Assembly (NCBI GenBank): GCA_000333815.1
Contig: CAPI01000046.1
Coordinates: forward strand, 1 to 64,000
Direction: 5' to 3'
Length of the DNA: 64,000 bases
Source: [Collinsella] massiliensis
Lineage (GTDB): Bacteria; Actinomycetota; Coriobacteriia; Coriobacteriales; Coriobacteriaceae
A program made the position numbers and the translations under genes. The notes below the pieces were generated by a model, which was not told the origin of the DNA, ran no database searches, and saw only the letters and a list, made by a program, of their open reading frames with translations. Below, one piece after another: positions 1-64,000 of the stretch; positions within the stretch are counted from its first letter, which is position 1; every line of letters starts with the position of its first letter.

Positions 1-1
1 A

Positions 2-58
2 GTTTGGGTTGCGGCCGAGGCGACGGACGCCGCCGAAGCGGCGAAACACGGGAAATAG
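2..58 (+). CDS. 3' end of an upstream gene (partial, unrecognised)
   Basis: Reading frame 2 from the window edge is open for 18 codons and closes at TAG (56-58), giving the tail VWVAAEATDAAEAAKHGK. The alanine/glutamate/lysine-rich composition would suit the C-terminus of a high-GC gene. A formate transporter often precedes pflB in other bacteria, but nothing in these residues identifies one. It may equally be a chance open frame. Confidence 0.3.
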   Translation, partial: VWVAAEATDAAEAAKHGK

Positions 59-82
59 CACCCTCCGGTCACCCCGCAAAAG

Positions 83-149
83 TTACCAAAGGTGAATTTT
101 TTGGCAATTGCCCCGCGCGCACGTGCCGCCCGCCCCTCCGTGGTATGCT
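83..149 (+). promoter_or_regulatory. Candidate pflB promoter and upstream palindrome
   Basis: An AT-rich island holds the inverted repeat TTACCAAA (83-90) / TTTGGCAA (100-107), one mismatch, 9-nt spacer, of the size expected for a dimeric regulator. Further on, TGG-TATGCT (141-149) resembles an extended -10 element about 110 bases before the pflB start. It matches no FNR or Rex consensus that I can recognise, so the regulator is unknown. Confidence 0.4.
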
Positions 150-261
150 CGAACCCCATACGATTCGGTGAACGGTTGGAAACGTTCCGCGAGCGTCGAC
201 GCGGCGCTGCAATCGCGTTCCCCTACACCGATGCGAAGCGCGTAAGGAGCGTGGTAACACG

Positions 262-2358
262 ATGCAGGAAGCTTGGGAAGGGTTCGAGGGCGGCACCTGG
301 ACCGACGAGGTCGATGTCCGCGATTTCATCCAGCGCAACTACACGCCGTACGAGGGCGACGAGTCATTCCTCGTGGGTCCCACGGAGCGCACGAAGCAGC
401 TCTGGAACACGGTGCTCGGCCTCCTCGAGGAGGAGCGCGCCAAGGGCGGCGTGCTCGATATGGACACCAAGGTCGTGACCGGCATCACGTCGCACCCGGC
501 GGGCTACATCGACGCCGAGCACCCCGAGCTCGAGACGATCGTCGGCCTGCAGACCGATAAGCCCCTCAAGCGCGCCCTGCACGTGAACGGCGGTATCCGC
601 ATCGCCTGCCAGGCCGCCGCGCAGCACGGCTACGAGGTCGACCCCGAGGTCGTGGACATCTACACCAACAAGCGTAAGACGCACAACCAGGGCGTGTTCG
701 ACGTCTACAAGCCCGAGATGCGCGCCTGCCGCTCCGCCCATATCATCACCGGCCTGCCCGACGGCTACGGCCGCGGCCGCATCATCGGCGACTACCGCCG
801 CGTTGCGCTCTACGGCGTGGATTTCCTCATCCGCGACAAGGAGGCGCAGAAGGCCGCGACGCCGAGCACCATGACCGAGGCCGTCATCCGCGACCGCGAG
901 GAGCTCGCCGATCAGATCCGCGCCCTGCACCAGCTCATCGAGCTCGGCAAGATCTACGGCTTCGACATCTCGCGCCCGGCGGAGAACACGCAGGAGGCCA
1001 TCCAGTGGATGTACCTCGCCTACCTCGCCGCGGTGAAGGAGCAGAACGGCGCCGCCATGTCCATCGGCCGCACCTCGACCTTCATCGACATCTACGCTGA
1101 GCGCGACCTGCGTCGCGGCACCTTCACCGAGGAGCAGATCCAGGAATTCGTGGATCACTTCATCATGAAGCTCCGCATGGTCAAGTTCGCGCGCACCCCC
1201 GAGTATCAGAACCTGTTCAGCGGCGACCCGCAGTGGGTCACCGAGTCCATCGGCGGCATGGGCGTGGACGGCCGCACGCTCGTCACCAAGATGAGCTACC
1301 GCTACCTGCACACCCTCGAGAACATGGGCACCTCGCCCGAGCCCAACCTCACGGTGCTGTGGAGCACGCGCCTGCCGCAGGCGTTCAAGGAGTTCTGCGC
1401 GAAGACCTCCATCGCGAGCTCGTCCATCCAGTACGAGAACGACGACGTCATGCGCGTCTACCACGGCGACGACTACGCCATCGCGTGCTGCGTGAGCTCC
1501 ATGCGCGTGGGCAAGGAGATGCAGTTCTTCGGCGCCCGCGCGAACCTCGCGAAGTGCCTGCTCTACGCGCTCAACGGCGGCGTGGACGAGGTGTCGAAGA
1601 AGCAGGTGGGTCCGGCGTACCGCCCGGTGGAGGGCGACACGCTCGACTTCGACGACGTCATGAGCAAGTATCGCGACATGATGCGCTGGCTCGCCGGCGT
1701 GTACGTGAACACGCTCAACATCATCCACTACATGCACGATAAGTACTGCTACGAGGCCATCCAGATGGCGCTGCACGACCATCACGTGCACCGCTGGTTC
1801 GCCACGGGCATCGCCGGCCTCTCCGTCGTGGCCGACTCGCTCTCGGCCATCAAGTACGCCAAGGTGCACCCCGTGCGCGACGAGGACGGCGTGATCGTGG
1901 ACTTCGAGATCGAGGGCGACTTCCCCAAGTACGGCAACGACGACGACCGCGTGGACCGGCTCGCCCACGACATCGTGCACGAGTTCATGGAGTTCGTACG
2001 CCGCAACGACACGTACCGCAACGCCGTGCCCACCACGTCGGTGCTCACGATCACCTCGAACGTGGTGTACGGCAAGAAGACCGGCGCCACGCCGGACGGC
2101 CGCAAGGCCGGCGTGCCCTTCGCGCCCGGCGCCAACCCCATGCACCAGCGCGACACGCACGGCGCCATCGCGAGCCTGAGCTCCGTGGCGAAGCTGCCGT
2201 TCCGCGACGCGCAGGACGGCATCTCCAACACGTTCTCCATCATCCCGGGCGCGCTCGGCAAGGAGGACGAGGTGTTCTTCGGTGACATCGACCTGGGCGA
2301 GATCGACCTGGGCGACGTGGCGTTCGAGAACCCGGCGCCCTGCTGCGGCGACTGCTAG
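262..2358 (+). CDS. pflB: Pyruvate formate-lyase catalytic body lacking its glycyl-radical domain
   Basis: This 698-aa protein converts pyruvate and CoA to acetyl-CoA and formate in the cytosol. Homology to PFL is strong from near the N-terminus ([18 protein letters not shown]) through the active-site pair Cys409-Cys410 (IACCVSSM) to TPDGRKAG and [15 protein letters not shown]. The roughly 760-aa family normally continues into a C-terminal domain with the radical glycine (RVSGYA). Here homology stops in the linker and is replaced by an acidic tail with a repeated IDLG motif and a Cys-rich end (PCCGDC). The missing domain is encoded separately at 2470-2721. AAGGAG lies 12 bases before the ATG, slightly long. 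The natural tail, the hairpin and the separate RBS downstream argue against a simple frameshift. Confidence 0.93.
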
Positions 2359-2367
2359 GAACTTGAT

Positions 2368-2437
2368 GCCGCGGCGAGGTAGAAAGCCGACGTGAGCCGA
2401 CGCTTCGCCCCGCCGCGGCGGATAGAAATGCTATGAT
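2368..2437 (+). promoter_or_regulatory. Hairpin and candidate internal promoter before the radical-domain gene
   Basis: GCCGCGGCG (2368-2376) pairs with CGCCGCGGC (2411-2419), a strong stem without a T-run. It is followed by TGC-TATGAT (2429-2437), which fits an extended -10 element about 33 bases before the small gene's ATG. The arrangement would give the radical-domain gene its own transcript in addition to, or instead of, read-through from pflB. The promoter assignment is by eye only. Confidence 0.4.
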
Positions 2438-2469
2438 GGCGTTATCAATTAATGCGAAAGGAGACCGAC

Positions 2470-2721
2470 ATGCAGGTCAAGGATGTTCCCCAATCTCAGG
2501 CCGATAACCTCGTGAGCATGATCGACGCGTATGCGCAGAAGGGCGGCCACCACCTGAACGTCAACGTGTTCAACCGCGACACGCTCATCGACGCCCAGCA
2601 GCATCCGGAGAAGTACCCGCAGCTCACCATCCGCGTCTCGGGCTATGCGGTCAACTTCCACAACCTCACGAAGGAGCAGCAGGACGAGGTCATCAGCCGC
2701 ACCTTCCACGAGCAAATGTAA
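2470..2721 (+). CDS. grcA: Stand-alone PFL glycyl-radical domain (GrcA/YfiD-like)
   Basis: This 83-aa protein matches the C-terminal glycyl-radical domain of [21 protein letters not shown], the loop RVSGYAVNF with radical residue Gly58, and the terminal [15 protein letters not shown]. Residues 13-30 align with the family linker, so the break falls exactly between the PFL barrel and the radical loop. GAAAGGAG lies 6 bases before ATG 2470; an in-frame ATG at 2452 lies upstream of that RBS and is unlikely. In E. coli, GrcA is a spare part that repairs oxygen-cleaved PFL. Here the adjacent PFL has no such domain, so this protein should be an obligatory subunit that receives the radical from PflA. 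Confidence 0.9.
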
Positions 2722-2807
2722 GCAGGCGGCGCGAGCCGTCATGTGCCGCGGCGCTGCGGCGCCCGAGCGAGCCGGTCGCAGCCACGTGCCTGCGGTCGGC
2801 TCGTTGC

Positions 2808-2870
2808 TGAGTCATTGGGGACGGGTTCAAATGACTCAGTGAGTCAAACGAACCCGTCCCCAATGGCTCA
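2808..2870. repeat. Palindromic repeat, GGGGACGGGTTC family
   Basis: Inverted arms TGAGTCATTGGGGACGGGTT and AACCCGTCCCCAATGGCTCA flank a short GACTCA-rich centre. It lies between the radical-domain gene and pflA. The same core recurs at 10033, 16561, 26435 and 36031. It can form a long hairpin, so it could also attenuate pflA transcription. Confidence 0.85.
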
Positions 2871-2890
2871 CGGCTGGGAAAGGGGTGTTC

Positions 2891-3697
2891 ATGGCGAAGG
2901 TTGAGCTCAATGCGCTCGCGGGGGACGCGGCGTCGCGGTTCCCGCTCGGCCGCATTCATTCCATCGAGACGATGGGCACGGTGGATGGCCCGGGGATTCG
3001 CCTCGTGGTGTTCTGCCAGGGCTGTCCCATGCGCTGCGCGTACTGCCATAACCCCGATACCTGGGCGGCGGGCGCGGATGCGGGCACGCCGGCGAGCGTC
3101 GAGCACATCTTGGAGCTCTTCGAGAGCAACCGTGCGTTCTACCGCTCGGGCGGCATCACGGTCTCGGGTGGCGAGCCCCTGCTGCAGCCGGATTTCGTGG
3201 GCGCGCTCTTTGAAGCTGCGCATGACAGCCCGCACGGTCGCATCCACACCTGCCTGGACACGAGCGGCATCGCCTTCGACCCCGCTGCGCCCGAGCGCTT
3301 CGACACCCTGCTCGGGGCGTGCGACCTGGTGCTGCTCGACATCAAGCATGCCGACCCTGCGGCGCATCGCGAGCTCACGGGACGCAGCGCGGAGCGCATC
3401 CTGGCGTTCGGCGACGAGCTCGCGCGGCGCGGGATACCCGTGGTCATCCGTCACGTCGTGGTGCCCGGGTATACGGATTCGGTCGAGGAATGCGAGCGGC
3501 TCGGTTGGTTCATCGCGCCGTGGCGCAACGTCGTCGGCCTCGAGATGCTGCCGTATCACACCATGGGTGTGGTGAAGTACGAGCGGCTCGGCATGCCGTA
3601 CCGCCTCGCCGACGTTCCCGCTATGGACAAGGCGCGCATCCCCGAGCTGCGTCAGGCCGTGCTGCGCGGCATGAAAGCGGCGCGGTCAGGGGCGTAG
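2891..3697 (+). CDS. pflA: Pyruvate formate-lyase activating enzyme (radical SAM)
   Basis: This 268-aa radical-SAM protein uses a [4Fe-4S] cluster and S-adenosylmethionine to abstract hydrogen from the PFL radical glycine. The cluster motif CPMRCAYC sits near residue 43 in the conserved context VDGPGIRLVVFCQGC and is followed by CHNPDTW; SGGEPLLQ matches the SAM-contacting GGEP motif. Length is typical for PflA. AAAGGGG lies 5 bases before ATG 2891; the upstream GTG at 2885 overlaps that RBS and is rejected. Its substrate here should be the separate 83-aa protein, with or without the PFL body bound. Confidence 0.93.
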   Translation: MAKVELNALAGDAASRFPLGRIHSIETMGTVDGPGIRLVVFCQGCPMRCAYCHNPDTWAAGADAGTPASVEHILELFESNRAFYRSGGITVSGGEPLLQPDFVGALFEAAHDSPHGRIHTCLDTSGIAFDPAAPERFDTLLGACDLVLLDIKHADPAAHRELTGRSAERILAFGDELARRGIPVVIRHVVVPGYTDSVEECERLGWFIAPWRNVVGLEMLPYHTMGVVKYERLGMPYRLADVPAMDKARIPELRQAVLRGMKAARSGA

Positions 3698-3827
3698 GGG
3701 CGCTGGGGTGGGCGCGGAGGGCGCCGACGGTCGGCGATAATACCGGGGGCGTCGGCAGCCGTGTCGACGTGCAGTCAGCGCACCCGACGGTTTTCGCCCG
3801 TCGCCCCCGCTTCCGCCTGCTGCCGCC

Positions 3828-4715
3828 CTACCGCTCGAGCGCGCGGCGTGCGAGCTCCAGGCACCCCATGATGCCCTGCTTGCCGTCGAGCGAGTTGCGC
3901 ACGATGTAGTGCTCGAGGTCGTCCATCTCGGGCGTGACGATGTAGCCGTTCAGCGCCTCCGCCGTCTTCGGCCGCGCGAGCTCCACGATGGGCGTGTGGT
4001 CGGCAACGCCGCCGCCGATGATGATCTTCTGCGGCGAATAGCACAGGATGTAGATCGCGAGCGCCTGGCCCAGGTACCCGGCGAGGATGTCCATCGCCTC
4101 GGGGTCGTCGGCCATCTCGCTGCCGCTCTTGCCCCAGCGCTTCTTGATGCCCGCGCCGGAGATGAGCCCCTCGAGGCAGCTCGGGTGGAAGGGGCAGGAG
4201 CTCTCCGTCGCGATGGGGTCGCGCGGGTCGGGCTTCATGGGCACGTGGCCGGCCTCGGGGTGCATCATGCCGTGCATGAGGTTGCCGCCCGAGAGCACGC
4301 CGGCGCCCACGCCGGTGCCGATGGTGAGGTAGAGCACCGTGTCGAGCCTCTGCGCGCAGCCGAACGTGGCCTCGCCCAGGCAGGCGACGTTCACGTCCGT
4401 GTCGTAACCGCAGGGGATGCCGAGCGGCCCGGCGAGGGCGCCGAGCAGGTCGAAATCGCTCCAATGGGGTTTGGGCGTCTTCAGGATTTGCCCGTAGCGC
4501 GGCGATGCGGGGTTCACTGCGGTGGGGCCGAACGCGCCGATGCCGAGCGCGGCGATGCCCTTGTCCTGGAACCACGCGGCGCAGGCAGCGGCGGTTTCCG
4601 CAGGCGTCGTGGTGGGGATCTGCTCGGATTCGACCACCGTGCCGTCGGCGAAGCCCGTCGCGCAGACCATCTTCGTCCCGCCGGCTTCGAGCGCACCCAA
4701 AAGAACGTTTTCCAT
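3828..4715 (-). CDS. ROK-family sugar kinase (fructokinase-like)
   Basis: This 295-aa cytosolic ROK kinase is predicted to phosphorylate fructose or a related hexose with ATP. It opens with LLGALEAGGTKMVCA (phosphate-binding loop), has the catalytic region GYDTDVNVACLGEATFG and TIGTGVGAGV, and the zinc-site motif GHVPMKPD followed by CPFHPSCLEGLISG. The CPFH-CLEG spacing is typical of the ScrK/GmuE fructokinase branch rather than glucokinase. AAAGGAG precedes ATG 4715 and TATAGT lies about 45 bases upstream, divergent from the nucleosidase gene. Substrate choice between fructose and another hexose is inferred. Confidence 0.85.
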   Translation of the reverse strand: MENVLLGALEAGGTKMVCATGFADGTVVESEQIPTTTPAETAAACAAWFQDKGIAALGIGAFGPTAVNPASPRYGQILKTPKPHWSDFDLLGALAGPLGIPCGYDTDVNVACLGEATFGCAQRLDTVLYLTIGTGVGAGVLSGGNLMHGMMHPEAGHVPMKPDPRDPIATESSCPFHPSCLEGLISGAGIKKRWGKSGSEMADDPEAMDILAGYLGQALAIYILCYSPQKIIIGGGVADHTPIVELARPKTAEALNGYIVTPEMDDLEHYIVRNSLDGKQGIMGCLELARRALER

Positions 4716-4952
4716 ATTCGCTGGACTCCTTTCCTGCGGAATGTCCCCTTCGCTTACTATAGAGGGGAAGTTTTGCAACTCATATGCACAGATGCGCGCT
4801 TTGATTTGCCTGGTGATGCGCCGAAACCGTCCCAAATGCGTCTTCCGGTGCAACCGGGGCGGATGCGAAGCATCGCGTCCGATTCGCCTCGGGCCATCGG
4901 CTTCGGCTTGAAGCGCGCCGGCGGAAACGCGCAGCGACAGGAAGGGGCAGCA

Positions 4953-5717
4953 ATGGCAGCGACCATCGCCATCATCGGGGCGCTCGAGCAGGAGGTGCGC
5001 CACATCTACGACGCGCTCGGGGATCCCGCGTGGGAGGAGCGCGGCGGCCTGCGCATCGCGCGCGGCACGCTGGGCGGACGCGAGGTCGTGGCGACGGTGG
5101 CCGGCATGGGCACGGTGAACGTGGCCGCCGCGACGCAGCTGCTGCTGAGCGTGTACGACGCCGGCACCGTGATCTTCTCGGGTATCGCCGGCGGGCTCAA
5201 CCCGGCGCTCCACATCGACGACATCGTGATCGGCGAGCGGCTGCGCTACACAGACACCGATACTGCGCTCATCGCGGAGTCCGCGCCCGGGCTCGAGGAG
5301 TTCGCCTCCACGCCCGAGCTCGTCGACCTCGCCGAGCAGGTGCTCCGCGCCCGCGGCTACGCAGCCATCGAGGATGGCGGCCGGCGCCCGGTCGGCACGG
5401 GCAACGCAGCCGCTGAAGCCACCGCAGACACCCCTGCCTACCTGCGCGGAACCATCGCCACGGGCAATCGCTTCGTGACGGGCGATGCCCTTCGCGCTGC
5501 CGTGGTCGCGGAGACGGCGGCGGACTGCGCGGAGATGGAGGGCGCGGCCGTCGCGCACATCGCCGCGAAGAACGGCGCCGCCTGCCTCGTGCTGCGCGCC
5601 ATCTCGGACAACTGCGACGAGGCGTACGACGCGTTCTGCGAGCGCAGCTTCGACGTGGACGGCTACGCGCGCCGCGCGAGCGAGATCGTGCTCGACATCG
5701 CCGCGCAGCTCGACTGA
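4953..5717 (+). CDS. mtnN: 5'-methylthioadenosine/S-adenosylhomocysteine nucleosidase
   Basis: This 254-aa enzyme hydrolyses MTA and SAH to adenine plus the thioribose sugar, recycling SAM by-products. Family motifs are IIGALEQEV at the N-terminus, VIFSGIAGGL, ATGNRFVTGD, the purine/ribose-binding CAEMEGAAVAHIA, and the catalytic-aspartate region LRAISDNCDEA. A loop around residues 140-165 (GTGNAAAEATAD) is longer than in E. coli Pfs. GAAGGGG lies 5 bases before ATG 4953. A very long upstream extension exists in this frame but is antisense to the kinase gene. Confidence 0.92.
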   Translation: MAATIAIIGALEQEVRHIYDALGDPAWEERGGLRIARGTLGGREVVATVAGMGTVNVAAATQLLLSVYDAGTVIFSGIAGGLNPALHIDDIVIGERLRYTDTDTALIAESAPGLEEFASTPELVDLAEQVLRARGYAAIEDGGRRPVGTGNAAAEATADTPAYLRGTIATGNRFVTGDALRAAVVAETAADCAEMEGAAVAHIAAKNGAACLVLRAISDNCDEAYDAFCERSFDVDGYARRASEIVLDIAAQLD

Positions 5718-5764
5718 TAAAATCCAGACAGGCTGCTTTTTATCATTTTGATAGGGGACCCATC

Positions 5765-6355
5765 ATGGCCGATACCATCAACTACCAGCGCGCGCATTTC
5801 GTGGCGAGCTACGGCAAGGCATCGCAGATCCCGCCGTCCACCTGCCCGGAGGTGAGCTTCGTCGGCCGCTCGAACGTGGGCAAGTCCTCCATCATGAACA
5901 AGCTGTTCGGCCGTAAGGGTCTGGTGAAGGTCTCGAGCACGCCGGGCAAGACGAGCAACGTGAACTTCTTCGAGGCGGACGGCGTGCACTTCGTCGATCT
6001 GCCCGGGTACGGCTTCGCGCGCCGCTCCAAGGCCGAGCGCGACCGCTGGGCGCAGCTCATCGGCGACTTCTTCGACCTCGAGCGCAGCTTCAACCTGGTG
6101 GTCTCGCTCGTGGATATCCGCCACGATCCGAGTGCGCTCGACCATCAGATGATCGCGTTTTTGCAGGAAAGCGAGCTGCCGTTTGTGGTGGCGCTTACCA
6201 AGGCGGACAAGCTCAGCCGCGGCAAGCAGAACCAGCAGCTTGCAGCGATAAAACAACAGCTCAACGTGCCTGCGGAAGACATCATCGTGACGAGTTCCGA
6301 GACCGGGCAGGGTATCGACGAGCTCAAGCGCCGTATCGAGGCCGCTTGCCTGTAG
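5765..6355 (+). CDS. engB: Ribosome-assembly GTPase EngB/YsxC
   Basis: This 196-aa TrmE-Era-EngA-EngB-Septin GTPase is needed for large-subunit ribosome assembly. Nucleotide motifs are G1 GRSNVGKS, G2 STPGKT, G3 DLPGYG, G4 TKAD and G5 SSETGQG, all intact and in order. Length matches the family. GGGGACC lies shortly before ATG 5765, 47 bases after mtnN, so the two may be co-transcribed. A palindrome starts directly after its stop codon. Confidence 0.95.
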   Translation: MADTINYQRAHFVASYGKASQIPPSTCPEVSFVGRSNVGKSSIMNKLFGRKGLVKVSSTPGKTSNVNFFEADGVHFVDLPGYGFARRSKAERDRWAQLIGDFFDLERSFNLVVSLVDIRHDPSALDHQMIAFLQESELPFVVALTKADKLSRGKQNQQLAAIKQQLNVPAEDIIVTSSETGQGIDELKRRIEAACL

Positions 6356-6388
6356 TGATTATTTCAGTACCTGGTACTGAAATTATCA
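6356..6388. repeat. 33-bp dyad immediately after the engB stop
   Basis: TGATTATTTCAGTACC and its complement meet around a single central base, with 15 of 16 positions matching. It begins one base after the engB TAG. It could be an engB 3' hairpin, an operator upstream of the GntR gene, or a member of the stop-codon palindromes seen throughout the window. There is no T-run. Confidence 0.7.
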
Positions 6389-6486
6389 TTTGGGAAGCGC
6401 GGGCCTGCCGCCGGTTGAGGGCGTCCGCCCGCCGCATGGTGCGGTTGTGGTACGCTCGTAATGGCTGAAATGTACAGCCAAAGAGT

Positions 6487-6503
6487 CCAAATATACGGAC
6501 GTT
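6487..6503 (-). promoter_or_regulatory. Candidate GntR operator before gntR
   Basis: On the minus strand this reads ACGTCCGTATATTTG. It matches 12 of 15 positions of ATGTACGTATATTCG in the phosphoketolase promoter (about 7360-7374). Both sites flank the same GntR/UTRA regulator gene, suggesting autoregulation and control of xfp. A small inverted repeat GGCTG/CAGCC lies just upstream (about 6464-6480). Confidence 0.45.
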
Positions 6504-6515
6504 CAAGGGGAGCAC

Positions 6516-7250
6516 GTGGCCACACCATTGGATTTCAGCGGCAAGGAGCAACTGTACCGTCAGCTGTACGACATCCTGTTCCAAGACATCATCAGCGGCG
6601 TGTACGCCGTGGGCGACCTCATTCCATCGGAATCCGAGCTCATGGAGCAGTACGGCGTTTCGCGCGCGACGGCGCGGCGGGCGATGGAGATGCTCTCCGA
6701 TAACGGCATGATCAGCAAACGCCGCGGCATCGGGTCGGAGGTCATCGCGAGCCGCCCGAAGTCCGACCTCACCCACGTGACGAGTTTCTTGAAGAAAAGC
6801 AGCGACGACCGGGTCATCGCACAGAAACGCCTCGTCGACGCGGTGATCATTCCTGCAAGCGGTGAGATTGCCCAAGCGCTCCGCCTTGACGAGGGCGCGG
6901 ATGTGTACCGTCTGCGCCGCGTGCGCTATAGCGGGGAGCGCCCGCTGTACCTCGAGATCAACTACTTCGAGCGCGCGTTTCTGCCCGACGCCATCAACCG
7001 CGACTTCTCGCGCGAGTCGCTGCGCGCCTACATTAGCGATAAGCTGCATGTGCGCTGGCGCCAGGCCACGCAGGAGATTCACGCGATCGTGGCCGACGAG
7101 GAACTCGCCTATCTGCTGAAGATCGAGGTCGGGGAGCCGCTGCTCTTTAGTAAGCGCATCTCCTTCGACACGCAGGGCGTGCCGCGTGAGTTCGTGACGA
7201 CCTACTATCGAGCCGACCATTACCATATCGAGGTCGAGCTCGACGCATAG
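6516..7250 (+). CDS. GntR-family regulator with UTRA ligand domain
   Basis: This 244-aa regulator has an N-terminal GntR winged helix (LYRQLYDILFQDIISGVY, LIPSESELMEQYGVSRATAR) and a C-terminal UTRA domain (about 80-240; VYRLRRVRYSGERPLYLEIN). UTRA regulators usually bind sugar or amino-sugar phosphates. The GTG start at 6516 is preceded by AAGGGGA at 4-5 bases and the first residues match the family. It faces phosphoketolase in the same direction, and similar candidate operators lie before both genes. Control of xfp by a sugar-phosphate signal is the simplest reading but is inferred. Confidence 0.9.
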   Translation: MATPLDFSGKEQLYRQLYDILFQDIISGVYAVGDLIPSESELMEQYGVSRATARRAMEMLSDNGMISKRRGIGSEVIASRPKSDLTHVTSFLKKSSDDRVIAQKRLVDAVIIPASGEIAQALRLDEGADVYRLRRVRYSGERPLYLEINYFERAFLPDAINRDFSRESLRAYISDKLHVRWRQATQEIHAIVADEELAYLLKIEVGEPLLFSKRISFDTQGVPREFVTTYYRADHYHIEVELDA

Positions 7251-7353
7251 GAACGCGACGTTACTGGCAAGTGTTTCGCGCGCCGCGCATGCTCGTCAAA
7301 TTGCTTCTGTGCAACCCATTTCAGCTCCTTACCAAAACCTTGCAAATTCCCTC

Positions 7354-7381
7354 TAGTCAAATGTACGTATATTCGTATAAT
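7354..7381 (+). promoter_or_regulatory. xfp promoter with overlapping operator
   Basis: A perfect -10 TATAAT (7376-7381) follows a weak -35 TAGTCA (7354-7359) at 16 bases. The spacer contains GTACGTATATT (7363-7373), shared with the site before gntR, so bound repressor would block the polymerase. The transcript would start near 7388, about 32 bases before the ATG. Confidence 0.6.
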
Positions 7382-7419
7382 CAAACCGGTAACACAGTAT
7401 GCACGAGAAAGAGGTCGGT

Positions 7420-9966
7420 ATGGCTCAGCCTGTGATCGGAACGCCGTGGAAGAAACTGGGCGCGCCTGTGTCGGACGCCGCGCTCGAGGGCGTGGAGAAG
7501 TATTGGCGGTGCGCGAACTACCTTGCTGTCGGCCAGATCTATCTGCGCAGCAACCCGCTCATGCGCAAAGATTTCGTGGACGAGAAAACCGGCGAGGTGC
7601 GTGATTTCGGTCGCGCGGACGTGAAGCACCGCCTCGTGGGTCACTGGGGCACCACGCCGGGTATCAACTTCCTCATGGGACACACGAACCGTCTCATCGC
7701 CGATCACCAGCAGAACGCCATCTTCCTCATGGGTCCCGGCCACGGCGGCCCGGCGGGGACTGCCCAGAGCCTCCTCGACGGCACCTATCGCGAGCGCTAC
7801 CCCGAGATCACCGACGATGAGGCCGGACTGCAGACGTTCTTCCGCCGCTTCTCTTATCCCGGCGGTATCCCGAGCCACTTCGCGCCAGAGACGCCCGGTT
7901 CTATCCACGAGGGCGGCGAGCTGGGCTATACGCTCTCCCATGCTTACGGCGCGGTGCTCGACAACCCGAGCCTGCTTGCCGTGGCCGTGGTGGGCGACGG
8001 CGAGGCGGAGACCGGTCCCTTGGCTACGGGCTGGCAGGCGAACAAGCTCGTCAACCCGGCGACGGACGGCATCGTTCTGCCGATTCTCCACCTCAACGGC
8101 TACAAGATCGCGAACCCCACAATTCTCGCGCGCATCTCGGACGAGGAACTCGAGCAGTTCTTCCGCGGCATGGGTTATAACCCGCATGTGTTCGTTGCTG
8201 GCTTTGACGATGAGAGCCATGCCTCGATCCACCGCCGGTTCGCCGAGCTCCTGGAGCAGGTGTTCGACGAGATTTGTGACATCAAGGCATGTGCGCAGGC
8301 GCAGGTAGACGCCGGCGGTGAGGCGACGCGCCCCGTCTATCCCATGATCGTGTTCCGCACGCCCAAGGGCTGGACGTGCCCCAAGCACATCGACGGCAAG
8401 AAGACCGAGGATTCGTGGCGTGCGCACCAGGTGCCGCTTGCCTCGGCGAAGGACACGCGCGAGCACTTCCGCGTGCTGCGCGGCTGGCTGCGCTCCTACA
8501 CACCTGAGGAACTCTTCACGCCCGAGGGCCAAATCCGTCCCGAAGTGACCGCGTTCATGCCGGAAGGCGATCTGCGCCTGGGCGCGAACCCCAACGCTAA
8601 CGGTGGCACGGTGCGCCGAGAGCTCACGCTGCCAGACATCCACGCGCATGAGGTGCCGGTCGCCGAGCACGGCCACGGCTGGGGGCAGACCGAGGCGGCG
8701 CGCGTCTTCGGTGCCTACACGGCCGACGTGCTTGCACAGAATCTCGACGACTTCCGCATTTTTGGTCCGGACGAGACCGCTTCGAACCGCCTGCAGGCCG
8801 CCTACGACGTGACGCGTAAGCAGTGGGAGGGCGGCTTTTACGCGGACGAGGCCAACGACCAGCTCCTCGCCAGCCAGGGCAAGGTTATCGAGCAGTTGTC
8901 CGAGCATCAGTGCGAGGGCATGCTCGAGGCGTACGTGCTCACCGGCCGCCATGGCGTGTGGTCGAGCTACGAGAGCTTCATCCATGTGGTGGATTCCATG
9001 GTCAACCAGCACTGCAAGTGGCTCGAAGCGACCGTGCGCGAGATTCCGTGGCGCGCGCCCATCGCGGGGCTGAACATCCTGCTCTCGAGCCACTGCTGGC
9101 GCCAGGATCACAACGGGTTCTCGCACCAGGACCCTGGCTTCATCGACCTGTTGCTCAACAAGGCGAACGATACGCACGTGGTGAACGCCTACTACCCGGC
9201 GGATGCCAACATGGCTCTCGCGGTGGCGCAGCGCGTGTACCAGTCCACGAACTGCGTGAACGCCATCTTCTGCGGCAAGCAGCCTGCGCCGACGTTCAGC
9301 ACGGTGGACGAGGCCGTGGCGGAGCTCGACGAGGGGCTCGCCGTGTGGCGCTGGGCGTGTACAGCGGATTCGCTCGCCGATGCGGACCTGGTAGTGGCGA
9401 CCTGCGGCGACGTTCCCACGCTCGAAGCGCTTGCGGCGACTGACATGCTGCGCGAGCTCGGTGTCAAGGTATGGTTCGTGAACGTCGTCGATCTGCTCAA
9501 GATCCAGAACGCGAGCGAGAACGACCGCGCTATCAGCAATGAGCGCTTCGCTGAGTTCTTCGGCACGGGCGAGAAGCCGGTGCTCTTTTGCTTCCATGCC
9601 TATGCGGGCACTATCCGCCGCTTGGTGTGGGACCGTCCCGGCCACGATGCCTGGCGCGTGCATGGTTACGAGGAGAAAGGCTCCACGACCACACCGTTCG
9701 ACATGCTGCGCCTGAACAACATGGATCGCTGGGAGCTCGCGGCCGACGCGCTGCGCCTGGTGGGTGCCGTGCGCGGCGATGCGGACGTGTTCGCCGAGCA
9801 AATCTCGGCGTGGGAGGCGTTTCGTGAGGAGGCGTTCCAGTTCGCGGTTGACGAGGGATTCGATCACCCGGCGTTCACGGATTGGGTGTGGCCCGAGGCG
9901 GCGGAGCAGGGCGACGCCGACGGCGCGCTTTCCGCGACGCAGTTGACCGCCGGCGACAACGAATAG
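7420..9966 (+). CDS. xfp: Xylulose-5-phosphate/fructose-6-phosphate phosphoketolase
   Basis: This 848-aa thiamine-diphosphate enzyme splits xylulose-5-P or fructose-6-P with phosphate into acetyl-phosphate and a C3 or C4 sugar phosphate. The N-terminus [16 protein letters not shown], the TPP motif [11 protein letters not shown] with [18 protein letters not shown] and [19 protein letters not shown] are characteristic, and length matches the bifidobacterial enzyme. GAAAGAGG precedes ATG 7420 at 5 bases; the in-frame ATG at 7399 lacks an RBS and family homology. The last 36 codons and downstream hairpin are duplicated at 16386-16606. Confidence 0.96.
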
Positions 9967-9981
9967 GTGCATCGACATGAT

Positions 9982-10020
9982 GGAGACGCTGCCCGACCGA
10001 GTTGGCTGGGCAGCGTCTCC
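9982..10020 (+). terminator. Hairpin after xfp
   Basis: GGAGACGCTGCCC (9982-9994) pairs perfectly with GGGCAGCGTCTCC (10008-10020). No T-run follows, so termination may be weak or assisted by the next palindrome at 10033. A mutated copy of the same hairpin lies at about 16515-16550. Confidence 0.7.
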
Positions 10021-10032
10021 GCTTCCGCTCCG

Positions 10033-10089
10033 CCAGAATGACTCATTTGGGGACGGGTGCGAAACGCGTCCCCAAATGAGTCATTCTGG
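10033..10089. repeat. Perfect palindrome, GGGGACGGGT family
   Basis: The arms CCAGAATGACTCATTTGGGG(A) and their exact complement are 21 bp each around a 15-nt centre. This is the most perfect copy of the GGGGACGGG family in the window. A second copy, decayed at its right end, sits at 16561-16606 as part of the duplicated xfp tail. Confidence 0.9.
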
Positions 10090-10210
10090 TGTCGCTTTCC
10101 GCTTGAAGCGGCGAACGGTTCAGATGGAACTTGCGCAATCCTCCCAGTAGGATACTAATCAAGAAGAAATTGCAACGCATGCAGCTTCGCAAACGGGGAG
10201 GGGGTGCGCC

Positions 10211-12187
10211 ATGCAGACGGCAAACGCTGTTCGCTATCTTGCAGAACATCCTGGCGTGACCCCTTCCGAAGCTGCCGAGGCTCTCGGCATAAGCGTTCGA
10301 ACCCTGCGCAGCCATGTAAAGCAGGCGAACGACGACCTCGCGGCCGTGGCCTCCATCGACCTTGTCCGGAATCGAGGATATTCGGTCGATATCCAAGATC
10401 GCGACGCTTTCGATGCGTATCTAACAGATGAAGAAGAGTTGCAGCGCGACGGCATTCCCCAGACCCGTGAAGAGCGCGTCGCGTACCTGCTCAACGATTT
10501 GCTATCTCGCAGCACCTGGATTACGCTCGATGAGCTTTCGGAGATGTTGTTTGCGTCGCGAAGCGTTATCACAGGTGACCTCAAACAGGTTGAGCGCACG
10601 CTTGAGGCGTATGGCCTTTCGCTTGCGCGGCGGCCTCACTACGGAGTGCGTGTTGAGGGATCAGAGCTTGCTCGTCGTTTATGCCTCGCCGCATCGATGA
10701 TGCGCGGTGAGTTCGACGAGGCGATTGCAACGCATGATGCGGATGATAGCGATGTCACCCTGCCTGCTAATTCCATCGACCAGCGTCACCTTTTGCAGGT
10801 TATCGCTGAAACCGTCGACGGCGCGATTGCGGGCCACGATTTCCATATCAACGCCGTTGCCTATCAAAACCTACTCGTGCACATCGCTGTGGCGCTCGTC
10901 CGCATTCGCTCGGGACACTATATGCCGGCGGAAACCGAGCATGTAGAGAAGATCAGGGCTTCGCGCGAATGGTCGGTGGCACAGGATATCGCCGACCAGA
11001 TTGGCGCTGCAGCAGGGGTCGAGCTACCTCAGGAAGAAGTTGCCTACCTAGCCATTCATCTAGCGGGGAAACAGACGCTGTGGTCGGCTTCCGACGGTGA
11101 GGAAAACCTGGTGATCTCGGACGAGGTCTGGGATGTGGTAGGCGAGATGCTCGATCGTATCTGGCAGGTATTCCATATCGATTTCAGAGCTGATCTCGAG
11201 CTACGCATGAACCTCGCCCGGCATATCGTGCCGCTTGCCGTGCGTCTGCAGTATCACTTGCAGATCGACAACCCCATCCTCGCCGACATCAAAGCGCGCT
11301 ACTTGCTCGCATGGTCGCTTGCGGTGGAGGCAGATGAGGTGCTGCGTGTCCATTACGGTGCGATTCCCTCCGAAGCGGAAACCGGCTACATGGCACTTGC
11401 CTTCGCCCTCGCGCTTGAACGCCAGAAGACCGCGCCGGGAAAGAAGAATATCCTCGTGGTGTGCGCCACCGGTGCCGGTTCCGCACGTCTGCTCGAATAT
11501 CGGTGCCGTCGTGAGTTTGGTGAATATGTCGACAAAATCGTGACCTGTGACGTCATGCATCTCGATCAGATGGATCTTGCTGGCATCGACTACGTGTTCA
11601 CGACAGTGCCGCTCGGGCGCTCCCTGCCCGTGCCGGTTCGCGAAGTCGCCTACTTCTTCGACGACGAGGAGATCGTCGGCATGCGCGATCTGCTACGTCA
11701 CGGCGTACCAACGGGTCTGCTCGCGCGCACGTTCGACGAGCGGCTGTTCTTCCCACATCTCCCGTGTTCTACGAAGGACAGCGTGCTCCATGAATTGTGC
11801 GAGCAGATTCGAAGGGTGCGTACGGTCGATGCGCGCCTGGAAGAATTCGTTTGCGAGCGCGAGCGCGTGACGGCAACGTCCTTCGGCAATAACGTCGCGA
11901 TGCCGCATCCCCTGGAGCCGGTGAGCGATGAAACGTTTATCGCGGTCGCTCTCCTCGACAAGCCGGTCGTATGGGATGAGCGCGGCACCACGGTGCAGGC
12001 GGTGTTTCTCATTTCGTTTGCCCGCAGCGCAGGCCGCGAACTCGACCGGCTGTTCAGCATCTTGGCGGAGTTCTTTATGGATGGTGCCGCCGTGGCGCGT
12101 CTTGTGAGCGATCAGAGCTGGGACTGCTTGGTGCAGCTCGCGAACGGGTTCGAAGCTGCGTCACCACAAGCCTCTTCACCCGCTTGA
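10211..12187 (+). CDS. licR: LicR/BglG-type PRD regulator with EIIB and EIIA domains
   Basis: This 658-aa multidomain regulator is expected to activate the downstream beta-glucoside PTS genes in response to PTS phosphorylation. Domain order is two N-terminal helix-turn-helix regions (ALGISVRTLRSHV; LDELSEMLFASRSVITGDL), two PRDs with conserved histidines (LLVHIAVAL / VAYLAIHLAGK and LARHIVPLAVRL / VHYGAIPSEAE), an EIIB-like domain (NILVVCATGAGSARLL) and a C-terminal EIIA-like domain with GNNVAMPHP. The absence of an RNA-binding CAT domain makes it a DNA-binding activator rather than an antiterminator. GGGAGGGGG precedes ATG 10211 by about 7 bases. Confidence 0.88.
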   Translation: MQTANAVRYLAEHPGVTPSEAAEALGISVRTLRSHVKQANDDLAAVASIDLVRNRGYSVDIQDRDAFDAYLTDEEELQRDGIPQTREERVAYLLNDLLSRSTWITLDELSEMLFASRSVITGDLKQVERTLEAYGLSLARRPHYGVRVEGSELARRLCLAASMMRGEFDEAIATHDADDSDVTLPANSIDQRHLLQVIAETVDGAIAGHDFHINAVAYQNLLVHIAVALVRIRSGHYMPAETEHVEKIRASREWSVAQDIADQIGAAAGVELPQEEVAYLAIHLAGKQTLWSASDGEENLVISDEVWDVVGEMLDRIWQVFHIDFRADLELRMNLARHIVPLAVRLQYHLQIDNPILADIKARYLLAWSLAVEADEVLRVHYGAIPSEAETGYMALAFALALERQKTAPGKKNILVVCATGAGSARLLEYRCRREFGEYVDKIVTCDVMHLDQMDLAGIDYVFTTVPLGRSLPVPVREVAYFFDDEEIVGMRDLLRHGVPTGLLARTFDERLFFPHLPCSTKDSVLHELCEQIRRVRTVDARLEEFVCERERVTATSFGNNVAMPHPLEPVSDETFIAVALLDKPVVWDERGTTVQAVFLISFARSAGRELDRLFSILAEFFMDGAAVARLVSDQSWDCLVQLANGFEAASPQASSPA

Positions 12188-12218
12188 TACATCCTGCGGG
12201 GATGCCCGCATCTCCATA

Positions 12219-12242
12219 TCCGGTTAGGTGCACCTTACCGGA
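12219..12242. promoter_or_regulatory. 24-bp near-perfect palindrome before the PTS genes
   Basis: TCCGGTTAGGTGCACCTTACCGGA is symmetric except for one base pair and is centred about 50 bases upstream of the IIA start. It is a good candidate activator-binding site for the LicR-type regulator encoded just upstream. A smaller hairpin (TGCGGGG/CCCGCA, 12194-12210) precedes it. Confidence 0.55.
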
Positions 12243-12278
12243 CAGCGGAAGGGTTCGATATTGGAAGGAGTTGATCAT

Positions 12279-12614
12279 ATGGAAGAAGATGCTCTCACCG
12301 GTTGCGAAGCGATTTCGTTCGGCCTCATTGCAGTCGCTGGCCAGGCTCGAAGCCTTGCGTTCGAAGCGCTCGCAGCGGCGCGTGAGCATGACTTCGTCCG
12401 CGCGGATGAGTTGCTCGAGCAGTCGCGCACGGCAGGTCTCGAAGCTCACGAGCAGCAAACGAAGTTGCTGGTGAAGGAAGCTAACGGCGACCACACGCCC
12501 GTTGATGTGATGCTCGTGCACGCACAGGATCATCTCATGACCGCCATGCTCGCGCAGGAGCTCATTGAGGAGCTCGTGTACCTGCACAAGGAGAAGGTAG
12601 ATCGCGCGGGGTAG
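12279..12614 (+). CDS. licA: PTS lactose/cellobiose-family IIA protein
   Basis: This 111-aa phosphocarrier accepts phosphate from HPr and passes it to the IIB protein. The phosphorylated histidine lies in MLVHAQDHLMT, whose His and Asp match His78/Asp81 of the lactococcal enzyme; FGLIAVAGQARSLAFEAL is the conserved first helix. AAGGAG lies 8 bases before ATG 12279. An earlier in-frame ATG at 12228 overlaps the candidate operator and is rejected. The order IIA-IIB-IIC-glycosidase indicates uptake of a beta-glucoside such as cellobiose. Confidence 0.92.
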   Translation: MEEDALTGCEAISFGLIAVAGQARSLAFEALAAAREHDFVRADELLEQSRTAGLEAHEQQTKLLVKEANGDHTPVDVMLVHAQDHLMTAMLAQELIEELVYLHKEKVDRAG

Positions 12615-12663
12615 CGCGGTGTCGCTTAGACCCAAAACAACGTATCGGGAAAGGAGAGCCCTC

Positions 12664-12963
12664 ATGAAGGTCTTGCTGGTCTGTGCTGCTGGTATGTCAA
12701 CGAGCATTCTCATGAAGAAGCTCGAGAAGTATGCCGAGGAACAAGGGATCGAGTTCAGCATCAGCGCGACGGGTTGGGCAAACGCGAAGGATGCCTGCGG
12801 CGGCGTCGATTGCGTGCTCATGGGCCCACAGGTCGCCTATCAGAAAGCTAACGTCGAGGCTATGGTCGGCGGCATTCCCGTTGCCGTGATTCCCCCGCAG
12901 GACTACGGCATGGGAAATTGCAAGAGTATCTTCGACCTCATTGATGAGCTTCTAGGAAAGTAG
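12664..12963 (+). CDS. licB: PTS cellobiose-type IIB protein
   Basis: This 99-aa cytosolic IIB subunit transfers phosphate from IIA to the incoming sugar. The active cysteine is Cys7 in LLVCAAGMSTS, and GPQVAYQK and IPPQDYG are family-typical. AAGGAGAG precedes the ATG by about 6 bases. It sits between the IIA and IIC genes on one predicted transcript. Confidence 0.93.
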   Translation: MKVLLVCAAGMSTSILMKKLEKYAEEQGIEFSISATGWANAKDACGGVDCVLMGPQVAYQKANVEAMVGGIPVAVIPPQDYGMGNCKSIFDLIDELLGK

Positions 12964-12973
12964 GTGCATACGC

Positions 12974-14278
12974 ATGGCAAGCCTGAACAAGTTATACGAA
13001 AACCCCGTCATGCAGAAGCTGCAGACGCTGGGTGGGAAGTTCCAGTCCAACAACGCGCTCAACGCAATCAGCAACGGCATGATGGGTACGATGTCCCTCA
13101 TCCTCGCCGGCTCCATTTTCACCATCATCGCAACGCTCTTGAGTCTTACCGGTGTCTTGCAGGCGACAGACACGGTGTATCAGTGGCTTCAGCTCCCGTA
13201 TAACATGACGCTGGGGCTCGTCTCGGTTGCCGTGGCATTTGGCATCGCCTATTCATATTCGAAGTCCCTTGGCATTGGTAAGGAGCTCGCCAACGGCTTC
13301 GTTTCCATGTTCCTGTTCCTTATGGTGGCGAGTCCCGCACACTCCGTCGTGCTCGAGGACGGCTCGGCTCTGACGGTGCTCGACACCTCATTCCTCGGCG
13401 CTACTGGCTTGTTTACGGCCATCATTATGTCGCTCGTAGTCGTGCGCATCATCAAGTTTTGCACCGACCACAACGTGACCATTAAGATGCCCGATTCTGT
13501 CCCGCCGTTTTTGGGTGACTCGTTCGCGGCACTCATTCCTCTCGTAATCAATATTGTGTTGTGGTGCGGTTTGAACACGCTGTGCCAAAACATCCTTAGC
13601 GCAAGCATCCCCGCTCTCATCATCGGGTTGCTTTCTGTGCCGCTCGGTGCGCTCATTTCCGTTCCCGGCATGTTCGTCTTGGGCTTTATCTGCATGCTGT
13701 TGTGGAGTATGGGCATTCACGGGACCGCCATTACCAACGCCATCGTGTTTCCCGTGCTCATGGGTGCCTACCAGGTCAATGCGGAGCTGGTGGCATCCGG
13801 TGCCGCGCCGGTGTTCAGCGCTGTTATGCTCTTCGGCGCTCTAACGACCGTTGGGGGCACGGGCAACGTGCTGCCTCTGGCGATTTGCTGCCTGCGCTCG
13901 AAGTCCGCGCAGCTTCGAGCTGTGGGCAAGGCGGGCGTCGTTCCGGCAGTCTTCAATATCTCCGAGCCCATGCTCTTTGGTGCCCCGATCATGTACAATC
14001 CCATCCTCGCCGTTCCATTTATCCTTAACGGTCTCATTACCATGCTGATTATTTATCTGGGTTATATGGTCGGCTTCCTCCAGCCGGGATACGTGCTGAT
14101 CATGACCGCCTTGCCGGTGTTCATGCAAGAAGTCCTTGGTTCCATGGCGTGGCAGAACATCTTCATTCCCATCGTCGCCTTCGTTGTGGGTTATCTGGTC
14201 TATTCGCCGTTCGTGCGCATCTACGACAAGCAGTGCTTGGAGAACGAGCAGGCGGAGACAGCATCCGCAGGCAAGTAG
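12974..14278 (+). CDS. licC: PTS cellobiose/lichenan-type IIC permease
   Basis: This 434-aa membrane channel imports the beta-glucoside while IIB phosphorylates it. About ten hydrophobic segments are visible, starting at LILAGSIFTIIATLLSL. The conserved SEPMLFGAPIMYNP (about 331-344) is the substrate-binding signature of LacE/CelB-type IIC proteins. The start follows licB by 10 bases. A terminator-like hairpin lies directly after the stop, before the glycosidase. Confidence 0.93.
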   Translation: MASLNKLYENPVMQKLQTLGGKFQSNNALNAISNGMMGTMSLILAGSIFTIIATLLSLTGVLQATDTVYQWLQLPYNMTLGLVSVAVAFGIAYSYSKSLGIGKELANGFVSMFLFLMVASPAHSVVLEDGSALTVLDTSFLGATGLFTAIIMSLVVVRIIKFCTDHNVTIKMPDSVPPFLGDSFAALIPLVINIVLWCGLNTLCQNILSASIPALIIGLLSVPLGALISVPGMFVLGFICMLLWSMGIHGTAITNAIVFPVLMGAYQVNAELVASGAAPVFSAVMLFGALTTVGGTGNVLPLAICCLRSKSAQLRAVGKAGVVPAVFNISEPMLFGAPIMYNPILAVPFILNGLITMLIIYLGYMVGFLQPGYVLIMTALPVFMQEVLGSMAWQNIFIPIVAFVVGYLVYSPFVRIYDKQCLENEQAETASAGK

Positions 14279-15823
<1,545 letters not shown>

Positions 15824-15947
15824 CGCTGGGAGTTGCGTGAAGAAAAACAGCGCTTGACTGAGCGGTGGTCGGTGGCGGATATGCAGCCGGCCATCGCTTT
15901 CTTGGCGCACGTTTTATACCCGTCCCAAACGTGCATTATCTATCTCC

Positions 15948-16385
15948 CTACGCCCCGAATTCCGTGATGGGGATGACGTACACGCCGCTCGGCATCTTCC
16001 ACATGTATGAGGCCTTTCCGACCAGCACGGCTAAAAACGAGGGCTCGGCGTTTCGCGCTGCGGGGTTGCGCGCGATTTTGTCTTTCAGCCGGAGCAGGTT
16101 CTTTTCCGCCGCTGCCACCTTTTCCTCGCTGAGTTTGACTTCGAACGCCCCCACCTGCCGTCGGGCAGCTCGATGATGATATCGACTTCCAAACCATCCG
16201 CGTCGCCGTAGTAGTACACGTATGGCTCGGGAATCAGCCCCAGAGCCGTGCAATATATACGAACGTCGTGCACGCAAGGCTCTTCGAAGAGCGTACCGAA
16301 GACCTGTGTTTCGCGCAGCAACCAATTGGGGTTCATTCCGAGCAGCGATGCGGGAAGCGACGGGTCGGCAAACGTGCGCTTGGGC
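15948..16385 (-). pseudogene. Remnant of an AAA ATPase with DUF4143 domain
   Basis: Read on the minus strand, this region encodes DPSLPASLLGMNPNWLLRE, TQVFGTLFEEPCVHDVRIY, YYYGDADGLEVDIIIELPDG and, one frame over, GAFEVKLSEEKVAAAEKNLL to a natural stop. This is the C-terminal DUF4143 half of a common Walker-type ATPase family of unknown role. One G is missing from the G-run near 16146 (DGRWGAFEVK), shifting the frame. The 5' part, including Walker A and B, is absent: homology ends exactly where the duplicated xfp tail begins. Both lesions indicate a dead gene. Confidence 0.8.
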
Positions 16386-16606
16386 TTCGATCACCCGGCA
16401 TTCACCGATTGGGTGTGGCCCGAGGCGGCGGAGCAGGGCGATACAGACGGTGCGCTCTCCGCGACGCAGTTGACCGCCGGCGACAACGAATAGGCATACC
16501 AAATACGGCGGAGACGTTGCCCGTCCTAGCTGGCAGGGCACCGTCTCCGCTTCCGCTCCGCCAGAATGACTCATTTGGGGACGGGTGCGAAACGCGTTCC
16601 CAAATG
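16386..16606 (+). repeat. Duplicated 3' end of xfp with its hairpin and palindrome
   Basis: Bases 16386-16493 align without gaps to the last 108 bases of xfp (9859-9966) with about seven differences and the same stop. The following 113 bases match the xfp terminator hairpin and GGGGACGGGT palindrome with more drift. No start or upstream xfp sequence is present. Together with the original it flanks the 6-kb PTS cassette in direct orientation. Confidence 0.9.
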
Positions 16607-16609
16607 ACC

Positions 16610-16638
16610 TTGTTACAGTCTGTAATACGTATTACACT
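16610..16638 (+). promoter_or_regulatory. Promoter/operator of the PIN toxin-antitoxin pair
   Basis: TTGTTA (16610-16615) and TACACT (16633-16638) are spaced by 17 bases. The perfect 16-bp palindrome TGTAATACGTATTACA (16621-16636) covers the spacer and -10, as expected for an autoregulated toxin-antitoxin operon. Confidence 0.7.
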
Positions 16639-16676
16639 AGAGCTGTCTCCAATACTACCAGGAGAAGGAGGCGCTC

Positions 16677-17003
16677 ATGTCCGATCTCGTTTCCGCGCGC
16701 ATCGCCCCGGAGATCCGCCGACAGGGCAACAAGGTGCTTGCGCAGTTGGGGTCTACGCCGAGTGAGCTCATCCGCAGCGCGTATGAATACGTTATAGCAA
16801 AACGGCAGCTTCCGCAGGTAGAGCCCGGTGAAGAGAATCGAAGCGATGCCATGCCCGACGCGGCATCGCTCGACGCACTTGTGGCCTCCATCGCGCAGTC
16901 GACGGTGGGCGTGCCGTCATCCGCGTGGGACGCGATCGACGGCGGCGACTACAAGGCGTATATCGCGGCGGCGCGAGAGGCGGACTATGAAGCTCTTGCT
17001 TGA
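16677..17003 (+). CDS. RelB/DinJ-like antitoxin
   Basis: This 108-aa protein starts with a ribbon-helix-helix-like segment (VSARIAPEIRRQGNKVLAQLGSTPSELI), as in RelB/DinJ antitoxins that bind their own operator. The C-terminal third (WDAIDGGDYKAYIAAAREAD) would wrap the toxin. AGAAGGAGG precedes the ATG. It overlaps the PIN toxin start by 17 bases, and a perfect 16-bp palindrome lies in the promoter. The RelB-like plus PIN pairing is a hybrid relative to the usual RelB-RelE and VapB-VapC pairs. Confidence 0.75.
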   Translation: MSDLVSARIAPEIRRQGNKVLAQLGSTPSELIRSAYEYVIAKRQLPQVEPGEENRSDAMPDAASLDALVASIAQSTVGVPSSAWDAIDGGDYKAYIAAAREADYEALA

Positions 17004-17487
17004 TACCTGCGTGCTCATCGATTATTTCGGCCGCCGAGAACCGTTCTTTGAGGCATGCAACTCGCTGCGCATCGCGGAATGGTACGGGGAGTTCGAGCTC
17101 TGGGCTTCGGCGAAGTCGTTTACCGACGTGTTTTACGTGCTATCGCGTCATATCCCGGCTGCCGATATCCAACAGGCATTTTGCGCGGCAGCATCGTTTC
17201 TGCACGTCGTTTCGATAGACGGAGACGATATTCTTAACGCTGCGCAAGCGTCATGGGACGATTTTGAGGACTGCTTGGTGTACCAGGCAGCGAAGAAGAT
17301 CGGTGCAGACTGCGTCGTCACGCGCGATAAGGGTGGCTTCTCCCGGTCGCGCATTTCTACGATGACGCCCGATGAGGTAGGTACTTGGTTGTGCCGAGAG
17401 CGCCGCCGCGCATACGCTTCAGTAACCATCACGCGCGAGATGGTCGAAAAAGCCTGCGCGCAGCTCGACGACGAGGGCATGTGCTAG
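16987..17487 (+). CDS. PIN-domain ribonuclease toxin (VapC-like)
   Basis: This 166-aa protein is predicted to be an RNase that cleaves RNA, often tRNA or rRNA, when freed from its antitoxin. PIN residues are Asp6 and Asp12 in LLDTCVLIDYF, an acidic/serine region ASAKSFTDVFYVLS, and the third carboxylate cluster DDFEDCLVYQAAKKIGAD with VVTRDKGGF. The start ATG 16987 lies inside the antitoxin gene, implying translational coupling. The C-terminus (residues 135-166) extends beyond the minimal PIN fold. Confidence 0.82.
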   Translation: MKLLLDTCVLIDYFGRREPFFEACNSLRIAEWYGEFELWASAKSFTDVFYVLSRHIPAADIQQAFCAAASFLHVVSIDGDDILNAAQASWDDFEDCLVYQAAKKIGADCVVTRDKGGFSRSRISTMTPDEVGTWLCRERRRAYASVTITREMVEKACAQLDDEGMC

Positions 17488-17490
17488 CTA

Positions 17491-17685
17491 AGTGGGACTC
17501 AGAGACCTGGTGTCAAAGTCCCACTAGCTCCGGTGGCCACCGCGGTTGGCTTCGCGGCCTTGGCCGGCGCGATTGCGGCCATGGGCGTTGCCGCCGCGCT
17601 TGCCGGAACCGCGTTGGGGCTTGCCACCGTTCCCGCTGCTCCGCTTGCCCGGTGAGACTTTGGCACCAGGTCTCTGAGTCCCACT
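17491..17685. repeat. Two inverted 35-bp palindromes flanking the ygiQ 3' end
   Basis: AGTGGGACTCAGAGACCTGG heads a 35-bp unit at 17491-17525. The same unit in reverse orientation occupies 17651-17685. Each unit is itself a hairpin (AGTGGGACT / AGTCCCACT). One copy overlaps the ygiQ TAG; the other lies wholly inside ygiQ and is translated as SGTQRPGAKVSP. Confidence 0.85.
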
Positions 17686-19641
17686 GCGCGCGGGGTTCGG
17701 GCGCGTGGGGCGGATGAGGCACTTCGGACCAAAGCCAATAAGATCGGTGCGTCCGGCCTTCTGTAGAGCTTCGCGCACCAGATCGTAGTTCTCGGGTTTG
17801 CGATACTGAATAAGCGCGCGTTGGAGCGCCTTTTCGTGCGCGGTTTTCGGCACGTAGACGGGCTTCATGGTGCGCGGGTCGACGCCGGTGTAGTACATGC
17901 AGGTCGACATCGTGGACGGCGTGGGGTAGAAATCCTGCACCTGCTCGGGCATGTAGCCCATATCGCGCACGTATTCGGCAAGTTCCACGGCTTCCTTGAG
18001 CGTGCTGCCGGGATGACTCGACATGAGGTAGGGCACGAGGTACTGCTTCTTGCCGAGCTGCTTGTTCATGCGGCGGTACTCGTCCACGAAGCGGTCGTAC
18101 ACGGCGCGGCTCGGCTTGCCCATGACGGAGAGCACGGCGTCGCTCACGTGCTCCGGCGCCACCTTGAGCTGGCCGGAGACGTGGTGTTCGCAGAGCTCGC
18201 GCAGGAACGTCTGCTTGGGGTCTGGGTCGGCCAGCAGGTAGTCGAAGCGGATGCCGCTGCGCACGAAGACCTTCTTCACGCCGGGAAGCGCGCGCAGCTC
18301 GCGCAGCAGCCGCACGTAATCCTCGTGGCTCACGTCCATCTGCCGGCACACGCTCGGCCAGAGGCAGCGCTTGCGCACGCAGGCGCCGCGCGTGAGCTGC
18401 TTCTTGCACGCAGGCTGGCGGAAGTTCGCGGTGGGGCCGCCCACGTCGTTGATGTAGCCCTTGAAGTCCGGTTCCTCGGTGATGCGCCGCGCCTCGGCGA
18501 TGAGGCTCTCGTGGCTGCGCGCCTGCACGATGCGCCCCTGGTGGAACGTGAGCGCGCAGAAGCTGCACTCGCCGAAGCACCCGCGGTTCGAGATGAGCGA
18601 CATCTTCACCTCTTTGAGCGCGGGCACGCCGCCGTCGGCCTCGTAATCCGGGTGGTAGCAGCGGGTGTAGGGGAGGTCGTAGGCCTCGTCGAACTCGGCT
18701 TGGCTGAGCGGTTTCGCCGGCGGGTTCTGCACCACGTAGACGCCGTGCGGGTAGGGCTCGACCAGGCGATGCCCGCTGAAGGGGTCCATGTTCTCGTACT
18801 GCACGTTGAAGCTGCGCGCGTAGGTGAGGCGGTCGACTTCGAGCTCGTCCCAGCTGGGCAGCGTGACGGCGTCGTACACGCCGTCGATCGAGCGCGTGCG
18901 GTACACGGTGCCGTCGATGTAGGTGACCTGGTCGATGGGCAGGCCGGCGTCGAGCGCCTCGGCGAGCTCCACGACCGGCCGCTCGCCCATGCCGTAGATG
19001 ATGAGGTCCGCGCCGGAATCGAGCAGCACGGAGCGCTTGAGCTTGTCCTGCCAGTAGTCGTAGTGGGCGAGGCGGCGCAGGCTCGCCTCGATGCCGCCCA
19101 GGATGATGGGTGTGTCCTTGAACGTGCGGCGGATGAGGTTGCCGTAGACGATGGTCGCGTGGTCGGGCCGCGCGCCCATGCGCCCGCCCGGCGTGTAGGC
19201 GTCGGTGCGGCGGCGGTGCTTGCTCACGCTGTAGTGGTTCACCATGGAGTCCATGTTGCCGGCCGAGACGAGGAAGGCCAGCCGCGGCTCACCGAGCGCG
19301 GCGATGCTCGCGGGGTCGCGCCAGTCGGGCTGGGCGATGAAGCCCACCTTGTAGCCATGCGACTCGAGCAGCCGGCAGATGATCGCCGCGCCGAAGGAGG
19401 GATGGTCCACGTAGGCGTCGCCGCAGATGTAGACGAAGTCGCACTGCTCCCAACCGCGGGCGTCCATGTCCGCGCGCGTGGTGGGCAGGAAATCCGCGCG
19501 CGTGAGGCCGAGCGCCGTGGGACCCGCCGGGTCGCGGTGGGCGCGCGCGGGCGCGGTGCGGCGCGGGGAGGCGGGGGCGGACTTTTCGTGACGGTCGGTT
19601 CGCTGCGGATGACGTCGTGCGCTCATGCGGCTCAATCCCAT
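17524..19641 (-). CDS. ygiQ: YgiQ-family radical SAM protein
   Basis: This 705-aa cytosolic radical-SAM protein of unknown reaction has the YgiQ N-terminal domain (CDFVYICGDAYVDHPSFG, VGFIAQPDW, IILGGIEASLRRLAHYDYW) and the cluster motif CFGECSFC near residue 353. The C-terminal tail is a basic Gly/Arg/Asn-rich segment typical of the family, but here part is encoded by a palindromic repeat, and the stop overlaps a second copy. The start at 19641 has only a weak RBS; an in-frame ATG at 19626 is an alternative. Confidence 0.9.
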   Translation of the reverse strand: MGLSRMSARRHPQRTDRHEKSAPASPRRTAPARAHRDPAGPTALGLTRADFLPTTRADMDARGWEQCDFVYICGDAYVDHPSFGAAIICRLLESHGYKVGFIAQPDWRDPASIAALGEPRLAFLVSAGNMDSMVNHYSVSKHRRRTDAYTPGGRMGARPDHATIVYGNLIRRTFKDTPIILGGIEASLRRLAHYDYWQDKLKRSVLLDSGADLIIYGMGERPVVELAEALDAGLPIDQVTYIDGTVYRTRSIDGVYDAVTLPSWDELEVDRLTYARSFNVQYENMDPFSGHRLVEPYPHGVYVVQNPPAKPLSQAEFDEAYDLPYTRCYHPDYEADGGVPALKEVKMSLISNRGCFGECSFCALTFHQGRIVQARSHESLIAEARRITEEPDFKGYINDVGGPTANFRQPACKKQLTRGACVRKRCLWPSVCRQMDVSHEDYVRLLRELRALPGVKKVFVRSGIRFDYLLADPDPKQTFLRELCEHHVSGQLKVAPEHVSDAVLSVMGKPSRAVYDRFVDEYRRMNKQLGKKQYLVPYLMSSHPGSTLKEAVELAEYVRDMGYMPEQVQDFYPTPSTMSTCMYYTGVDPRTMKPVYVPKTAHEKALQRALIQYRKPENYDLVREALQKAGRTDLIGFGPKCLIRPTRPNPARSGTQRPGAKVSPGKRSSGNGGKPQRGSGKRGGNAHGRNRAGQGREANRGGHRS

Positions 19642-19760
19642 CTTCGTGTGATACTTGGTTCTGTCTTATGATAAGCAACTCGTCCAGGGAGCGTGCCGTT
19701 TTGAACTGTGTGGTCCAAAACGCCCTCACCCCTCATGACGTACCCAATGCGCCGGTGCGA

Positions 19761-20654
19761 TTACAGGAGAAGTTCGCGCATCACGGCACCGTATGTCTCT
19801 TTGATGCGAATCGCAAGCGCTTCCGCATATCTCGGGCGACCGAGGGTGGCATCGTACGAGGATCTAGGGATGAACCGCTGCATCTGCTGTGCGAATTCAT
19901 GTGATGTCGCAAGCGCCGCAGCGCGTTTCCCTCCGGACGCTAAAAGCTCCGGTAGCTGCTGCACGCATCCGTAATCGCTATGTTTGAGCTTCACCATGCG
20001 AGCGACCTCGTCAACATGCCAACTACGGTTTCCGATAATCCACGGGATATCCCAGAGGTCGCGATAGCGCGGCGTTTGCGATGAGTTGGCGAATGAGATG
20101 AGCTTGTCGGCGAGAATCTCATCTGTGCTTTGACAGCGTACGAGCATGTTTGCGAACGATTGGGGCAGTTCGGGGTAGTTGATTGATAGAAAGCGAGGGG
20201 CGGCATCGTAGGACGGGATCCGGGCAATCTCGATTTTGATGCGCTGAGAGGGAAGGTCGGGACGCTCGGGAGCGGTGTCGACGATGACCTGCCAGCGCTT
20301 CAGCGAGCCTCCTCCGTCGAATGCCTTGATGGACGTAGGCTCTTTAACGCGAATGCCGAGGTGATACTGCGCGTCGAGGGCGCGCGACAGCACGTTGGCA
20401 AAGCCCGCGAGGTCAACCGCATCAAGCTCTTCTGCGGTGGTGAAGTCCAGGTCTTCGCTGTATCTCACGTTGCCGTAGCACAGCCTCAGGCAGGTGCCCC
20501 CCTGGAACACGAGCCGTCCCAGCCATTCGGAAGCGTCGAGTGCGGCGAGGATGTCGTAGTGCAGGAGCTCCTTCTCCACAACGGGAAGGAGACTCGTAAG
20601 GTGGTGCCGCTGCGCGACCGCGCGAGCGAACTCTGAAAAGGTTTTACTGCTCAT
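19761..20654 (-). CDS. abiEii: AbiEii/AbiGii-family nucleotidyltransferase toxin
   Basis: This 297-aa protein is the toxin of an AbiE-type abortive-infection/type IV toxin-antitoxin pair. The nucleotidyltransferase signature is FQGGTCLRLCYGNVRYSEDL (Gly-Gly then Asp-x-Asp in SEDLDF), with a later DEILADKLISFAN helix typical of the family. ATG 20654 follows GGAGGAG and overlaps the AbiEi stop by 11 bases, replacing an upstream TTG. By family knowledge it would inhibit growth on phage infection, possibly by modifying tRNA; that activity is not visible here. Confidence 0.85.
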   Translation of the reverse strand: MSSKTFSEFARAVAQRHHLTSLLPVVEKELLHYDILAALDASEWLGRLVFQGGTCLRLCYGNVRYSEDLDFTTAEELDAVDLAGFANVLSRALDAQYHLGIRVKEPTSIKAFDGGGSLKRWQVIVDTAPERPDLPSQRIKIEIARIPSYDAAPRFLSINYPELPQSFANMLVRCQSTDEILADKLISFANSSQTPRYRDLWDIPWIIGNRSWHVDEVARMVKLKHSDYGCVQQLPELLASGGKRAAALATSHEFAQQMQRFIPRSSYDATLGRPRYAEALAIRIKETYGAVMRELLL

Positions 20655-21180
20655 CCGCAAGCTCCTCCCAGATAATGAGGTCGAGTGAACGGCGCGCTCG
20701 TTTGAGGCCGGCGACGGTATATTGTTTCGTGGCCAGCTTCAGGGGGCTATCGGGAACCTCGATTGTATTCGCCGTGATCTCGAAGGCATCTGCCTTCGTG
20801 TGAATATACTCAATGGAGCCAAACGGCGTGCAGAAAAGTCCTTCCCGGCCCGAGGTCACTACCGTAAGGCGGTCGACGGGAATCTGTGAGATGATGCCCC
20901 AACGCGAGGCGGCGCTTTCCATTCCGATGAAGCAGATGCAGCCGAAGCGCAGCAGCGCCGCAATTTCCTCAATCGGCTGGTATCTGGTTGGAGCGGTCGT
21001 GGGGTGCCAGTACAGGTCGCGTGCAATGCGTTCGATGACACGGGCGTCTATCAGGCGCCTGATGCTGCTCCTGAGCTTCTCGCCCCGCTCATCGAGGAGC
21101 AATCCGATATCTCGAGAACGATACGCATTTTTGACCTGTTCGAGCTTGCTGAAACGCTGCTGTGCTTCTAAAAGCTTCAT
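20644..21180 (-). CDS. abiEi: AbiEi-like antitoxin/transcriptional regulator
   Basis: This 178-aa protein has an N-terminal winged-helix region (RGEKLRSSIRRLIDARVIER) and a C-terminal domain ending KLATKQYTVAGLKRARRSL, as in AbiEi regulators that repress their own operon and neutralise AbiEii. GGAGGACGAG precedes the ATG. The upstream region holds ATACAG (about 21193) and CTGTAT (about 21231) as an inverted pair, a possible binding site. Gene order and 11-base overlap with abiEii are typical. Confidence 0.8.
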   Translation of the reverse strand: MKLLEAQQRFSKLEQVKNAYRSRDIGLLLDERGEKLRSSIRRLIDARVIERIARDLYWHPTTAPTRYQPIEEIAALLRFGCICFIGMESAASRWGIISQIPVDRLTVVTSGREGLFCTPFGSIEYIHTKADAFEITANTIEVPDSPLKLATKQYTVAGLKRARRSLDLIIWEELADEQ

Positions 21181-21367
21181 CTCGTCCTCCTACTCATGCA
21201 GTATACAGTAATCGGCTATATTTGGCTTGTTTCTGTATGGCTAATAGCGGAATCGGCGCGTTGCGGGCATGTTCTCGGGTGAGCGAGCAAGACCGCTTAC
21301 ATTGAGGCCTGACGGTGTGGATGCATGCCTGCGCGCTGACTGAGCCTCGAATCACCCGACGGGAGTT

Positions 21368-21376
21368 TGCTATACT
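21368..21376 (+). promoter_or_regulatory. Extended -10 promoter for the SMR gene
   Basis: TGC-TATACT forms a good extended -10, leaving a leader of about 90 bases before the start. I looked for a guanidine riboswitch in the leader because the product resembles guanidinium exporters. I could not recognise one. Confidence 0.5.
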
Positions 21377-21469
21377 GATTCCGGCCCAAAGGCCCCTGAC
21401 GATGGCAGCCGTACCAGGATCGCAAAGACGGCGCATCGATGCGCGGCATGCGCGCGGAAAGGGGTCCGT

Positions 21470-21793
21470 ATGGATTGGCTTGTTCTGGTTGCGTCCGGTG
21501 CGATGGAGGCCGTGTGGGCGCTCGCGCTCGACCGGGCGGAGGGTTTCACGAAGCCGCTGCCGACGATCATCTTCCTCGCTGCGCTCGCTGTGAGCATGCT
21601 GGGCTTGAGCCATGCCGTGAAGAGCATTCCCATTGGGACGGCGTATGCCGTGTGGGTGGGCATCGGTGCGGCGGTCACCGTCGGCTACAGCATGATCACC
21701 GGCGCCGAGGCCGCATCTCCGGCTAAGATCGCACTGCTCGTGGGCCTCGTCGCCTGCGTGGTCGGGCTCAAACTGGTCGGTGACGCGCATTAG
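21470..21793 (+). CDS. Small multidrug resistance (SMR) exporter, SugE/Gdx-like
   Basis: This 107-aa inner-membrane protein has four hydrophobic helices and the essential glutamate Glu13 in SGAMEAVWALAL. The signature AEGFTKPLPT and the third helix IPIGTAYAVWVGIGA fit the SugE/Gdx branch, which exports guanidinium with proton antiport, better than EmrE. It is a single gene, so a homodimer of dual topology is expected. GAAAGGGG precedes ATG 21470. Substrate assignment is inferred. Confidence 0.85.
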   Translation: MDWLVLVASGAMEAVWALALDRAEGFTKPLPTIIFLAALAVSMLGLSHAVKSIPIGTAYAVWVGIGAAVTVGYSMITGAEAASPAKIALLVGLVACVVGLKLVGDAH

Positions 21794-21982
21794 GGGAGGC
21801 GCGGGGCGAGCTTGCCCGTTCTCCGCAACACTGCCCGATAGGGACGCATGTATCGTGGTGTTTTATCCCTTCCGCGCATCGCGCGGGCGCGCTTCCGGCG
21901 TATAGTTTTCCTCGTAGAACCGTTGCTCGGCACGGCACGCCACACGCTGCCGCGTGCTGCCCGAGGGAAAGGCTGGGACGCG

Positions 21983-23152
21983 ATGGACACCAAGGAGCTG
22001 GCACTTCAGAAGCACGCGGAGTGGCGCGGCAAGATCGAGGTCGTGAACCGCGTTCCGCTCGAGACGCGCGAAGACCTCTCGGTCGCCTACACGCCGGGGG
22101 TCGCGGCGCCGTGCCTCGAGATCGCGCGCGACCCGGATCTCTCGTACACCTACACGCGCCGGGGGAACCTCGTCGCGATCGTCACCGACGGGTCGGCGGT
22201 GCTCGGCCTGGGCAACATCGGCGGCGTGGCGGGCATGCCCGTCATGGAGGGGAAGTGCGCGCTGTTCAAGGCGTTCGCCGACGTTGATGCCTTCCCGCTG
22301 TGCATCGACTCGACCGACGTCGACGTCATCGTGGACACCATCGTGCACATCGCCGGCAGCTTCGGTGGCATCAACCTCGAGGACATCGCCGCGCCGCGCT
22401 GCTTCGAGGTTGAGCGCCGCTTGAAGGAGCGCATCGACATCCCCGTGTTCCACGACGACCAGCACGGCACGGCGGTCGCGGTGTGCGCCGCGCTCATCAA
22501 CGCATGCCGCGCGGTGGGGAAGCGCATCGAGGACGTGCGCGTGGTGTTCTCGGGCGCGGGCGCGGCCGGCATCTCCATCGCGCGCCTCATGCTGCGGCTG
22601 GGCGTGCGCGACATCGTGCTGTGCGACATCGACGGCGCGCTGTACCCGGGCAAGGCGGGGATGAACCCCGCGCAGGTGGAGATGGCTGCGCGCACGAACC
22701 CCCGGCGGGTGACGGGGAGCCTCGCCGACGCGCTCGCGGGCGCGGATGTGTTCGTGGGCGTTTCCGTGGCGGGCGTGGTATCGCAGGATATGGTGCGCTC
22801 CATGGCGCCCGGGGCGGTCGTCTTCTCGCTGGCGAACCCGGTGCCGGAAATCATGCCCGATGAGGCGCTCGCCGCGGGCGCGGCCATCGCGGCGTCTGGC
22901 CGCTCGGACTACCCGAACCAGATCAACAACGTGCTCGTGTTCCCCGGAGTGTTCCGCGGGGCGCTCGACGTGCGGGCGCGCGACATCACGGAGGGTATGA
23001 TGCTCGCTGCCGCGCATGCCATCGCGGGGCTCGTGGGCGATGACCTCGCGCCGGACTACATCATCCCGTCGCCCTTCGACGAGCGCGTGGCGCCCGCCGT
23101 GGCGGATGCCGTGGCCGAGGAGGCGCGCGCGGAGGGCCTTGGGCGGGCATAG
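21983..23152 (+). CDS. NAD(P)-dependent malic enzyme (short form)
   Basis: This 389-aa enzyme oxidatively decarboxylates malate to pyruvate. Motifs include SVAYTPGVAAPCLEIA, ITRRGNL-like TYTRRGNLVAIVTDGSAVLGLG, the catalytic lysine region MEGKCALFKAFADVDAFPL, FHDDQHGTAVAV and the Rossmann fold FSGAGAAGISIARL. It lacks the C-terminal phosphotransacetylase-like domain of long malic enzymes. ATG 21983 matches the family N-terminus (LQKHAEWRGKIEV); earlier in-frame starts lack homology. A -10 TATAGT lies at 21901-21906. Confidence 0.93.
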   Translation: MDTKELALQKHAEWRGKIEVVNRVPLETREDLSVAYTPGVAAPCLEIARDPDLSYTYTRRGNLVAIVTDGSAVLGLGNIGGVAGMPVMEGKCALFKAFADVDAFPLCIDSTDVDVIVDTIVHIAGSFGGINLEDIAAPRCFEVERRLKERIDIPVFHDDQHGTAVAVCAALINACRAVGKRIEDVRVVFSGAGAAGISIARLMLRLGVRDIVLCDIDGALYPGKAGMNPAQVEMAARTNPRRVTGSLADALAGADVFVGVSVAGVVSQDMVRSMAPGAVVFSLANPVPEIMPDEALAAGAAIAASGRSDYPNQINNVLVFPGVFRGALDVRARDITEGMMLAAAHAIAGLVGDDLAPDYIIPSPFDERVAPAVADAVAEEARAEGLGRA

Positions 23153-23180
23153 GAAGCGGTTTTTGCATGGCGCCCGCCAA

Positions 23181-23382
23181 TTTCTGGTGGTGAAATTCAG
23201 ATATGCACGATACGGCGGCGCTGAGCGCCTAATTATGCCGAACGAAATGGCGCCGCCTCGAATCTGGCGAAGCGAATCCTGCGGTTTTGTTGCTCTCGGC
23301 GCGCACGGCGGTCGGTTGTAGCCGCTAATGGAAGCACCGACGGGCCGTCCAATCGCGCATATCTGAATTCCATCACCAGAAA
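23181..23382. repeat. 202-bp element with 26-bp inverted termini (AATTCAGATATGC family)
   Basis: The left end TTTCTGGTGGTGAAATTCAG continues into ATATGC, and the right end is its complement with two differences. The interior has no credible ORF but contains AATCCTGCGGTTTTGTTGC, similar to a stretch in the 58014-58188 element. It occupies the 384-base gap between malic enzyme and the RelE toxin. The size, termini and lack of coding resemble a miniature non-autonomous element. Confidence 0.8.
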
Positions 23383-23536
23383 AGACGCGCATGCGATTAA
23401 AAATCGCGACCGATTACCCGCCAGCATCCTAGTGAGGTGCAATTTGCGCCGCAATGCCACGCAAACGGAGGCGCTACGTTCGGCCGCGGCGCGGCGACGC
23501 CCGAATACAGCGCATCGCGCCAAGCGACGAGCTGTT

Positions 23537-23866
23537 CTATTCTTCAGACCCCGCTGCCGCGATGAGCGAGGCATAGTCTCGGAGGGTGGAGAAGATGCGG
23601 TTCACGATGACGAGTTCTTCATCATGGAAGGAATACAGCAGCACGTACCGTTTGATGAAGCACGTCCGCAGGTTGCGCGCCGCGCATGAGAGTTGGCTCG
23701 AGATGGCATAGAGCTTTGGATTGTGTGAGATGCGGTCGACTGCCTCCGCAAACGCTGTCAAATGTTCGCGCGCGGCTTGCGGGCTCGCGAGGGTCACTGC
23801 GATATATTCGATGATATCCTCGAGGTCCTGACGAGCGCGGTCTGTCCAAACGACCCTACAAGCCAT
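23537..23866 (-). CDS. RelE/ParE-family toxin
   Basis: This 109-aa protein matches the RelE/ParE fold: N-terminal VVWTDRARQDLEDIIEYIA, then the C-terminal strands NLRTCFIKRYVLLYSF and LVIVNRIFSTLRDYASL. RelE-type members cleave mRNA on the ribosome while ParE-type members poison gyrase; the sequence does not decide between these. It overlaps its antitoxin gene by 11 bases. Confidence 0.85.
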   Translation of the reverse strand: MACRVVWTDRARQDLEDIIEYIAVTLASPQAAREHLTAFAEAVDRISHNPKLYAISSQLSCAARNLRTCFIKRYVLLYSFHDEELVIVNRIFSTLRDYASLIAAAGSEE

Positions 23867-24125
23867 ACTTTGCTCGAATCACTTCAATGCCCGCACTCAT
23901 ATCGGATATCCTGCCGGCGCGAATATCCCGATCCGCTTCTTGGAGGAGCCGTTCGAGGTGCTCCGCGGGCGTTTCGCGGCGAAACTCACGAAATAGGTTT
24001 GCGTCGATGACGACGAACTGCTCGTAGCCGTTTTTTGTAACGATGACGGGTTCGCCTGCTTGGGCAACCTTTTTGGAAAATGCGGCGCTATCTTTGAGCT
24101 CGCTGATCGGAACACATGTGGCCAT
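23856..24125 (-). CDS. Phd/YefM-family antitoxin
   Basis: This 89-aa protein begins with the Phd/YefM DNA-binding motif (PISELKDSAAFSKKVAQAGE, PVIVTKNGYEQFVVID), followed by a flexible acidic/basic C-terminus that should block the toxin. AAGGAGG precedes the ATG. The promoter just upstream is covered by a palindrome, consistent with autorepression. Confidence 0.88.
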   Translation of the reverse strand: MATCVPISELKDSAAFSKKVAQAGEPVIVTKNGYEQFVVIDANLFREFRRETPAEHLERLLQEADRDIRAGRISDMSAGIEVIRAKYGL

Positions 24126-24139
24126 AATTACCTCCTTAT

Positions 24140-24160
24140 TATGGGTGAATTATACCCATA
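24140..24160 (-). promoter_or_regulatory. Operator and -10 of the Phd/RelE operon
   Basis: TATGGGT and ACCCATA form a 7-bp inverted pair around a 7-base centre. On the minus strand the sequence GGGTATAATTCACCC places a perfect TATAAT inside the palindrome, so antitoxin binding would occlude the promoter. Confidence 0.65.
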
Positions 24161-24286
24161 CATGCAGCGACCAGCAACGTAACCCAGCCGTGTCCGCCTG
24201 GAGGCGCGATGAGTTACGCCACTGCGCCATGTGACTCGAAGCGATTCGCCCCGAGACGATCCCGGTCCGCCGCCTTCGCGCACCTG

Positions 24287-25168
24287 CTACAGGTACTCGA
24301 TCTGCGCTCCGGCGTTGTCGCAGGTGAGGATATGCGTCTCGCACTCGGGGAACTGCTCGCGCAGGCGCACCTGTAAAAACTTCGCCACGATGGTGTCGTC
24401 GGTCACCGCCATGAGCGTGGAGCCCGAGCCGGAGATCCACAGCGTCTTGGCCCCGCCCTCGAGGCAGGTCGCGCGGATGGCATCGTAGTCGGGGATGAGC
24501 GCGCGGCGGTACGGCTCCTGCAGGCGGTCGTCGTTCGCGGCGGCGATGAGGTCGGTGTCCCCGGTCTCGAGCCCGCGCGTGAGCCCAGCGACGCGCCCCA
24601 TCTGCCACACGGCGGTGGAGAGCGGCACCTCCTGCGGCACGACCTTGCGCGCCTCGCTCGTGTGCACCTCGTACGGCGGGATGATGGTGACGAAGCGCAG
24701 GCGGTCGCTCACGGCGTAGCGCAGGCAGCGCGGCAGCTCGCCGGTGGGGGTGAACGAGCAGACGGCGGCGCCGAGCAGCGCAGGCGCGACGTTGTCCGGG
24801 TGCCCCTCCATCTGCGCGGCGAGCGCCACGAGCTCGTCGCGCGTCACGGCGCGGCGGGTGAGGGCGGCGGCCCCCATGATGCCCGCGACGACGCAGGTCG
24901 AGCTCGAGCCCAGGCCGCGCGCGACGGGGATTTGCGTGTCGATGTCGATGGAGATGGGGAACGGCTCCCTGCCCCACGCCTTGAGCGCTTGGACAAACGC
25001 CTGGTAGACCATGTTGTCTTCGTTCTGGAACTCCTCGGGGCAGCCGGTGATGGTGAGCGTGTCGGCATGGTCGAAGGTGAAGTGCGCGTAGAGCGACACC
25101 GCCATGCCGAGCGTGTCGTAGCCGATGCCCAGGTTCGCGCTCGTCGCCGGAACGGTTACCTTGATCAT
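24287..25168 (-). CDS. thrB: Homoserine kinase
   Basis: This 293-aa GHMP kinase phosphorylates L-homoserine for threonine synthesis. The N-terminus VTVPATSANLGIGYDTLGMA, the ATP-binding PVARGLGSSSTCVVAGI and the C-terminal ISGSGSTLMAV are diagnostic. It follows thrC by 69 bases on the same strand. The pathway partners lysC and asd are transcribed divergently just beyond thrC. Confidence 0.95.
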   Translation of the reverse strand: MIKVTVPATSANLGIGYDTLGMAVSLYAHFTFDHADTLTITGCPEEFQNEDNMVYQAFVQALKAWGREPFPISIDIDTQIPVARGLGSSSTCVVAGIMGAAALTRRAVTRDELVALAAQMEGHPDNVAPALLGAAVCSFTPTGELPRCLRYAVSDRLRFVTIIPPYEVHTSEARKVVPQEVPLSTAVWQMGRVAGLTRGLETGDTDLIAAANDDRLQEPYRRALIPDYDAIRATCLEGGAKTLWISGSGSTLMAVTDDTIVAKFLQVRLREQFPECETHILTCDNAGAQIEYL

Positions 25169-25237
25169 GCGTGATCGTCCTCCCTGTCTGCGAGTGATGA
25201 AAACATGCCGGGTGCTGTGAGCCGGGCGCCGCCGGGT

Positions 25238-26746
25238 CTACAGGTCGAGTGCTGCCCGCTCCACGAACGCGCCCATGTCGTCGACATCGACCACGTCGCC
25301 GTGCAGGATCGGTGCGCTCTGCAGGCTGGCGAGCTGCGCGGGCGGCATGGTGCCGGTCGCCTGGGCGAGCGTCTCCATGCAGGCGAAATCGTCTTCGGGA
25401 ACCGCGAGGTCGAGCGCCTCGGCCACGGCGCGCGGGAACTTGTACGGGCTCGCCGTGGAGAGCAGCACGCGGGCGCGGGCGCCGGGCGCGGCGGGCGTGC
25501 GCTCGAGCACGTGGTAGCCGCAGGCGGTGTGCGGGTCGATGAGGTAGCCATGGCCCTCCCAGCAGGAGCGGATGGCGTCGCTCACCTCGGCCTCGCTCGC
25601 CCAGCCGCAGCCGAACACCTCCTGGATGCGCGCGAGCAGGTCTGCCGGCACCTCGTAGCGGCCGGTCTCGGCGAGCTCTGCCATGAGCGCGGCCACGAGC
25701 TCGCAGTCGCCGTCACTCAGGTAGTAGAGCATGCGCTCGAGGTTCGACGAGATGAGGATGTCCATGCTGGGCGAGGTCGTGGTGAAGAACGGGCGGTTGC
25801 GGTCATAGACGCCCGTGGTGAGGAAGTCGTAGAGCACGTTGTTCGCGTCGCTCGCCACGATGAGCTTCGCCACGGGCAGCCCCAGGAGCTTGGCGTAGTA
25901 CCCGGCGAGCACGTCGCCGAAGTTGCCGGTGGGCACGCAGAACTCGACCTCGTCGCCCACCTCGATCGTGCCCGCGCGCAGCAGTTGCGCGTAGGCGGCG
26001 AAGTAGTAGACCACCTGCGGCACGAGGCGCCCCACGTTGATGGAGTTCGCGCTCGAAAGCGTCCAGCCCGCCGCGCCGAGGCGCTCCGCGAGCGCGCTAT
26101 CGGCGAAGATGCGCTTCACGGCGCTCTGCGTGTCGTCGAAGTTTCCGCGCACGGCGCAGACGGCCACGTTGCCGCCCGCCTGCGTGGTCATCTGCAGCTC
26201 CTGCACGTGGCTCACCTTGCCGGCGGGGTAGAAGACGGTGATGCCGCAGCCGGGAGCGTCGGCGAAGCCGGCGAGCGCCGCCTTGCCCGTGTCGCCCGAG
26301 GTCGCGGTGACGATCATCACGCGCCCGTCGCCGTCCGCGTCGCCCGCGCGCGCCATGAGCCGCGGCAGCATCTGCAGGGCGACGTCCTTGAAGGCGCTCG
26401 TGGGGCCATGGAAGAGCTCGAGTACGGAGACGGGTGAGTCAATTGAACCCGTCCCCAATGACTCAAGCGGGACGAGGGGCGTGACCTCGGGGCTCGCGAA
26501 GGTGCCCTCGTAGGCCTCGCGTACGCACGCGGCGATCTCGTCCGATGTGTAATCAGGTAGTAACAATTGCAGCACAGCCTGGGCGATCTCGCTGTACGAC
26601 ATCTCGGCAAGGCGGCTGACCTCGAATTTCTCCGCTCCCAGGGCGTCGCAGACGAAGAGCCCGCCATCCGGTGCGAGGCCTTCGCGAATCGCCTCCTTCG
26701 AGGTGCGGGAAATGGCTCGCGAACGTGTACTATGATACAAACTCAT
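25238..26746 (-). CDS. thrC: Threonine synthase, with an in-frame palindrome insertion
   Basis: This 502-aa PLP enzyme converts O-phosphohomoserine to threonine. The Schiff-base lysine is Lys120 in HGPTSAFKD, with TATSGDTGKAAL, SSANSINVGRLVPQ and VPTGNFGDVLAGYYAK downstream, as in the long (ThrC1/fungal-type) class. GAGGAGC lies 8 bases before ATG 26746; upstream in-frame ATGs are rejected. Residues about 95-105 (ESLGTGSIDSP) are encoded by a copy of the intergenic GGGGACGGGTTC palindrome and interrupt the usual PLV..(V)LELFHGPT connection without breaking the frame. Catalytic motifs are intact, so activity is expected to survive. Confidence 0.93.
   Translation of the reverse strand: MSLYHSTRSRAISRTSKEAIREGLAPDGGLFVCDALGAEKFEVSRLAEMSYSEIAQAVLQLLLPDYTSDEIAACVREAYEGTFASPEVTPLVPLESLGTGSIDSPVSVLELFHGPTSAFKDVALQMLPRLMARAGDADGDGRVMIVTATSGDTGKAALAGFADAPGCGITVFYPAGKVSHVQELQMTTQAGGNVAVCAVRGNFDDTQSAVKRIFADSALAERLGAAGWTLSSANSINVGRLVPQVVYYFAAYAQLLRAGTIEVGDEVEFCVPTGNFGDVLAGYYAKLLGLPVAKLIVASDANNVLYDFLTTGVYDRNRPFFTTTSPSMDILISSNLERMLYYLSDGDCELVAALMAELAETGRYEVPADLLARIQEVFGCGWASEAEVSDAIRSCWEGHGYLIDPHTACGYHVLERTPAAPGARARVLLSTASPYKFPRAVAEALDLAVPEDDFACMETLAQATGTMPPAQLASLQSAPILHGDVVDVDDMGAFVERAALDL
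26435..26465. repeat. GGGGACGGGTTC palindrome inside thrC
   Basis: On the coding strand, TGAGTCATTGGGGACGGGTT continues into CAATTGACTCA. It matches the left arm and centre of the intergenic copy at 2808-2838 almost base for base. The reading frame avoids the TGA contained in the repeat. Confidence 0.85.
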
Positions 26747-26844
26747 GTGGAAGCTCCTCGTGTGCGCCGGAGTTCGAACCAAACCCATGGTATCAGAGCG
26801 CATCGCACGCGCGCAGGCGAGCCAGGAAAGGTAACCTCATCGAT

Positions 26845-28245
26845 ATGATTAAGATCGCCAAGTTCGGCGGCTCGTCGGTCGCCGATGCCAAGCACTTCAA
26901 GCAGATCAAGCGGATCGTCGAGGCCGACCCGTCGCGCCGGTTCATCGTGGTCTCGGCGTGCGGCCGCCGCTGGAAGAGCGACGCCAAGGTCACGGACCTG
27001 CTCTACCTCGTCTCGGCCCACATGCGCTACCACGTCTCGTGCGACGACCTGCTCGAGGACATCGGCAGCCGCTTCTTCGCCATCGCCGACGAGCTGGGGC
27101 TCAGCTACCCCATCCGCGAGGAGTACGCGACGTTCTGCGAGCGCGTGCACGCCGGCGAGCTCACGCAGGAGGAGCTCGTGAGCCGCGGCGAGTACTTCAC
27201 CGGCCGCCTCATGGCCGAGTACCTCGACCTGCCCTTCCTCGACGCCGCCGACGTCGTGGCCTTCCACCACGACGGCACGCTCGCCATGGAGCGCACCGAG
27301 GCCCTCATCCAGGAGCGCGGCATCCCCGGCGGCTTCCTCATGCCCGGCTTCTACGGCGCCACGCGCGAGGGGCGCATCATGCTGCTCGATCGCGGCGGCG
27401 GCGACATCTCCGGCTCCATTCTGGCGAAATGCCTCGGCGCGGACCTCTACGAGAACTGGACGGACGTCTCGGGCTTCCTCTCCGCGGACCCGCGCATCGT
27501 GGACAACCCGCAGCCCATCGGCCGCATCACCTATTCCGAGCTGCGCGAGCTCTCGTACATGGGCGCGTCGGTGCTGCACGAGGAGGCCGTGCTCCCCGTC
27601 ATGGAGGCGGGCATCCCCATCGCCATCAAGAACACGAACCGGCCGCAGGACCCCGGCACGATCATCTCCGACCGCGACGACTACGTCTCGGACGAGCCCA
27701 TCATCACCGGCGTCACGGGCAAGCGCGACTTCGTGGCCGTGCACATCCTGAAGGACCACCTCACGAACGAGATCGGCTACTACCGCCGCGTGCTCTCGAT
27801 CTTCGAGCGCTACCGCGTGAGCGTGGAGCACATCCCCTCGGGCATCGACTCGTTCGCCGTGGTCGTGCGCGGCGAGGACGTGAAGGATTCGCTGTGGTCG
27901 ATCGTCGCGGACATCAAGCGCGAGGTCGAGCCGGATAAGATCAAGGTCGTGGACGACCTGGCGCTCGTGTCGACCGTCGGCCGCAACGTGGTGGGGCGCC
28001 CCGGCGTGTCGGGATCGCTCTTCGCGGCACTCGGCCAGGAGGGCGTGTCCATCCGCATGATGTCGCAGGGCTCCGACGAGATCAACATCATCGTGGGCGT
28101 GCGCGACAGCGATTTCGAGCGTGCCATCCGCGCCATCTACCGGGCGTTTTCCGACGGCGACCACCTGCTCGAGCTCTCCGACCTGAAGCGTGCCGAGGAA
28201 GAGGCGCGCATCGAGACGGCGGGTCTGGCGCAGCGGGTCGAGTAG
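26845..28245 (+). CDS. lysC: Aspartate kinase
   Basis: This 466-aa enzyme phosphorylates aspartate, the first step to threonine, methionine and lysine. The N-terminal KFGGSSVADAKHF, the kinase core (LLDRGGGDISGSILAKCLGA, WTDVSGFLSADPRIV, ELRELSYMGASVLHEEA) and two C-terminal ACT domains (VSVEHIPSGIDSF; STVGRNVVGRPGVSGSLFAAL) are present, so feedback inhibition by an end product is likely. AGGAAAGG lies 13 bases before ATG 26845, rather distant. It is divergent from thrC and precedes asd by 52 bases. Confidence 0.94.
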   Translation: MIKIAKFGGSSVADAKHFKQIKRIVEADPSRRFIVVSACGRRWKSDAKVTDLLYLVSAHMRYHVSCDDLLEDIGSRFFAIADELGLSYPIREEYATFCERVHAGELTQEELVSRGEYFTGRLMAEYLDLPFLDAADVVAFHHDGTLAMERTEALIQERGIPGGFLMPGFYGATREGRIMLLDRGGGDISGSILAKCLGADLYENWTDVSGFLSADPRIVDNPQPIGRITYSELRELSYMGASVLHEEAVLPVMEAGIPIAIKNTNRPQDPGTIISDRDDYVSDEPIITGVTGKRDFVAVHILKDHLTNEIGYYRRVLSIFERYRVSVEHIPSGIDSFAVVVRGEDVKDSLWSIVADIKREVEPDKIKVVDDLALVSTVGRNVVGRPGVSGSLFAALGQEGVSIRMMSQGSDEINIIVGVRDSDFERAIRAIYRAFSDGDHLLELSDLKRAEEEARIETAGLAQRVE

Positions 28246-28259
28246 CCCCGAGGGGTTGT

Positions 28260-28286
28260 TTGGGGACGTGTTCGTTTCAACCCATT
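28260..28286 (+). repeat. Half-palindrome upstream of asd
   Basis: TTGGGGACGTGTTCGTTTCA continues into ACCCATT and matches one arm of the 38-bp inverted repeat at 43479-43587. Only one arm is present here. It ends directly before the asd RBS GAGGAGG, so it contributes to the asd leader. Confidence 0.7.
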
Positions 28287-28297
28287 GAGGAGGAGCC

Positions 28298-29323
28298 ATG
28301 AAGCAGTACACCATCGCCATCCTGGGCGCGACGGGGGCCGTGGGCACGCAGATGCTCCAGTGCCTGGAGGAGCAGGACGTTCCCGTGGGCGAGCTGCGCC
28401 TGCTCGCGAGTGCGCGCAGCGCCGGCAAGCTCATGACGTTCAAGGGCGAGGAGATCGCCATCCAGGAGGCGCGACCCGAGGCGTTCCAGGGCTGCGACTT
28501 CGTGCTCGGGGCGGCGGACGACGCCATCGCGCGCGAGCTTCTGCCGAAGGCCGTGGAAGCGGGCGCTGTCGTGATCGACAACAGCCATGCGTTCCGCCTC
28601 GATCCCGATGTGCCGCTCGTGGTGCCCGAGGTCAACGGTGCGGACGCCCTCGCGCACCACGGCATCATCGCCAACCCCAACTGCGCCACGATCATCGGCC
28701 TCGTGCCCACGTGGCCGCTGCACCTGGCGGCGGGCGTGACGCGCATGATCGTGTCGACGTACCAGGCCGCGAGCGGCACGGGCGCGCCGGGCATGGCGGA
28801 GCTCGAGGCGCAGATCCAAGCGATGGGGCGCGGCGAGGACATCCCTGAGCCGCACGCGTTTGCCGCGCAGCTCGTGAGCAACCTCATCCCGCAGATCGGC
28901 GGCTTCGACGGCGAGGGCTACACCTCGGAGGAGATGAAGCTGCAGAACGAGGGGCGCAAGATCATGCACCTGCCCGAGCTGCGCGTGAACTGCACCTGCG
29001 TGCGCGTGCCGGTGATGCGCTCGCATTCCGAGAGCATCACGCTCGAGTTCGAGCGCGACATCACGGTGGAGGAGGCGCGCGAGATCCTCGCTGTCGCGCC
29101 CGGCGTGAAGCTCGTGGACGATCGCGACGCCGTGAGCGCGCACGATCGCTTCCCCATGCCGCTCGACACGAGCGACCAGGACCTCATCTGGGTTGGTCGC
29201 CTGCGCCGCGACATCTCGAACCCCGAGCCCGCGCGCGGCATCACGTTCTGGTGCTGCGGCGACCAGATTCGCAAGGGCGCTGCGACGAACGCCGTGCAGA
29301 TCCTGAAGCTGCTGCTCGCGTAA
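28298..29323 (+). CDS. asd: Aspartate-semialdehyde dehydrogenase
   Basis: This 341-aa enzyme reduces aspartyl-phosphate to aspartate semialdehyde. It shows the NADP-binding ILGATGAVGTQML, the catalytic cysteine in NPNCATIIG, the substrate region YQAASGTGAPGM and the active-site histidine segment VPVMRSHSESI. Length and motifs are standard. GAGGAGGAG lies 3-5 bases before the ATG. Co-transcription with lysC is likely. Confidence 0.96.
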   Translation: MKQYTIAILGATGAVGTQMLQCLEEQDVPVGELRLLASARSAGKLMTFKGEEIAIQEARPEAFQGCDFVLGAADDAIARELLPKAVEAGAVVIDNSHAFRLDPDVPLVVPEVNGADALAHHGIIANPNCATIIGLVPTWPLHLAAGVTRMIVSTYQAASGTGAPGMAELEAQIQAMGRGEDIPEPHAFAAQLVSNLIPQIGGFDGEGYTSEEMKLQNEGRKIMHLPELRVNCTCVRVPVMRSHSESITLEFERDITVEEAREILAVAPGVKLVDDRDAVSAHDRFPMPLDTSDQDLIWVGRLRRDISNPEPARGITFWCCGDQIRKGAATNAVQILKLLLA

Positions 29324-29356
29324 GCCCGCGGGTGGAGTGCGCCCGCGCCCGGCGCC

Positions 29357-29390
29357 GGTGATAAAAAGGTGACTGACACCAAATTATCAG
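29357..29390. repeat. GGTGACTGACACC palindrome over the XRE gene stop
   Basis: GGTGATAAAAAGGTGACTGA begins the 34-bp unit, which closes with CACCAAATTATCAG. The TGA stop of the XRE-family gene on the minus strand (29387-29389) lies inside the repeat. Near-identical copies occur at 30252, 30308 and 47585. Confidence 0.85.
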
Positions 29391-30079
29391 TCGAGGATCT
29401 GCACCTCGTCTGCGTGCATGAGCTCGGAATGGATGTCTGGCGCGTCGTCCCAAAACGTGACCTTGACCTTCCAGCCCGACCGCAGCACGAGGGGTGGATC
29501 TTCCATAACCTGCCCGTCGGCGTCTCTGAACGTCGTGTCGTCATCGATGTAAATGACATAGAACACGCGCTCGTTCGAGACGCCCGACCACAGGGCATCG
29601 CTTTTGACGACGCCCTGTCTCCAAGCCGGAGCCGTTGAGACGATGGTTCCGGTGACATTGAGCCTGCTGCGCATGGCAGTGCGCGCCATTCCCGGCACAG
29701 CGAGGCACACGACGATGCCGAGCAGCAGACCCCCAGCGAAGATGAGCACCGTGTGCCGCGAGCCTTGTACCCAACGGATAGCGCGCTGGGCGAGCGAGGG
29801 CGGGCGGTCGTCGGGGCCGGCATCGTCGCACGCCTCGGCATCTTCGTCGCGGCCAGCCGTTTCGACCGTCTCGGTCTCCGGTGGCGAGACCAGGGAATCC
29901 AGGGTCACGTGGTAGAGGTTCGCGAGGGCGATGAGGTTGTCGGTATCGGGAACCGCCTCGCCGCGCTCCCATTTCGACACCGCCTGCCGGGTCACGCCGA
30001 TCGCATCGGCGACGGCATCTTGGCTCATGCCGTGCTCGAACCTGAGGTCGGACAATCGCTGCGCTAAGGGACTGAGCAT
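29387..30079 (-). CDS. XRE-family regulator with a membrane segment
   Basis: This 230-aa protein has an N-terminal Cro/C1 helix-turn-helix (DLRFEHGMSQDAVADAIGVT, RQAVSKWERGE), an acidic linker, one transmembrane helix (about 109-130; VLIFAGGLLLGIVVCLAV) and an extracytoplasmic domain ending in WDDAPDIHSELMHADEV. This suggests a membrane-anchored regulator sensing outside conditions. GAGGAGG lies 7 bases before ATG 30079. The stop codon is contributed by a palindromic repeat. No cognate ligand or target is evident. Confidence 0.8.
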   Translation of the reverse strand: MLSPLAQRLSDLRFEHGMSQDAVADAIGVTRQAVSKWERGEAVPDTDNLIALANLYHVTLDSLVSPPETETVETAGRDEDAEACDDAGPDDRPPSLAQRAIRWVQGSRHTVLIFAGGLLLGIVVCLAVPGMARTAMRSRLNVTGTIVSTAPAWRQGVVKSDALWSGVSNERVFYVIYIDDDTTFRDADGQVMEDPPLVLRSGWKVKVTFWDDAPDIHSELMHADEVQILD

Positions 30080-30251
30080 CGCACGCCTCCTCATCTGGTG
30101 CCACGCCGGCGCCGTGGGTTGGAAGGTTGCATTCATGCTAGGAGGCGGCACACGGTTGCGCCAGCGCTTTTAGGTGGAATGGTTCGGGAAGCTGCAGCTT
30201 TTGGCGCAACGTGCGGTTGCGGACACCGGTTGCGCCCGCGCCGCGCCCGTC

Positions 30252-30342
30252 GGTGATAAAAAGGTGACTGACACCATTTTATCACCGGTGGGTCGCTCTG
30301 GGCTCTTGGTGATAAAATGGTGACTGACACCAAATTATCACC
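30252..30342. repeat. Two tandem GGTGACTGACACC palindromes
   Basis: 35-bp units at 30252-30286 and 30308-30342 have perfect or near-perfect arms (GGTGATAAAA / TTTTATCACC in the first). They lie in the 281-base gap between the XRE gene and the ABC permease stop. A 17-bp direct repeat, GTCRCTCTGGGCTCTTG, flanks the second unit (30292-30308 and 30360-30376). Confidence 0.9.
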
Positions 30343-30360
30343 GGCGCCGACCTCAGCGCG

Positions 30361-33300
30361 TCACTCTGGGCTCTTGAGGGCCTCCACCATGTTCACGCGG
30401 TCGAGCATGCGGTTCGTGATGCGGCTCACCACGAGCGCGAACACCACCGAGAACGCCGCCGCGAGCGCATAGCACCACGGCGCCACCTCGACGTCGAAGA
30501 AGATCGACGGCATCTTCAGGATGTACGTGAAGCTCTCGGACAGCGCCCAGCCGGCGGGCAGCCCCACGAGGATGCCGATGAGCGTGAGCACGAACGTCTC
30601 CTTGTTGATGTACGTGCGCACCTCGCCCACGCGGAAGCCGAGCACCTTGATGGTGGCGATCTCGCGCTCGCGCTCGCCGATGTTCACCGTGGAGAGCGTG
30701 AAGAGCACCACGAACGCGAGCCCCGCGGCCAACCCGATGATCACGTAGACCACCACGTTGATGAGGGTGAAGCTCTTCTCGAACTGCTGGTGCATCTTTG
30801 CCGTGCTCGTGATGGAGAGGAAGTCCTCGCTCGCCTCGAGTTCGTCGGCGAACTCCAGCTGCTCGGCGTTGTCGCCCGCGAGGTGCGCGAAGAACCCGGT
30901 GAGCTCGAGCGGCTTCCCGAACAGCTCCTCGTAGGCGTCTTGGGTCATGTAGACGGCATTGCCCAGGTAGTTGCGGGTGATGGCGTTGACGGGCGCATCC
31001 GCCTCGTCGAGTGCGGTCGTGGTGAGCTGCGCGGTATCGCCCTGCGCGAGGTCGAGCACCGTGGCGGCGTTGTTCGTGATGACCACGCCCGCCTCGTCGA
31101 GGTCGATGGGCTCGCCGGAAAGTGTCTCGAGGCTCACGTACGGGTCGATCGAGGCACCGCGCGGCACCACGTAGAGCTGCATGCTCTCCTTCGCGCCGTC
31201 GAACTCGACGGTGATGTTGTCGATGCCGAGCGCCTGGAGGTTGCGCACCTCGCCCGAATCCTCGAGGAGCGCCTGGCAGGTCTCGAAGTCGTCCGCCTGC
31301 GTGACCGCCATGAGGTCGTAGCGGTAGATGTTCTCGTACTGGCGCGGCGCGAGCGACTCGACGGTGTTCTTGATGGAGAACCCGCAGACGAGCAGCGCCG
31401 TGCAGCCCATGATGCCGAACACCGTCATGGCGAAGCGCTTCTTGTAGCGGAAGAGGTTGCGCGCCGTGACCTTGTTGAGGAACCCGAGGCGTCGCCAGAG
31501 CGGGCGGATGTGCTCCAGGAAGATGCGCGAACCGGCGCGCGGGGCACGCGGGCGCATGAGCGAGGCGGGCGTCTCGCGCAGGTCCGCACGGCAGGTGATG
31601 AACGTCGATCCGGCGATGCCGATCACGAACGCCGCGATGCCCAGCACCGCGTAGAACAGGTTGAACTGCAGGCTGAAGAGCGGCAGCAGGTACATGGCCT
31701 GGAAGATGTAGAACAAGATGTAGGGGATGAGCACGAACCCGAGGATGTCGCCCAGGATGCCGCCGATGAGCGCGGCCGTCGCGGTGTAGATGAGGTATTT
31801 CGACAGGATGCGCGCCTTCGAGTAGCCGAGCGCCTTGTACAGGCCGATGAGCGTGCGCTCCTCCTCGACCATGCGGGTGGCGGTGGTGAGGCTCACGAGG
31901 ATCGCGACGATGTAGAAGATGACGGGGATGATGTTCGCGATGGTCTCGATGGACGAGGCGTCGGAGTCGACGCTCGAATAGCTGCCGAGGCCGGAGCGAT
32001 TCTGCACGTACCAGGTGGCGGGCTCGACGGCGTCCACATCCGCGCGGGCGTCGGCGATCTGCGCGAGGGCGTCGTCGCGCTCCTCCTCGAAGGTCGCGCG
32101 CCCGTCGTCGAGCTCGGCTTGGCCATCAGCGAGCTGGGCGAGGGCGTCGTCGAGCTGTGCCTGCGCGTCGGCGAGCTGGGCGAGCGCGGAGGCGCGCTGC
32201 GCGATGAGCTCGCGCTGGCCGGCATCGAGCTGGGCGAGAGCACTGCGCGCCGTATCGAGGCCCTCTTGTGCTCGTGTTTCCTGGGCGGCGAGCTGCGCCA
32301 GGCCGTCGCGGATGCTCTGACGGGATCCCTCGATGCCGCCGGGGAGTTGGGATGCGATGGCTTGGAGCTGGGCGAAAGCCGCGTTAGCCTGCGCGGCGCC
32401 CGAGGCCGCGCGCCCCATGCCCTGCGCGAGCTGGTCGATGGCAGCGTCAGAGATGTTTTCGAGCGATGTGAGCGCTTGGTTGAGTTGATCCAGCTGCTCG
32501 GCGAGTTGATCGTAGGCGGCGAGCTGCGCGTTGAGCACGTCCTGCTCCTCGGCGAGCGCGCTTTCCTCGCTGGCGAGCAGGTTCTCCTCCTCGGTGAGTG
32601 CCCGCTGCTCTTCCGCGAGTTCGCCGCGTTCGGTTAGGAGATCGGCGCGTGCGGGATCGTCTTCCTCGAGCGAGGCCAAGGTATCATCGATCTGGGTGAG
32701 CCGCACTGCGATCTGGGCGACGCGCGCATCGATTGCGCCCGTGCGCTCCTCGATGTCCTCTCGGCGTTCGGCCACCTGCGTGCGACGCTCAATCTGCGGG
32801 GCGAGACGCTGCTCAAGCATATCTTGATAACTCTGCGCGTCGGTGCGTAGTTGCTGCAATTTTCCCGTGGCGCCGTCACGGAAGGTCTTCACGGCGCTCG
32901 TGAACGCTTCTTCGAGCTCGATGGGTTCTTCCAGTCCGGAATATGAACACAAGTTGTTCCAGGCGTCGCGCACCGGCGAGAAGTCCATGCCAACGGTGTT
33001 TGCAATCTGTTCAAGACCATCAAGGAGCTCCGCACCTTGCGCTTGCGCCGTACTCACACCTGCTTGAGCAAGCTGGACGGCCTTCTCCGCCTGAGCGATG
33101 CCCGATTCAAGTGCGCCGATCTTGTCCAGCTGCTCCTCAAGCACTGCCCGCGTCTCCGCGATCGTTGCGAGACCGCTCTGCGCCTGCTCGATACCCGCCT
33201 GCGCTTCAGTACGTCCATCGTCGATCTGTGCTTGCGCGTCACCGAGCTCGGCAAGGGCGTTCGCACGCTGCTCGTCGAGTTCACGCTGGCCGTCTTGGGC

Positions 33301-34212
33301 TTCTGCCAGGCCGTCGTCGATCTCCGCCTGCGCGTCGTCGAGTGCGGATTCGGCGTCGGCGAGCTCGGCGAGGGCGTCCGCTTCCTGGTCGTCGATCTCG
33401 GCCATGGCCTCGTCTTTAATGGCCTGCGCACGCGCCCGCTCGCGCTGCGGCGCCAGGTCCTCCACGCGCGCCTGCACCTCGTCTACGCGCGCGTCATACG
33501 CTTCGGAATACGCCGACAGGTTCTCTGTACCGGAAACAGCGAGGTAGGCGATGGTGTACGTGGCGTCGTCCTGGACGGCGCGGTCGCTCACGAAGAACGT
33601 GTAGTCGCTCGACGTGCTCGCGCGGAACGCGACGGGGCCGTCCGGCTGCGTGATGTTCGCCGGGTCCACGACGGTGCCCACGATGGTGTACGTGCCGCCG
33701 GGAATCGCGCCCACGGACGGCTCGTCGGAAAGCCCGGTGGGGTCGTCCTGCTCGGCATCTTCGAACTCGAGCGTGTCCCCGATCTGCTTGCCGGAGTCCT
33801 TGAGGTACTTCTCCGTTACCGCGACCTCGTCCGCGGACTCGGGCAGGCGCCCCTCCACCACATACGGTTCGTTCATGCCGCTCGCGAGCAGCGCCTTCAC
33901 GGTGATGGTGGCGCGCAGCCCGTCGACGAGGGTGTACGTCGTCTCCTCGAACCCGCCCTCCGCCTGCGCGACGCCGTCCACCGCGGCGAGCTCGGCGATG
34001 TCCTCGTCCGTGAGGCCGTAGGTCGACTGCACGGAGATGTCGAAGAGGTGCTGGCTGCTGTAGAGGGCGCTCGCCGCCGCGCGCAGGTCGATGCAGGCCA
34101 TGGAGAGGCCGGTGAGCATGGTCGCGCCGAGCGCGCAGATGACCACGATGGAGAGGAAGCGCTTCATGCTTCCGCGTATCGTGCGGACGATGTCCTTCGT
34201 GAAGGCCTTCAT
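30361..34212 (-). CDS. Large FtsX/MacB-type ABC permease with an extracytoplasmic coiled coil
   Basis: This 1283-aa membrane protein has an N-terminal TM helix ([20 protein letters not shown]), a MacB-like periplasmic segment, then a very long Ala/Gln/Glu/Asp-rich coiled coil (about residues 235-725; heptads such as [20 protein letters not shown]). Two FtsX-type membrane blocks follow ([40 protein letters not shown]). It is roughly twice a usual FtsX permease. The preceding ATPase gene ends 10 bases upstream, so the two form one exporter or mechanotransmitter. The substrate is unknown; the divergent TetR regulator suggests an inducible stress or toxin response. Confidence 0.88.
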
Positions 34213-34222
34213 CGCGCTGCGC

Positions 34223-34924
34223 CTACCATTCGATCTGGGCGATGGGCGTCGGCGACGGGTTGAGCGACATGTCGGTCACGCGACCGCTCTTGAAGCGGAT
34301 GAGGCGGTCGGCCATGGGCGCGAGCGCGGAGTTGTGCGTGATGATGATGACGGTGATGCCGTCGCGCCGGCACGTGTCCTGCAGGAGCTGGAGGATCTGC
34401 TTGCCGGTCTGGTAGTCGAGCGCGCCGGTGGGCTCGTCGCAGAGCAGGAGCTTCGGGTTCTTCGCGACGGCGCGGGCGATGGAGACGCGCTGCTGCTCGC
34501 CGCCGGAGAGCTGCGCGGGGAAGTTGGCGAGGCGCGCGGCGAGGCCGACCTTCTCGAGCGATTCGCGCGCGTCGAGGGCGTCCGGGCACACCTGCGCCGC
34601 GAGCTCGACGTTCTCGAGCGCGGTGAGGTTGGGGACGAGGTTGTAGAACTGGAACACGAAGCCCACGTCGGTGCGGCGGTACTCGACGAGCTCGCGCTCG
34701 GTGGCGTGCGTGATGTCGCGGCCGTCCACGAGCACCTCGCCTGAGGTGGCGGAATCCATGCCGCCGAGGATGTTGAGCGCCGTGGTCTTGCCCGCGCCCG
34801 ACGCGCCCAGGATCACGGCCAGCTCGCCGCGCTCCACCTCGAAGCTCGCGCCGTCGAGCGCGTGGATGAGCGTCTCGCCGGATCCGTAGGCCTTGACAAC
34901 GTCGTTGAACTCGATATATGCCAT
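34223..34924 (-). CDS. ABC transporter ATP-binding protein (LolD/MacB type)
   Basis: This 233-aa ATPase has Walker [10 protein letters not shown], the Q-loop [13 protein letters not shown], signature [14 protein letters not shown], Walker [13 protein letters not shown] and the switch His in IIITHN. The family normally pairs with FtsX-like permeases, as encoded directly downstream. The ATG at 34924 has no clear RBS; a GTG nine bases upstream is possible. Confidence 0.92.
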
Positions 34925-34981
34925 GCGATGCACCGATTCTAGATAGCCGAGAGCGCCGAGTGCCGCGCTGCGGAATCGCTC

Positions 34982-35060
34982 GACAGCGTGTTGTCTAGTA
35001 GTATAAAGACGGTTGTACCCATGTTCGATAGGCGCTCGACACCTGTTGACGAATTGTCGA
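34982..35060. promoter_or_regulatory. Candidate TetR operators in the divergent promoter region
   Basis: GACA-N6-TGTC (34982-34995) and TCGACA (35036-35041) with TGTCGA (35055-35060) are short inverted repeats between the ABC operon and the TetR gene. Their position suits control of both genes by the TetR protein. The assignment is by eye. Confidence 0.35.
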
Positions 35061-35119
35061 ATGGGACGAGCGGGCGCGGTGCGCGATCGGTCGCCGCACG
35101 GAAGCGAGGGGATGGATGC

Positions 35120-35680
35120 ATGAAACGTCAGCCGCAGGTCACAGAACAGACGCGCGCCCATCTTATGCAGGCATTTTGGGAGCTGTACCTCGAGAAGCCC
35201 ATCGACAAGATCACCATCCGCGAGATCACCGACCGCGCGGGCTACAACCGGGCGACGTTCTACCTGCACTACCGCGACGTGTACGACCTGTTCGAGCAGC
35301 TCGAGGACGGCATCCTCGCGCAGATCCGGCAGCTGGTGAACGACCGGCTCCTCGGCGAGGAAACGCTCGACTTCTCAAACCACATGGGCTTCATCGTGCA
35401 GCTCGCCGAGCGCTTCAACCGCTTCATGCCGCGCCTCCTGGCGAGCGACCCCTCGTTCGCCGAGCGCTTGAAGGCCATCATCACGCCGCTGCTCGACCGG
35501 TTCATCATCCCTGCGGACGAGCTGACGGACGACGAGCGCGATATCCTGCGCAACTTCTATGCGAGTGGCTTGCTGAGCGCCATAACGACCTGGATGCCGC
35601 GCCGCGATCGCATGCCCATCGACGAGCTCATCGCGCTCATCATGCAGGCGGTGGCGCCGCATCAGGCGGAGCGGGCGTAG
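35120..35680 (+). CDS. TetR-family transcriptional regulator
   Basis: This 186-aa protein has a TetR helix-turn-helix (LEKPIDKITIREITDRAGYN, RATFYLHYRDVYDLFEQLED) and a C-terminal TetR_C-like domain (DILRNFYASGLLSAITTWM). GAGGGG lies 8 bases before ATG 35120; the longer upstream frame lacks homology. It is divergent from the ABC exporter and most likely represses it. Confidence 0.88.
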   Translation: MKRQPQVTEQTRAHLMQAFWELYLEKPIDKITIREITDRAGYNRATFYLHYRDVYDLFEQLEDGILAQIRQLVNDRLLGEETLDFSNHMGFIVQLAERFNRFMPRLLASDPSFAERLKAIITPLLDRFIIPADELTDDERDILRNFYASGLLSAITTWMPRRDRMPIDELIALIMQAVAPHQAERA

Positions 35681-35698
35681 CGCGGGCGCACGGGTGGC

Positions 35699-35843
35699 CA
35701 AATATTCCCGTTTTGTGACATCGATCCTGGGAAAACACGGGTGCGATTCACCCATACGTGGGATAACCGTGCCCGATACCAGGGCGGTGGAGGAAGCGCA
35801 CCCCTGATTTCCCAGATGAGCGGTCACAAAACTGGAACATTTG
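35699..35843. repeat. 145-bp long imperfect palindrome (GTTTTGTGAC family)
   Basis: The left end CAAATATTCCCGTTTTGTGA and the right end, complementary to CAAATGTTCCAGTTTTGTGA, continue inward with CTGGGAAAACACGGGTGCG matched by a similar complement, giving arms of about 50 bp. No ORF is credible. It follows the TetR stop by 18 bases and lies in a 378-base gene-free stretch. Confidence 0.8.
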
Positions 35844-35947
35844 ACCAGCGCGGGCACAGCGAGGGCTTCGGAGGCGGAAAAGCGGGGCTCGCAAGCGGGT
35901 CTGCACGCGCTATATCACGCCGCGCGCCACCTCGTCGCGCCCGGTAA

Positions 35948-35980
35948 CGAAAAACCGGCCATGGTGATCACGACCGGTTT
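35948..35980 (-). terminator. Rho-independent terminator of pfkA
   Basis: On the minus strand AAACCGG pairs with CCGGTTT around a loop and is followed by a T-run. It lies about 80 bases after the pfkA stop, beyond the palindrome at 36031. Confidence 0.7.
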
Positions 35981-36030
35981 GAATAGCGCGAAAATGCAGG
36001 TGAGGCTTCGGGGCACGGGCGCGGGATCGC

Positions 36031-36061
36031 TGAGACAAATGAACCCGACCCCAATGACTCA
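36031..36061. repeat. GGGGACGGGTTC-family repeat carrying the pfkA stop
   Basis: On the coding strand TGAGTCATTGGGGTCGGGTT continues into CATTTGTCTCA. The first three bases are the pfkA stop codon. One base of the core differs from the 2808 copy (GGGGTCGGG). Confidence 0.85.
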
Positions 36062-37138
36062 CTCGTCGCCGAAGCTGATGCCGAGCGCCTTTGCCTCGCG
36101 CACGAGGTCGCTCTTGGGGTCGACGTACTTGAGCTTGCCGGCGACGTCGGCGAGCGGCACGCGCGTCATCTTGCGGTCCACCTGGGCGATCATGTAGCCG
36201 AACTTGCCCTCAAGGCAGCCGAGCGCCGCCTCGACGCCGCACTGCGTGGCGAAGATGCGGTCCTGGGCGTCGGGGATGCCGCCGCGCTGCGTGTGCCCGG
36301 GGATGGCCACGCGCGTCTCGCGCCCGGTGCGCGCCTCGATCTCCTTGGCGATGTCGTACACGATGGACGGGCTCGTGCGCGCGGCGACCTTCTTCTTGTA
36401 CTCCTTCTTGGAGAGGGCGGCGTCCTCCTTCGAGATGGCGCCCTCCGCGACGGCGAGGATGGTGAAGCGGCTGCCGGTCTGCATGCGCTTGTCGATCGTC
36501 GCGATGACGTTGTCCATGCTGTACGGGATCTCGGGGATGAGGATGACGTCCGCACCGCCCGCGACGCCCGCGTACAGGGGGATCCAGCCCACCTTGTGGC
36601 CCATGATCTCGATGACGAATACGCGGCCGTGGCTCGAGGCGGTGGTGTGGATGTCATCGATGCACTTCGTGGCGATCTCGACGGCGCTCGTGAAGCCGAA
36701 CGTCATCTCGGTGCCCCAGGTATCGTTGTCGATGGTCTTGGGCAGGGCGATGACGTTCAGGCCCTCCTGCGAAAGGCGGTTGGCGGTCTTGGTGGAGCCG
36801 TTTCCGCCCAGCATGAAGAGGCAGTCCAGATGCAGCTGCTTATAGGTCTTGATCATGGCAGGGACCTTCTCCACGCCGTCGGCCTCGGGCGTGTCGAGCA
36901 GCTTGAACGGGGTGCGGCTCGTGCCCAGGATGGTGCCGCCGCGCGTGAGGATGCCGCTGAAGTCGCGCGGGGTCATCTTGCGGTAGCGCCCGTAGATGAG
37001 GCCCTGGTAGCCGTCCTCGAACCCGTAGATCTCCAGTGATTCCTTGCTCTTGTTGAAGAGCGTCTTCACGATGCCGCGCATGGTCGCGTTGAGCGCCTGG
37101 CAGTCGCCGCCGCTCGTGAGCAATCCGATTCGAAGCAT
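36059..37138 (-). CDS. pfkA: 6-phosphofructokinase
   Basis: This 359-aa enzyme phosphorylates fructose-6-P in glycolysis. It shows SGGDCQALNATMRG, the substrate loop PKTIDNDTWGTEMTFGF and GHTQRGGIPDAQDR. The phosphate-donor motif is GGNGS with lysine in PKTIDND. Glycine at the E. coli position 104 fits ATP use, while the lysine is common in PPi-type and long ATP-type enzymes, so the donor cannot be fixed from sequence. AAGGGGG precedes ATG 37138 by 6 bases. The stop codon lies in a palindromic repeat. Confidence 0.92.
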   Translation of the reverse strand: MLRIGLLTSGGDCQALNATMRGIVKTLFNKSKESLEIYGFEDGYQGLIYGRYRKMTPRDFSGILTRGGTILGTSRTPFKLLDTPEADGVEKVPAMIKTYKQLHLDCLFMLGGNGSTKTANRLSQEGLNVIALPKTIDNDTWGTEMTFGFTSAVEIATKCIDDIHTTASSHGRVFVIEIMGHKVGWIPLYAGVAGGADVILIPEIPYSMDNVIATIDKRMQTGSRFTILAVAEGAISKEDAALSKKEYKKKVAARTSPSIVYDIAKEIEARTGRETRVAIPGHTQRGGIPDAQDRIFATQCGVEAALGCLEGKFGYMIAQVDRKMTRVPLADVAGKLKYVDPKSDLVREAKALGISFGDE

Positions 37139-37343
37139 GGGTATCCCCCTTTTCGCCGCCATGCAGAACTTGCGGCACCAGTGTACCGCTCTTGCCGCGT
37201 CGCGGTTTTGTGATGCGGGATGAAATGCGCCAAGTAATGCGGAGCGCGCCGGTGCGCGCGGCGGCGAAGAGGGGTCTGCGGGAGGTGCGCAGACCGATCC
37301 CGACCAGGGAAAAGCGCCTGCCGCGCCCGCCGCCCGTGCAGCC

Positions 37344-38309
37344 CTATGCGTCCTTCCAGAACTCCCGGATGAGCGCCTTGCGGTTCTCGAGGCCGGTCTT
37401 CTGCAGGATGTTGTGCACGTGCACCTTCACCGTGCTCAGGGAAAGGTGCAGCTCGGAGGCGATGTTCTGGTTGTCCTTGCCGCGCAGCACCTCGCGCATG
37501 ATCTCCTGCTCGCGCGGCGAGAGCTGGTGCCGGCGGCTGAAATAGGGGAGGTTGGCCTCGATGAACTCCTCCTGCGGCGCGCTGCTCTTCACCGGCGGGT
37601 TCTCGAAGCGCAGCGAGAGCGCCTTGAACGCGCTGCGGCACGCGGTGACCATGCAGCACAGCACGAGCGCGTTCTCGCAGTAGTTGCGCTCGGGCGCCAC
37701 GGCGCGCAGGTCCATGATGAACCCGCCCGCGCCCGCCACGAGGAAGTAAAGGGCATCCTCCACGACCACGCCCACCCCGAGCACCCAGAGCAGCAGGTAC
37801 AGGCCGGCGGAGCGCTTGAGCCGCGCCCGCTCGGACTCGTTTTTCTGCAGGAGGTACCGCACGCCCGCATAGATGAGCATCCAGAGCAGGAAGAGCGCCC
37901 GCATGGAGTAGAAGACGAAGCGCTCCAGGTTGTTCTCGGGCACGGCGACGAGCGCGGCGATGCTCAGGAGGCAGAAGACGACGCAGGGCACGAGCTTCAC
38001 CGCGCGCGGCACGCCGCCCAGGTACTCGCAGACGAGCAGCCAGAACGACGAGATGAACCCCACGCCGGAGACGAGCGTGGCCACGGAGCGCAGCGCGAGG
38101 TAGGTCCCGTTATCGCGCCAGGCGTGCCCCGCGGCGAGGATGTTGTCCTGGAACACCCAGGCGATGTCGAAGAAGTAGAAGAGGAAGCCCACCGCGGCGA
38201 TGAGCATGAGCTGCCTGCGCGAGACGAGGTAGGCCGAAAGGCAGGTGGCCGAGGTGAGGATCGACGAGAGGAGCATGAACAGCGTGAAGTGGAACACGAT
38301 GAAGTCCAT
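37344..38309 (-). CDS. Membrane LuxR-family regulator (7TM plus HTH)
   Basis: This 321-aa protein has about seven hydrophobic helices (residues about 5-240) followed by a C-terminal LuxR helix-turn-helix (LSPREQEIMREVLRGKDNQN, IASELHLSLSTVKVHVHNIL). Membrane-embedded LuxR regulators of this plan are abundant in Coriobacteriia and are thought to sense small molecules. It is divergent from an amino-acid antiporter/aminotransferase operon, a likely target. GGGGGCG precedes ATG 38309. Confidence 0.88.
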   Translation of the reverse strand: MDFIVFHFTLFMLLSSILTSATCLSAYLVSRRQLMLIAAVGFLFYFFDIAWVFQDNILAAGHAWRDNGTYLALRSVATLVSGVGFISSFWLLVCEYLGGVPRAVKLVPCVVFCLLSIAALVAVPENNLERFVFYSMRALFLLWMLIYAGVRYLLQKNESERARLKRSAGLYLLLWVLGVGVVVEDALYFLVAGAGGFIMDLRAVAPERNYCENALVLCCMVTACRSAFKALSLRFENPPVKSSAPQEEFIEANLPYFSRRHQLSPREQEIMREVLRGKDNQNIASELHLSLSTVKVHVHNILQKTGLENRKALIREFWKDA

Positions 38310-38800
38310 GGACGCCCCCAAATCGATGTACCGGGCGCGCTGCCTCGCGCCGTCTCGTCTCACCTTGCCGCGCACCGACGTCGCGCGGCAGCCCCGGTGT
38401 CCCCGCGTCACCCGCGATGCGACGCCTTCCATGGTACTCGACCGCGCCGCGGGCGCGCCGTGCTTCCCGGTGGACGGTCGCGGCCCGTCCTGCGCGCAGC
38501 CGCTCGCTTTACATCAGCTACCTGCGGTTTATTGCGGGTTTAGGCCGCCGTTTCCAATCGGTAAACCCAAGTTACGCCCCACGGTACACCCCGCTTAGCC
38601 CTAGCCGCCGCCTCGCGCCCCTCCGAATATGGCATCAAGAGGCGGAGGGCGGCGGTACCGTGCCCGCTCATCGGGGCTCGCGCTTCCCCCGAGCGCCCAT
38701 CCGCCTCTGAGCGCGTTGGTGAAATCCGGGTTGCGTCCGGCTGCGCGCCCGCCCAAGGGGGCGCGGCGACATGCGCGGCGGCGCGGGAAGGAGTTGCGAT
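38310..38800. promoter_or_regulatory. Long divergent regulatory region
   Basis: This 491-base gap has no credible ORF. GGGTTTA (38536-38542) and TAAACCC (38562-38568) form an inverted pair suitable for a LuxR-type dimer. AGAGGCGGA-GGGCG (38638-38651) pairs with CGCCC-A-TCCGCCTCT (about 38694-38708), a 14-bp stem with one bulge in the expected leader of the antiporter gene. The remainder is GC-rich without further recognised signals. Confidence 0.45.
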
Positions 38801-40258
38801 ATGGCGGAAACGACGGAGACGAGGCAGGAGGGTACGAAGGGTATCGGCCTCTTCGGCCTCATCGGCATGGTGGTGAGCTCGTGCATCGGCTCGGGCGCCT
38901 TCGCCATCTCGGGCCAGCTCGCGCAGGTGGCCGCCCCGGGCAGCGCGCTTGTGGCCTGGCTCATCGTGGGCCTGGGCTTCCTCATGCTCGCGCTCTCGCT
39001 CAACAATCTGGGTGCGAACCGCCCCGACCTACCGGGCATCTTCTCCTATGCGCAGGAGGGCTTCGGCCCCTTCGCGGGGTTCGTCTCGGGCTGGGGCTAC
39101 TGGCTCTCGGCGTGGCTCGGCAACGTGGCCTTCGCCACGATGATGATGTCCACGGTGGGCTACTTCTTCCCGGAGTTCCTCCCGGGCAACACCGTGCCGT
39201 GCATCGCCATCGCGTCGGTGGTGATGTGGCTGCTCACCATCTTCGTCATCCGCGGCGTGGAGAGCGCGTCGTTTTTGAACGCCATTGTCATGGTGTGCAA
39301 GGTCGTGTCGCTCGCGGTCTTCATCCTGTTCAGCCTCTTCTTGTTCAACGCCGGCATCTTCACTGCGGACTTCTGGGGCGCCGTGTATAACAACGCCGTC
39401 GCCGCCGGCACCGCCGGCCCGGACGCCGCGCCGCTCGGCGACGTGATCCAGCAGATCGTGAACTGCTTCATCATCATGTTCTGGGTGTTCGTGGGCATCG
39501 AGGGCGCCACCGTCATGTCGTCGCGCGCCGCCCGCAAGCGCGACGTGGGCAAGGCCACGGTCATCGGCCTCGCGTGCCTGCTCGCCATCTACATCGGTTG
39601 CTCGGTTTTGCCCTACGGCTACATGAGCTACACCGAGATCGCCACGCTCGACTACCCCGCCATGGTCTACATCTTCGAGGACATGGCGCCCGGCTGGGGC
39701 GGCGCGTTCATCTCCGTCGCCATCATCGTCTCCATCCTGGGCTCGTGGCTCTCGTTCACGATGCTGCCGGCCGAGACCACCTCGGAGATGGCGGAGGCGA
39801 AGCTCCTGCCCGCGTCGTGGGGCAAGCTCAACGCCAAGAACGCCCCGCAGCTGAGCCTCGTCGTGGTGGGCGCGTGCACGCAGGCCTTCCTCATCGTGCT
39901 GCTCGTGAGCGAGGACGCCTACGACTTCGCGTACTCCATGTGCACGGTGGCCATCGTCATCACCTGGGCGCTCGCAGCCGCCTACCAGGTCAAGTGGGCA
40001 CTCCAGAACAAGCGGCCGGCGCAGCTCGTCATCGGTGCCATCGCCACGGCCTTCCTGGTGGTGGGCGTGCTCTTCAACGGCTGGTCCTACCTGCTGCTCA
40101 CCTGCGTGGGCTACATCCCCGGCTTCGTGGTGTACGTGCAGGGGCGCCGTTCCGAGGGGCTCGCGTTGGGAGGCGCGGACAAGGCGGGCATCGTGGTCAT
40201 CACCTTGCTGGGCGTGCTGGCGCTCGTGCTGCTCGCCATGGGCATCATCACGCTGTAA
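38801..40258 (+). CDS. Amino acid antiporter (APC superfamily, ArcD-like)
   Basis: This 485-aa inner-membrane protein has about 12 hydrophobic helices. The N-terminal GMVVSSCIGSGAFAISGQLA and the inner EGATVMSSRA place it in the basic amino-acid/polyamine antiporter branch of the APC superfamily, such as the arginine-ornithine exchangers. GGAAGGAG lies 7 bases before ATG 38801. The aminotransferase follows by 15 bases, suggesting exchange of the substrate and product of that enzyme. Substrate identity is inferred. Confidence 0.85.
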   Translation: MAETTETRQEGTKGIGLFGLIGMVVSSCIGSGAFAISGQLAQVAAPGSALVAWLIVGLGFLMLALSLNNLGANRPDLPGIFSYAQEGFGPFAGFVSGWGYWLSAWLGNVAFATMMMSTVGYFFPEFLPGNTVPCIAIASVVMWLLTIFVIRGVESASFLNAIVMVCKVVSLAVFILFSLFLFNAGIFTADFWGAVYNNAVAAGTAGPDAAPLGDVIQQIVNCFIIMFWVFVGIEGATVMSSRAARKRDVGKATVIGLACLLAIYIGCSVLPYGYMSYTEIATLDYPAMVYIFEDMAPGWGGAFISVAIIVSILGSWLSFTMLPAETTSEMAEAKLLPASWGKLNAKNAPQLSLVVVGACTQAFLIVLLVSEDAYDFAYSMCTVAIVITWALAAAYQVKWALQNKRPAQLVIGAIATAFLVVGVLFNGWSYLLLTCVGYIPGFVVYVQGRRSEGLALGGADKAGIVVITLLGVLALVLLAMGIITL

Positions 40259-40273
40259 TACGAGGAGGAACAC

Positions 40274-41392
40274 ATGAACATCGCAACCATCGGCGTCGAG
40301 GACTGGCTCAACGTGCACGAGAAGAGCGCGACGGTGGATATCGCGCAGTCCACGATCGCCTCGCTCACCATGGACGAGATCCTGAAGCTCGACGGCACGG
40401 ACGGGCAGGGCTTCTACGAGCAGCTCGGCCGCGAGAAGATGAACTACGGCTGGATCGAGGGCTCGCCCGAGTTCAAGCAGGAGGTGGCTTCGCTCTACCA
40501 GAACGTGGAGCCCGAGAACATCCTGCAGACGAACGGCGCCACCGGCGCGAACCTGCTCGCGCTCATGACGCTCGTGGAGCCCGGCGACCACGTGATCGCC
40601 GAGTACCCCACCTACCAGCCGCTCTACGAGATCCCGCGCACGCTGGGCGCCGAGGTCGAGTACTGGCACATCCAGGAGGAGCTGGGCTGGCAGCCCGACA
40701 TCGCCGAGCTCGAGCGGCTCGTGCGGCCGAACACGAAGCTCATCTGCATCAACAACGCCTCGAACCCGCTCGGCACCGTGCTGCCGCGCGAGACGCTCGA
40801 GCAGATCGTGGAGATCGCGCGCTCCGTGGGCGCCTACGTGCTCTCGGACGAGGTGTACCTGCCGCTCGAGGACACGGACCGCTTCGTGTCCATGGCCGAC
40901 CTCTACGACCGCGCCGTGGTGACGAACTCCATCTCCAAGACGTATTCGGTGCCGGCGGCGCGCATCGGGTGGACGGTGTCGAATGCCGAGGTGGCCGACC
41001 GCATCCGCACGTACCGCGACTACACGCTCATCTGCGGCGGCATCTTCAACGACGCGCTCGCCGTGCATGTGCTCAAGAACCGCGAGCGCATCCTGGAGCG
41101 CAACCGTGCCATCGTGTTCGGGAACCGCGCCATCGCCCAGGCGTGGATCGACGCCGAGCCGCGCGTGCGCTGGGTGCCGCCGAAGGGTGTGTCGACCTCG
41201 TACATCCAGCTCGACATCCCCATGGATGACGAAGAGTTCTGCCTGAAGCTCCTGCGCGAGCGCGGCGTGCTGCTCGTGCCGGGCAGCCGCTTCGAGCTGC
41301 CGTGTGGCGCGCGGCTAGGCTACTGCGCGCAGGAGGAGACGCTGCGCGAGGGCCTGCGCCTGCTCTCCGAGGCGCTGCGCGAGTTCGACTAG
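40274..41392 (+). CDS. PLP-dependent class I/II aminotransferase-fold enzyme
   Basis: This 372-aa fold-type I PLP enzyme has the cofactor lysine in NSISKTYSVPAARIGW, NNASNPLGTVL and the anchor arginine region PGSRFELPCGARLGY. The overall pattern resembles aminotransferase-like enzymes acting on arginine-type substrates (for example capreomycidine synthase relatives), but that is a weak resemblance. Tight coupling to a basic amino-acid-type antiporter supports a substrate such as arginine or ornithine. GAGGAGG precedes the ATG. Confidence 0.82.
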   Translation: MNIATIGVEDWLNVHEKSATVDIAQSTIASLTMDEILKLDGTDGQGFYEQLGREKMNYGWIEGSPEFKQEVASLYQNVEPENILQTNGATGANLLALMTLVEPGDHVIAEYPTYQPLYEIPRTLGAEVEYWHIQEELGWQPDIAELERLVRPNTKLICINNASNPLGTVLPRETLEQIVEIARSVGAYVLSDEVYLPLEDTDRFVSMADLYDRAVVTNSISKTYSVPAARIGWTVSNAEVADRIRTYRDYTLICGGIFNDALAVHVLKNRERILERNRAIVFGNRAIAQAWIDAEPRVRWVPPKGVSTSYIQLDIPMDDEEFCLKLLRERGVLLVPGSRFELPCGARLGYCAQEETLREGLRLLSEALREFD

Positions 41393-41458
41393 GCGGACGT
41401 CGGGTGCGGCGGGGCGTGGTGGTGCGCTGCGTCCCGTAAGGTGCACGCTTGCATGAAG

Positions 41459-41500
41459 CGAGCCCGGTTCCCCTGCGTGCAGGAGGGGAGCCGGGCTCGT
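41459..41500. terminator. Bidirectional terminator between the aminotransferase and DXS-like genes
   Basis: CGAGCCCGGTTCCCCT pairs with AGGGGAGCCGGGCTCG, followed on the plus strand by TTTGCGTTTG. It separates the convergent aminotransferase and DXS-like genes. Confidence 0.75.
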
Positions 41501-41557
41501 TTGCGTTTGCGTTCGGAAGGGGCGGGCGGGGGCTCGCGGTTCGTGCGGCTTTGCGCG

Positions 41558-43399
41558 CTACCGCATGCCCAGGATGTCCGCGACGATGCCCTCGACGGTG
41601 ATGCCGCAGCTCGCCAGCAGCTCCTGCGGATCGAAGCGGTCGGGGAAGCCCCTGGGGATGCCGTAGCAGCGCGTGCGCACGTCGCTCGTCCCCAGGAAGC
41701 GCGCGACCTTCTCGCCCCAGCCGCCCTCGAGCACGCCGTCCTCGAGCGTGATGACCGTGCGGTGCCGCTCGGGCAGGACACGCAGGAACGCTTCGTCGAG
41801 CTCCGTGGCATAGCGCGGGTTCACGAGCGTCGGGCACAGGCCGTGCTCGGCCAGGGCGTCCGCCACCTGCTCGCCCAGGGTGAAGAAGCCGCCGAGCGCG
41901 AGGATGGCCACCTCGGAGCCCTCGCGGACGACCTGGTAGGCGGGCGTGTCGAAGGTCGCCGGCGCCGCGGGCGCGAGGTCGGGGCGCGAGGCGGGCGCGC
42001 CGACCGGCATGCGGATCACGACGGGGCGCTCGCGCTGGTCGAGCGACCAATCGAGCATCGCGAGGTACTCCTCGAGGCAGACGGGCGTGAGCACGCGGAG
42101 GTTCGGCAGGGCGCCGAGCATCGCGAGGTCGAAGTAGTTGAGGTGCGTCTCGGCGTTCGCCCCGAAGACGGAGGCGCCGATGTCGACGATCGTGGCGGGC
42201 GCGCTGTTGAGGCAGAGGTCGTGCCAGAGCTCGTCGTAGGCGCGCTGCAGGAAGGCGCCGTACGCACCGAAGACGGGGGTGGCGCCGCCCGCGGCGAGCG
42301 CGGCGGAGAAGGTGACCGCGTGCTCCTCGGCGATGCCGACGTCCACGAACTGCGCCCCGGCCTGCGCGCGGCGCTCGGGGGTGAATCCGAGCACGTAGGG
42401 CATGCCGGCGGTGATGGCCACCACGCGCGGGTCGCGCGCCATGCGCTCGAGGAGGTGGCGGGCCGTGATGTCGGCATAGCCGTCGCGCGGCACGTCGCCG
42501 CTGATGAGCTTGCGCTTCTCGCCGGTCTTAAGGTCGAAGGGACCCACGTGGTGCCAGAGCTCGGGCGCGCGCTCGGCGGGTCCGTACCCGGCGCCCTTCG
42601 TGGTGTGGATGTGGAGCACCACGGGGCGGTCGGTGCCGCGCAGCTCCTCGAGGGCGCCGACGAGCGCGGTGACGTCGTTGCCCTCCTCGAGGTAGCGGTA
42701 GGCGAAGCCCATGGCGCGGAAGATGTTCGACGGGGTGGCGCCGCGCGTGGCGCGCAGCTCCGCGAGGGCGCCGTAGATGCCGCCGTGGTTCTCGGCGATG
42801 GACTGGTCGTTGTCGTTCACGACGATGATGAGGCCGCTCTTCAGGTCGGCGGCGTTGTCGAGGCCCTCGAAGGCGAGGCCGCCGGAGAGCGACCCGTCGC
42901 CGATGACGGCAACCACGTCGTGGTGCCCGCCCGCGAGGTCGCGCGCCGTGGCGAGGCCGCACGCGAGGCTGAGCGAGGTCGAGGTGTGGCCGATGGAGAA
43001 GAGGTCGTGCTCGGACTCGCGCGGGCTCAGGAAGCCGGACACCTCGCCGAAGTGGTCGGGGTCGAGGTAGGCCGCCGCGCGCCCGGTGAGCGCTTTGTGG
43101 GCGTAGCACTGGTGCGAGACGTCGAGGACGATCTTATCGCGGGGGGAGTCGAAGACGCGGTGCAGGGCGACGGTGAGCTCGATGACGCCGAGGTTGGGGG
43201 CGAGGTGCCCGCCGGCCGCCGCGGAGTTCTCCAGGATGGCCTGACGCAGCTCATCGCAGAGAAGGGGCAGGTCGGAGGCAGCGAGTGCCTTGACGTCCTG
43301 CGGCGAGGAGATATGTTCGAGAAGCCTGCTGCGCACGTCGCTCCTGGGTGTCGTCGCCCGGGCGCCCCGTGCGCCCAGATTGAACAACCAGTTTCTCAT
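41558..43399 (-). CDS. dxs: 1-deoxy-D-xylulose-5-phosphate synthase-like enzyme
   Basis: This 613-aa transketolase-family enzyme would condense pyruvate and glyceraldehyde-3-P for isoprenoid synthesis. The TPP site is AVIGDGSLSGGLAFEGLDNA with VVNDND, and GGHLAPNLGVIELTVAL and DVSHQCYAHKALTGR match DXS. The canonical DRAGLVGADGPTHHG motif of the central domain is replaced by DIGASVFGANAETHLNYFD, losing the arginine and one histidine that bind substrate in characterised DXS. This fits a divergent DXS clade or another acyloin-forming activity. Confidence 0.78.
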   Translation of the reverse strand: MRNWLFNLGARGARATTPRSDVRSRLLEHISSPQDVKALAASDLPLLCDELRQAILENSAAAGGHLAPNLGVIELTVALHRVFDSPRDKIVLDVSHQCYAHKALTGRAAAYLDPDHFGEVSGFLSPRESEHDLFSIGHTSTSLSLACGLATARDLAGGHHDVVAVIGDGSLSGGLAFEGLDNAADLKSGLIIVVNDNDQSIAENHGGIYGALAELRATRGATPSNIFRAMGFAYRYLEEGNDVTALVGALEELRGTDRPVVLHIHTTKGAGYGPAERAPELWHHVGPFDLKTGEKRKLISGDVPRDGYADITARHLLERMARDPRVVAITAGMPYVLGFTPERRAQAGAQFVDVGIAEEHAVTFSAALAAGGATPVFGAYGAFLQRAYDELWHDLCLNSAPATIVDIGASVFGANAETHLNYFDLAMLGALPNLRVLTPVCLEEYLAMLDWSLDQRERPVVIRMPVGAPASRPDLAPAAPATFDTPAYQVVREGSEVAILALGGFFTLGEQVADALAEHGLCPTLVNPRYATELDEAFLRVLPERHRTVITLEDGVLEGGWGEKVARFLGTSDVRTRCYGIPRGFPDRFDPQELLASCGITVEGIVADILGMR

Positions 43400-43478
43400 A
43401 TTCCCGCGCCCGAAATGTGTATGCTCTGCGATGCCGGGCGAACGGTTCCGCGAGCGGCGCGGAATGGGTTGGTCGGGG

Positions 43479-43587
43479 GGGTTGGTTGGGGACGTGTTCC
43501 TTTCAACCCATTTTCAACCCATCGGGGAGGACGCGGCGGTTAAGCTGTCTGAAAATGGGTTGAAAGGAACACGTCCCCAACCAACCC
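43479..43587. repeat. 38-bp perfect inverted repeat, GGGGACGTGTTC family
   Basis: Arm GGGTTGGTTGGGGACGTGTT... (43479-43516) is exactly complementary over 38 bases to 43550-43587, around a 33-nt centre. It sits between the convergent ends/starts of the histidine kinase and DXS-like genes, 9 bases from the kinase stop codon. One arm recurs upstream of asd. Confidence 0.92.
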
Positions 43588-43596
43588 ATTCGGCAG

Positions 43597-44487
43597 CTAG
43601 GCGGTCGGGAAGGTGAGCTCGATGGCGAGGGCTCCTGGGTCGAGGTGCGCGCGTATCTCGCCGTGCATGGCGCGGACGAGGTTCGCGGCGATGGCGAGCC
43701 CAAGGCCGCTGCCGGCGGCGCCGCGCGCGGAATCGGCCTGGTAGAAGCGGTCGAAGAGCCGATCGACGTCGATGTGCGCACCCGGATCGACGGGATTTTC
43801 GAACACGATGCACGCCGTTTCGCCCTCCGCGTGCACGCGGATGCGCGGCGCGCCCGTCCCGTGGCGGACGGCGTTCGTGACGAGGTTGTCGAAGACGCGT
43901 GCGAGGGCGTCGCCGTTCGCGAGGACGGTCACCGCATCCGGGCAGGCGACCTCGGGCTCCCAGCCCTTCGCCTCGAGCTCGGGATAGTGGGCGAGGAGCG
44001 CCTGCTCGATCGCGGAGCGCGCGTCCACCCGCTCGGGCGCGGGCGCGAGGTCGGGATCGGTCGACTTCGTGTACGCGAAGAGCTCGTCGAGGAGCTCGGA
44101 GGTGCTGTCGATGCGGGCGGCGGCTGCCTCGAGGTGCCGGTCGCGCACGGTGGCATCGCGCTCGTCGCGCGCGAGCTGCAGGTAGCCCTTGGCGCCCGTG
44201 AGCGGCGTGCGGATGTCGTGCGAGAGGGCGGAGAGGTCGCGCTGGAATTCCTCCTGGCTGCGGAGCGCCGCGATGCGCTCGCGCGATGCCTGGTCGAGCC
44301 CCGCGTTCACCGCCTCAGCGAGCTCGCGCAGGCCGGGCGCCGGGGTGCCGGACGTCACGCGTGCGTTGCTGTGGGCGTCGCGCGTGCGCAGGAATCGGGC
44401 GATGCGCTTGAGCTCGGTCGCATAGGCGGCGACGGCGATGAGGGCGCCCAGGCAGATCCCGAGCACGAGCATGGCGGCGACAAGCAT
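43597..44487 (-). CDS. Sensor histidine kinase
   Basis: This 296-aa kinase has a single N-terminal TM helix (MLVLGICLGALIAVAAYA), a short linker, a HisKA domain with His90 in LSALSHDIRTPLTG, and an HATPase domain with N-box DNLVTNAVRHG and GSGLGLAIA. It lacks an extracytoplasmic sensor, like BceS/LiaS-type kinases that sense through a partner ABC transporter. GAGGAAGG supports ATG 44487 over the upstream ATG 44532. It is the last gene of an operon starting with a response regulator. Confidence 0.9.
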   Translation of the reverse strand: MLVAAMLVLGICLGALIAVAAYATELKRIARFLRTRDAHSNARVTSGTPAPGLRELAEAVNAGLDQASRERIAALRSQEEFQRDLSALSHDIRTPLTGAKGYLQLARDERDATVRDRHLEAAAARIDSTSELLDELFAYTKSTDPDLAPAPERVDARSAIEQALLAHYPELEAKGWEPEVACPDAVTVLANGDALARVFDNLVTNAVRHGTGAPRIRVHAEGETACIVFENPVDPGAHIDVDRLFDRFYQADSARGAAGSGLGLAIAANLVRAMHGEIRAHLDPGALAIELTFPTA

Positions 44488-44559
44488 GGAAACCTTCCTC
44501 GAACGGGGGGGTGGCAACCTGGCCTTCGGCATCAGGGTACCACCCCGGGGTGCGACGGG

Positions 44560-45420
44560 TTAGATGTCGCGCGCGCGGCAGATGGCGAGCACGACCGCGC
44601 TGGCCGCGGCGATCCACAGCGCGGGTGCGAGGATGGCCTGCGTGAGGCCCGTGCCTGGCAGTGCGGCGCCGAGTTCGCCCCAGCCCGCGGCCATCGCCTG
44701 CGCGCCACCGTTGCACAGCCACGTCTCGAGGTTCGACGGCATCCAGCACGCGAACTCGCGGAGGACGTCCGAGATGCCCATGAGGCCGGGCGCGTACCCC
44801 TGGATGAGGCCGGCGATGAGCGAGAGGCCATCGGGCACGAGCGATCCGGCGATGCAGAACGCGACGATGTAGCTCAGGGGCACGATGCGCGTGGCGTAGG
44901 CGACGATGAGCGAGATGACGGCGAGCGCCCAGGCGTTCAGGCAGATCGCGACCGCCCAGCCGAGGAACGCGAGCGGCGCGTCCATCGCGGCGAAGCGCGT
45001 GTCCACCGCAAGTCCGAGCACGACCGTCAGGAGGCTGAGCGAGCAGAACACGATGACGGTCACGATGCCGGCGAACACGATGCGCTCGGCGAAATACGAA
45101 AGGCGCCCCGCGCGTGCGGAGACGAGGGTGCGCGCGAAGCCGTCCTTGAAGTCGGCGAGGACGTGCTCGACCACGAAGAAGCAGACGAAGAGCGGGAAGA
45201 TGCCGCTCATCATGTCGCCGATCATGGCGCTCGGCGAGGAGAACGTCGTGAGGCTGGTGATCGCGCCGGTCGAGAAGTCGAAGCCGCCGGCGATCATCCA
45301 GAAGACGAGGTAGATGAGAACGTAGAAAACCGCGCACACAGCGAGGTACTGCCAGAGGCTGCCGCGCAGGCCGCGCGGGCGGGTGATGCGGTAGAGGTCG
45401 GCTTTCAGAAGGTTGAGCAT
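44560..45420 (-). CDS. ABC-2-type permease
   Basis: This 286-aa protein has about six hydrophobic helices and the pattern of ABC-2 permeases of lantibiotic-immunity/bacitracin-type exporters (MLNLLKADLYRITRPRGLRG at the N-terminus). It partners the ATPase encoded upstream (45589-46617). GAGAGGAG precedes ATG 45420. The two-component system in the same operon suggests a drug- or peptide-sensing and export module. Confidence 0.85.
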   Translation of the reverse strand: MLNLLKADLYRITRPRGLRGSLWQYLAVCAVFYVLIYLVFWMIAGGFDFSTGAITSLTTFSSPSAMIGDMMSGIFPLFVCFFVVEHVLADFKDGFARTLVSARAGRLSYFAERIVFAGIVTVIVFCSLSLLTVVLGLAVDTRFAAMDAPLAFLGWAVAICLNAWALAVISLIVAYATRIVPLSYIVAFCIAGSLVPDGLSLIAGLIQGYAPGLMGISDVLREFACWMPSNLETWLCNGGAQAMAAGWGELGAALPGTGLTQAILAPALWIAAASAVVLAICRARDI

Positions 45421-45511
45421 TGCGAGCTCCTCTCAAGCTGCCTGCGGGGAGTCCCGCAGGGGGAGTTTCGATGGTTGGGGACGGTTCGGGCGTCGTTCAG
45501 ATGCGCGCGGC

Positions 45512-45586
45512 TCAGCGCCGACGTCCCGAAGCGAGCAGGTAGGCGATGGCGCCGAGGATGACGGCGTCCAGGATGAGGCCGCCCAT
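45512..45586 (-). CDS. 24-aa hydrophobic small ORF between ATPase and permease
   Basis: ATG 45586 lies 2 bases after the ATPase stop (TAGCCATG) and is preceded by GGGGGCGG. It encodes MGGLILDAVILGAIAYLLAS followed by GRRR: one TM-length hydrophobic helix with a basic end. Position and composition suggest a small membrane subunit or modulator of the ABC exporter, though a chance ORF cannot be excluded. Confidence 0.5.
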   Translation of the reverse strand: MGGLILDAVILGAIAYLLASGRRR

Positions 45587-45588
45587 GG

Positions 45589-46617
45589 CTACCGCCCCCG
45601 CGGGCCGGCGCCGGCGTGCTCAGCGTTCGCCGCCTCGTCCGCCGCGCCGCCCATGAGCTCGACGAAGTACTCCTCGATGTCGCGCTCGAGCACGCTGAGC
45701 TCGAGGATCGTCTGGCCGCCTGCCGCGAGCGCGTGGGATACGTCCTCCGCCGTCGGCACGCCCGCGTTCGCGGCGTCGCCCGCCGCCCCGCCGAACCGCG
45801 CCGCCGCGTTGCGCGCACCCTGCGCCCCGGAGATCACGATGCCGCCGTCCGGCTCCACGCGGAACGCCGCGCCCGCGAGCCGCTCCTCCAGGATGGCGAG
45901 GCTGCGCGCGGGGTCTGCCGTCTTCACGCGCACGGAGCTGCCGCAGGCGGCGTGGAGCTCATCCTCGGTGAACTCGCGCACCATGTGGCCGGCCTTGATG
46001 ACGCCGAAGCGCGTGGCCATGCGGTTGAGCTGGTCGAGCACGTGGCTCGAGATGACGATCGTCACGCCGCGCTCGTGGTTGAGGCGCATGAGCATGGTGC
46101 GCAGGGCGCGGGTCTCCTCGGGGTCGATGCCGTTGAAGGGCTCGTCGAGGAGCAGCAGGTCGGGAGATCCCACGAGCGCGAGCGCGAGGCCCAGCCGCTG
46201 CTTCATGCCGAGCGAGAACTTCTTCGCCTTGCGCGGGCCCACGTCCTCGAGGCCGACGAGTTCCAGCAGCTCCCGGCACTGCTCGCGCGGCCGCACGACG
46301 CCCACGGAGAGCGCCTTCATCATGAGGTTCTCGTACGCGGAGAAATTCGGCAGCAGACCCGGCTGCTCCACGAGCGCCCCGATGCGCGAGAACGCGCTCG
46401 AGAACGCGCTGCCCGCGCGCTCGGCCCCGAAGAGCTTGATGGTGCCCCCGGTGGGCGCGTCGAGCCCGGCGATCATCTTCATGGTCGTGGACTTGCCGGC
46501 GCCGTTCTTGCCCACGAAGCCGTAGATGTCGCCCTGGGCGACGCGCATGTCCAGGCCGTCGACGGCGCGCACGCTGCCGTATGCCTTCGTGAGCGCATAG
46601 GTCTCGATGACGTTCAT
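45589..46617 (-). CDS. ABC transporter ATP-binding protein (lantibiotic/bacitracin type)
   Basis: This 342-aa ATPase has Walker A GKNGAGKST, Q-loop EQPGLLPNFSAYENL, signature FSLGMKQRLGLALAL, Walker B LLLLDEPFNGIDPE and switch histidine in VISSHV. It carries an extra C-terminal domain (about 225-342) ending in an Ala/Gly-rich tail (AADEAANAEHAGAGPRGR). GGGAGGG precedes the ATG. It is followed immediately by the 24-aa ORF and the permease. Confidence 0.92.
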   Translation of the reverse strand: MNVIETYALTKAYGSVRAVDGLDMRVAQGDIYGFVGKNGAGKSTTMKMIAGLDAPTGGTIKLFGAERAGSAFSSAFSRIGALVEQPGLLPNFSAYENLMMKALSVGVVRPREQCRELLELVGLEDVGPRKAKKFSLGMKQRLGLALALVGSPDLLLLDEPFNGIDPEETRALRTMLMRLNHERGVTIVISSHVLDQLNRMATRFGVIKAGHMVREFTEDELHAACGSSVRVKTADPARSLAILEERLAGAAFRVEPDGGIVISGAQGARNAAARFGGAAGDAANAGVPTAEDVSHALAAGGQTILELSVLERDIEEYFVELMGGAADEAANAEHAGAGPRGR

Positions 46618-46680
46618 GGCGGTTCCCTCCCGCTCGCTTTCCGTTCCTTGCCCATGAGTATGCGGGCGGATGGTTCAGCA

Positions 46681-46696
46681 ACCCTTGGGTAAGGGT
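46681..46696. promoter_or_regulatory. Dyad upstream of the ABC operon
   Basis: ACCCTT-GGGT-AAGGGT is a 6-bp inverted repeat about 65 bases before the ATPase start, between it and the response regulator gene. It is a candidate binding site for that regulator. The rest of the 213-base gap shows nothing else recognisable. Confidence 0.35.
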
Positions 46697-46830
46697 AAAG
46701 AAAGCCTAAAGATGGACGATGGGGCAGCTGAAGCGCAGGCAGAGAGGGCGCGGCCGGTGGCGTGCCCGGCGCTGAGCGCGCCGCGGTTCCGGCGTGCCGC
46801 GTTCCCAGCGCGCCGCGCTGCCAGCCCGCG

Positions 46831-47571
46831 CTATTCCACGAGCTTGAAGCCCATGCCCCACACGGTCTTGATGTAGTCGCTCGTGCCCGACGCCTTGAGC
46901 TTGGCGCGGATGTTCGAGACGTGCACGGTCACGGTGCTGTCGTCCGCGGCGTACGCCTCGCCCCACGCGCCCTCGAAGAGCTCGCGCTTGCTGAACACCC
47001 GCTTGGGGTGGCTCATGAGCATCTCGACGATGTTGAACTCCGTGCGCGTGAGCTCGACGGGCGCGCCGGCGGCGGAGAACGTGCGGGCGTCCGGGTCGAG
47101 CGTCCAGGAGCGGAAGCGCAGCTCGTGGCCGCCTCCGTCGTCGCTGCCGGCACCCGACGCCTGCGCGGTACCTCGCCGATGCCGCAGCTGCACCGCGACG
47201 CGGGCGGTGAGCTCGTCGAGGTCGAAGGGCTTCGTGAGGTAGTCGTCCGCGCCGAGCCTGAGCAGGTCGACCTTGTCGGCGGTCGCGGTGCGGGCGGAGA
47301 TGACGATGATGGGCACGTCGGCCGTGCGCTCGCGCACGAGCGCGGTGAGCTCCTCGCCGGTGAGGCCGGGCAGCATGAGGTCGCAGACCACGAGGTCGAA
47401 GGGGAGCGGCTCCGGTGCCTCCCCGGCCGCGCCGGCCTGCAGGAGCAGGCGCGCCTCGGTGCCGGAATAGGCCTGCGTGCAAGCGTAGCCCTCGCGCGCC
47501 AGGCGCGTCGCGACGATGTGGTTGATGTCGGCGTCGTCCTCGACGATCAGGATGCGCGGCTCGTCCGTCAT
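46831..47571 (-). CDS. OmpR/PhoB-family response regulator
   Basis: This 246-aa regulator has a receiver domain with phospho-acceptor Asp64 (LVVCDLMLPG), acidic pair EDD near the N-terminus and Lys in LTKPFDLDEL, then a winged helix (ELTRTEFNIVEMLMSHPKRV, TVTVHVSNIRAKLKASG). GAGGGG lies 7 bases before ATG 47571, favouring it over ATG 47577. It heads the operon ending with the histidine kinase at 43597-44487. A GGTGACTGACACC palindrome lies directly upstream of the RBS. Confidence 0.92.
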   Translation of the reverse strand: MTDEPRILIVEDDADINHIVATRLAREGYACTQAYSGTEARLLLQAGAAGEAPEPLPFDLVVCDLMLPGLTGEELTALVRERTADVPIIVISARTATADKVDLLRLGADDYLTKPFDLDELTARVAVQLRHRRGTAQASGAGSDDGGGHELRFRSWTLDPDARTFSAAGAPVELTRTEFNIVEMLMSHPKRVFSKRELFEGAWGEAYAADDSTVTVHVSNIRAKLKASGTSDYIKTVWGMGFKLVE

Positions 47572-47584
47572 CGGCATTCCCCTC

Positions 47585-47618
47585 GGTGATAAAAAGGTGA
47601 CTGACACCATTTTATCAT
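47585..47618. repeat. GGTGACTGACACC palindrome upstream of the response regulator
   Basis: The unit begins GGTGATAAAAAGGTGACTGA and closes with CACCATTTTATCAT. It ends at the RBS of the response regulator gene and would form a hairpin next to the ribosome site, while also lying upstream of the divergent xpt gene. Confidence 0.88.
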
Positions 47619-47659
47619 CGGATGTCGCGCGCCGCGCATCGAGCCCGCCGCGCAGCAAG

Positions 47660-47698
47660 TATACTGGGTGAAATCCGTCCCGGCGCCGCGCCGGGACA
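47660..47698 (+). promoter_or_regulatory. xpt promoter -10 and leader hairpin
   Basis: TATACT (47660-47665) is a good -10. GTCCCGGC (47678-47685) pairs with GCCGGGAC (47691-47698), giving a strong hairpin in the short leader. No purine riboswitch aptamer fits in this distance. Confidence 0.5.
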
Positions 47699-47725
47699 CG
47701 ACCGCGATCAGGGGGAAAGCGCACG

Positions 47726-48304
47726 ATGGAAGAGCTGAAGCAGCGTATCGTCCAAGAAGGCACCATCAAGGAGGGGAACGTCCTCAAGGTCGACGCCTTC
47801 CTGAACCACCAGTGCGACGTGGGGCTGTTCGACCGCATGGGCGCCGAGTGGGCGCGGCTGTTCGCGGGCAAGCGGATCGACAAGATCCTCACCATCGAGG
47901 CCTCCGGCATCGGCATCGCCTGCGTGGCGGCGCAGCACTTCAACAACGTGCCGGTGGTGTTCGCGAAGAAGTACCAGTCCATCAACCTCGACGGCGAGCA
48001 GTACGCAACCTCGATCCACTCCTTCACCAAGCAGAAGGATTTCCACGTGATCGTGGGCAAGCGGTTCCTGAACAAGGGCGAGCACGTGCTCATCATCGAC
48101 GATTTCCTGGCGAACGGCTGCGCGCTGAACGGCCTCATCGAGCTGTGCGAGGCGGCCGGCGTGGTCGTGGAGGGCATCGGCATCGCCATCGAGAAGGGCT
48201 TCCAGGGCGGCGGCGACAGCCTGCGCGAGCGCGGCTACGACCTGCAGTCGCTCGCCATCGTGGAGTCGATGGACCCCGCGACGGGATCGGTGGTGTTCCG
48301 CTGA
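47726..48304 (+). CDS. xpt: Xanthine phosphoribosyltransferase
   Basis: This 192-aa enzyme converts xanthine and PRPP to XMP in purine salvage. The PRPP-binding motif [11 protein letters not shown], the N-terminal [16 protein letters not shown] and [10 protein letters not shown] are family-diagnostic and length is standard. GGGGGAAAG precedes the ATG. Its TGA overlaps the ATG of the next gene (ATGA). Confidence 0.95.
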
Positions 48305-48639
48305 TGGCCGCGGGCGAGGACGGGACGGTCGGGTCGGCCGGACGCGCGGCGGACGCCCCTGCGGGGGCTCCCACCGAGCACTTCAAGTTCTTCAACCACA
48401 CCGCCTGCGAGTTCTACCCGTGCCACGACATGCCGGCCGAGGAGCTCAACTGCCTCTTCTGCTTCTGCCCGCTCTACTGCCTGGGCAGCGAGTGCGGCGG
48501 GAACTTTCGGTACGTGGGCGAGGCGGGCGACATCAAGGATTGCAGCGCGTGCACCGTGCCGCATCGGCGCGAGAACTACGGGTACATCATGGAGCAGTTC
48601 GCGCGCGTGCAGGAGGTCGCGGCGGAACGCAGGCGGTAG
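48304..48639 (+). CDS. Cysteine-rich small-domain protein
   Basis: This 111-aa protein has a disordered Ala/Gly-rich N-terminus and a conserved Cys-rich domain: FKFFNHTACEFYPCHDM, LNCLFCFCPLYCLGSECGG, DCSACTVPHRRENYGYI. The pattern matches the Cys_rich small domain family (PF04071 type), probably metal-binding and of unknown function. It overlaps the xpt stop by ATGA, implying translational coupling with purine salvage. Confidence 0.8.
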   Translation: MAAGEDGTVGSAGRAADAPAGAPTEHFKFFNHTACEFYPCHDMPAEELNCLFCFCPLYCLGSECGGNFRYVGEAGDIKDCSACTVPHRRENYGYIMEQFARVQEVAAERRR

Positions 48640-48733
48640 TGGGGCGCGGCGGGGCTCCGCATCGGCAGCGCCGCGCCTGAGGAAGAGAGGGCGATGCCCG
48701 GTGCCGGGCATGCATCGAGGGAAAGGACAGGTC

Positions 48734-49522
48734 ATGGACGCAACGACGGTGAAGATCGGGTTCCTGGGGTTCGGCAACATGGCGAGCGCCATCGCGGACG
48801 GCTGGCTCATGGCGGGCACAGTGCCCGCGGAGCACCTCTACGCCTGCGCCAAGCGCTACGACGCCCTGCGCGAGCGCACCGGGACGCGCGGCATGCAGGC
48901 CTGCGCGACGGCCGAGGAGCTCGTCGACGCGGTCGACATCGTAGTCGTGGCCATCAAGCCCTACCTCATCGAGACGGTGCTGCCGCCGCTCGCGGAGCGC
49001 CTGGCGGGCAAGGTGGTCGTCTCGGTCGCGGCGGGCTGGACGAGCGAGCGCTACGAGGCCGTCATTCCTGGCGTGCACCACATCTCGACGATGCCGAACA
49101 CCCCGGTCGCGGTCTGCGAGGGGCTCGTGGCGTTCGAGCAGGCGAACACCCTCACGCCTGAGGAGCACGCGCTTATCACGGCGCTCTTCGAGCCGCTTGG
49201 GACGGTCGTCGAGGTCGAGACGCGCCTCATGTCCGTCGCCGGGACCATCGGCGGGTGCACGCCGGCGTTCATCGCCATGATGATCGAGGCGCTCGCCGAC
49301 GCCGCGGTGAAGTACGGCATCCCGCGCGCGACCGCGTACACGATGGTGAGCCAGGCCGTCGCGGGGACCGCGCGCCTGCAGCTGGCCACGGGCGCGCACC
49401 CCGGCGCGATGAAGGACGCCGTGTGCTCGCCCGGCGGCACCACCATCCGCGGCGTCGCCGAGCTCGAGCGCGCCGGCATGCGCTCGGCCTTCATCCGCGC
49501 CATCGATGCCATCGAGGGCTAA
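48734..49522 (+). CDS. proC: Pyrroline-5-carboxylate reductase
   Basis: This 262-aa enzyme reduces pyrroline-5-carboxylate to proline. It shows the Rossmann motif IGFLGFGNMASAIADGW, the substrate region MPNTPVAVCEGLVAF, and the C-terminal SVAGTIGGCTPAFIAMMIEA and GAMKDAVCSPGGTTIRGVAE. GAAAGGACAG precedes ATG 48734; the earlier ATG 48701 lacks homology. The start differs from xpt by about 94 bases, so it is probably transcribed separately or loosely linked. Confidence 0.95.
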   Translation: MDATTVKIGFLGFGNMASAIADGWLMAGTVPAEHLYACAKRYDALRERTGTRGMQACATAEELVDAVDIVVVAIKPYLIETVLPPLAERLAGKVVVSVAAGWTSERYEAVIPGVHHISTMPNTPVAVCEGLVAFEQANTLTPEEHALITALFEPLGTVVEVETRLMSVAGTIGGCTPAFIAMMIEALADAAVKYGIPRATAYTMVSQAVAGTARLQLATGAHPGAMKDAVCSPGGTTIRGVAELERAGMRSAFIRAIDAIEG

Positions 49523-49612
49523 GGCGAGCGCGTTTACCAAAGCCTTACGCCGCGGATGCAGCGCGGCTGGTATGCTTGTCCGAACAGAGGAGCTTTATTA
49601 GGGAGGGCCCAA

Positions 49613-50545
49613 ATGTTGGATGCACTCGGAGGCTTGATCGTCCTCATCGTCCTGGTGGTGGTCATCATCGCGGTTCTGGTGAACGCGCTCTTCGTGGTGA
49701 AGCAGCAGCACGCCGTGATCATCGAGCGGCTCGGCCGCTTCAACCGCATCGTGGGCTCCGGCCTGCACGTGAAGATCCCCGTCATCGACCGCAAGGCCGC
49801 GACGGTGAGCCTGCGCACCATGAAGAACGGCTTCGACATCGACGCCAAGACCGAGGACAACGTGACCATCGGCCTCGAGGTCTCCGTGCAGTACCACGTG
49901 GGATACGAGATGGGCGCCACCCCGGCGGATTCCGGCGTCTACAAGAGCTACTACATGCTGCAGCAGCCCGTGGCGCAGATGCGCGACTTCATCACCGACG
50001 CGCTGCGCAGCTCCATCCCGGTGTACACGCTCGATGAGGTCTTTGCCAAGAAGGACGACATCGCGCAGGACGTGAACGCCACCGTGTCCGAGCAGATGGC
50101 GGACTACGGCTTCACGCTCGTCTCGACGCTCATCACGCGCATCGCGCTGCCGGCCGAGGTCGAGGATTCCATGAACCAGATCAACGCGGCGCAGCGCACG
50201 AAGGCGGCGGCGCAGGACCTGGCCGAGGCGGACCGCATCCGCCGCGTGACCGAGGCGCGCGCCGAGGCCGAGGCCATGGAGAAAGCGGGCGAGGGCATCG
50301 CTAACCAGCGCAAGGCCATCGCCGTGGGCATCAAGGACTCGCTCGAGAGCATCCAGGAGACCGGCGTGTCGAACCAGGAGGCCAACCTGCTGTTCATGTA
50401 CACGCAGTGGACCGAGATGATGACCGAGTTCGCCAAGACCGGCAGGACCTCCACCGTGGTGCTCCCGGCCGATTTCAAGACGAGCGCGAGCATGTTCGAG
50501 CAGATGCTCGCCGCGGACAAGACGAGCGACCTCCCGCCGCTCTAG
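49613..50545 (+). CDS. SPFH/Band 7 (stomatin-like, QmcA) membrane protein
   Basis: This 310-aa protein has one N-terminal TM helix (LIVLIVLVVVIIAVLVNALF), the SPFH/Band-7 domain (HAVIIERLGRFNRIVGSGLH, TVSLRTMKNGFDIDAKTEDN) and an Ala/Glu-rich coiled coil (EADRIRRVTEARAEAEAMEK). Such proteins oligomerise as membrane scaffolds and often regulate proteases. No NfeD partner is adjacent. GGGAGGG precedes ATG 49613. Confidence 0.9.
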   Translation: MLDALGGLIVLIVLVVVIIAVLVNALFVVKQQHAVIIERLGRFNRIVGSGLHVKIPVIDRKAATVSLRTMKNGFDIDAKTEDNVTIGLEVSVQYHVGYEMGATPADSGVYKSYYMLQQPVAQMRDFITDALRSSIPVYTLDEVFAKKDDIAQDVNATVSEQMADYGFTLVSTLITRIALPAEVEDSMNQINAAQRTKAAAQDLAEADRIRRVTEARAEAEAMEKAGEGIANQRKAIAVGIKDSLESIQETGVSNQEANLLFMYTQWTEMMTEFAKTGRTSTVVLPADFKTSASMFEQMLAADKTSDLPPL

Positions 50546-50566
50546 CGCGTAGCGTAGCCCCTGGGG

Positions 50567-50642
50567 ATGTAAAATTACCCCAGGGGTTTTTTACATCGGC
50601 GCACCAGGCCTGCGTAAAATAACCCCAGGGGTTTTTTTACAT
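50567..50642. terminator. Two tandem bidirectional terminator hairpins
   Basis: Near-identical units at 50567-50596 and about 50612-50642 have the stem TACCCC/AGGGGT flanked by A- and T-runs, giving terminators on both strands between convergent genes. The minus-strand gene's TAA (50637-50639) lies inside the second unit. Two almost identical copies in tandem suggest duplication of a repeat-type terminator. Confidence 0.85.
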
Positions 50643-51719
50643 TGCGAGCCAGTCGAGCTCGGTGTTCCAAGCCTCCGTGTCGAGGGCGATGGCGCAGTTG
50701 CCGCCCTCCAGGTCGGTCGCAGCCTCGAAATTCATGACCGAGAACCGCTCCTCGTACTCGGGCTCCCCGGCGGTGTATGCGTCGTACGCCGCGCGGATCT
50801 CCTGCAGGCTCTCGGGCGTGAGCTCGTCGGCTTCGCCCGGCTCCAGGTAGCCGTTGGGCAGGTGCGCGGAGAGCTCGAAGACGAGCGCGGTGATATCGGG
50901 GGCCGTGAAGTCGAAGTACACGTTCGCGGTGCCCTCGTAGCCCTCGCCGATCTGCGAGAGGTACGCATGCGCGCTCGAGAGGTCGTAGCTCGCGTGCGAG
51001 AGCTGCCAGATGGCGATCTCGTGCGCGCTCAGGCCGAGCTCTTCGGGCGTGGCGCCGCAATAGGACTGGAAGATGTCGGTGGCGCCCTGCTCGAAGCGGG
51101 AGACCCCGTCCGACTCGCCCGCGATCAGGGCATCGAGCTGCAGCTTCGTCTCGGTCTGGACGGCGCTCACCACCGCGTCCTCCACCTCGCGCGGCGCACT
51201 GGGTTCGATGTCCTCGTAGCGGGGGCTGTCATCCTCGAAGAGCCCCTCGAAGAAGCCCCCGACGGCCGCCGAGCACGAGCTCAGGAGCATGCCCGCGCCG
51301 CTCGCGATGGCACCGGATAGCAAGATGAAGATGATGAGGTAGATGGCGCATGAGGTCGTGCGCGAGCTCGTGTTCCGCTCGCTGCGGTGCGTGCGCGGGG
51401 CCCGCGGCGCGCGTTTGCTGCGATGGCGGTGATGCGAGGAGGCATTTTCGGCACCGGCGTTCGTGCCAGTGCTTGCGCCCTGCCATGAGCTCCCGTGCGC
51501 GGAAGAGGCGTCGTCGTGGTTGTAGGTGGGTGGCTGGTAGCTGTTCGATGCTGCCCCCGACATATTTCCACGACGGCGCTCGTCGCGCCGCTTGATGCGC
51601 GCTATGCCGTCGTCTGGATCGGGGTCCTCGCGCTCGGGTTCCTCGCTCGGCATCACGGGGTCGGGCGCGTTGAAGGGGTCGATGTTCTCATCGCCCGAAT
51701 GGGAACGCCTCAAAGCCAT
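50637..51719 (-). CDS. Single-pass membrane protein of unknown function
   Basis: This 360-aa protein has a disordered Ser/Asn/His/Arg-rich cytoplasmic N-terminus (to about residue 120), one TM helix (CAIYLIIFILLSGAIASGAG), and an acidic extracytoplasmic domain containing EEVEDAVV-like REVEDAVVSAVQTET, YCGATPEELGLSAHEIA and WNTELDWLAM. I do not recognise a catalytic domain. AAGGAGG lies 5 bases before ATG 51719. The stop codon falls within a terminator repeat shared with the convergent SPFH gene. Confidence 0.75.
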   Translation of the reverse strand: MALRRSHSGDENIDPFNAPDPVMPSEEPEREDPDPDDGIARIKRRDERRRGNMSGAASNSYQPPTYNHDDASSAHGSSWQGASTGTNAGAENASSHHRHRSKRAPRAPRTHRSERNTSSRTTSCAIYLIIFILLSGAIASGAGMLLSSCSAAVGGFFEGLFEDDSPRYEDIEPSAPREVEDAVVSAVQTETKLQLDALIAGESDGVSRFEQGATDIFQSYCGATPEELGLSAHEIAIWQLSHASYDLSSAHAYLSQIGEGYEGTANVYFDFTAPDITALVFELSAHLPNGYLEPGEADELTPESLQEIRAAYDAYTAGEPEYEERFSVMNFEAATDLEGGNCAIALDTEAWNTELDWLAM

Positions 51720-51825
51720 GGTTCCTCCTTGCCTGCGGGGAAATCGAATGGTGGACGCCGCGCCGCCCGCGCGCCGCGTTCGGCGAGGCTGCCGCAAAAC
51801 CGGAGCCGTCCGGCCGGTATCCGGG

Positions 51826-52008
51826 CTAGAGCAGCCCGCCGAACAGCCCGTCGTCGTCGCCATCCTGCTTGGGGCCGCGGTCGACGTACATCTTGTGCGT
51901 GCGGCGCTCGAGGATGAACGCGGCGATGGCGGCGACGGCCAGGCCGCCGAAGAAGAGGACGGCGAGACCGGCGCGCGATTCGAAGAGGAACGAGATAATA
52001 TCTTGCAT
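51826..52008 (-). CDS. 60-aa single-TM small membrane protein
   Basis: This protein reads MQDIISFLFESRAGLAVLFF, one continuous TM helix (about 13-33), then a basic stretch (LERRTHKMYVDRGP) and an acidic tail (KQDGDDDGLFGGLL). AAAGAG lies 7-8 bases before the ATG. It precedes the larger membrane protein at 50637-51719 on the same strand by 107 bases and may be co-transcribed. No family is recognised. Confidence 0.6.
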   Translation of the reverse strand: MQDIISFLFESRAGLAVLFFGGLAVAAIAAFILERRTHKMYVDRGPKQDGDDDGLFGGLL

Positions 52009-52213
52009 GGGTGCTCTTTCGTGCTCATCGGTTAAAAAGCTGTGCATCCGGGCGTTTCGGGCCTTCACGCGAAACGCCTGACGTGCATTAAGTATATACT
52101 TGCCAAAGCGCGCGCGGGCCGTTCTGACGAATTGCTTACGCGCAGGGAACAGCGAGACGCGGCGGCTGGCGCATCGTGCCCCGCCGTCGGTGCCATAGGG
52201 AACCGGAGGAGCC

Positions 52214-53497
52214 ATGCTCGATATCAAGTTCGTACGCGAGAACCCCGATGCGGTCGATACCGCGATGGCGAACCGTCAGACCACGTGGGATCGCGAGCGC
52301 TTCTTCGCGCTCGACGAGGAGCGCCGCGCGGTCATCGCCGAGGTCGAGAAGCTGCAGGCTGCGCGCAACGCCGAGTCGAAGAAGATCGGCGCGCTCATGC
52401 GCGAGGGCAAGCGCGAGGAGGCCGAGGCGGCCAAGGAGGCCGTGCGCGAGGTGAACGACCAGATCGAGGGGCTGGCGGACCGCCGCAGCGCCCTCGACGC
52501 CGAGCTCAACGACTTCATGGCGCACCTGCCGAACATCCCGTGCGACGCCACGCCCGTGGGCAAGGACGAGACCGAGAACCCCGAGCGCCGTCGCTGGGGC
52601 ACCCCGCGCGACTTCGCGGCCGAGGGCTTCGATCCCAAGGCGCACTGGGACCTGGGCACGGACCTGGGCATCCTCGATTTCGACCGCGGCGCGAAGCTCT
52701 CGGGTGCGCGCTTCACGGTGCTCGCCGGGGCGGGCGCCGCGCTCGACCGCGCGCTGCAGAACTTCTTCCTCAACACGCACATCGCGCGCGGGTTCAAGGA
52801 GTTCATCCCGCCGGTGATCGTGAACCGCGAGATCATGTACGGCACCGGCCAGCTGCCGAAGTTCGAGGACGACGCCTACCATACGGGCGAGGACCAGTTC
52901 CTCATCCCCACGGCCGAGGTCGCGCTCACCAACCTCCACGCCGGCGAGGTGATCGATGTCGCCGACCTGCCGCTGCGCTACACCGCGGGCACCCCGTGCT
53001 TCCGCGAGGAGGCGGGCTCGGCCGGTCGCGACACGCGCGGCATCATCCGCCAGCACCAGTTCACGAAGGTCGAGATGGTGAAGTTCGCCACGCCCGAGCA
53101 GTCCGACGACGAGCTCGAGAGCATGGTCGCCGAGGCCGAGTACCTGCTGCAGCAGCTGGGGCTGCCGTACCGCGTGATCAGCCTCTGCACGGGCGATTTG
53201 GGCTTCTCCGCGCGCCAGACCTACGATATCGAGGTGTGGCTGCCGAGCTACAACAGCTACAAGGAGATCTCGTCCTGCTCCAACTGCGGCGATTTCCAGG
53301 CGCGCCGCGCGAACATCAAGTACCGTGACCCCGAGCACTTCAAGGGCGTGCGCCTGCTGCACACGCTCAACGGCTCCGGCCTGCCCACCGGCCGCACCAT
53401 GGCCGCCATCATGGAGAACTACCAGAACCCCGACGGCTCCATCACGGTGCCCGAGGTGCTGCGTCCCTACATGGGCGGCATGGAGCGCATCGGGTAG
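52214..53497 (+). CDS. serS: Seryl-tRNA synthetase
   Basis: This 427-aa class II synthetase charges tRNA-Ser. The N-terminal coiled-coil arm (about 30-100) is followed by motif 2 region [20 protein letters not shown], then [13 protein letters not shown] and motif 3 [25 protein letters not shown] precedes the ATG. Upstream, GGCGTTTCG/CGAAACGCC (52051-52078) forms a hairpin and AAGTATATACTT (52091-52102) contains a -10. No T-box leader could be recognised. Confidence 0.97.
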
Positions 53498-53640
53498 CAG
53501 CGGGCTGCGGCGGCGCGCGTGCTCCGCGCGTGTTTCGTTCGTGCAGGGCTGCCCTGCCGGGCGGGTGCGCTCGCGAGCGCGTGCCCTGCGCGTGACGGGG
53601 CGCGGCCGCTAGGGTGCGCTGGACAGAGCTTTGGCCTTGG

Positions 53641-53672
53641 CGGGCGGTGCGGAGATGCGCGCCGCCCGTTTT
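53641..53672 (+). terminator. Terminator downstream of serS
   Basis: CGGGCGGTGCG pairs with the GCGC-GCCGCCCG arm and is followed by TTTTG. It lies in the 337-base gap after serS; the first 140 bases of the gap are GC-rich with no recognised feature. Confidence 0.65.
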
Positions 53673-53775
53673 GCGTGGGTCGATGGTCGATGGATGACGG
53701 CGGGGTGCGGCCATATCCCACCTCACCATACCAGCGCGTCCGGACACGTCGGGGAAACCCTCTACAAACAAAACA

Positions 53776-53805
53776 CGAACATACGTTCTCTTTCTGCCGT
53801 ATAAT
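53776..53805 (+). promoter_or_regulatory. Promoter with a LexA (SOS) box
   Basis: CGAACATACGTTCT (53776-53789) fits the Gram-positive/actinobacterial LexA box CGAAC-N4-GTTC almost perfectly. It lies 10 bases before a perfect -10 TATAAT (53800-53805), so LexA would cover the -35 region. The promoter points at the ORF starting at 53835. Confidence 0.65.
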
Positions 53806-53834
53806 GGCCTCACAGGCGGATGGCAGGAGGGCAT

Positions 53835-54431
53835 ATGGGGAACGCGGTTCCAGACGAGGTCGTCCTCTTCGAGGGGAGCGATGGCGTCGAGCACATGCGC
53901 GTGGTGTGTCGGCGATCGGGTGGCGACGGGCTCGTGCTCGTGCAGGAGAGCGCGGGGGAGGTGTCGCGCTGGTGCTTCGGCGAGTCGCCGCATCGAGCAA
54001 TCTTGCATATCGATGCCCAGCAGGTGCATGCGCTCGCGCGGCACTTCCACGTGCGGGATGCGGGAGGGGTTGCCGCAGCGCTGGAGATCGAGGTCGCCGG
54101 ATTCGATAGTTTGACGCAAACGCGCAGGTTATTGACCCTATTGGATAAACCGGAACATTTTTTGAAAAAACTGCTTGACTCACCCCGGGGGGCATGCCAT
54201 TATATGTCTTGCGTTGCGGCGTTACCTCAGCTGGATAGAGGGTCTGACTACGAATCAGAACGTCATAGGTTCGAATCCTATACGCCGCACCAGTCGAGAT
54301 GTACGGGCGCTCTTTGGAGCGCCCGTTTTCGTATATCTGCTCTTCCTGGTTCGAAGCTCCTCCGTTTAGAGCGGGCTGCCGCCACCGCGCACGGCACGCC
54401 TGGCGGCGCGTACCCGCCGCGTGCGAAATAG
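53835..54431 (+). CDS. Uncharacterised, possibly SOS-regulated ORF running into tRNA-Arg
   Basis: GGAGGG lies 4 bases before ATG 53835. The first 100 residues look like a real protein (VVLFEGSDGVEHMRVVCRRS, LVLVQESAGEVSRWCFGESP, HRAILHIDAQQVHALARHFH). After FDSLTQTRRLLTLLDKPEHF the frame stays open through an AT-rich tRNA promoter and the whole tRNA-Arg gene to 54431. That region is unlikely to be meaningful coding, so the native stop was probably lost or the true C-terminus lies near 54150. The upstream LexA-like box suggests DNA-damage induction. Function unknown. Confidence 0.55.
   Translation: MGNAVPDEVVLFEGSDGVEHMRVVCRRSGGDGLVLVQESAGEVSRWCFGESPHRAILHIDAQQVHALARHFHVRDAGGVAAALEIEVAGFDSLTQTRRLLTLLDKPEHFLKKLLDSPRGACHYMSCVAALPQLDRGSDYESERHRFESYTPHQSRCTGALWSARFRISALPGSKLLRLERAAATAHGTPGGAYPPRAK
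54173..54203 (+). promoter_or_regulatory. tRNA-Arg promoter
   Basis: TTGACT (54173-54178) is a good -35; CATTAT (54198-54203) is a weaker -10 at 19 bases. The surrounding AT-rich stretch contrasts sharply with flanking DNA. Confidence 0.55.
54216..54292 (+). tRNA. tRNA-Arg (anticodon ACG)
   Basis: The acceptor stem GCGGCGT/ACGCCGC, the anticodon stem-loop TCTGA-CTACGAA-TCAGA with anticodon ACG (54250-54252), and the T-loop GGTTCGAATCC form a full cloverleaf. The CCA end is encoded (54290-54292). ACG is modified to ICG to read CGN codons. Confidence 0.97.
54303..54329 (+). terminator. tRNA-Arg terminator
   Basis: ACGGGCGCTC pairs with GAGCGCCCGT around a 4-base loop and is followed by TTTT, 10 bases after the tRNA. 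Confidence 0.85.
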
Positions 54432-54545
54432 TCCCGGCGGAACGCTGCGCGAGCGGACACAATACAACCAGGCTGGCGCATGGCAGAAGCCGACGCGCGC
54501 GTACGGGCGCGGGGATGCACGTCGGTAGCGGGGAGGTGAAGGTCG

Positions 54546-56666
54546 ATGTTGGACGATGTGGCGCATACGGACACCGAGCGCGCGGAAGAGCCGGCGCCCC
54601 GTGCACAGGAGACGCACGACGAGCGCGACGGTGCATCGGCCATGCCGGAGCCCTCGGAGCCCCCGGCCGACGACGAGCCCCTCGACCTCACGCCGCTCCC
54701 GCTCCCGCACGCCATCAGGCCGCTCGATCCGTTCTTCGAGCTCCCCTTCGTCGACGCGATCGATGCCGTCCGCCTCTCCTGCGAGGCACCCGCCGACGCA
54801 TCCGGCATCGAGCGCTTCGTGCACCGCGTCCTGTCCGAGCTCGATACGGTGCAGCTGCGCGCCCTCGCCGCGTCCCGCCGCCTCTCGCTCGCGTTCATCG
54901 AGCGCATGGACGCGTTCTACCTCAACTTCGATCAAAACGGCGTCACGAGCGCCGAGCGTGCTGCCATCTATGCTGCGGAGACGGCGATCAACCGCATCTA
55001 CCGCGTGCTGCACCTGCTGGGCTTTGGCCTGGCCGAGGTCGACGCGTCTCCCTCCGAGGAGGCGTGCTCCGCGTACGACCAGGCGTCGTATGCCGGCGCG
55101 ACGGTCATCATGGGCGAGCTCATGGAGCAGGTGTCCGCGGACAACCCGTGGGCTGCGCTCGGCAATGTCGCCTGCGCCCCCGGAGGGATCTGGGACGTCC
55201 TCACGCGCTTCGCGACGCTCGGCGAGCAGGTCGGCCTGCTCGCGCGGCTCGATTACCGGGTGCACATCGCGACCGATTGCAGCGAGCTGCGCATCGAGTT
55301 CGTCGCGCCGGGGGCTGCGAGCATGCCCCGCTCGGTATACGACCTCTCAGCGGACGCATGGCGCGCATGCCCGGAAGCCGAGCGGGCCGCATGGGCGCGC
55401 GAGTACGCCGCCCGCATGGCGCTCGTTTTGGCGGCGGCGGGGTTCGCGGCCGGCTTCGCGGTCGAGCGCAGCACGGTCACGGCGAACGACGGCGCGGGTG
55501 GACAGCCGTATGCGGTCGTCCTCGACCGGGGATGGTTCATGGCACACCTCTCCGCGATGCGGTGCGACCTCGACGGCTGCCCGCTGTCGGACGCGCTCGC
55601 CCTGGATATGCTCGCTGTCTGCGAGGTGGAGCCGGAAGCGCGCGGCGCCGACGCGGATGCTTCGGAGCAGCACGATCCGCATCCGTCCGAGCCCGAGGCG
55701 GCGGAGAAGACCCCCGGCGCGCCGCCGGCCGAGGCCGATTCGATCGAATTCCGCGCCCCCGCGCATGATGCGCGTCCGCTCCCGCCCGAGCTTCGCGAGC
55801 TGCTGCTGGCAGATACCGCCGCGGAGCTCGAGGTCATGGAGGATGATGCCGACCCGTACATGGCGCGCCTGCGCGAGCTGCGTGAGCACGAGGAGACCGA
55901 TCCGGGCTTCGCCGAGCGCGGGTACCTCGAGGTGGTGGACGAGCTGGAGGCGCAGTGCGCGACGCGCGAGCTGCTCGCCGATGTGCCGGTCATCACGCGG
56001 TTCTGCGAGAGCTACGTGGGCCGCATCGAGCTGCCGGTGTTCGAGGAGGATGCGTCGGTGCGCATCCTGCGGGCGCCGGACGCGCTGTTCTTCGCGCGCC
56101 TCGCGCTCTGCCGGATGTACCTCGCGGCCGAGGCGTACGACCGCGCGCTGGCCGAGGCGCGCTGCCTGCTCGATTTGGCGCCCACGTCCATGCAGGCGCA
56201 CGTGATGCTCGTGAACGCCCTTGCGCGCCTCAACCGGTACGCCGAGGTCATCGAGGCCGTGCGCCAGGGGCTGCGCGTGGCATTCGAGCGCGAGGCCATC
56301 TCCTACCTGCTGTACCGCGTCGCATTCGCCTTCTGGAGGCTTGGCGACCGCGAGACGGCGGCCGCCTGCTATCGGCTCGTCCGTGGCGGCGGGCGCGGCG
56401 ATGCCCTGGCGGAGGAGGAGCTTGGCGAGCTGCTGCGCGAGATGGGCAGGGAGGATGCGCCGGGCATCGATGAGTCGATCGCCCGCGTGCGCGCGCAGGG
56501 GCTCGTGTGCGCGCCGTGGAGCGATGGGTTCAAGCTCGTCGTGGACGCGGCGGTGCTCCTGGCCGACCACGGCTTCTTCTTCCTGGCGGGACGCTGCGCA
56601 CATGCGATGTGGCACGTGCTCGGCCGCGACGAGTTCGGCGTCGTGAGCCGCGCGCTGCTGGGGTAG
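54546..56666 (+). CDS. 706-aa TPR-containing protein of unknown function
   Basis: The protein has an acidic, proline-rich N-terminus (1-55), an all-helical region (about 70-200; AAIYAAETAINRIYRVLHLL), a mixed middle domain, a disordered acidic linker (about 365-420) and a C-terminal TPR-like array (about 515-640; FFARLALCRMYLAAEAYDRA, YRVAFAFWRLGDRETAAACY). No signal peptide or TM helix is evident, so a cytosolic scaffold is likely. GGGAGGTGA lies about 9 bases before the ATG. I recognise no named family; it may be lineage-specific. Confidence 0.75.
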   Translation: MLDDVAHTDTERAEEPAPRAQETHDERDGASAMPEPSEPPADDEPLDLTPLPLPHAIRPLDPFFELPFVDAIDAVRLSCEAPADASGIERFVHRVLSELDTVQLRALAASRRLSLAFIERMDAFYLNFDQNGVTSAERAAIYAAETAINRIYRVLHLLGFGLAEVDASPSEEACSAYDQASYAGATVIMGELMEQVSADNPWAALGNVACAPGGIWDVLTRFATLGEQVGLLARLDYRVHIATDCSELRIEFVAPGAASMPRSVYDLSADAWRACPEAERAAWAREYAARMALVLAAAGFAAGFAVERSTVTANDGAGGQPYAVVLDRGWFMAHLSAMRCDLDGCPLSDALALDMLAVCEVEPEARGADADASEQHDPHPSEPEAAEKTPGAPPAEADSIEFRAPAHDARPLPPELRELLLADTAAELEVMEDDADPYMARLRELREHEETDPGFAERGYLEVVDELEAQCATRELLADVPVITRFCESYVGRIELPVFEEDASVRILRAPDALFFARLALCRMYLAAEAYDRALAEARCLLDLAPTSMQAHVMLVNALARLNRYAEVIEAVRQGLRVAFEREAISYLLYRVAFAFWRLGDRETAAACYRLVRGGGRGDALAEEELGELLREMGREDAPGIDESIARVRAQGLVCAPWSDGFKLVVDAAVLLADHGFFFLAGRCAHAMWHVLGRDEFGVVSRALLG

Positions 56667-56734
56667 CTGCAGGGTGTGCGGCGGCAGGCTCGGGCGACGG
56701 ATGTCTTAGTTGGTGGAGTGGCCCCGAAAAGCGC

Positions 56735-56768
56735 GAACCCCCACCCGGGTGCGCCGGGCAGGGGTTCG
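56735..56768 (-). terminator. tRNA-Ser terminator (bidirectional shape)
   Basis: CGAACCCC and GGGGTTCG form the outer stem, with an inner CCCGG/CCGGG part. On the minus strand a short T-run (CTTTTCG) follows. It also lies downstream of the convergent TPR gene. Confidence 0.65.
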
Positions 56769-56782
56769 TGTAAGTCACGGCT

Positions 56783-56872
56783 GGCGGAGAGCTGGGGATT
56801 CGAACCCCAGATTCCCTTGTGGGGAATACTCGCTTAGCAGGCGAGCACCTTCGGCCTCTCGGTCAGCTCTCC
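56783..56872 (-). tRNA. tRNA-Ser (anticodon GCT)
   Basis: The minus strand reads acceptor GGAGAGC, D-loop, anticodon loop CTGCTAA (anticodon GCT, reading AGC/AGU), a long variable arm (ATTCCCCACAAGGGAAT) typical of serine tRNAs, the T-arm GGGGTTCGAATCCCC, and an encoded CCA. Confidence 0.97.
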
Positions 56873-56937
56873 GTTAGCAGCTCACAATGATACCGTACCC
56901 GCCGGCCGCAGCACAAGGGCGAAGTGAAAAAGCATAC

Positions 56938-57945
56938 TCAAGCGATGGGAAGCGTCTCAGCGGAGACGGGGCGGTTCTCCCGGTGCGCGCGCACCGCATC
57001 CCAGGAAAACGATGCCGCGAGCTCGTCGGCGGTGCGCGGGGCGGTGTCGGGCTCGAGGCCGGTCAGGCCGGCAAGCCAGCCGAGCAGCGCCGCAGCCGAA
57101 TCGAAGCGCGCCCGGAGCTCGCCCATGTCGAGGTCGTGGTCGCGCTTGGCGAGCCGTCTCCCGTCGGGTGCGAGCAACAGCGGAACGTGCGCATACGCTG
57201 GTTGCGGGAGGCCGAGGAGCCGCTGCAGGTAGATCTGGCGGGGCGTCGAGGGCAGCAGGTCGCAGCCGCGCACGATCTCCGTCACGCCCATCTCGGCATC
57301 ATCCACCACCACAGCGAGCTGGTAGGCGAAGACGCCGTCGCTGCGCCGCACGAGGAAGTCCCCGCACTCGCATGCGAGCACCTGGTGCTGCGGCCCGTAC
57401 ACGCGATCGGTGAACGTGATGGTGCCGGCGGGATCGGCGGCATCTGGCACGCGCAGGCGCAGCGCGGGCGGGCGCACGCGGCTGCGCGCGGCGACTTCCT
57501 CGGGTGAGAGGTCGCGGCATGTGCCTGCATAGACGGGTGTGCCGTCGCTTGCATGCGGTGCGCTCGCGGCATGGAGCTCTGCGCGCGTGCAGAAGCAGGG
57601 GTAGGTGAGGCCGGTGGCATCGAGCTCACGCGCGGCGTCGCGGTACAGCTCGAGCCGGTCGTGCTGGTAGACGGGCTCGCCGTCCCAAGCGAGGCCGAGC
57701 CAGCGCAGGTCGTCGAGCAAAAGGTCCGTCCATGGGCCGGACTGTGTGCGGGGGTCGAGGTCCTCGACGCGGAGCACTACGCGACCTCCCGCGCTGCGCA
57801 CCGAGAGCCAGGCGATAAGCGATGCGTACACGTTTCCCAGGTGCATGCGGCCGGAAGGCGTGGGCGCGAAGCGGCCGACGACCGTCGCCGCGCCGCCCGA
57901 GCTGCCGGCCCTTCCAGATGCTGCTGTGTTCCCGTTCGTTTCCAT
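56938..57945 (-). CDS. gluQ: Glutamyl-Q tRNA(Asp) synthetase
   Basis: This 335-aa truncated GluRS-like enzyme attaches glutamate to queuosine in tRNA-Asp. Motifs are GRFAPTPSGRMHLGNVYASL (HIGH region), VEDLDPRTQ, the zinc-site CFCTRAEL with YAGTC, and the KMSKS-like LAKRDHDLDM. It lacks the anticodon-binding domain of GluRS. The ATG 57945 has no Shine-Dalgarno, and TATACT lies only 8 bases upstream, suggesting a leaderless transcript. The Asn/Gly/Ser-rich first 20 residues are poorly conserved. Confidence 0.9.
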   Translation of the reverse strand: METNGNTAASGRAGSSGGAATVVGRFAPTPSGRMHLGNVYASLIAWLSVRSAGGRVVLRVEDLDPRTQSGPWTDLLLDDLRWLGLAWDGEPVYQHDRLELYRDAARELDATGLTYPCFCTRAELHAASAPHASDGTPVYAGTCRDLSPEEVAARSRVRPPALRLRVPDAADPAGTITFTDRVYGPQHQVLACECGDFLVRRSDGVFAYQLAVVVDDAEMGVTEIVRGCDLLPSTPRQIYLQRLLGLPQPAYAHVPLLLAPDGRRLAKRDHDLDMGELRARFDSAAALLGWLAGLTGLEPDTAPRTADELAASFSWDAVRAHRENRPVSAETLPIA

Positions 57946-58013
57946 GAGCGAAAGTATAGCGGAGCGCCATTCCGGCCGTGCATCGGAGCGATTTATCACA
58001 GCGTCCGGCTCAA

Positions 58014-58188
58014 TGTGGTGATGGAATTCAGATATGCACGATTCGAACGCCTATACAGGAGCCTCGGAGGGCGGATTGCTGCTGCGGGCGCGTGTCCGCG
58101 CAATGGAATCCTGGGGTTTTGTCGCCCAGGCCGAGTCCTTGCGCGCGTTCCGCGCGGCTGAATCGTGCATATCTGAATTTCATCACCA
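58014..58188. repeat. 175-bp element with 31-bp inverted termini (AATTCAGATATGC family)
   Basis: TGTGGTGATGGAATTCAGAT... (58014-58044) matches the complement of 58158-58188 at 30 of 31 positions. The interior shares AATCCTGSGGTTTTGT with the 23181 element. It has no ORF. It lies in the 441-base gap between gluQ and ferritin; the rest of the gap holds the ferritin terminator. Confidence 0.85.
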
Positions 58189-58288
58189 CAATCCGGCGGT
58201 TCTCGTGCGAAAACCGAAGCGCGGGGCATGCCGAGGCGCATAGCGAGGGGTGCGCGGCAGCAAAACGCGCGCCCGTTCGCGAAAACGA

Positions 58289-58319
58289 AGGAGCCCCAGG
58301 CGTGCAACCTGGGGCTCCT
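58289..58319 (-). terminator. Ferritin terminator
   Basis: AGGAGCCCCAGG and CCTGGGGCTCCT form a 12-bp perfect stem around a 7-base loop, followed on the minus strand by TCGTTTTC. It lies 67 bases after the ferritin stop. Confidence 0.85.
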
Positions 58320-58386
58320 CGGAAAAGGGGGGCGAGATGAACGGGCGGCCGGCGAGTCGCGTACCGGCCGCCCGGAAGGGGAGCGG

Positions 58387-58905
58387 CTACAGCGGTAGCG
58401 CCGTCATCTGCGTGTACACGCGAGCCTGGTACTCGCGATCGAGATCGTACAGGCCCTTGGGATCGGAGCCGAACAGCTTCATGTTCGTGATCATGTCGCG
58501 GGCGTTGGTCTCCTCTTCGCCCTGCTCGGACACGAACCAATCCAGGAAGCGCATCGCGCGCACATCGTGGACCTCGTTGGCGACCTCGTAGCAGTTGTGG
58601 ATGAGGCCCGTCACGTACTCCTCGTGCTCGAGGCCGGCCTCGAGCGGCTCGAGATCGTTCTCGAAGACCTTATCGGGCTTGGCGATGGCCTCCATCGTGG
58701 GCTTGAAGTCGTTATCAAGGAGGTAGCGACGGATGGCGAGCGCGTGGTCCATCTCTTCCTTGGCCTGGATCACGTACCAGTTCGCGAAGCCCTTGAGGCC
58801 GCGATCCTCGTAGTAGTCGGCAAACGTAAGATAGAGGTACGACGAATAGAACTCAGCATTGATCTGATCGTTCAGTACCTGTGCGACGCGCTCGTTCATT
58901 GCCAT
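58387..58905 (-). CDS. ftnA: Ferritin
   Basis: This 172-aa protein assembles as a 24-mer that oxidises and stores iron. Ferroxidase residues are visible: Glu in NAEFYSSYLYL, Glu/His in AKEEMDHAL, Glu in LEAGLEHEEYV and Gln/Glu in SEQGEEE. It is the heme-free FtnA type. GGAGGGAAACC precedes the ATG at 58905. The leader contains ACGGG/CCCGT as a small inverted pair; no Fur or DtxR box is confidently recognised. Confidence 0.94.
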   Translation of the reverse strand: MAMNERVAQVLNDQINAEFYSSYLYLTFADYYEDRGLKGFANWYVIQAKEEMDHALAIRRYLLDNDFKPTMEAIAKPDKVFENDLEPLEAGLEHEEYVTGLIHNCYEVANEVHDVRAMRFLDWFVSEQGEEETNARDMITNMKLFGSDPKGLYDLDREYQARVYTQMTALPL

Positions 58906-59185
58906 GTTGGTTTCCCTCCGCAAACCTTGTCGTTTTGACGGGTTGTCACCCCGTTCATCGCTATCTATACCCACTTGTCGGAACGCAAACGGGCAATCGT
59001 CGTCCTCGCAACTCGTACACAAAGCGGGGACCCTGCCCGCGCGCCCGAGCCGGACGCCCGGCCGCGGCGCATGTCGATGTTCCATGCGCGGCGTCGCGAG
59101 CATGTACCCAGCAAATGCGCTACATTAGAGGGCGTCGGATTAGCTGCCGCCGGAGCGCGGCGGCGCAGCGGGCAAGGAGGGCCGC

Positions 59186-60820
59186 ATGGGATCTGAGCGT
59201 AAAATCGAGCGCGCGCTCATATCGGTGACCGATAAGACGGGCATCGTCGAGTTCGCGCAGGAGCTCGTCGAGAAGTTCGGCGTCGAGATCATCTCGACGG
59301 GTGGCACGGCGAGGACTCTCGAGGAGGCGGGCGTTCCCGTCACCCCGATCGAGCAGTTCACGGGGTATCCGGAGATGATGGACGGCCGCGTGAAGACGCT
59401 CCATCCCAAGGTGCACGGCGCGCTGCTCGCCCGCCGCGACTCCGAGCAGCACATGGCCGAGGCAGCCGAGCACGACATCAAGCTCATCGACCTCGTCTGC
59501 GTGAACCTGTATGAGTTCGAGAAGACCGTCTCCGACCCGAACGTGACCTTCGAGGACGCCATCGAGCACATCGACATCGGCGGTCCCTCCATGCTGCGCT
59601 CCACGGCGAAGAACAACGACGCCGTGACCGTGATCTGCGACCCGGCGGACTACACCCCTGTGCTGGAGGAGATGAGCGTGCACTGCGGCTCCACCACGAA
59701 GGTGACGCGCCGCCGCCTGGCCGCGAAGGTCTTCGCCCGCACCGCCGCCTACGACACGGCCATCTCGACGTGGTTCAGCTCCTATCTCGAGCTGCAGAGC
59801 CGCGCGATCGATCCCGACGACCCCTTCGAGCCCCCCGCGCTGCTCGACCTGCACCTCACCAAGGTCCAGGACCTGCGCTACGGCGAGAACCCGCACCAGG
59901 CCGCCGCGGTGTACCAGCTCGATGGTGAGCTTGCGAACCTCGTGAGCTCGGCGAACCCGCTCGTGGGCGCGGAGCAGATCCAGGGTAAGCCGCTCTCGTA
60001 CAACAACCTGCTCGACGCCGACGCCGCCTGGAACGCGGTGCGCGAGTTCGACGAGCCGGCATGCGTGATCCTGAAGCACCAGAACCCGTGCGGCTCCGCC
60101 GTCGCCGCCGACGTGACCACGGCGTACGACCGCGCCTTCGCCTGCGACCCCAAGAGCGCCTTCGGCGGCATCATCGCCGTGAACCGCGAGGTCCCGCTCT
60201 CGCTCGTGGAGCACTTCGCCGACCAGAACAAGCAGTTCGTCGAGGTGCTCATCGCGCCGAGCTACACCCCCGAGGCGCTCGAGCGCCTGAGCCGTCGCCA
60301 GAACCTGCGCGTGCTCGCCACGGGCGGCGCCGAGGGCCACGCCACGCTCGAGCTGCGCTCGGTCGACGGCGGCATGCTCGTGCAGTGCGTCGACACCGTG
60401 GAGGAGGATCCCTCCGAGTTCACGTGCCCCACGATCCGCAAGCCCACCGACAAGGAGATGCGCGACCTCGTGTTCGCGTGGAACGTCGTGAAGACGGTGA
60501 AGTCGAACGCCATCCTGGTGGCCAAGGATCAGGCGGGCATCGGCATGGGACCGGGTCAGCCAAACCGTGTGGACTCCGCGCTCCTGGCCTGCGAGCGCGC
60601 CGAGGACGCTTGCGAGCGCATGGGCGTCGAGGCGGGCGGTTTCGTGGCCGCGAGCGATGCGTTCTTCCCGTTCCGCGACAACGTGGACGTGCTCGCCGAG
60701 CATGGCGTCACCGCGATCATCCAGCCGGGCGGCTCGGTGCGCGACGACGAGTCCATCAAGGCGTGCGACGACCACGACATCGCGATGATCTTCACGGGCA
60801 CGCGCCATTTCCGCCACTAG
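59186..60820 (+). CDS. purH: Bifunctional AICAR transformylase/IMP cyclohydrolase
   Basis: This 544-aa enzyme catalyses the last two steps of purine synthesis. The N-terminal IMP cyclohydrolase domain has [30 protein letters not shown] and [17 protein letters not shown]. The transformylase domain has [10 protein letters not shown], the catalytic [19 protein letters not shown] and the C-terminal [12 protein letters not shown] and [20 protein letters not shown] precedes the ATG. A strong terminator follows. Confidence 0.97.
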
Positions 60821-60864
60821 GGCGGGTCGCCGAGCGGCGTCGGCGCGCGTGATTCTGGAATCGA

Positions 60865-60897
60865 GCGGCCATCCGGTAGCCGGGTGGCCGCTTTTTT
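60865..60897 (+). terminator. purH terminator
   Basis: GCGGCCATCCGG pairs with CCGGGTGGCCGC and is followed by TTTTTT, a textbook Rho-independent terminator 45 bases after the stop. Confidence 0.92.
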
Positions 60898-60921
60898 GCG
60901 GCGGAATGCCCTGCGCGAACC

Positions 60922-61062
60922 CAAACGGCGCGAAACGAGCGGTTTATGCGGGGGTGGCCGAGTAGCCGGGAAAGGGGCACCTTCGTTACCTGCGGTTTTG
61001 CTGGAGCGCAACCCCTTGCTACTTGAGGGGGTGCCTATAAAACGCTCGTTTCGCGCGGTTTG
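60922..61062. repeat. 141-bp element with 26-bp inverted termini (GCGCGAAACGAGCG family)
   Basis: CAAACGGCGCGAAACGAGCG... (60922-60947) is matched by the complement of 61037-61062 with two differences. The interior includes CCTGCGGTTTTGCTGG, resembling the core of the AATTCAGATATGC elements. It fills the gap between the purH terminator and the next gene and contains no credible ORF. Confidence 0.85.
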
Positions 61063-61128
61063 TATCCCGGGGGAGTGGAACTGCGTCGCGCGCCGGGTAC
61101 AATGGTCGCGGTTTCGAAGGGAGCATGT

Positions 61129-61791
61129 ATGGCTGAGGAGTTCAAACTGGGCAGGCCCGCGCTCGTGTGCCGTTGGCGGCTGGCTGGGCGGAGCGTGCCG
61201 CTGCTCAACCGTCATATGCGGGCGCTCTCCCAGCGTCGCGTGCAGGGCGAGCCGCTTACCGTGAACCTGCTCGGTTGGGTGAAGCAGCATATCGAGTGGT
61301 CGCTCGCAGAGGATCCGTCGGCTGTGGCGGACGGCGTGCTCATGCTCGTGGTGGACGAGGCCGGCCAGGCGGCTATGAGTACGGGGGCGTATGAACCGCT
61401 CGCGGACGCATCGCCCGAAGCGCTCATCGAGCGGGCGGCCGCCGCGCGCGCGGAGGCGGATGCGACGGGCATCGCGCCCGAGCTGCTGTGCTGCGTGCAG
61501 GATGGCGCGCTCGTGTTCGGCGCGCCCGAATCGTCTGCGCGGTCGGGCACTGCGACCTTTATCCGCCAACTCGCCGAGACGCGCGGACATGCGGTGTCCT
61601 TCGATCCGGCGCTTCCCGAGCGCGCACGCATCGGCGTCGCGGGCACGCTCGCCCTCATCTCGGACGAGCACGGCGTCGTGGTGGAAGCGGCTCCGGGCGA
61701 TGCGGTGGAGGCGGCCGACGCCGCGGCCGACGACGAGCTGCTCTCCTTCCTGAGCTCTTCGTTCGATAAGCTGCGCGATTCCGTCCGCTAG
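61129..61791 (+). CDS. Protein of unknown function (220 aa)
   Basis: GAAGGGA lies about 6 bases before ATG 61129. The sequence opens with EEFKLGRPALVCRWRLAGRS and includes VNLLGWVKQHIEWSLAEDPS and VLMLVVDEAGQAAM. It is acidic toward the C-terminus, with no TM helix. I do not recognise the family. It is convergent with the PucR gene, 9 bases apart at their ends. Confidence 0.7.
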   Translation: MAEEFKLGRPALVCRWRLAGRSVPLLNRHMRALSQRRVQGEPLTVNLLGWVKQHIEWSLAEDPSAVADGVLMLVVDEAGQAAMSTGAYEPLADASPEALIERAAAARAEADATGIAPELLCCVQDGALVFGAPESSARSGTATFIRQLAETRGHAVSFDPALPERARIGVAGTLALISDEHGVVVEAAPGDAVEAADAAADDELLSFLSSSFDKLRDSVR

Positions 61792-61800
61792 GGGCAGCCC

Positions 61801-62994
61801 TTACGCGTCGGGGAACAGCTCATCCATGAGCGCGATACGGCAGGCGAGCGCCAGCTGGTCGGAATCGTCCGCGCGCCGGTAGTCGAGGCCGGTGAGCGCG
61901 GAGATCTTCTCGAGCCGGTAGCGCACCGTGTTCGCGTGCTGGCCAAGCGCCCGCGCGGTTTCGGCGACGGAGCGCCCGCAGGCCACGAAACTGCGGAGCG
62001 TCTCTTCGAGCGCGCTGCCATGCTCGGAATCGTGCTCACTCAGCGGATCCAGGATGCGCGCGGCGTACTGCCGGAGCGGGTCGGTGCCCACGAAGGGCAA
62101 GAGCGCGCGGAACACGCCCAAGTGGTCGAAGCGAATCGTCGCCCCGCCGCGGTGGCGGGCGAAGCGGGCTGCTTGCATCGCCTCGGTCACGGACTGCGCG
62201 AGCTCTTCCAGGGTGAAGTGCCGTGCGCTGATGCCGATGCCTGCAGGAACGATTCCGCAGCGCTCGAAGATGGCGGCCTTGCGGAATTGCCGCTCCACGG
62301 CATCCAGGTCGAGCACGCGCTCGGGATCGGCGCTCACCACGCCGATGACGCCGCCGTCGTAGCAGGCAAGCATGCGCTCGCAGGCGGCGAGCCCCTGCTT
62401 GTGGTACTCATGCTCGAGACGCTGGAACTCGTCGAGCGTGAGTGGATCGTCGAGCTCGGCGTACAGGGTGACGAAGGCGGATTTGAACGACGGGTTGAGC
62501 ATGAGGGCATGGCGGCGCACGGCATCCGGGTCGTCGGCGTCGCGCAGGAGCGCATCGATCGTGGATTGCGCGAAGCTCGAGCTCGAGAGCTCCTGGATGC
62601 GCTGGTCCACGGAATAGATGACGGTATCGAAGAAGAGGTCGTCAGACGTCACGAGGAAGACCGGGAAATTGCGGACGTTGGCATAGCGGATCGCCTGCTC
62701 GGGAATGGTCAGATGCAGCACGTTCTTGATGACGAGACCGCTCGTGCCCTTGGCGACGAGGTATTTGATGGCGTCGGTGATGAGGTAGGGGTTGTCCCGG
62801 GCATAGAGGAAGGTGCTCAGGACGAGGTCGTTCGCGCTGAAATTGGCGCGCTGGTATTTGTTCTTGAGGCCGGGCATGAGCTCGTAGTCGAGGATGCACA
62901 CCTCCGAGATGCTGCGCGCGAGGCCGCCCCCGCCTGCGATAAGGCGCAGGCTCTCGGCGTAGGAGTTGAGCAGATCGGACACGGTATAGAGCAT
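61801..62994 (-). CDS. PucR/CdaR-family transcriptional regulator
   Basis: This 397-aa protein has an N-terminal PucR-type ligand domain (about 5-125; FVLVTSDD-like PVFLVTSDDLFFDTVIYSVD), a central GGDEF-like segment (about 170-290) and a C-terminal PucR helix-turn-helix (VAETARALGQHANTVRYRLE, KISALTGLD). Family members respond to purines, sugar acids or amino acids. It is divergent from the ornithine cyclodeaminase-family gene at 63287, which is its most likely target. Confidence 0.9.
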   Translation of the reverse strand: MLYTVSDLLNSYAESLRLIAGGGGLARSISEVCILDYELMPGLKNKYQRANFSANDLVLSTFLYARDNPYLITDAIKYLVAKGTSGLVIKNVLHLTIPEQAIRYANVRNFPVFLVTSDDLFFDTVIYSVDQRIQELSSSSFAQSTIDALLRDADDPDAVRRHALMLNPSFKSAFVTLYAELDDPLTLDEFQRLEHEYHKQGLAACERMLACYDGGVIGVVSADPERVLDLDAVERQFRKAAIFERCGIVPAGIGISARHFTLEELAQSVTEAMQAARFARHRGGATIRFDHLGVFRALLPFVGTDPLRQYAARILDPLSEHDSEHGSALEETLRSFVACGRSVAETARALGQHANTVRYRLEKISALTGLDYRRADDSDQLALACRIALMDELFPDA

Positions 62995-63286
62995 GCGATC
63001 ACCCGCTAGATATAGAAATTCACATAAAACTAAGCTAAGAATACTAGAGATGGTAACAATTCATAGCTGAACTAATTCGAATTTGCGTGGATTTGCGCCC
63101 AAATATGTGTAATCGAACGCATGGCATTTGGAGCAAACTCTAAGAAATAGCCCTTGGTTCCCACGGCTGTCCGGAGTAGGGTACCGACGGTGACGCGCGC
63201 CCCGTACGCGCGAAATCGTCAGGCAGCGCTGCGGGCGCGGGGTGAAAGGCCTGCCGTGCGTCGCGGCGAGGAAAGGAGCAGGGAAG
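62995..63286. promoter_or_regulatory. AT-rich divergent promoter region
   Basis: This 292-base gap is much more AT-rich than its surroundings, with the direct repeat AATTTGCG...GATTTGCG near 63080-63100 followed by CCCAAATATGTGTAAT. It should hold promoters for both pucR and the cyclodeaminase gene. No precise operator is assigned. Confidence 0.45.
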
Positions 63287-64000
63287 ATGGGCAAGATGGT
63301 CGTGCTCTCCGCACAAGAGGTCGAGCGCGTGCTCGCGATCGACGACGTGATCAAGGCGGTCGAGGGCGCCTACGAGCAGAAGGCGCTCGGGAAGGGCATC
63401 GCGTGGCCGATGGTCTACGAGCAGTTCGAGCCGGACGTAGCGGATATGGACATCCGCTCGGGTGAGCTCACGGCTTCCGGCCTGTTCGGGCTCAAGCTCA
63501 CGGCCTGGTTCTCGAAGAATCCGGAGCGCGGTCTGCCGGACATCTATGGCACGACGCTGCTGTGCGACGACACCACCGGCGAACCGCTCTGTCTGCTGAA
63601 CGCTTCGGCCGTGACGGGTCTGCGCACGGGTGCGGCCGGCGCGCTGGGCGTGAAGTGGCTCGCCCGCGCCGATGCGAAGAACCTGCTCGTGGCGGGCGCG
63701 GGGCACATGAGTGCCTTCGAGGTCGCCGCGACGCTCGCAGCCTGCCCGAACATCACGCACGTCGAGGTGTGGGAGCCGCGGAGCTCGGAGGCTCCCGAGG
63801 CCCGCGTGGAGGCGATCCGCGAGACCGTCGCCCACGTGCTCTCCGCGTGCGCCGAGCCGCGTCCAGCCGACACGTACGAGATCGTCGCCGTTGCCGATGG
63901 CGAGGCCGCCGCCCGCCGGGCAGACGCCATCATCACCGTCACGCCGGCGACCACGCCCATCATCCAGGACGCCTGGGTGCAGCCGGGCACGCACATCTCG
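63287..64000 (+). CDS. Ornithine cyclodeaminase/mu-crystallin family protein (5' part)
   Basis: The gene runs off the window; 238 codons are present. The N-terminal VLSAQEVERVLAIDDVIKAV, substrate-binding GLFGLKLTAWF, LLCDDTTGEPLCLLNASAVT, LRTGAAGALGVKWLARADAK and the Rossmann motif VAGAGHMSAFE define the NAD-dependent ornithine cyclodeaminase/alanine dehydrogenase family. AAAGGAG precedes the ATG by 9 bases. With proC nearby in this genome it could feed proline metabolism, but family members vary in substrate. Confidence 0.88.
   Translation, partial: MGKMVVLSAQEVERVLAIDDVIKAVEGAYEQKALGKGIAWPMVYEQFEPDVADMDIRSGELTASGLFGLKLTAWFSKNPERGLPDIYGTTLLCDDTTGEPLCLLNASAVTGLRTGAAGALGVKWLARADAKNLLVAGAGHMSAFEVAATLAACPNITHVEVWEPRSSEAPEARVEAIRETVAHVLSACAEPRPADTYEIVAVADGEAAARRADAIITVTPATTPIIQDAWVQPGTHIS

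Follow-up and report, generated by a model that had tools for sequence, protein, structure and literature searches.

Phosphoketolase sets the share of carbon that enters the acetyl-phosphate route. In the 64,000-nucleotide stretch of [Collinsella] massiliensis DNA analysed here (the window), the phosphoketolase gene, xfp, follows a gene for a GntR-type regulator, and similar motifs precede both genes. This arrangement raises the question of whether the adjacent GntR controls xfp and how such a link would have arisen. We consider it probable that this GntR is the HutC-subfamily repressor of a lost aldolase–PTS operon, and that it now acts on its own 5′ end and on the xfp promoter. Binding, repression and release by a sugar phosphate are what we infer; the protein family, the sites, their recurrence at orthologous operons, the promoter geometry and the synteny are described below. 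The features of the locus are collected in Table 1.

Table 1. Features of the gntR–xfp locus (window coordinates).
Feature	Position	Strand	Sequence	Remarks
Phosphorylase-superfamily protein (mtnN-like)	4953..5717	+		Left flank common to G012 and G022
engB-like GTPase	5765..6355	+		Left neighbour; same left position beside the whole sugar operon in G005, G012 and G022
Inverted repeat 3′ of engB	6361..6383	+		Terminator-like, weak T tail
15-mer at gntR	6488–6502	−	ACGTCCGTATATTTG	
Operator 1 (predicted)	6489..6504	.	AAATATACGGACGTTC	11 nt 5′ of the gntR start codon; adjoins the Shine-Dalgarno sequence
Shine-Dalgarno sequence of gntR, likely	6505..6512	+	AAGGGGAG	Assigned by eye
gntR, HutC-subfamily transcription factor	6516..7250	+		ORF, 244 aa, GTG start
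−35 element of xfp, likely	7354..7359	+	TAGTCA	
Operator 2 (predicted)	7359..7374	.	AAATGTACGTATATTC	Inside the xfp −35/−10 spacer; top window site by three matrices
15-mer at xfp	7361–7375	+	ATGTACGTATATTCG	
−10 element of xfp	7376..7381	+	TATAAT	17 nt past the first base of operator 2
xfp, xylulose-5-P/fructose-6-P phosphoketolase	7420..9966	+		XFP_N, XFP and XFP_C domains

The initial annotation had proposed that a motif before gntR, AAATATACGGACGTT, and a motif in the xfp promoter, AAATGTACGTATATT, match at 12 of 15 positions, that they flank the UTRA-domain regulator and that the second lies between the −35 and −10 elements. Each of these statements was borne out: both 15-mers are present with the identity as counted, gntR lies between them, and the xfp-side site covers the last base of the −35 element and nearly all of the spacer. 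Because each site is partly palindromic, the two can also be aligned on the same strand, where CAAATATACGGACGTTC (gntR) and CAAATGTACGTATATTC (xfp) are identical at 13 of 17 positions by count. The palindromes are imperfect, and their arrangement is that of HutC-type GntR operators; over 16 bases, the xfp site has two palindrome mismatches and the gntR site has four.

A promoter search of positions 6330–7450 returned a single sigma-70-like promoter, TAGTCA/TATAAT with a 16-nt spacer (mean of 0.5 in shuffles of the region), and found no −10 element beside the gntR site. Operator 1 sits directly 5′ of the gntR Shine-Dalgarno sequence, and autoregulation of gntR through this site is possible. The xfp open reading frame opens at 7399; the likelier translational start is that of MAQPVIG at 7420, after AGAAAGAGG. 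Two terminator-like repeats occur in the region, with 0.7 expected. A half-site, AAATGTAC, at 6468 was dropped because the sequence of genome G002 differs there.

According to Pfam, the regulator comprises an N-terminal GntR winged helix (PF00392, 1e-18, residues 13–76) and a C-terminal UTRA domain (PF07702, 5e-37, residues 103–237). The protein fell below the cut-off of all 24 NCBIfam models that it matched; the HutC, PhnF, TreR and LSA1692 equivalogs were not reached at their NCBIfam cut-offs (141 of 220, 124 of 157, 112 of 212 and 123 of 275 bits, respectively). In an 18-sequence GntR tree, the window protein was firmly joined to that of G002, and the deeper order was weak. With an 11-member alignment, the nearest relatives among solved structures were NagR/YvoA, followed by 2ra5 and DasR. 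NagR (YvoA) of Bacillus subtilis and DasR of Streptomyces, thus among the best structural relatives, are GntR/HutC repressors of amino-sugar genes. In the sections of the NagR report drawn on here (PMC4333415), phosphate is held by Arg133, Arg135, Ser165 and Thr90, and the operator is read by Arg38, Arg48 and Gly69. By hand count on the alignment, the four phosphate-holding residues correspond to R135, R137, S168 and L92 of the window protein, and the DNA-contact trio is kept at only two of three positions (S40 for Arg38, R50 and G71). R135, S168, R50 and G71 are invariant in all 11 aligned sequences, and R137 is replaced by His in the two paralogues. The loss of Arg38 fits the T that replaces G at operator position −5.

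The window GntR thus resembles NagR and DasR in its GntR and UTRA domains, its dyad operator, the two phosphate-holding arginines and the DNA contacts equivalent to Arg48 and Gly69. It differs from them in having Ser40 in place of Arg38, which reads G−5, in the T rather than G at operator position −5, and in its putative phosphoketolase target. In HutC-subfamily sites, GT and AC are mostly 4 nt apart, as far as the portion of the survey used here goes (PMC4494728). This spacing occurs as GT-ACGT-AC at the heads of the G022 and G005 operons, and several sites have A for G.

Orthologues of the regulator were found in nine genomes (own included) among 98 searched relatives at E ≤ 1e-40, and in 9 of 65 family genomes (own included) at E ≤ 1e-55. 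Two further orthologues, from Enterococcus sp. 669A and Enterococcus florum, are 52% identical. The best 12 of 49 loci (L027–L038) from a scan of named genomes also added Atopobium sp. UBA2090 and the uncultured Coriobacteriaceae genome RUG11916. In seven other Coriobacteriaceae and the two Enterococcus, the orthologous gntR is the last gene, or one of the last, of a class II aldolase–PTS operon. In the seven Coriobacteriaceae operons (G005, G007, G012, G022, G050, G052 and G056), the genes 5′ of gntR encode a class II aldolase, PTS EIIA, EIIB and EIIC-GAT components, a TPR protein and an AAA_33 kinase. A PfkB kinase gene likewise precedes gntR in G005, G007, G012 and G022, and the operons of G052 and G056 have a DeoC domain before gntR and a transaldolase after it. 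These domains were called on the G022 and G052 proteins and assigned in the other genomes by similarity. The Enterococcus operons keep the aldolase and have a mannose-type PTS, two dehydrogenases and a kinase gene 3′ of gntR. One regulator and operator are therefore found with PTS of two families, EIIC-GAT in the Coriobacteriaceae and the mannose type in Enterococcus (L033, L034).

The sequence AAATRTACGTAYATT, or a close form of it, heads all nine operons, and operator 1 is identical to the head site of the G052 operon at 14 of 15 positions. Each of the nine family genomes with the regulator has, on the contig that carries gntR, a site with at most one mismatch that lies either at gntR/xfp or no more than 6 kb upstream of gntR. 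Visual inspection of the nine operon heads placed a hexamer (GATAAT, GATAAC or GATATT) 17 nt past the site start in seven of them (G005, G007, G012, G022, G050 and both Enterococcus) and 18 nt past it in G052 and G056. A scripted −10 call gave the same hexamer in G005, G052 and G056. It chose TATTAT at 19 nt in G007 and, at 14 nt, TATGAT in G012, G022, G050 and both Enterococcus; the −10 element at the aldolase heads is accordingly a reading rather than a measurement. In these relatives, GntR would most likely repress the catabolic operon of class II aldolase, PTS and kinases from its head, just upstream of the −10 element.

The recurrence of the motif was evaluated statistically. The consensus ATGTACGTATATTTG matched the window three times at ≤3 mismatches, with 0.15 expected; all three matches were at the two sites, and none of 100 shuffled windows contained three. 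A matrix of five outside sites, from four orthologue operons and one paralogue, ranked the xfp site first (27.0) and the gntR site second (21.4), with the next non-overlapping place at 10.6. A matrix of seven sites from outside the window genus gave 28.0 and 21.3, respectively, and its highest score across 200 random Markov sequences, each of 64 kb, was 18.7; both matrix tests are partly circular because the sites were located with a window-derived pattern. The seven-site matrix scored at most 14.4 across 26 xfp loci without gntR (139,116 bases) and 17.0 at a place downstream of the G022 xfp (L078). Left-out training sites scored 19.4–28.1.

A de novo search excluded the window data and covered the 250 nt before the aldolase gene in G005, G007, G022, G050, G052 and Enterococcus 669A. 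The best-shared 16-mer before these six genes falls in the palindrome, with 71 of 80 matches to the five others, and the best of 100 shuffled sets reached 57. The resulting matrix, which is one base off centre, placed the xfp site clearly first in the window (18.1) and the gntR site second; at 13.4 against 13.3 for the next place, this matrix alone does not reject chance for the gntR site. The orthologues carry the motif at the heads of their own operons, and the palindrome found there de novo puts the xfp site ahead of all others in the window; the motif is therefore very probably the operator that the window GntR recognises. The adjacent GntR is likely to recognise the xfp site and probably also the gntR site, for which the case is weaker.

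G000, G002, G005, G012, G022 and Enterococcus were taken into account when the pattern AAAYRTACGKAYRTT was drawn; G007 and G050 provide independent cases. Exact matches numbered 11 in the 65 family genomes: 10 fell within six of the nine regulator genomes, two of these at the paralogue, and one in G044, which has no regulator. The remaining three regulator genomes have a one-mismatch site upstream of gntR. Matches with ≤1 mismatch were no commoner than those of the reversed control in genomes without the regulator (27 of 56 versus 41 of 56), so only exactness and position discriminate.

Several minor sites were recorded. The Atopobium locus (L031) is truncated within the aldolase gene and does not bear on the head site. 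At the RUG11916 locus (L038, a 48% relative), no site was found at ≤2 mismatches, and a weak one (8.8) lies 75 nt before the aldolase gene. A possible site upstream of the G052 transaldolase scores 7.7. A match at the 3′ end of the G005 pfkB gene, ACATATACGGACGTCC (L029, 5485–5500), resembles the gntR site of the window; with a score of 10.8, it was set aside as a coding coincidence. G012 and G022 (L025, L026, L036, L037) also carry a 49% GntR paralogue beside an alcohol dehydrogenase–mannose PTS operon, in which AAACATACGTATATT precedes the alcohol dehydrogenase gene.

A genome-wide regulon was rejected, as the own genome has 8 matches at ≤2 mismatches versus 12 for the reversed pattern. The only strong site found in the own genome beyond the two in the window, three other match places being unscored, is an operator-like sequence, TAATATACGTCTATTA, at C103:12932–12947 (L157). 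It scores 22.9, above operator 1, and heads a minus-strand cluster of mannose-type PTS and aldolase genes; a gene for another GntR, 31% identical, follows farther along that strand. The C103 site may be the operator of that paralogue or a further target. Since it belongs to a cluster with a GntR paralogue, cross-talk at xfp is possible. The xfp site could then be read mainly by another GntR paralogue, such as that of C103, or by two, in which case the adjacent gntR would not encode the main regulator; the genome contains 15 matches to the window GntR at E ≤ 0.001, the window GntR included. We judge this unlikely, given that the window GntR adjoins both sites and that the palindrome recurs at the operon heads of its orthologues.

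We then considered how far the link between gntR and xfp extends. The xfp gene occurs in 35 of 65 family genomes, counting the best copy in each; second copies (50–57% identical) in genera g5 and g6 were excluded from all counts. The operator lies upstream of xfp in G000 and in its sister G002, whose GntR is 98% identical. In G012 and G022, gntR precedes xfp and no site is found in the xfp promoter, the aligned stretch scoring −1.1. No operator was found within 400 bases of 26 other xfp loci (gene strand, ≤2 mismatches) or at the xfp of the five remaining genomes (both strands, ≤3 mismatches). The proposal that the motif links GntR to xfp is strengthened by the operon heads of the orthologues, which carry the motif, by its position between the −35 and −10 elements of xfp and by the retained NagR-type phosphate arginines. 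Footprinting upstream of xfp bears it out in G002 only; the motif is absent from the xfp promoters of G012 and G022 despite their gntR–xfp order, and a general rule finds no support.

In G012 and G022, the gene neighbourhood and the TTATTCGTATAAT core are retained and the palindrome is missing. This would be seen if operator 2 were a neutral look-alike, or a decayed one, within an AT-rich promoter, with gntR and xfp neighbours by history and xfp outside GntR control. This reading is very improbable. The score of the xfp site exceeds that of every random 64 kb sequence, the matrix made without the window also puts this site first, and operator 2 falls within a block that is identical in G000 and G002, where other intergenic parts differ. 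Chance resemblance was rejected for the xfp site on its matrix scores against the window and Markov backgrounds.

In the mechanism that we propose, the window GntR is a HutC-subfamily repressor that would bind as a dimer to the palindrome AAATRTACGKAYRTT. In the window lineage, the sugar genes are gone, and the protein would be left with a likely site at the 5′ end of gntR and a strong one in the xfp promoter. GntR bound at the latter would obstruct RNA polymerase until released by a phosphorylated sugar. The promoter geometry makes repression of xfp likely, and a sugar phosphate is a plausible signal for the window GntR. Activation from a site within a −35/−10 spacer is unusual, and as operator 2 lies inside that spacer, we give next to no credence to GntR activating xfp instead of repressing it.

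The gene order points to how this arrangement arose. In G012 and G022, the order is mtnN–engB–operator–aldolase…PfkB–gntR–xfp, and in the window it is mtnN–engB–site–gntR–xfp. The start of the site is about 5.4 kb from the start of gntR in G022 and 27 bases from it in the window. In G005, the order is engB–operon–gntR, and xfp was not found at the threshold used. The own genome has no close aldolase (best match 44%), and its EIIC relative elsewhere is only 39% identical. Based on the shared flanks, mtnN–engB on one side and gntR–xfp on the other, the simplest reading suggests that the window lineage deleted seven sugar genes between engB and gntR.

In a 30-sequence XFP tree, the proteins of the four gntR-linked loci group as a single clade (100/100), which is separate from the other xfp in the genus to which G012 and G022 belong. 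This pattern would be explained if xfp had been joined to gntR once, with transfer or differential loss. Three genomes of the window genus, G001 (76% complete), G003 and G004, keep engB and have neither gntR nor xfp at the thresholds used. The xfp site may have been either gained in the window lineage or lost in G012 and G022. A fuller history, which we offer tentatively as somewhat less than an even prospect, is that the repressor outlived its sugar operon: xfp came to lie beside this operon, LacI control was lost, the seven genes were deleted and the operator was gained. Phosphoketolase would then answer to a sugar phosphate that no longer comes from the original pathway.

Elsewhere in the family, xfp is associated with LacI. 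Of the 26 loci without the gntR link, a same-strand LacI gene was found within 1.5 kb upstream of xfp in 23 and a LacI-type site (≤4 mismatches, 400 bases) in 25. In G013, neither a LacI gene nor a LacI-type site was found upstream of xfp (L104), nor in 1.9 kb (L175). The five further xfp genomes include four with a LacI gene and one with a LacI-type site; from the two counts combined, 30 of the 31 other xfp genomes have the gene, the site or both. Most other Coriobacteriaceae xfp are thus preceded by one or two TGATAAAACGTTTTAKCA-like sites and/or a LacI gene (L080–L105, L149–L151, L170–L174), and the LacI proteins would bind these sites. G007, which has the orthologous GntR, carries its xfp elsewhere, beside a LacI gene. 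None of the four gntR-linked loci has a LacI gene or a TGATAAAACGTTTTAKCA-like site upstream of xfp. The best LacI matches in G000, G002, G012 and G022 are 29–33% identical (30% in G000), and no LacI-type site was found in these genomes at ≤2 mismatches, G002 being 86% complete.

The predicted system can be compared with other cases of phosphoketolase control. The LacI–xfp loci of other Coriobacteriaceae likewise have a local regulator gene upstream of xfp and a palindrome near the promoter; they combine a LacI protein with TGATAAAACGTTTTAKCA, whereas the window combines GntR with AAATRTACGKAYRTT. As in the control of the bifid shunt by AraQ and MalR1 of Bifidobacterium, dedicated transcription factors would act on phosphoketolase-pathway genes. 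AraQ and MalR1 belong to the LacI family, according to the passages of that study used here (PMC6882875), whereas the regulator here is a GntR, with no LacI gene or site at the four gntR-linked xfp loci. In lactobacilli, too, a phosphoketolase gene, xpk, is repressed in a sugar-dependent manner, by CcpA acting through cre; as presented in the excerpt considered here (PMC3146418), CcpA is a global catabolite regulator, unlike the local HutC repressor predicted in the window.

A local HutC repressor is of a well-known kind, and the interest of this one is its xfp target and the change of regulator family. Among the papers listed by full-text searches of one library, none describes GntR control over xfp in Coriobacteriaceae in its title or abstract opening. 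If the proposal is correct, repressors from two unrelated families govern the same phosphoketolase in related species, and one lineage illustrates the capture of a pathway repressor by a central gene after the loss of the pathway. It would also provide an operator definition, in Coriobacteriaceae and Enterococcus, for a HutC group without a named model.

Two further observations were made. In G037 (L155, L156), looser LacI-type sites occur close to genes that were identified by eye as transketolase-like and pyruvate-kinase-like, which suggests a wider central-carbon regulon. Finally, the gap between xfp and a BglG-type regulator gene in the window contains a long inverted repeat seen by eye, CCAGAATGACTCATTTGGGGACG ... 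CGTCCCCAAATGAGTCATTCTGG, at 10033–10089, which may represent a small mobile element or form a strong hairpin.

Follow-up and report, generated by a model that had tools for sequence, protein, structure and literature searches.

The canonical REP is a palindrome of 20-50 nt that is present in high copy, mostly between genes, and associated with a RAYT transposase gene in the same genome; a GTAG foot belongs to the definition (PMC8266576, PMC6006769). REPs with a GTAG/CGTC foot have also been described inside genes in several species of proteobacteria and other bacteria, many of them in repair genes, including the UvrD/Rep helicase gene, and the recB genes of two Xanthomonas species differ in the REP that they carry at roughly the same site; the authors proposed that such copies are tolerated in flexible linkers or loops (PMC3733652; BMC Genomics 2013 14:522). 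In-frame palindromes in genes are likewise known as the Rickettsia palindromic elements (RPEs; Ogata 2000/2002, as outlined in the review PMC10969869). How REPs disseminate is an unsettled question in the field. Our literature search returned no paper on REPs in Collinsella or Enorma, within a limited coverage that does not make this absence proof.

The elements described here share with the in-gene REPs of PMC3733652 their occurrence in conserved genes as short in-frame palindromes, either alone or in inverted pairs and with a UvrD/Rep helicase among the hosts, and the supply of stop codons by REP ends. They differ from them in their host (Coriobacteriaceae), in the lack of a GTAG/CGTC foot, in a loop core that is common to families with different arms, and in that the ThrC, Mfd and PcrA loops of sister species are filled by different families. 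Like the RPEs outlined in PMC10969869, they are selfish palindromes of several families translated in frame in unrelated metabolic genes, but RPEs measure ~150 bp, whereas the units here are 31 and 48 bp long and the 31-bp family is linked to a RAYT. As in REPtrons (RAYT-REP) and REPINs, a Y1 HUH transposase gene lies between REPs, inverted doublets are common and families are species-specific (PMC2817692, PMC3116915, PMC8266576); those systems are described as mainly extragenic, and their guide tetranucleotide GTAG was not found here. In-frame intragenic palindromes are already known; new are the taxon, a non-GTAG family, RAYT-specific arms on a common core, and the repeated occupancy of the same loops by different families with near-exact junctions.

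We analysed a 64-kb stretch (the window) of a genome of the genus Enorma (G000; 2.33 Mb, a draft assembly of 135 contigs), in which a 31-bp palindrome lies inside thrC (Table 1). The identity of the gene was established by profile searches (TIGR00260 over its cut-off, Pfam PALP and Thr_synth_N), and its product matches the PDB homologue 8g1y (E 1e-129). A first-pass annotation had placed a copy of an intergenic palindrome here, in frame within an intact thrC, and its coordinates proved exact: the reading frame is open and conserved on either side, and the copy is single, sense-oriented, identical to the family consensus (from the alignment of cores described below) and free of stops in a reading that starts GAG TCA. 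The third base of the Leu94 codon is the first base of the copy, and positions 26435-26464 form ten in-frame codons, ESLGTGSIDS, which are ThrC residues 95-104; the peptide originally given, ESLGTGSIDSP, has as its eleventh residue a proline that lies outside the repeat. The segment does precede the PLP-lysine motif, as annotated, K120 lying 16 residues downstream as counted along the sequence.

Table 1. Positions in the window of thrC, its repeat copy and loop, and other copies of the same family.
Feature	Position	Strand	Basis
Inverted pair of the thrC-type REP family; cores 2817-2828 (+) and 2850-2861 (-)	2808..2870		core matches
thrC, threonine synthase, 502 aa (MSLYHSTRS...)	25238..26746, stop included	-	ORF
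Codon of PLP-binding lysine K120, in GPTSAFKD	26387..26389	-	sequence; invariant alignment column
Hypervariable ThrC hairpin loop, residues 91-107 (LVPLESLGTGSIDSPVS), between TP and VLELFHG	26426..26476	-	family alignment; AlphaFold
31-bp REP-like palindrome TGAGTCATTGGGGACGGGTTCAATTGACTCA in thrC	26435..26465	-	exact repeat copy
Diverged single copy of the thrC-type REP family, core GGGGTCGGGTTC at 36041-36052	36030..36062	-	core matches

The 12-mer core of the repeat, GGGGACGGGTTC, occurs 100 times in the source genome (reversed control, 0) and, at ≤1 mismatch, 9 times in the window against 0.49 expected. The 29-mer GAGTCATTGGGGACGGGTTCAATTGACTC has 90 matches in the source genome at ≤3 mismatches, 22 of them identical, and full-length copies number 0-2 in each of six related genomes (other Enorma species); judged by these matches, the family appears almost confined to the source species. 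Aligning 101 cores with their flanks yielded a 31-bp unit with TGAGTCA/TGACTCA arms, which as single-stranded DNA is predicted to form a hairpin (z -4.0 vs shuffles), an inverted pair folding at z -9.7. With 31 bp and ~90 copies, the family has the length, copy number and mostly intergenic location of canonical REPs; of 95 cores, six were classed as in-gene, but the one in L255 we rejected as a chance match: GKGTGSSKKEAE is native to a double-stranded-RNA-binding domain of the RNase III type and shares the 12-mer only, with no REP arms. No conserved GT[AG]G (GTAG/GTGG foot) precedes the unit on its 5' side across the 101 aligned copies, and for want of this canonical foot we refer to the family as REP-like. 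The thrC-type repeat being absent from relatives, these repeats have evidently spread; this much holds of the earlier claim of direct evidence that they move, the movement itself being deduced from comparison between species.

Copies of the repeat lie on both sides of an IS200-like (RAYT) transposase gene of contig C43 (L252; G000:C43:4111-4869), one of six Y1_Tnp genes in the source genome, with tandem REPs upstream and an inverted REP pair at the stop codon and downstream, and this association marks the family as REP-like. The C43 RAYT carries the Y1 HUH domain (PF01797 Y1_Tnp, 45 bits against a cut-off of 23) and an NHAHLL motif; its match to NCBIfam NF047646 REP_Tyr_transpos (E 3e-16, 59.8 bits) falls below the 80-bit equivalog cut-off. 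Its best match among seven relatives has 55% identity, which agrees with the near-confinement of the REP family to the source species. Around other RAYT genes of these genomes lie arm-variants of a common GGGGAC[AG]GG core, each gene having its own, such as GACTCATTTGGGGACGGGGTCGTTTTGAGTCA in G004 and GGATGGATGGGGACGGGTTCATTTCATCC in G010. The stop codon of the C43 RAYT gene (near 4869) is the TGA of the downstream REP.

The claim that the repeat adds about 11 residues to ThrC did not survive the comparison with relatives. From TP to V[LM]EL, the loop spans 15-30 residues (mode 16) in the examined Coriobacteriaceae orthologues, with the exception of one divergent genus (8 residues), and 8-10 residues in the outgroups Bifidobacterium, Slackia and Atopobiaceae relatives; with 17 residues, the window ThrC is within one residue of the family mode, which rules out a net gain of 11. 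Alignment of relatives' ThrC, the check that the first-pass annotation had proposed, largely returned what it had named as refuting, namely equivalent residues from unrelated DNA: the loop sequences vary widely in Coriobacteriaceae, and the underlying DNA is unrelated in all examined orthologues but that of G004, which has a palindrome of another family. Both the expansion and the variability of the loop thus preceded the REP that now fills it. Because a bare insertion of 31 bp breaks the frame, a replacement or at least one further indel would have had to accompany it, and since the loop is, to within a residue, no longer than the family mode, it is unlikely that the element went in cleanly with nothing lost. 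An AlphaFold model of ThrC (33 sequences; mean pLDDT 89.6) places strands at 91-93 and 106-109 and has its sole stretch with pLDDT<50 at 97-101, within the REP-encoded segment, which the model thus puts at the tip of a beta-hairpin, in a disordered state; solved ThrC homologues have a short turn at this position.

G004 is the closest relative, with a ThrC 85% identical to that of the window. Its thrC loop contains CTGACATTGGGGACAGTCCCCAATGTCATGACAAAAGGGACAGGCGTT, a perfect 48-bp copy of another repeat, whose 16 codons are read in frame as LTLGTVPNVMTKGTGV. The 17-bp heart of this 48-bp family occurs 37 times in G004, once in G000 and 0 times in G001-G003, and the aligned G004 copies have a common unit around it; no RAYT flanked by the 48-bp family was found in the G004 genome, which is 86% complete. 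In the two sister species the same ThrC loop is therefore filled by different REPs, each from the species' own family, and such loops appear to serve as landing sites for small repeats.

An in-gene census was taken by a codon-usage heuristic that scans REP contexts for exact cores only and so misses degenerate copies, with genes named by recognisable sequence, not by family search. Palindromes were found in frame in several intact, conserved genes, as for RPEs: three in G000 (thrC and the genes for an Mfd-like protein and a PcrA/UvrD-like helicase) and seven in G004 (thrC, Mfd and PcrA, in the same loops as in G000, and genes for RsmA/KsgA-, GatB-, Elp3/GNAT- and MtnN-like proteins). In both the Mfd and the PcrA loop, G000 has an inverted pair of its own type and G004 has units of the G004 type. 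A further inverted pair lies in the PcrA loop of G005 (..PLGTGSFDR..SNEPVPNGS), and REP-like palindromes lie in the Mfd and GatB loops of G008, a genome that contains 70 copies of a core variant of its own, TTGGGGACG[T/C]GTTC. In the window, the hypervariable loop of the MtnN-like nucleosidase (~5361-5440) is REP-free; the G004 orthologue has an in-frame REP in that loop at nearly the same length, which argues for replacement, not addition. G004 GatB shows a clear net gain in length over G000 and G001. The RsmA and GatB loops of G001 (Enorma burkinafasonensis), in which we found neither a C43 RAYT match nor a REP core, are among the shortest, making this species a natural REP-free comparator.

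Together, we consider it highly probable that the thrC segment is a lineage-specific REP-like copy, spread by or linked to the C43 RAYT, in a tolerant hypervariable loop, and the wider pattern is most likely explained by a handful of tolerant loops in which REPs linked to RAYTs either land time and again or undergo turnover. The C43 RAYT, to which the family is at least linked, would spread it through the genome, and RAYT activity may have placed the REP in thrC; the beta-hairpin loop would tolerate the in-frame, stop-free reading of the palindrome, ThrC presumably staying active with ESLGTGSIDS, and the few tolerant loops would be targeted repeatedly or have their resident REP replaced in place. 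All three in-gene sites of G000 are among the seven of G004, and the simulated probability of even one shared in-gene site under uniform independent placement is 0.0017, which rules out such insertion and means either that tolerant sites are few or that sites are inherited and refilled. Our data suggest that both operate, without separating them.

How far inheritance goes bears on a reading in which an ancestral REP sat at these loops and was overwritten by the active family of each lineage, by RAYT-primed replacement or by gene conversion between elements with the common core, with no fresh insertions into the same loops; we regard this as a real possibility, if somewhat against the odds. It accounts for the five orthologous positions that carry different families in G000 and G004 (ThrC, Mfd, PcrA and two sites just after genes), always in the same orientation (5/5), and for left (5') junctions that are equal within ~1 base at both intergenic sites and PcrA (GGCGTC^TGA; CGCTAGC^; GCCGA^). 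It also fits the FAD-linked oxidase, whose C-terminal tail is encoded by the same G004-type REP in both species (L049, G000:C75:19644; L289, G004:C29:7836) with arms that have changed in step, from TGACA/TGTCA to CGCCA/TGGCG, and so stay complementary; this sequence comparison suggests that the copy was retained since the common ancestor. Against it, the thrC and Mfd 5' junctions of the two species lie ~8 bp apart, and the RsmA, GatB, MtnN and Elp3-like genes have a G004 REP with none recognisable in G000. An extension, which we put forward tentatively and think rather unlikely, is that a few loops of housekeeping proteins are standing docking sites in which a palindrome outlives speciation and is overwritten by the active RAYT/REP family, the frame and often the left junction being kept; if so, REP turnover would be an ongoing source of loop diversity in essential Coriobacteriaceae proteins.

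On our preferred reading of repeated landing or turnover, the in-gene copies would be tolerated. That they are retained for a benefit to protein or mRNA (a peptide tag, a co-translational hairpin or regulation) is improbable: the ES...DS frame is used by 5/5 in-gene G000 copies, though four frames are open, and several in-gene REPs are in genes for repair or translation, as was also noted in PMC3733652, but the same loops hold unrelated peptides, or none, in other species, and the ThrC segment is predicted to be disordered, with unlike peptides in G000 and G004. A chance match or an assembly chimaera of 31 bp at a repeat, for which the draft state of the assembly might speak, is already refuted in practice and has a negligible probability, given the exact match to the consensus, the intact frame conserved on both flanks and the analogous case, with another family, in the independent genome G004.

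Sister species whose genes hold different families at matching positions, in some cases with left junctions that are almost identical, offer a direct comparison of insertion with replacement in place. Selfish DNA can diversify the loops of essential enzymes, threonine synthase among them, and such loops should not be taken for adaptive insertions.

The window also contains a second REP family. Its inverted pair at 43488-43578 has arms ATGGGTTGGT/CAACCCAT and the core TTGGGGACGTGTTC, which also flanks a second RAYT gene of the source genome (G000:C35:17895-18629), and in the ask-asd intergenic stretch, at 28262-28273, a single REP of this family closely precedes the ribosome-binding site of asd, whose start lies at 28298.
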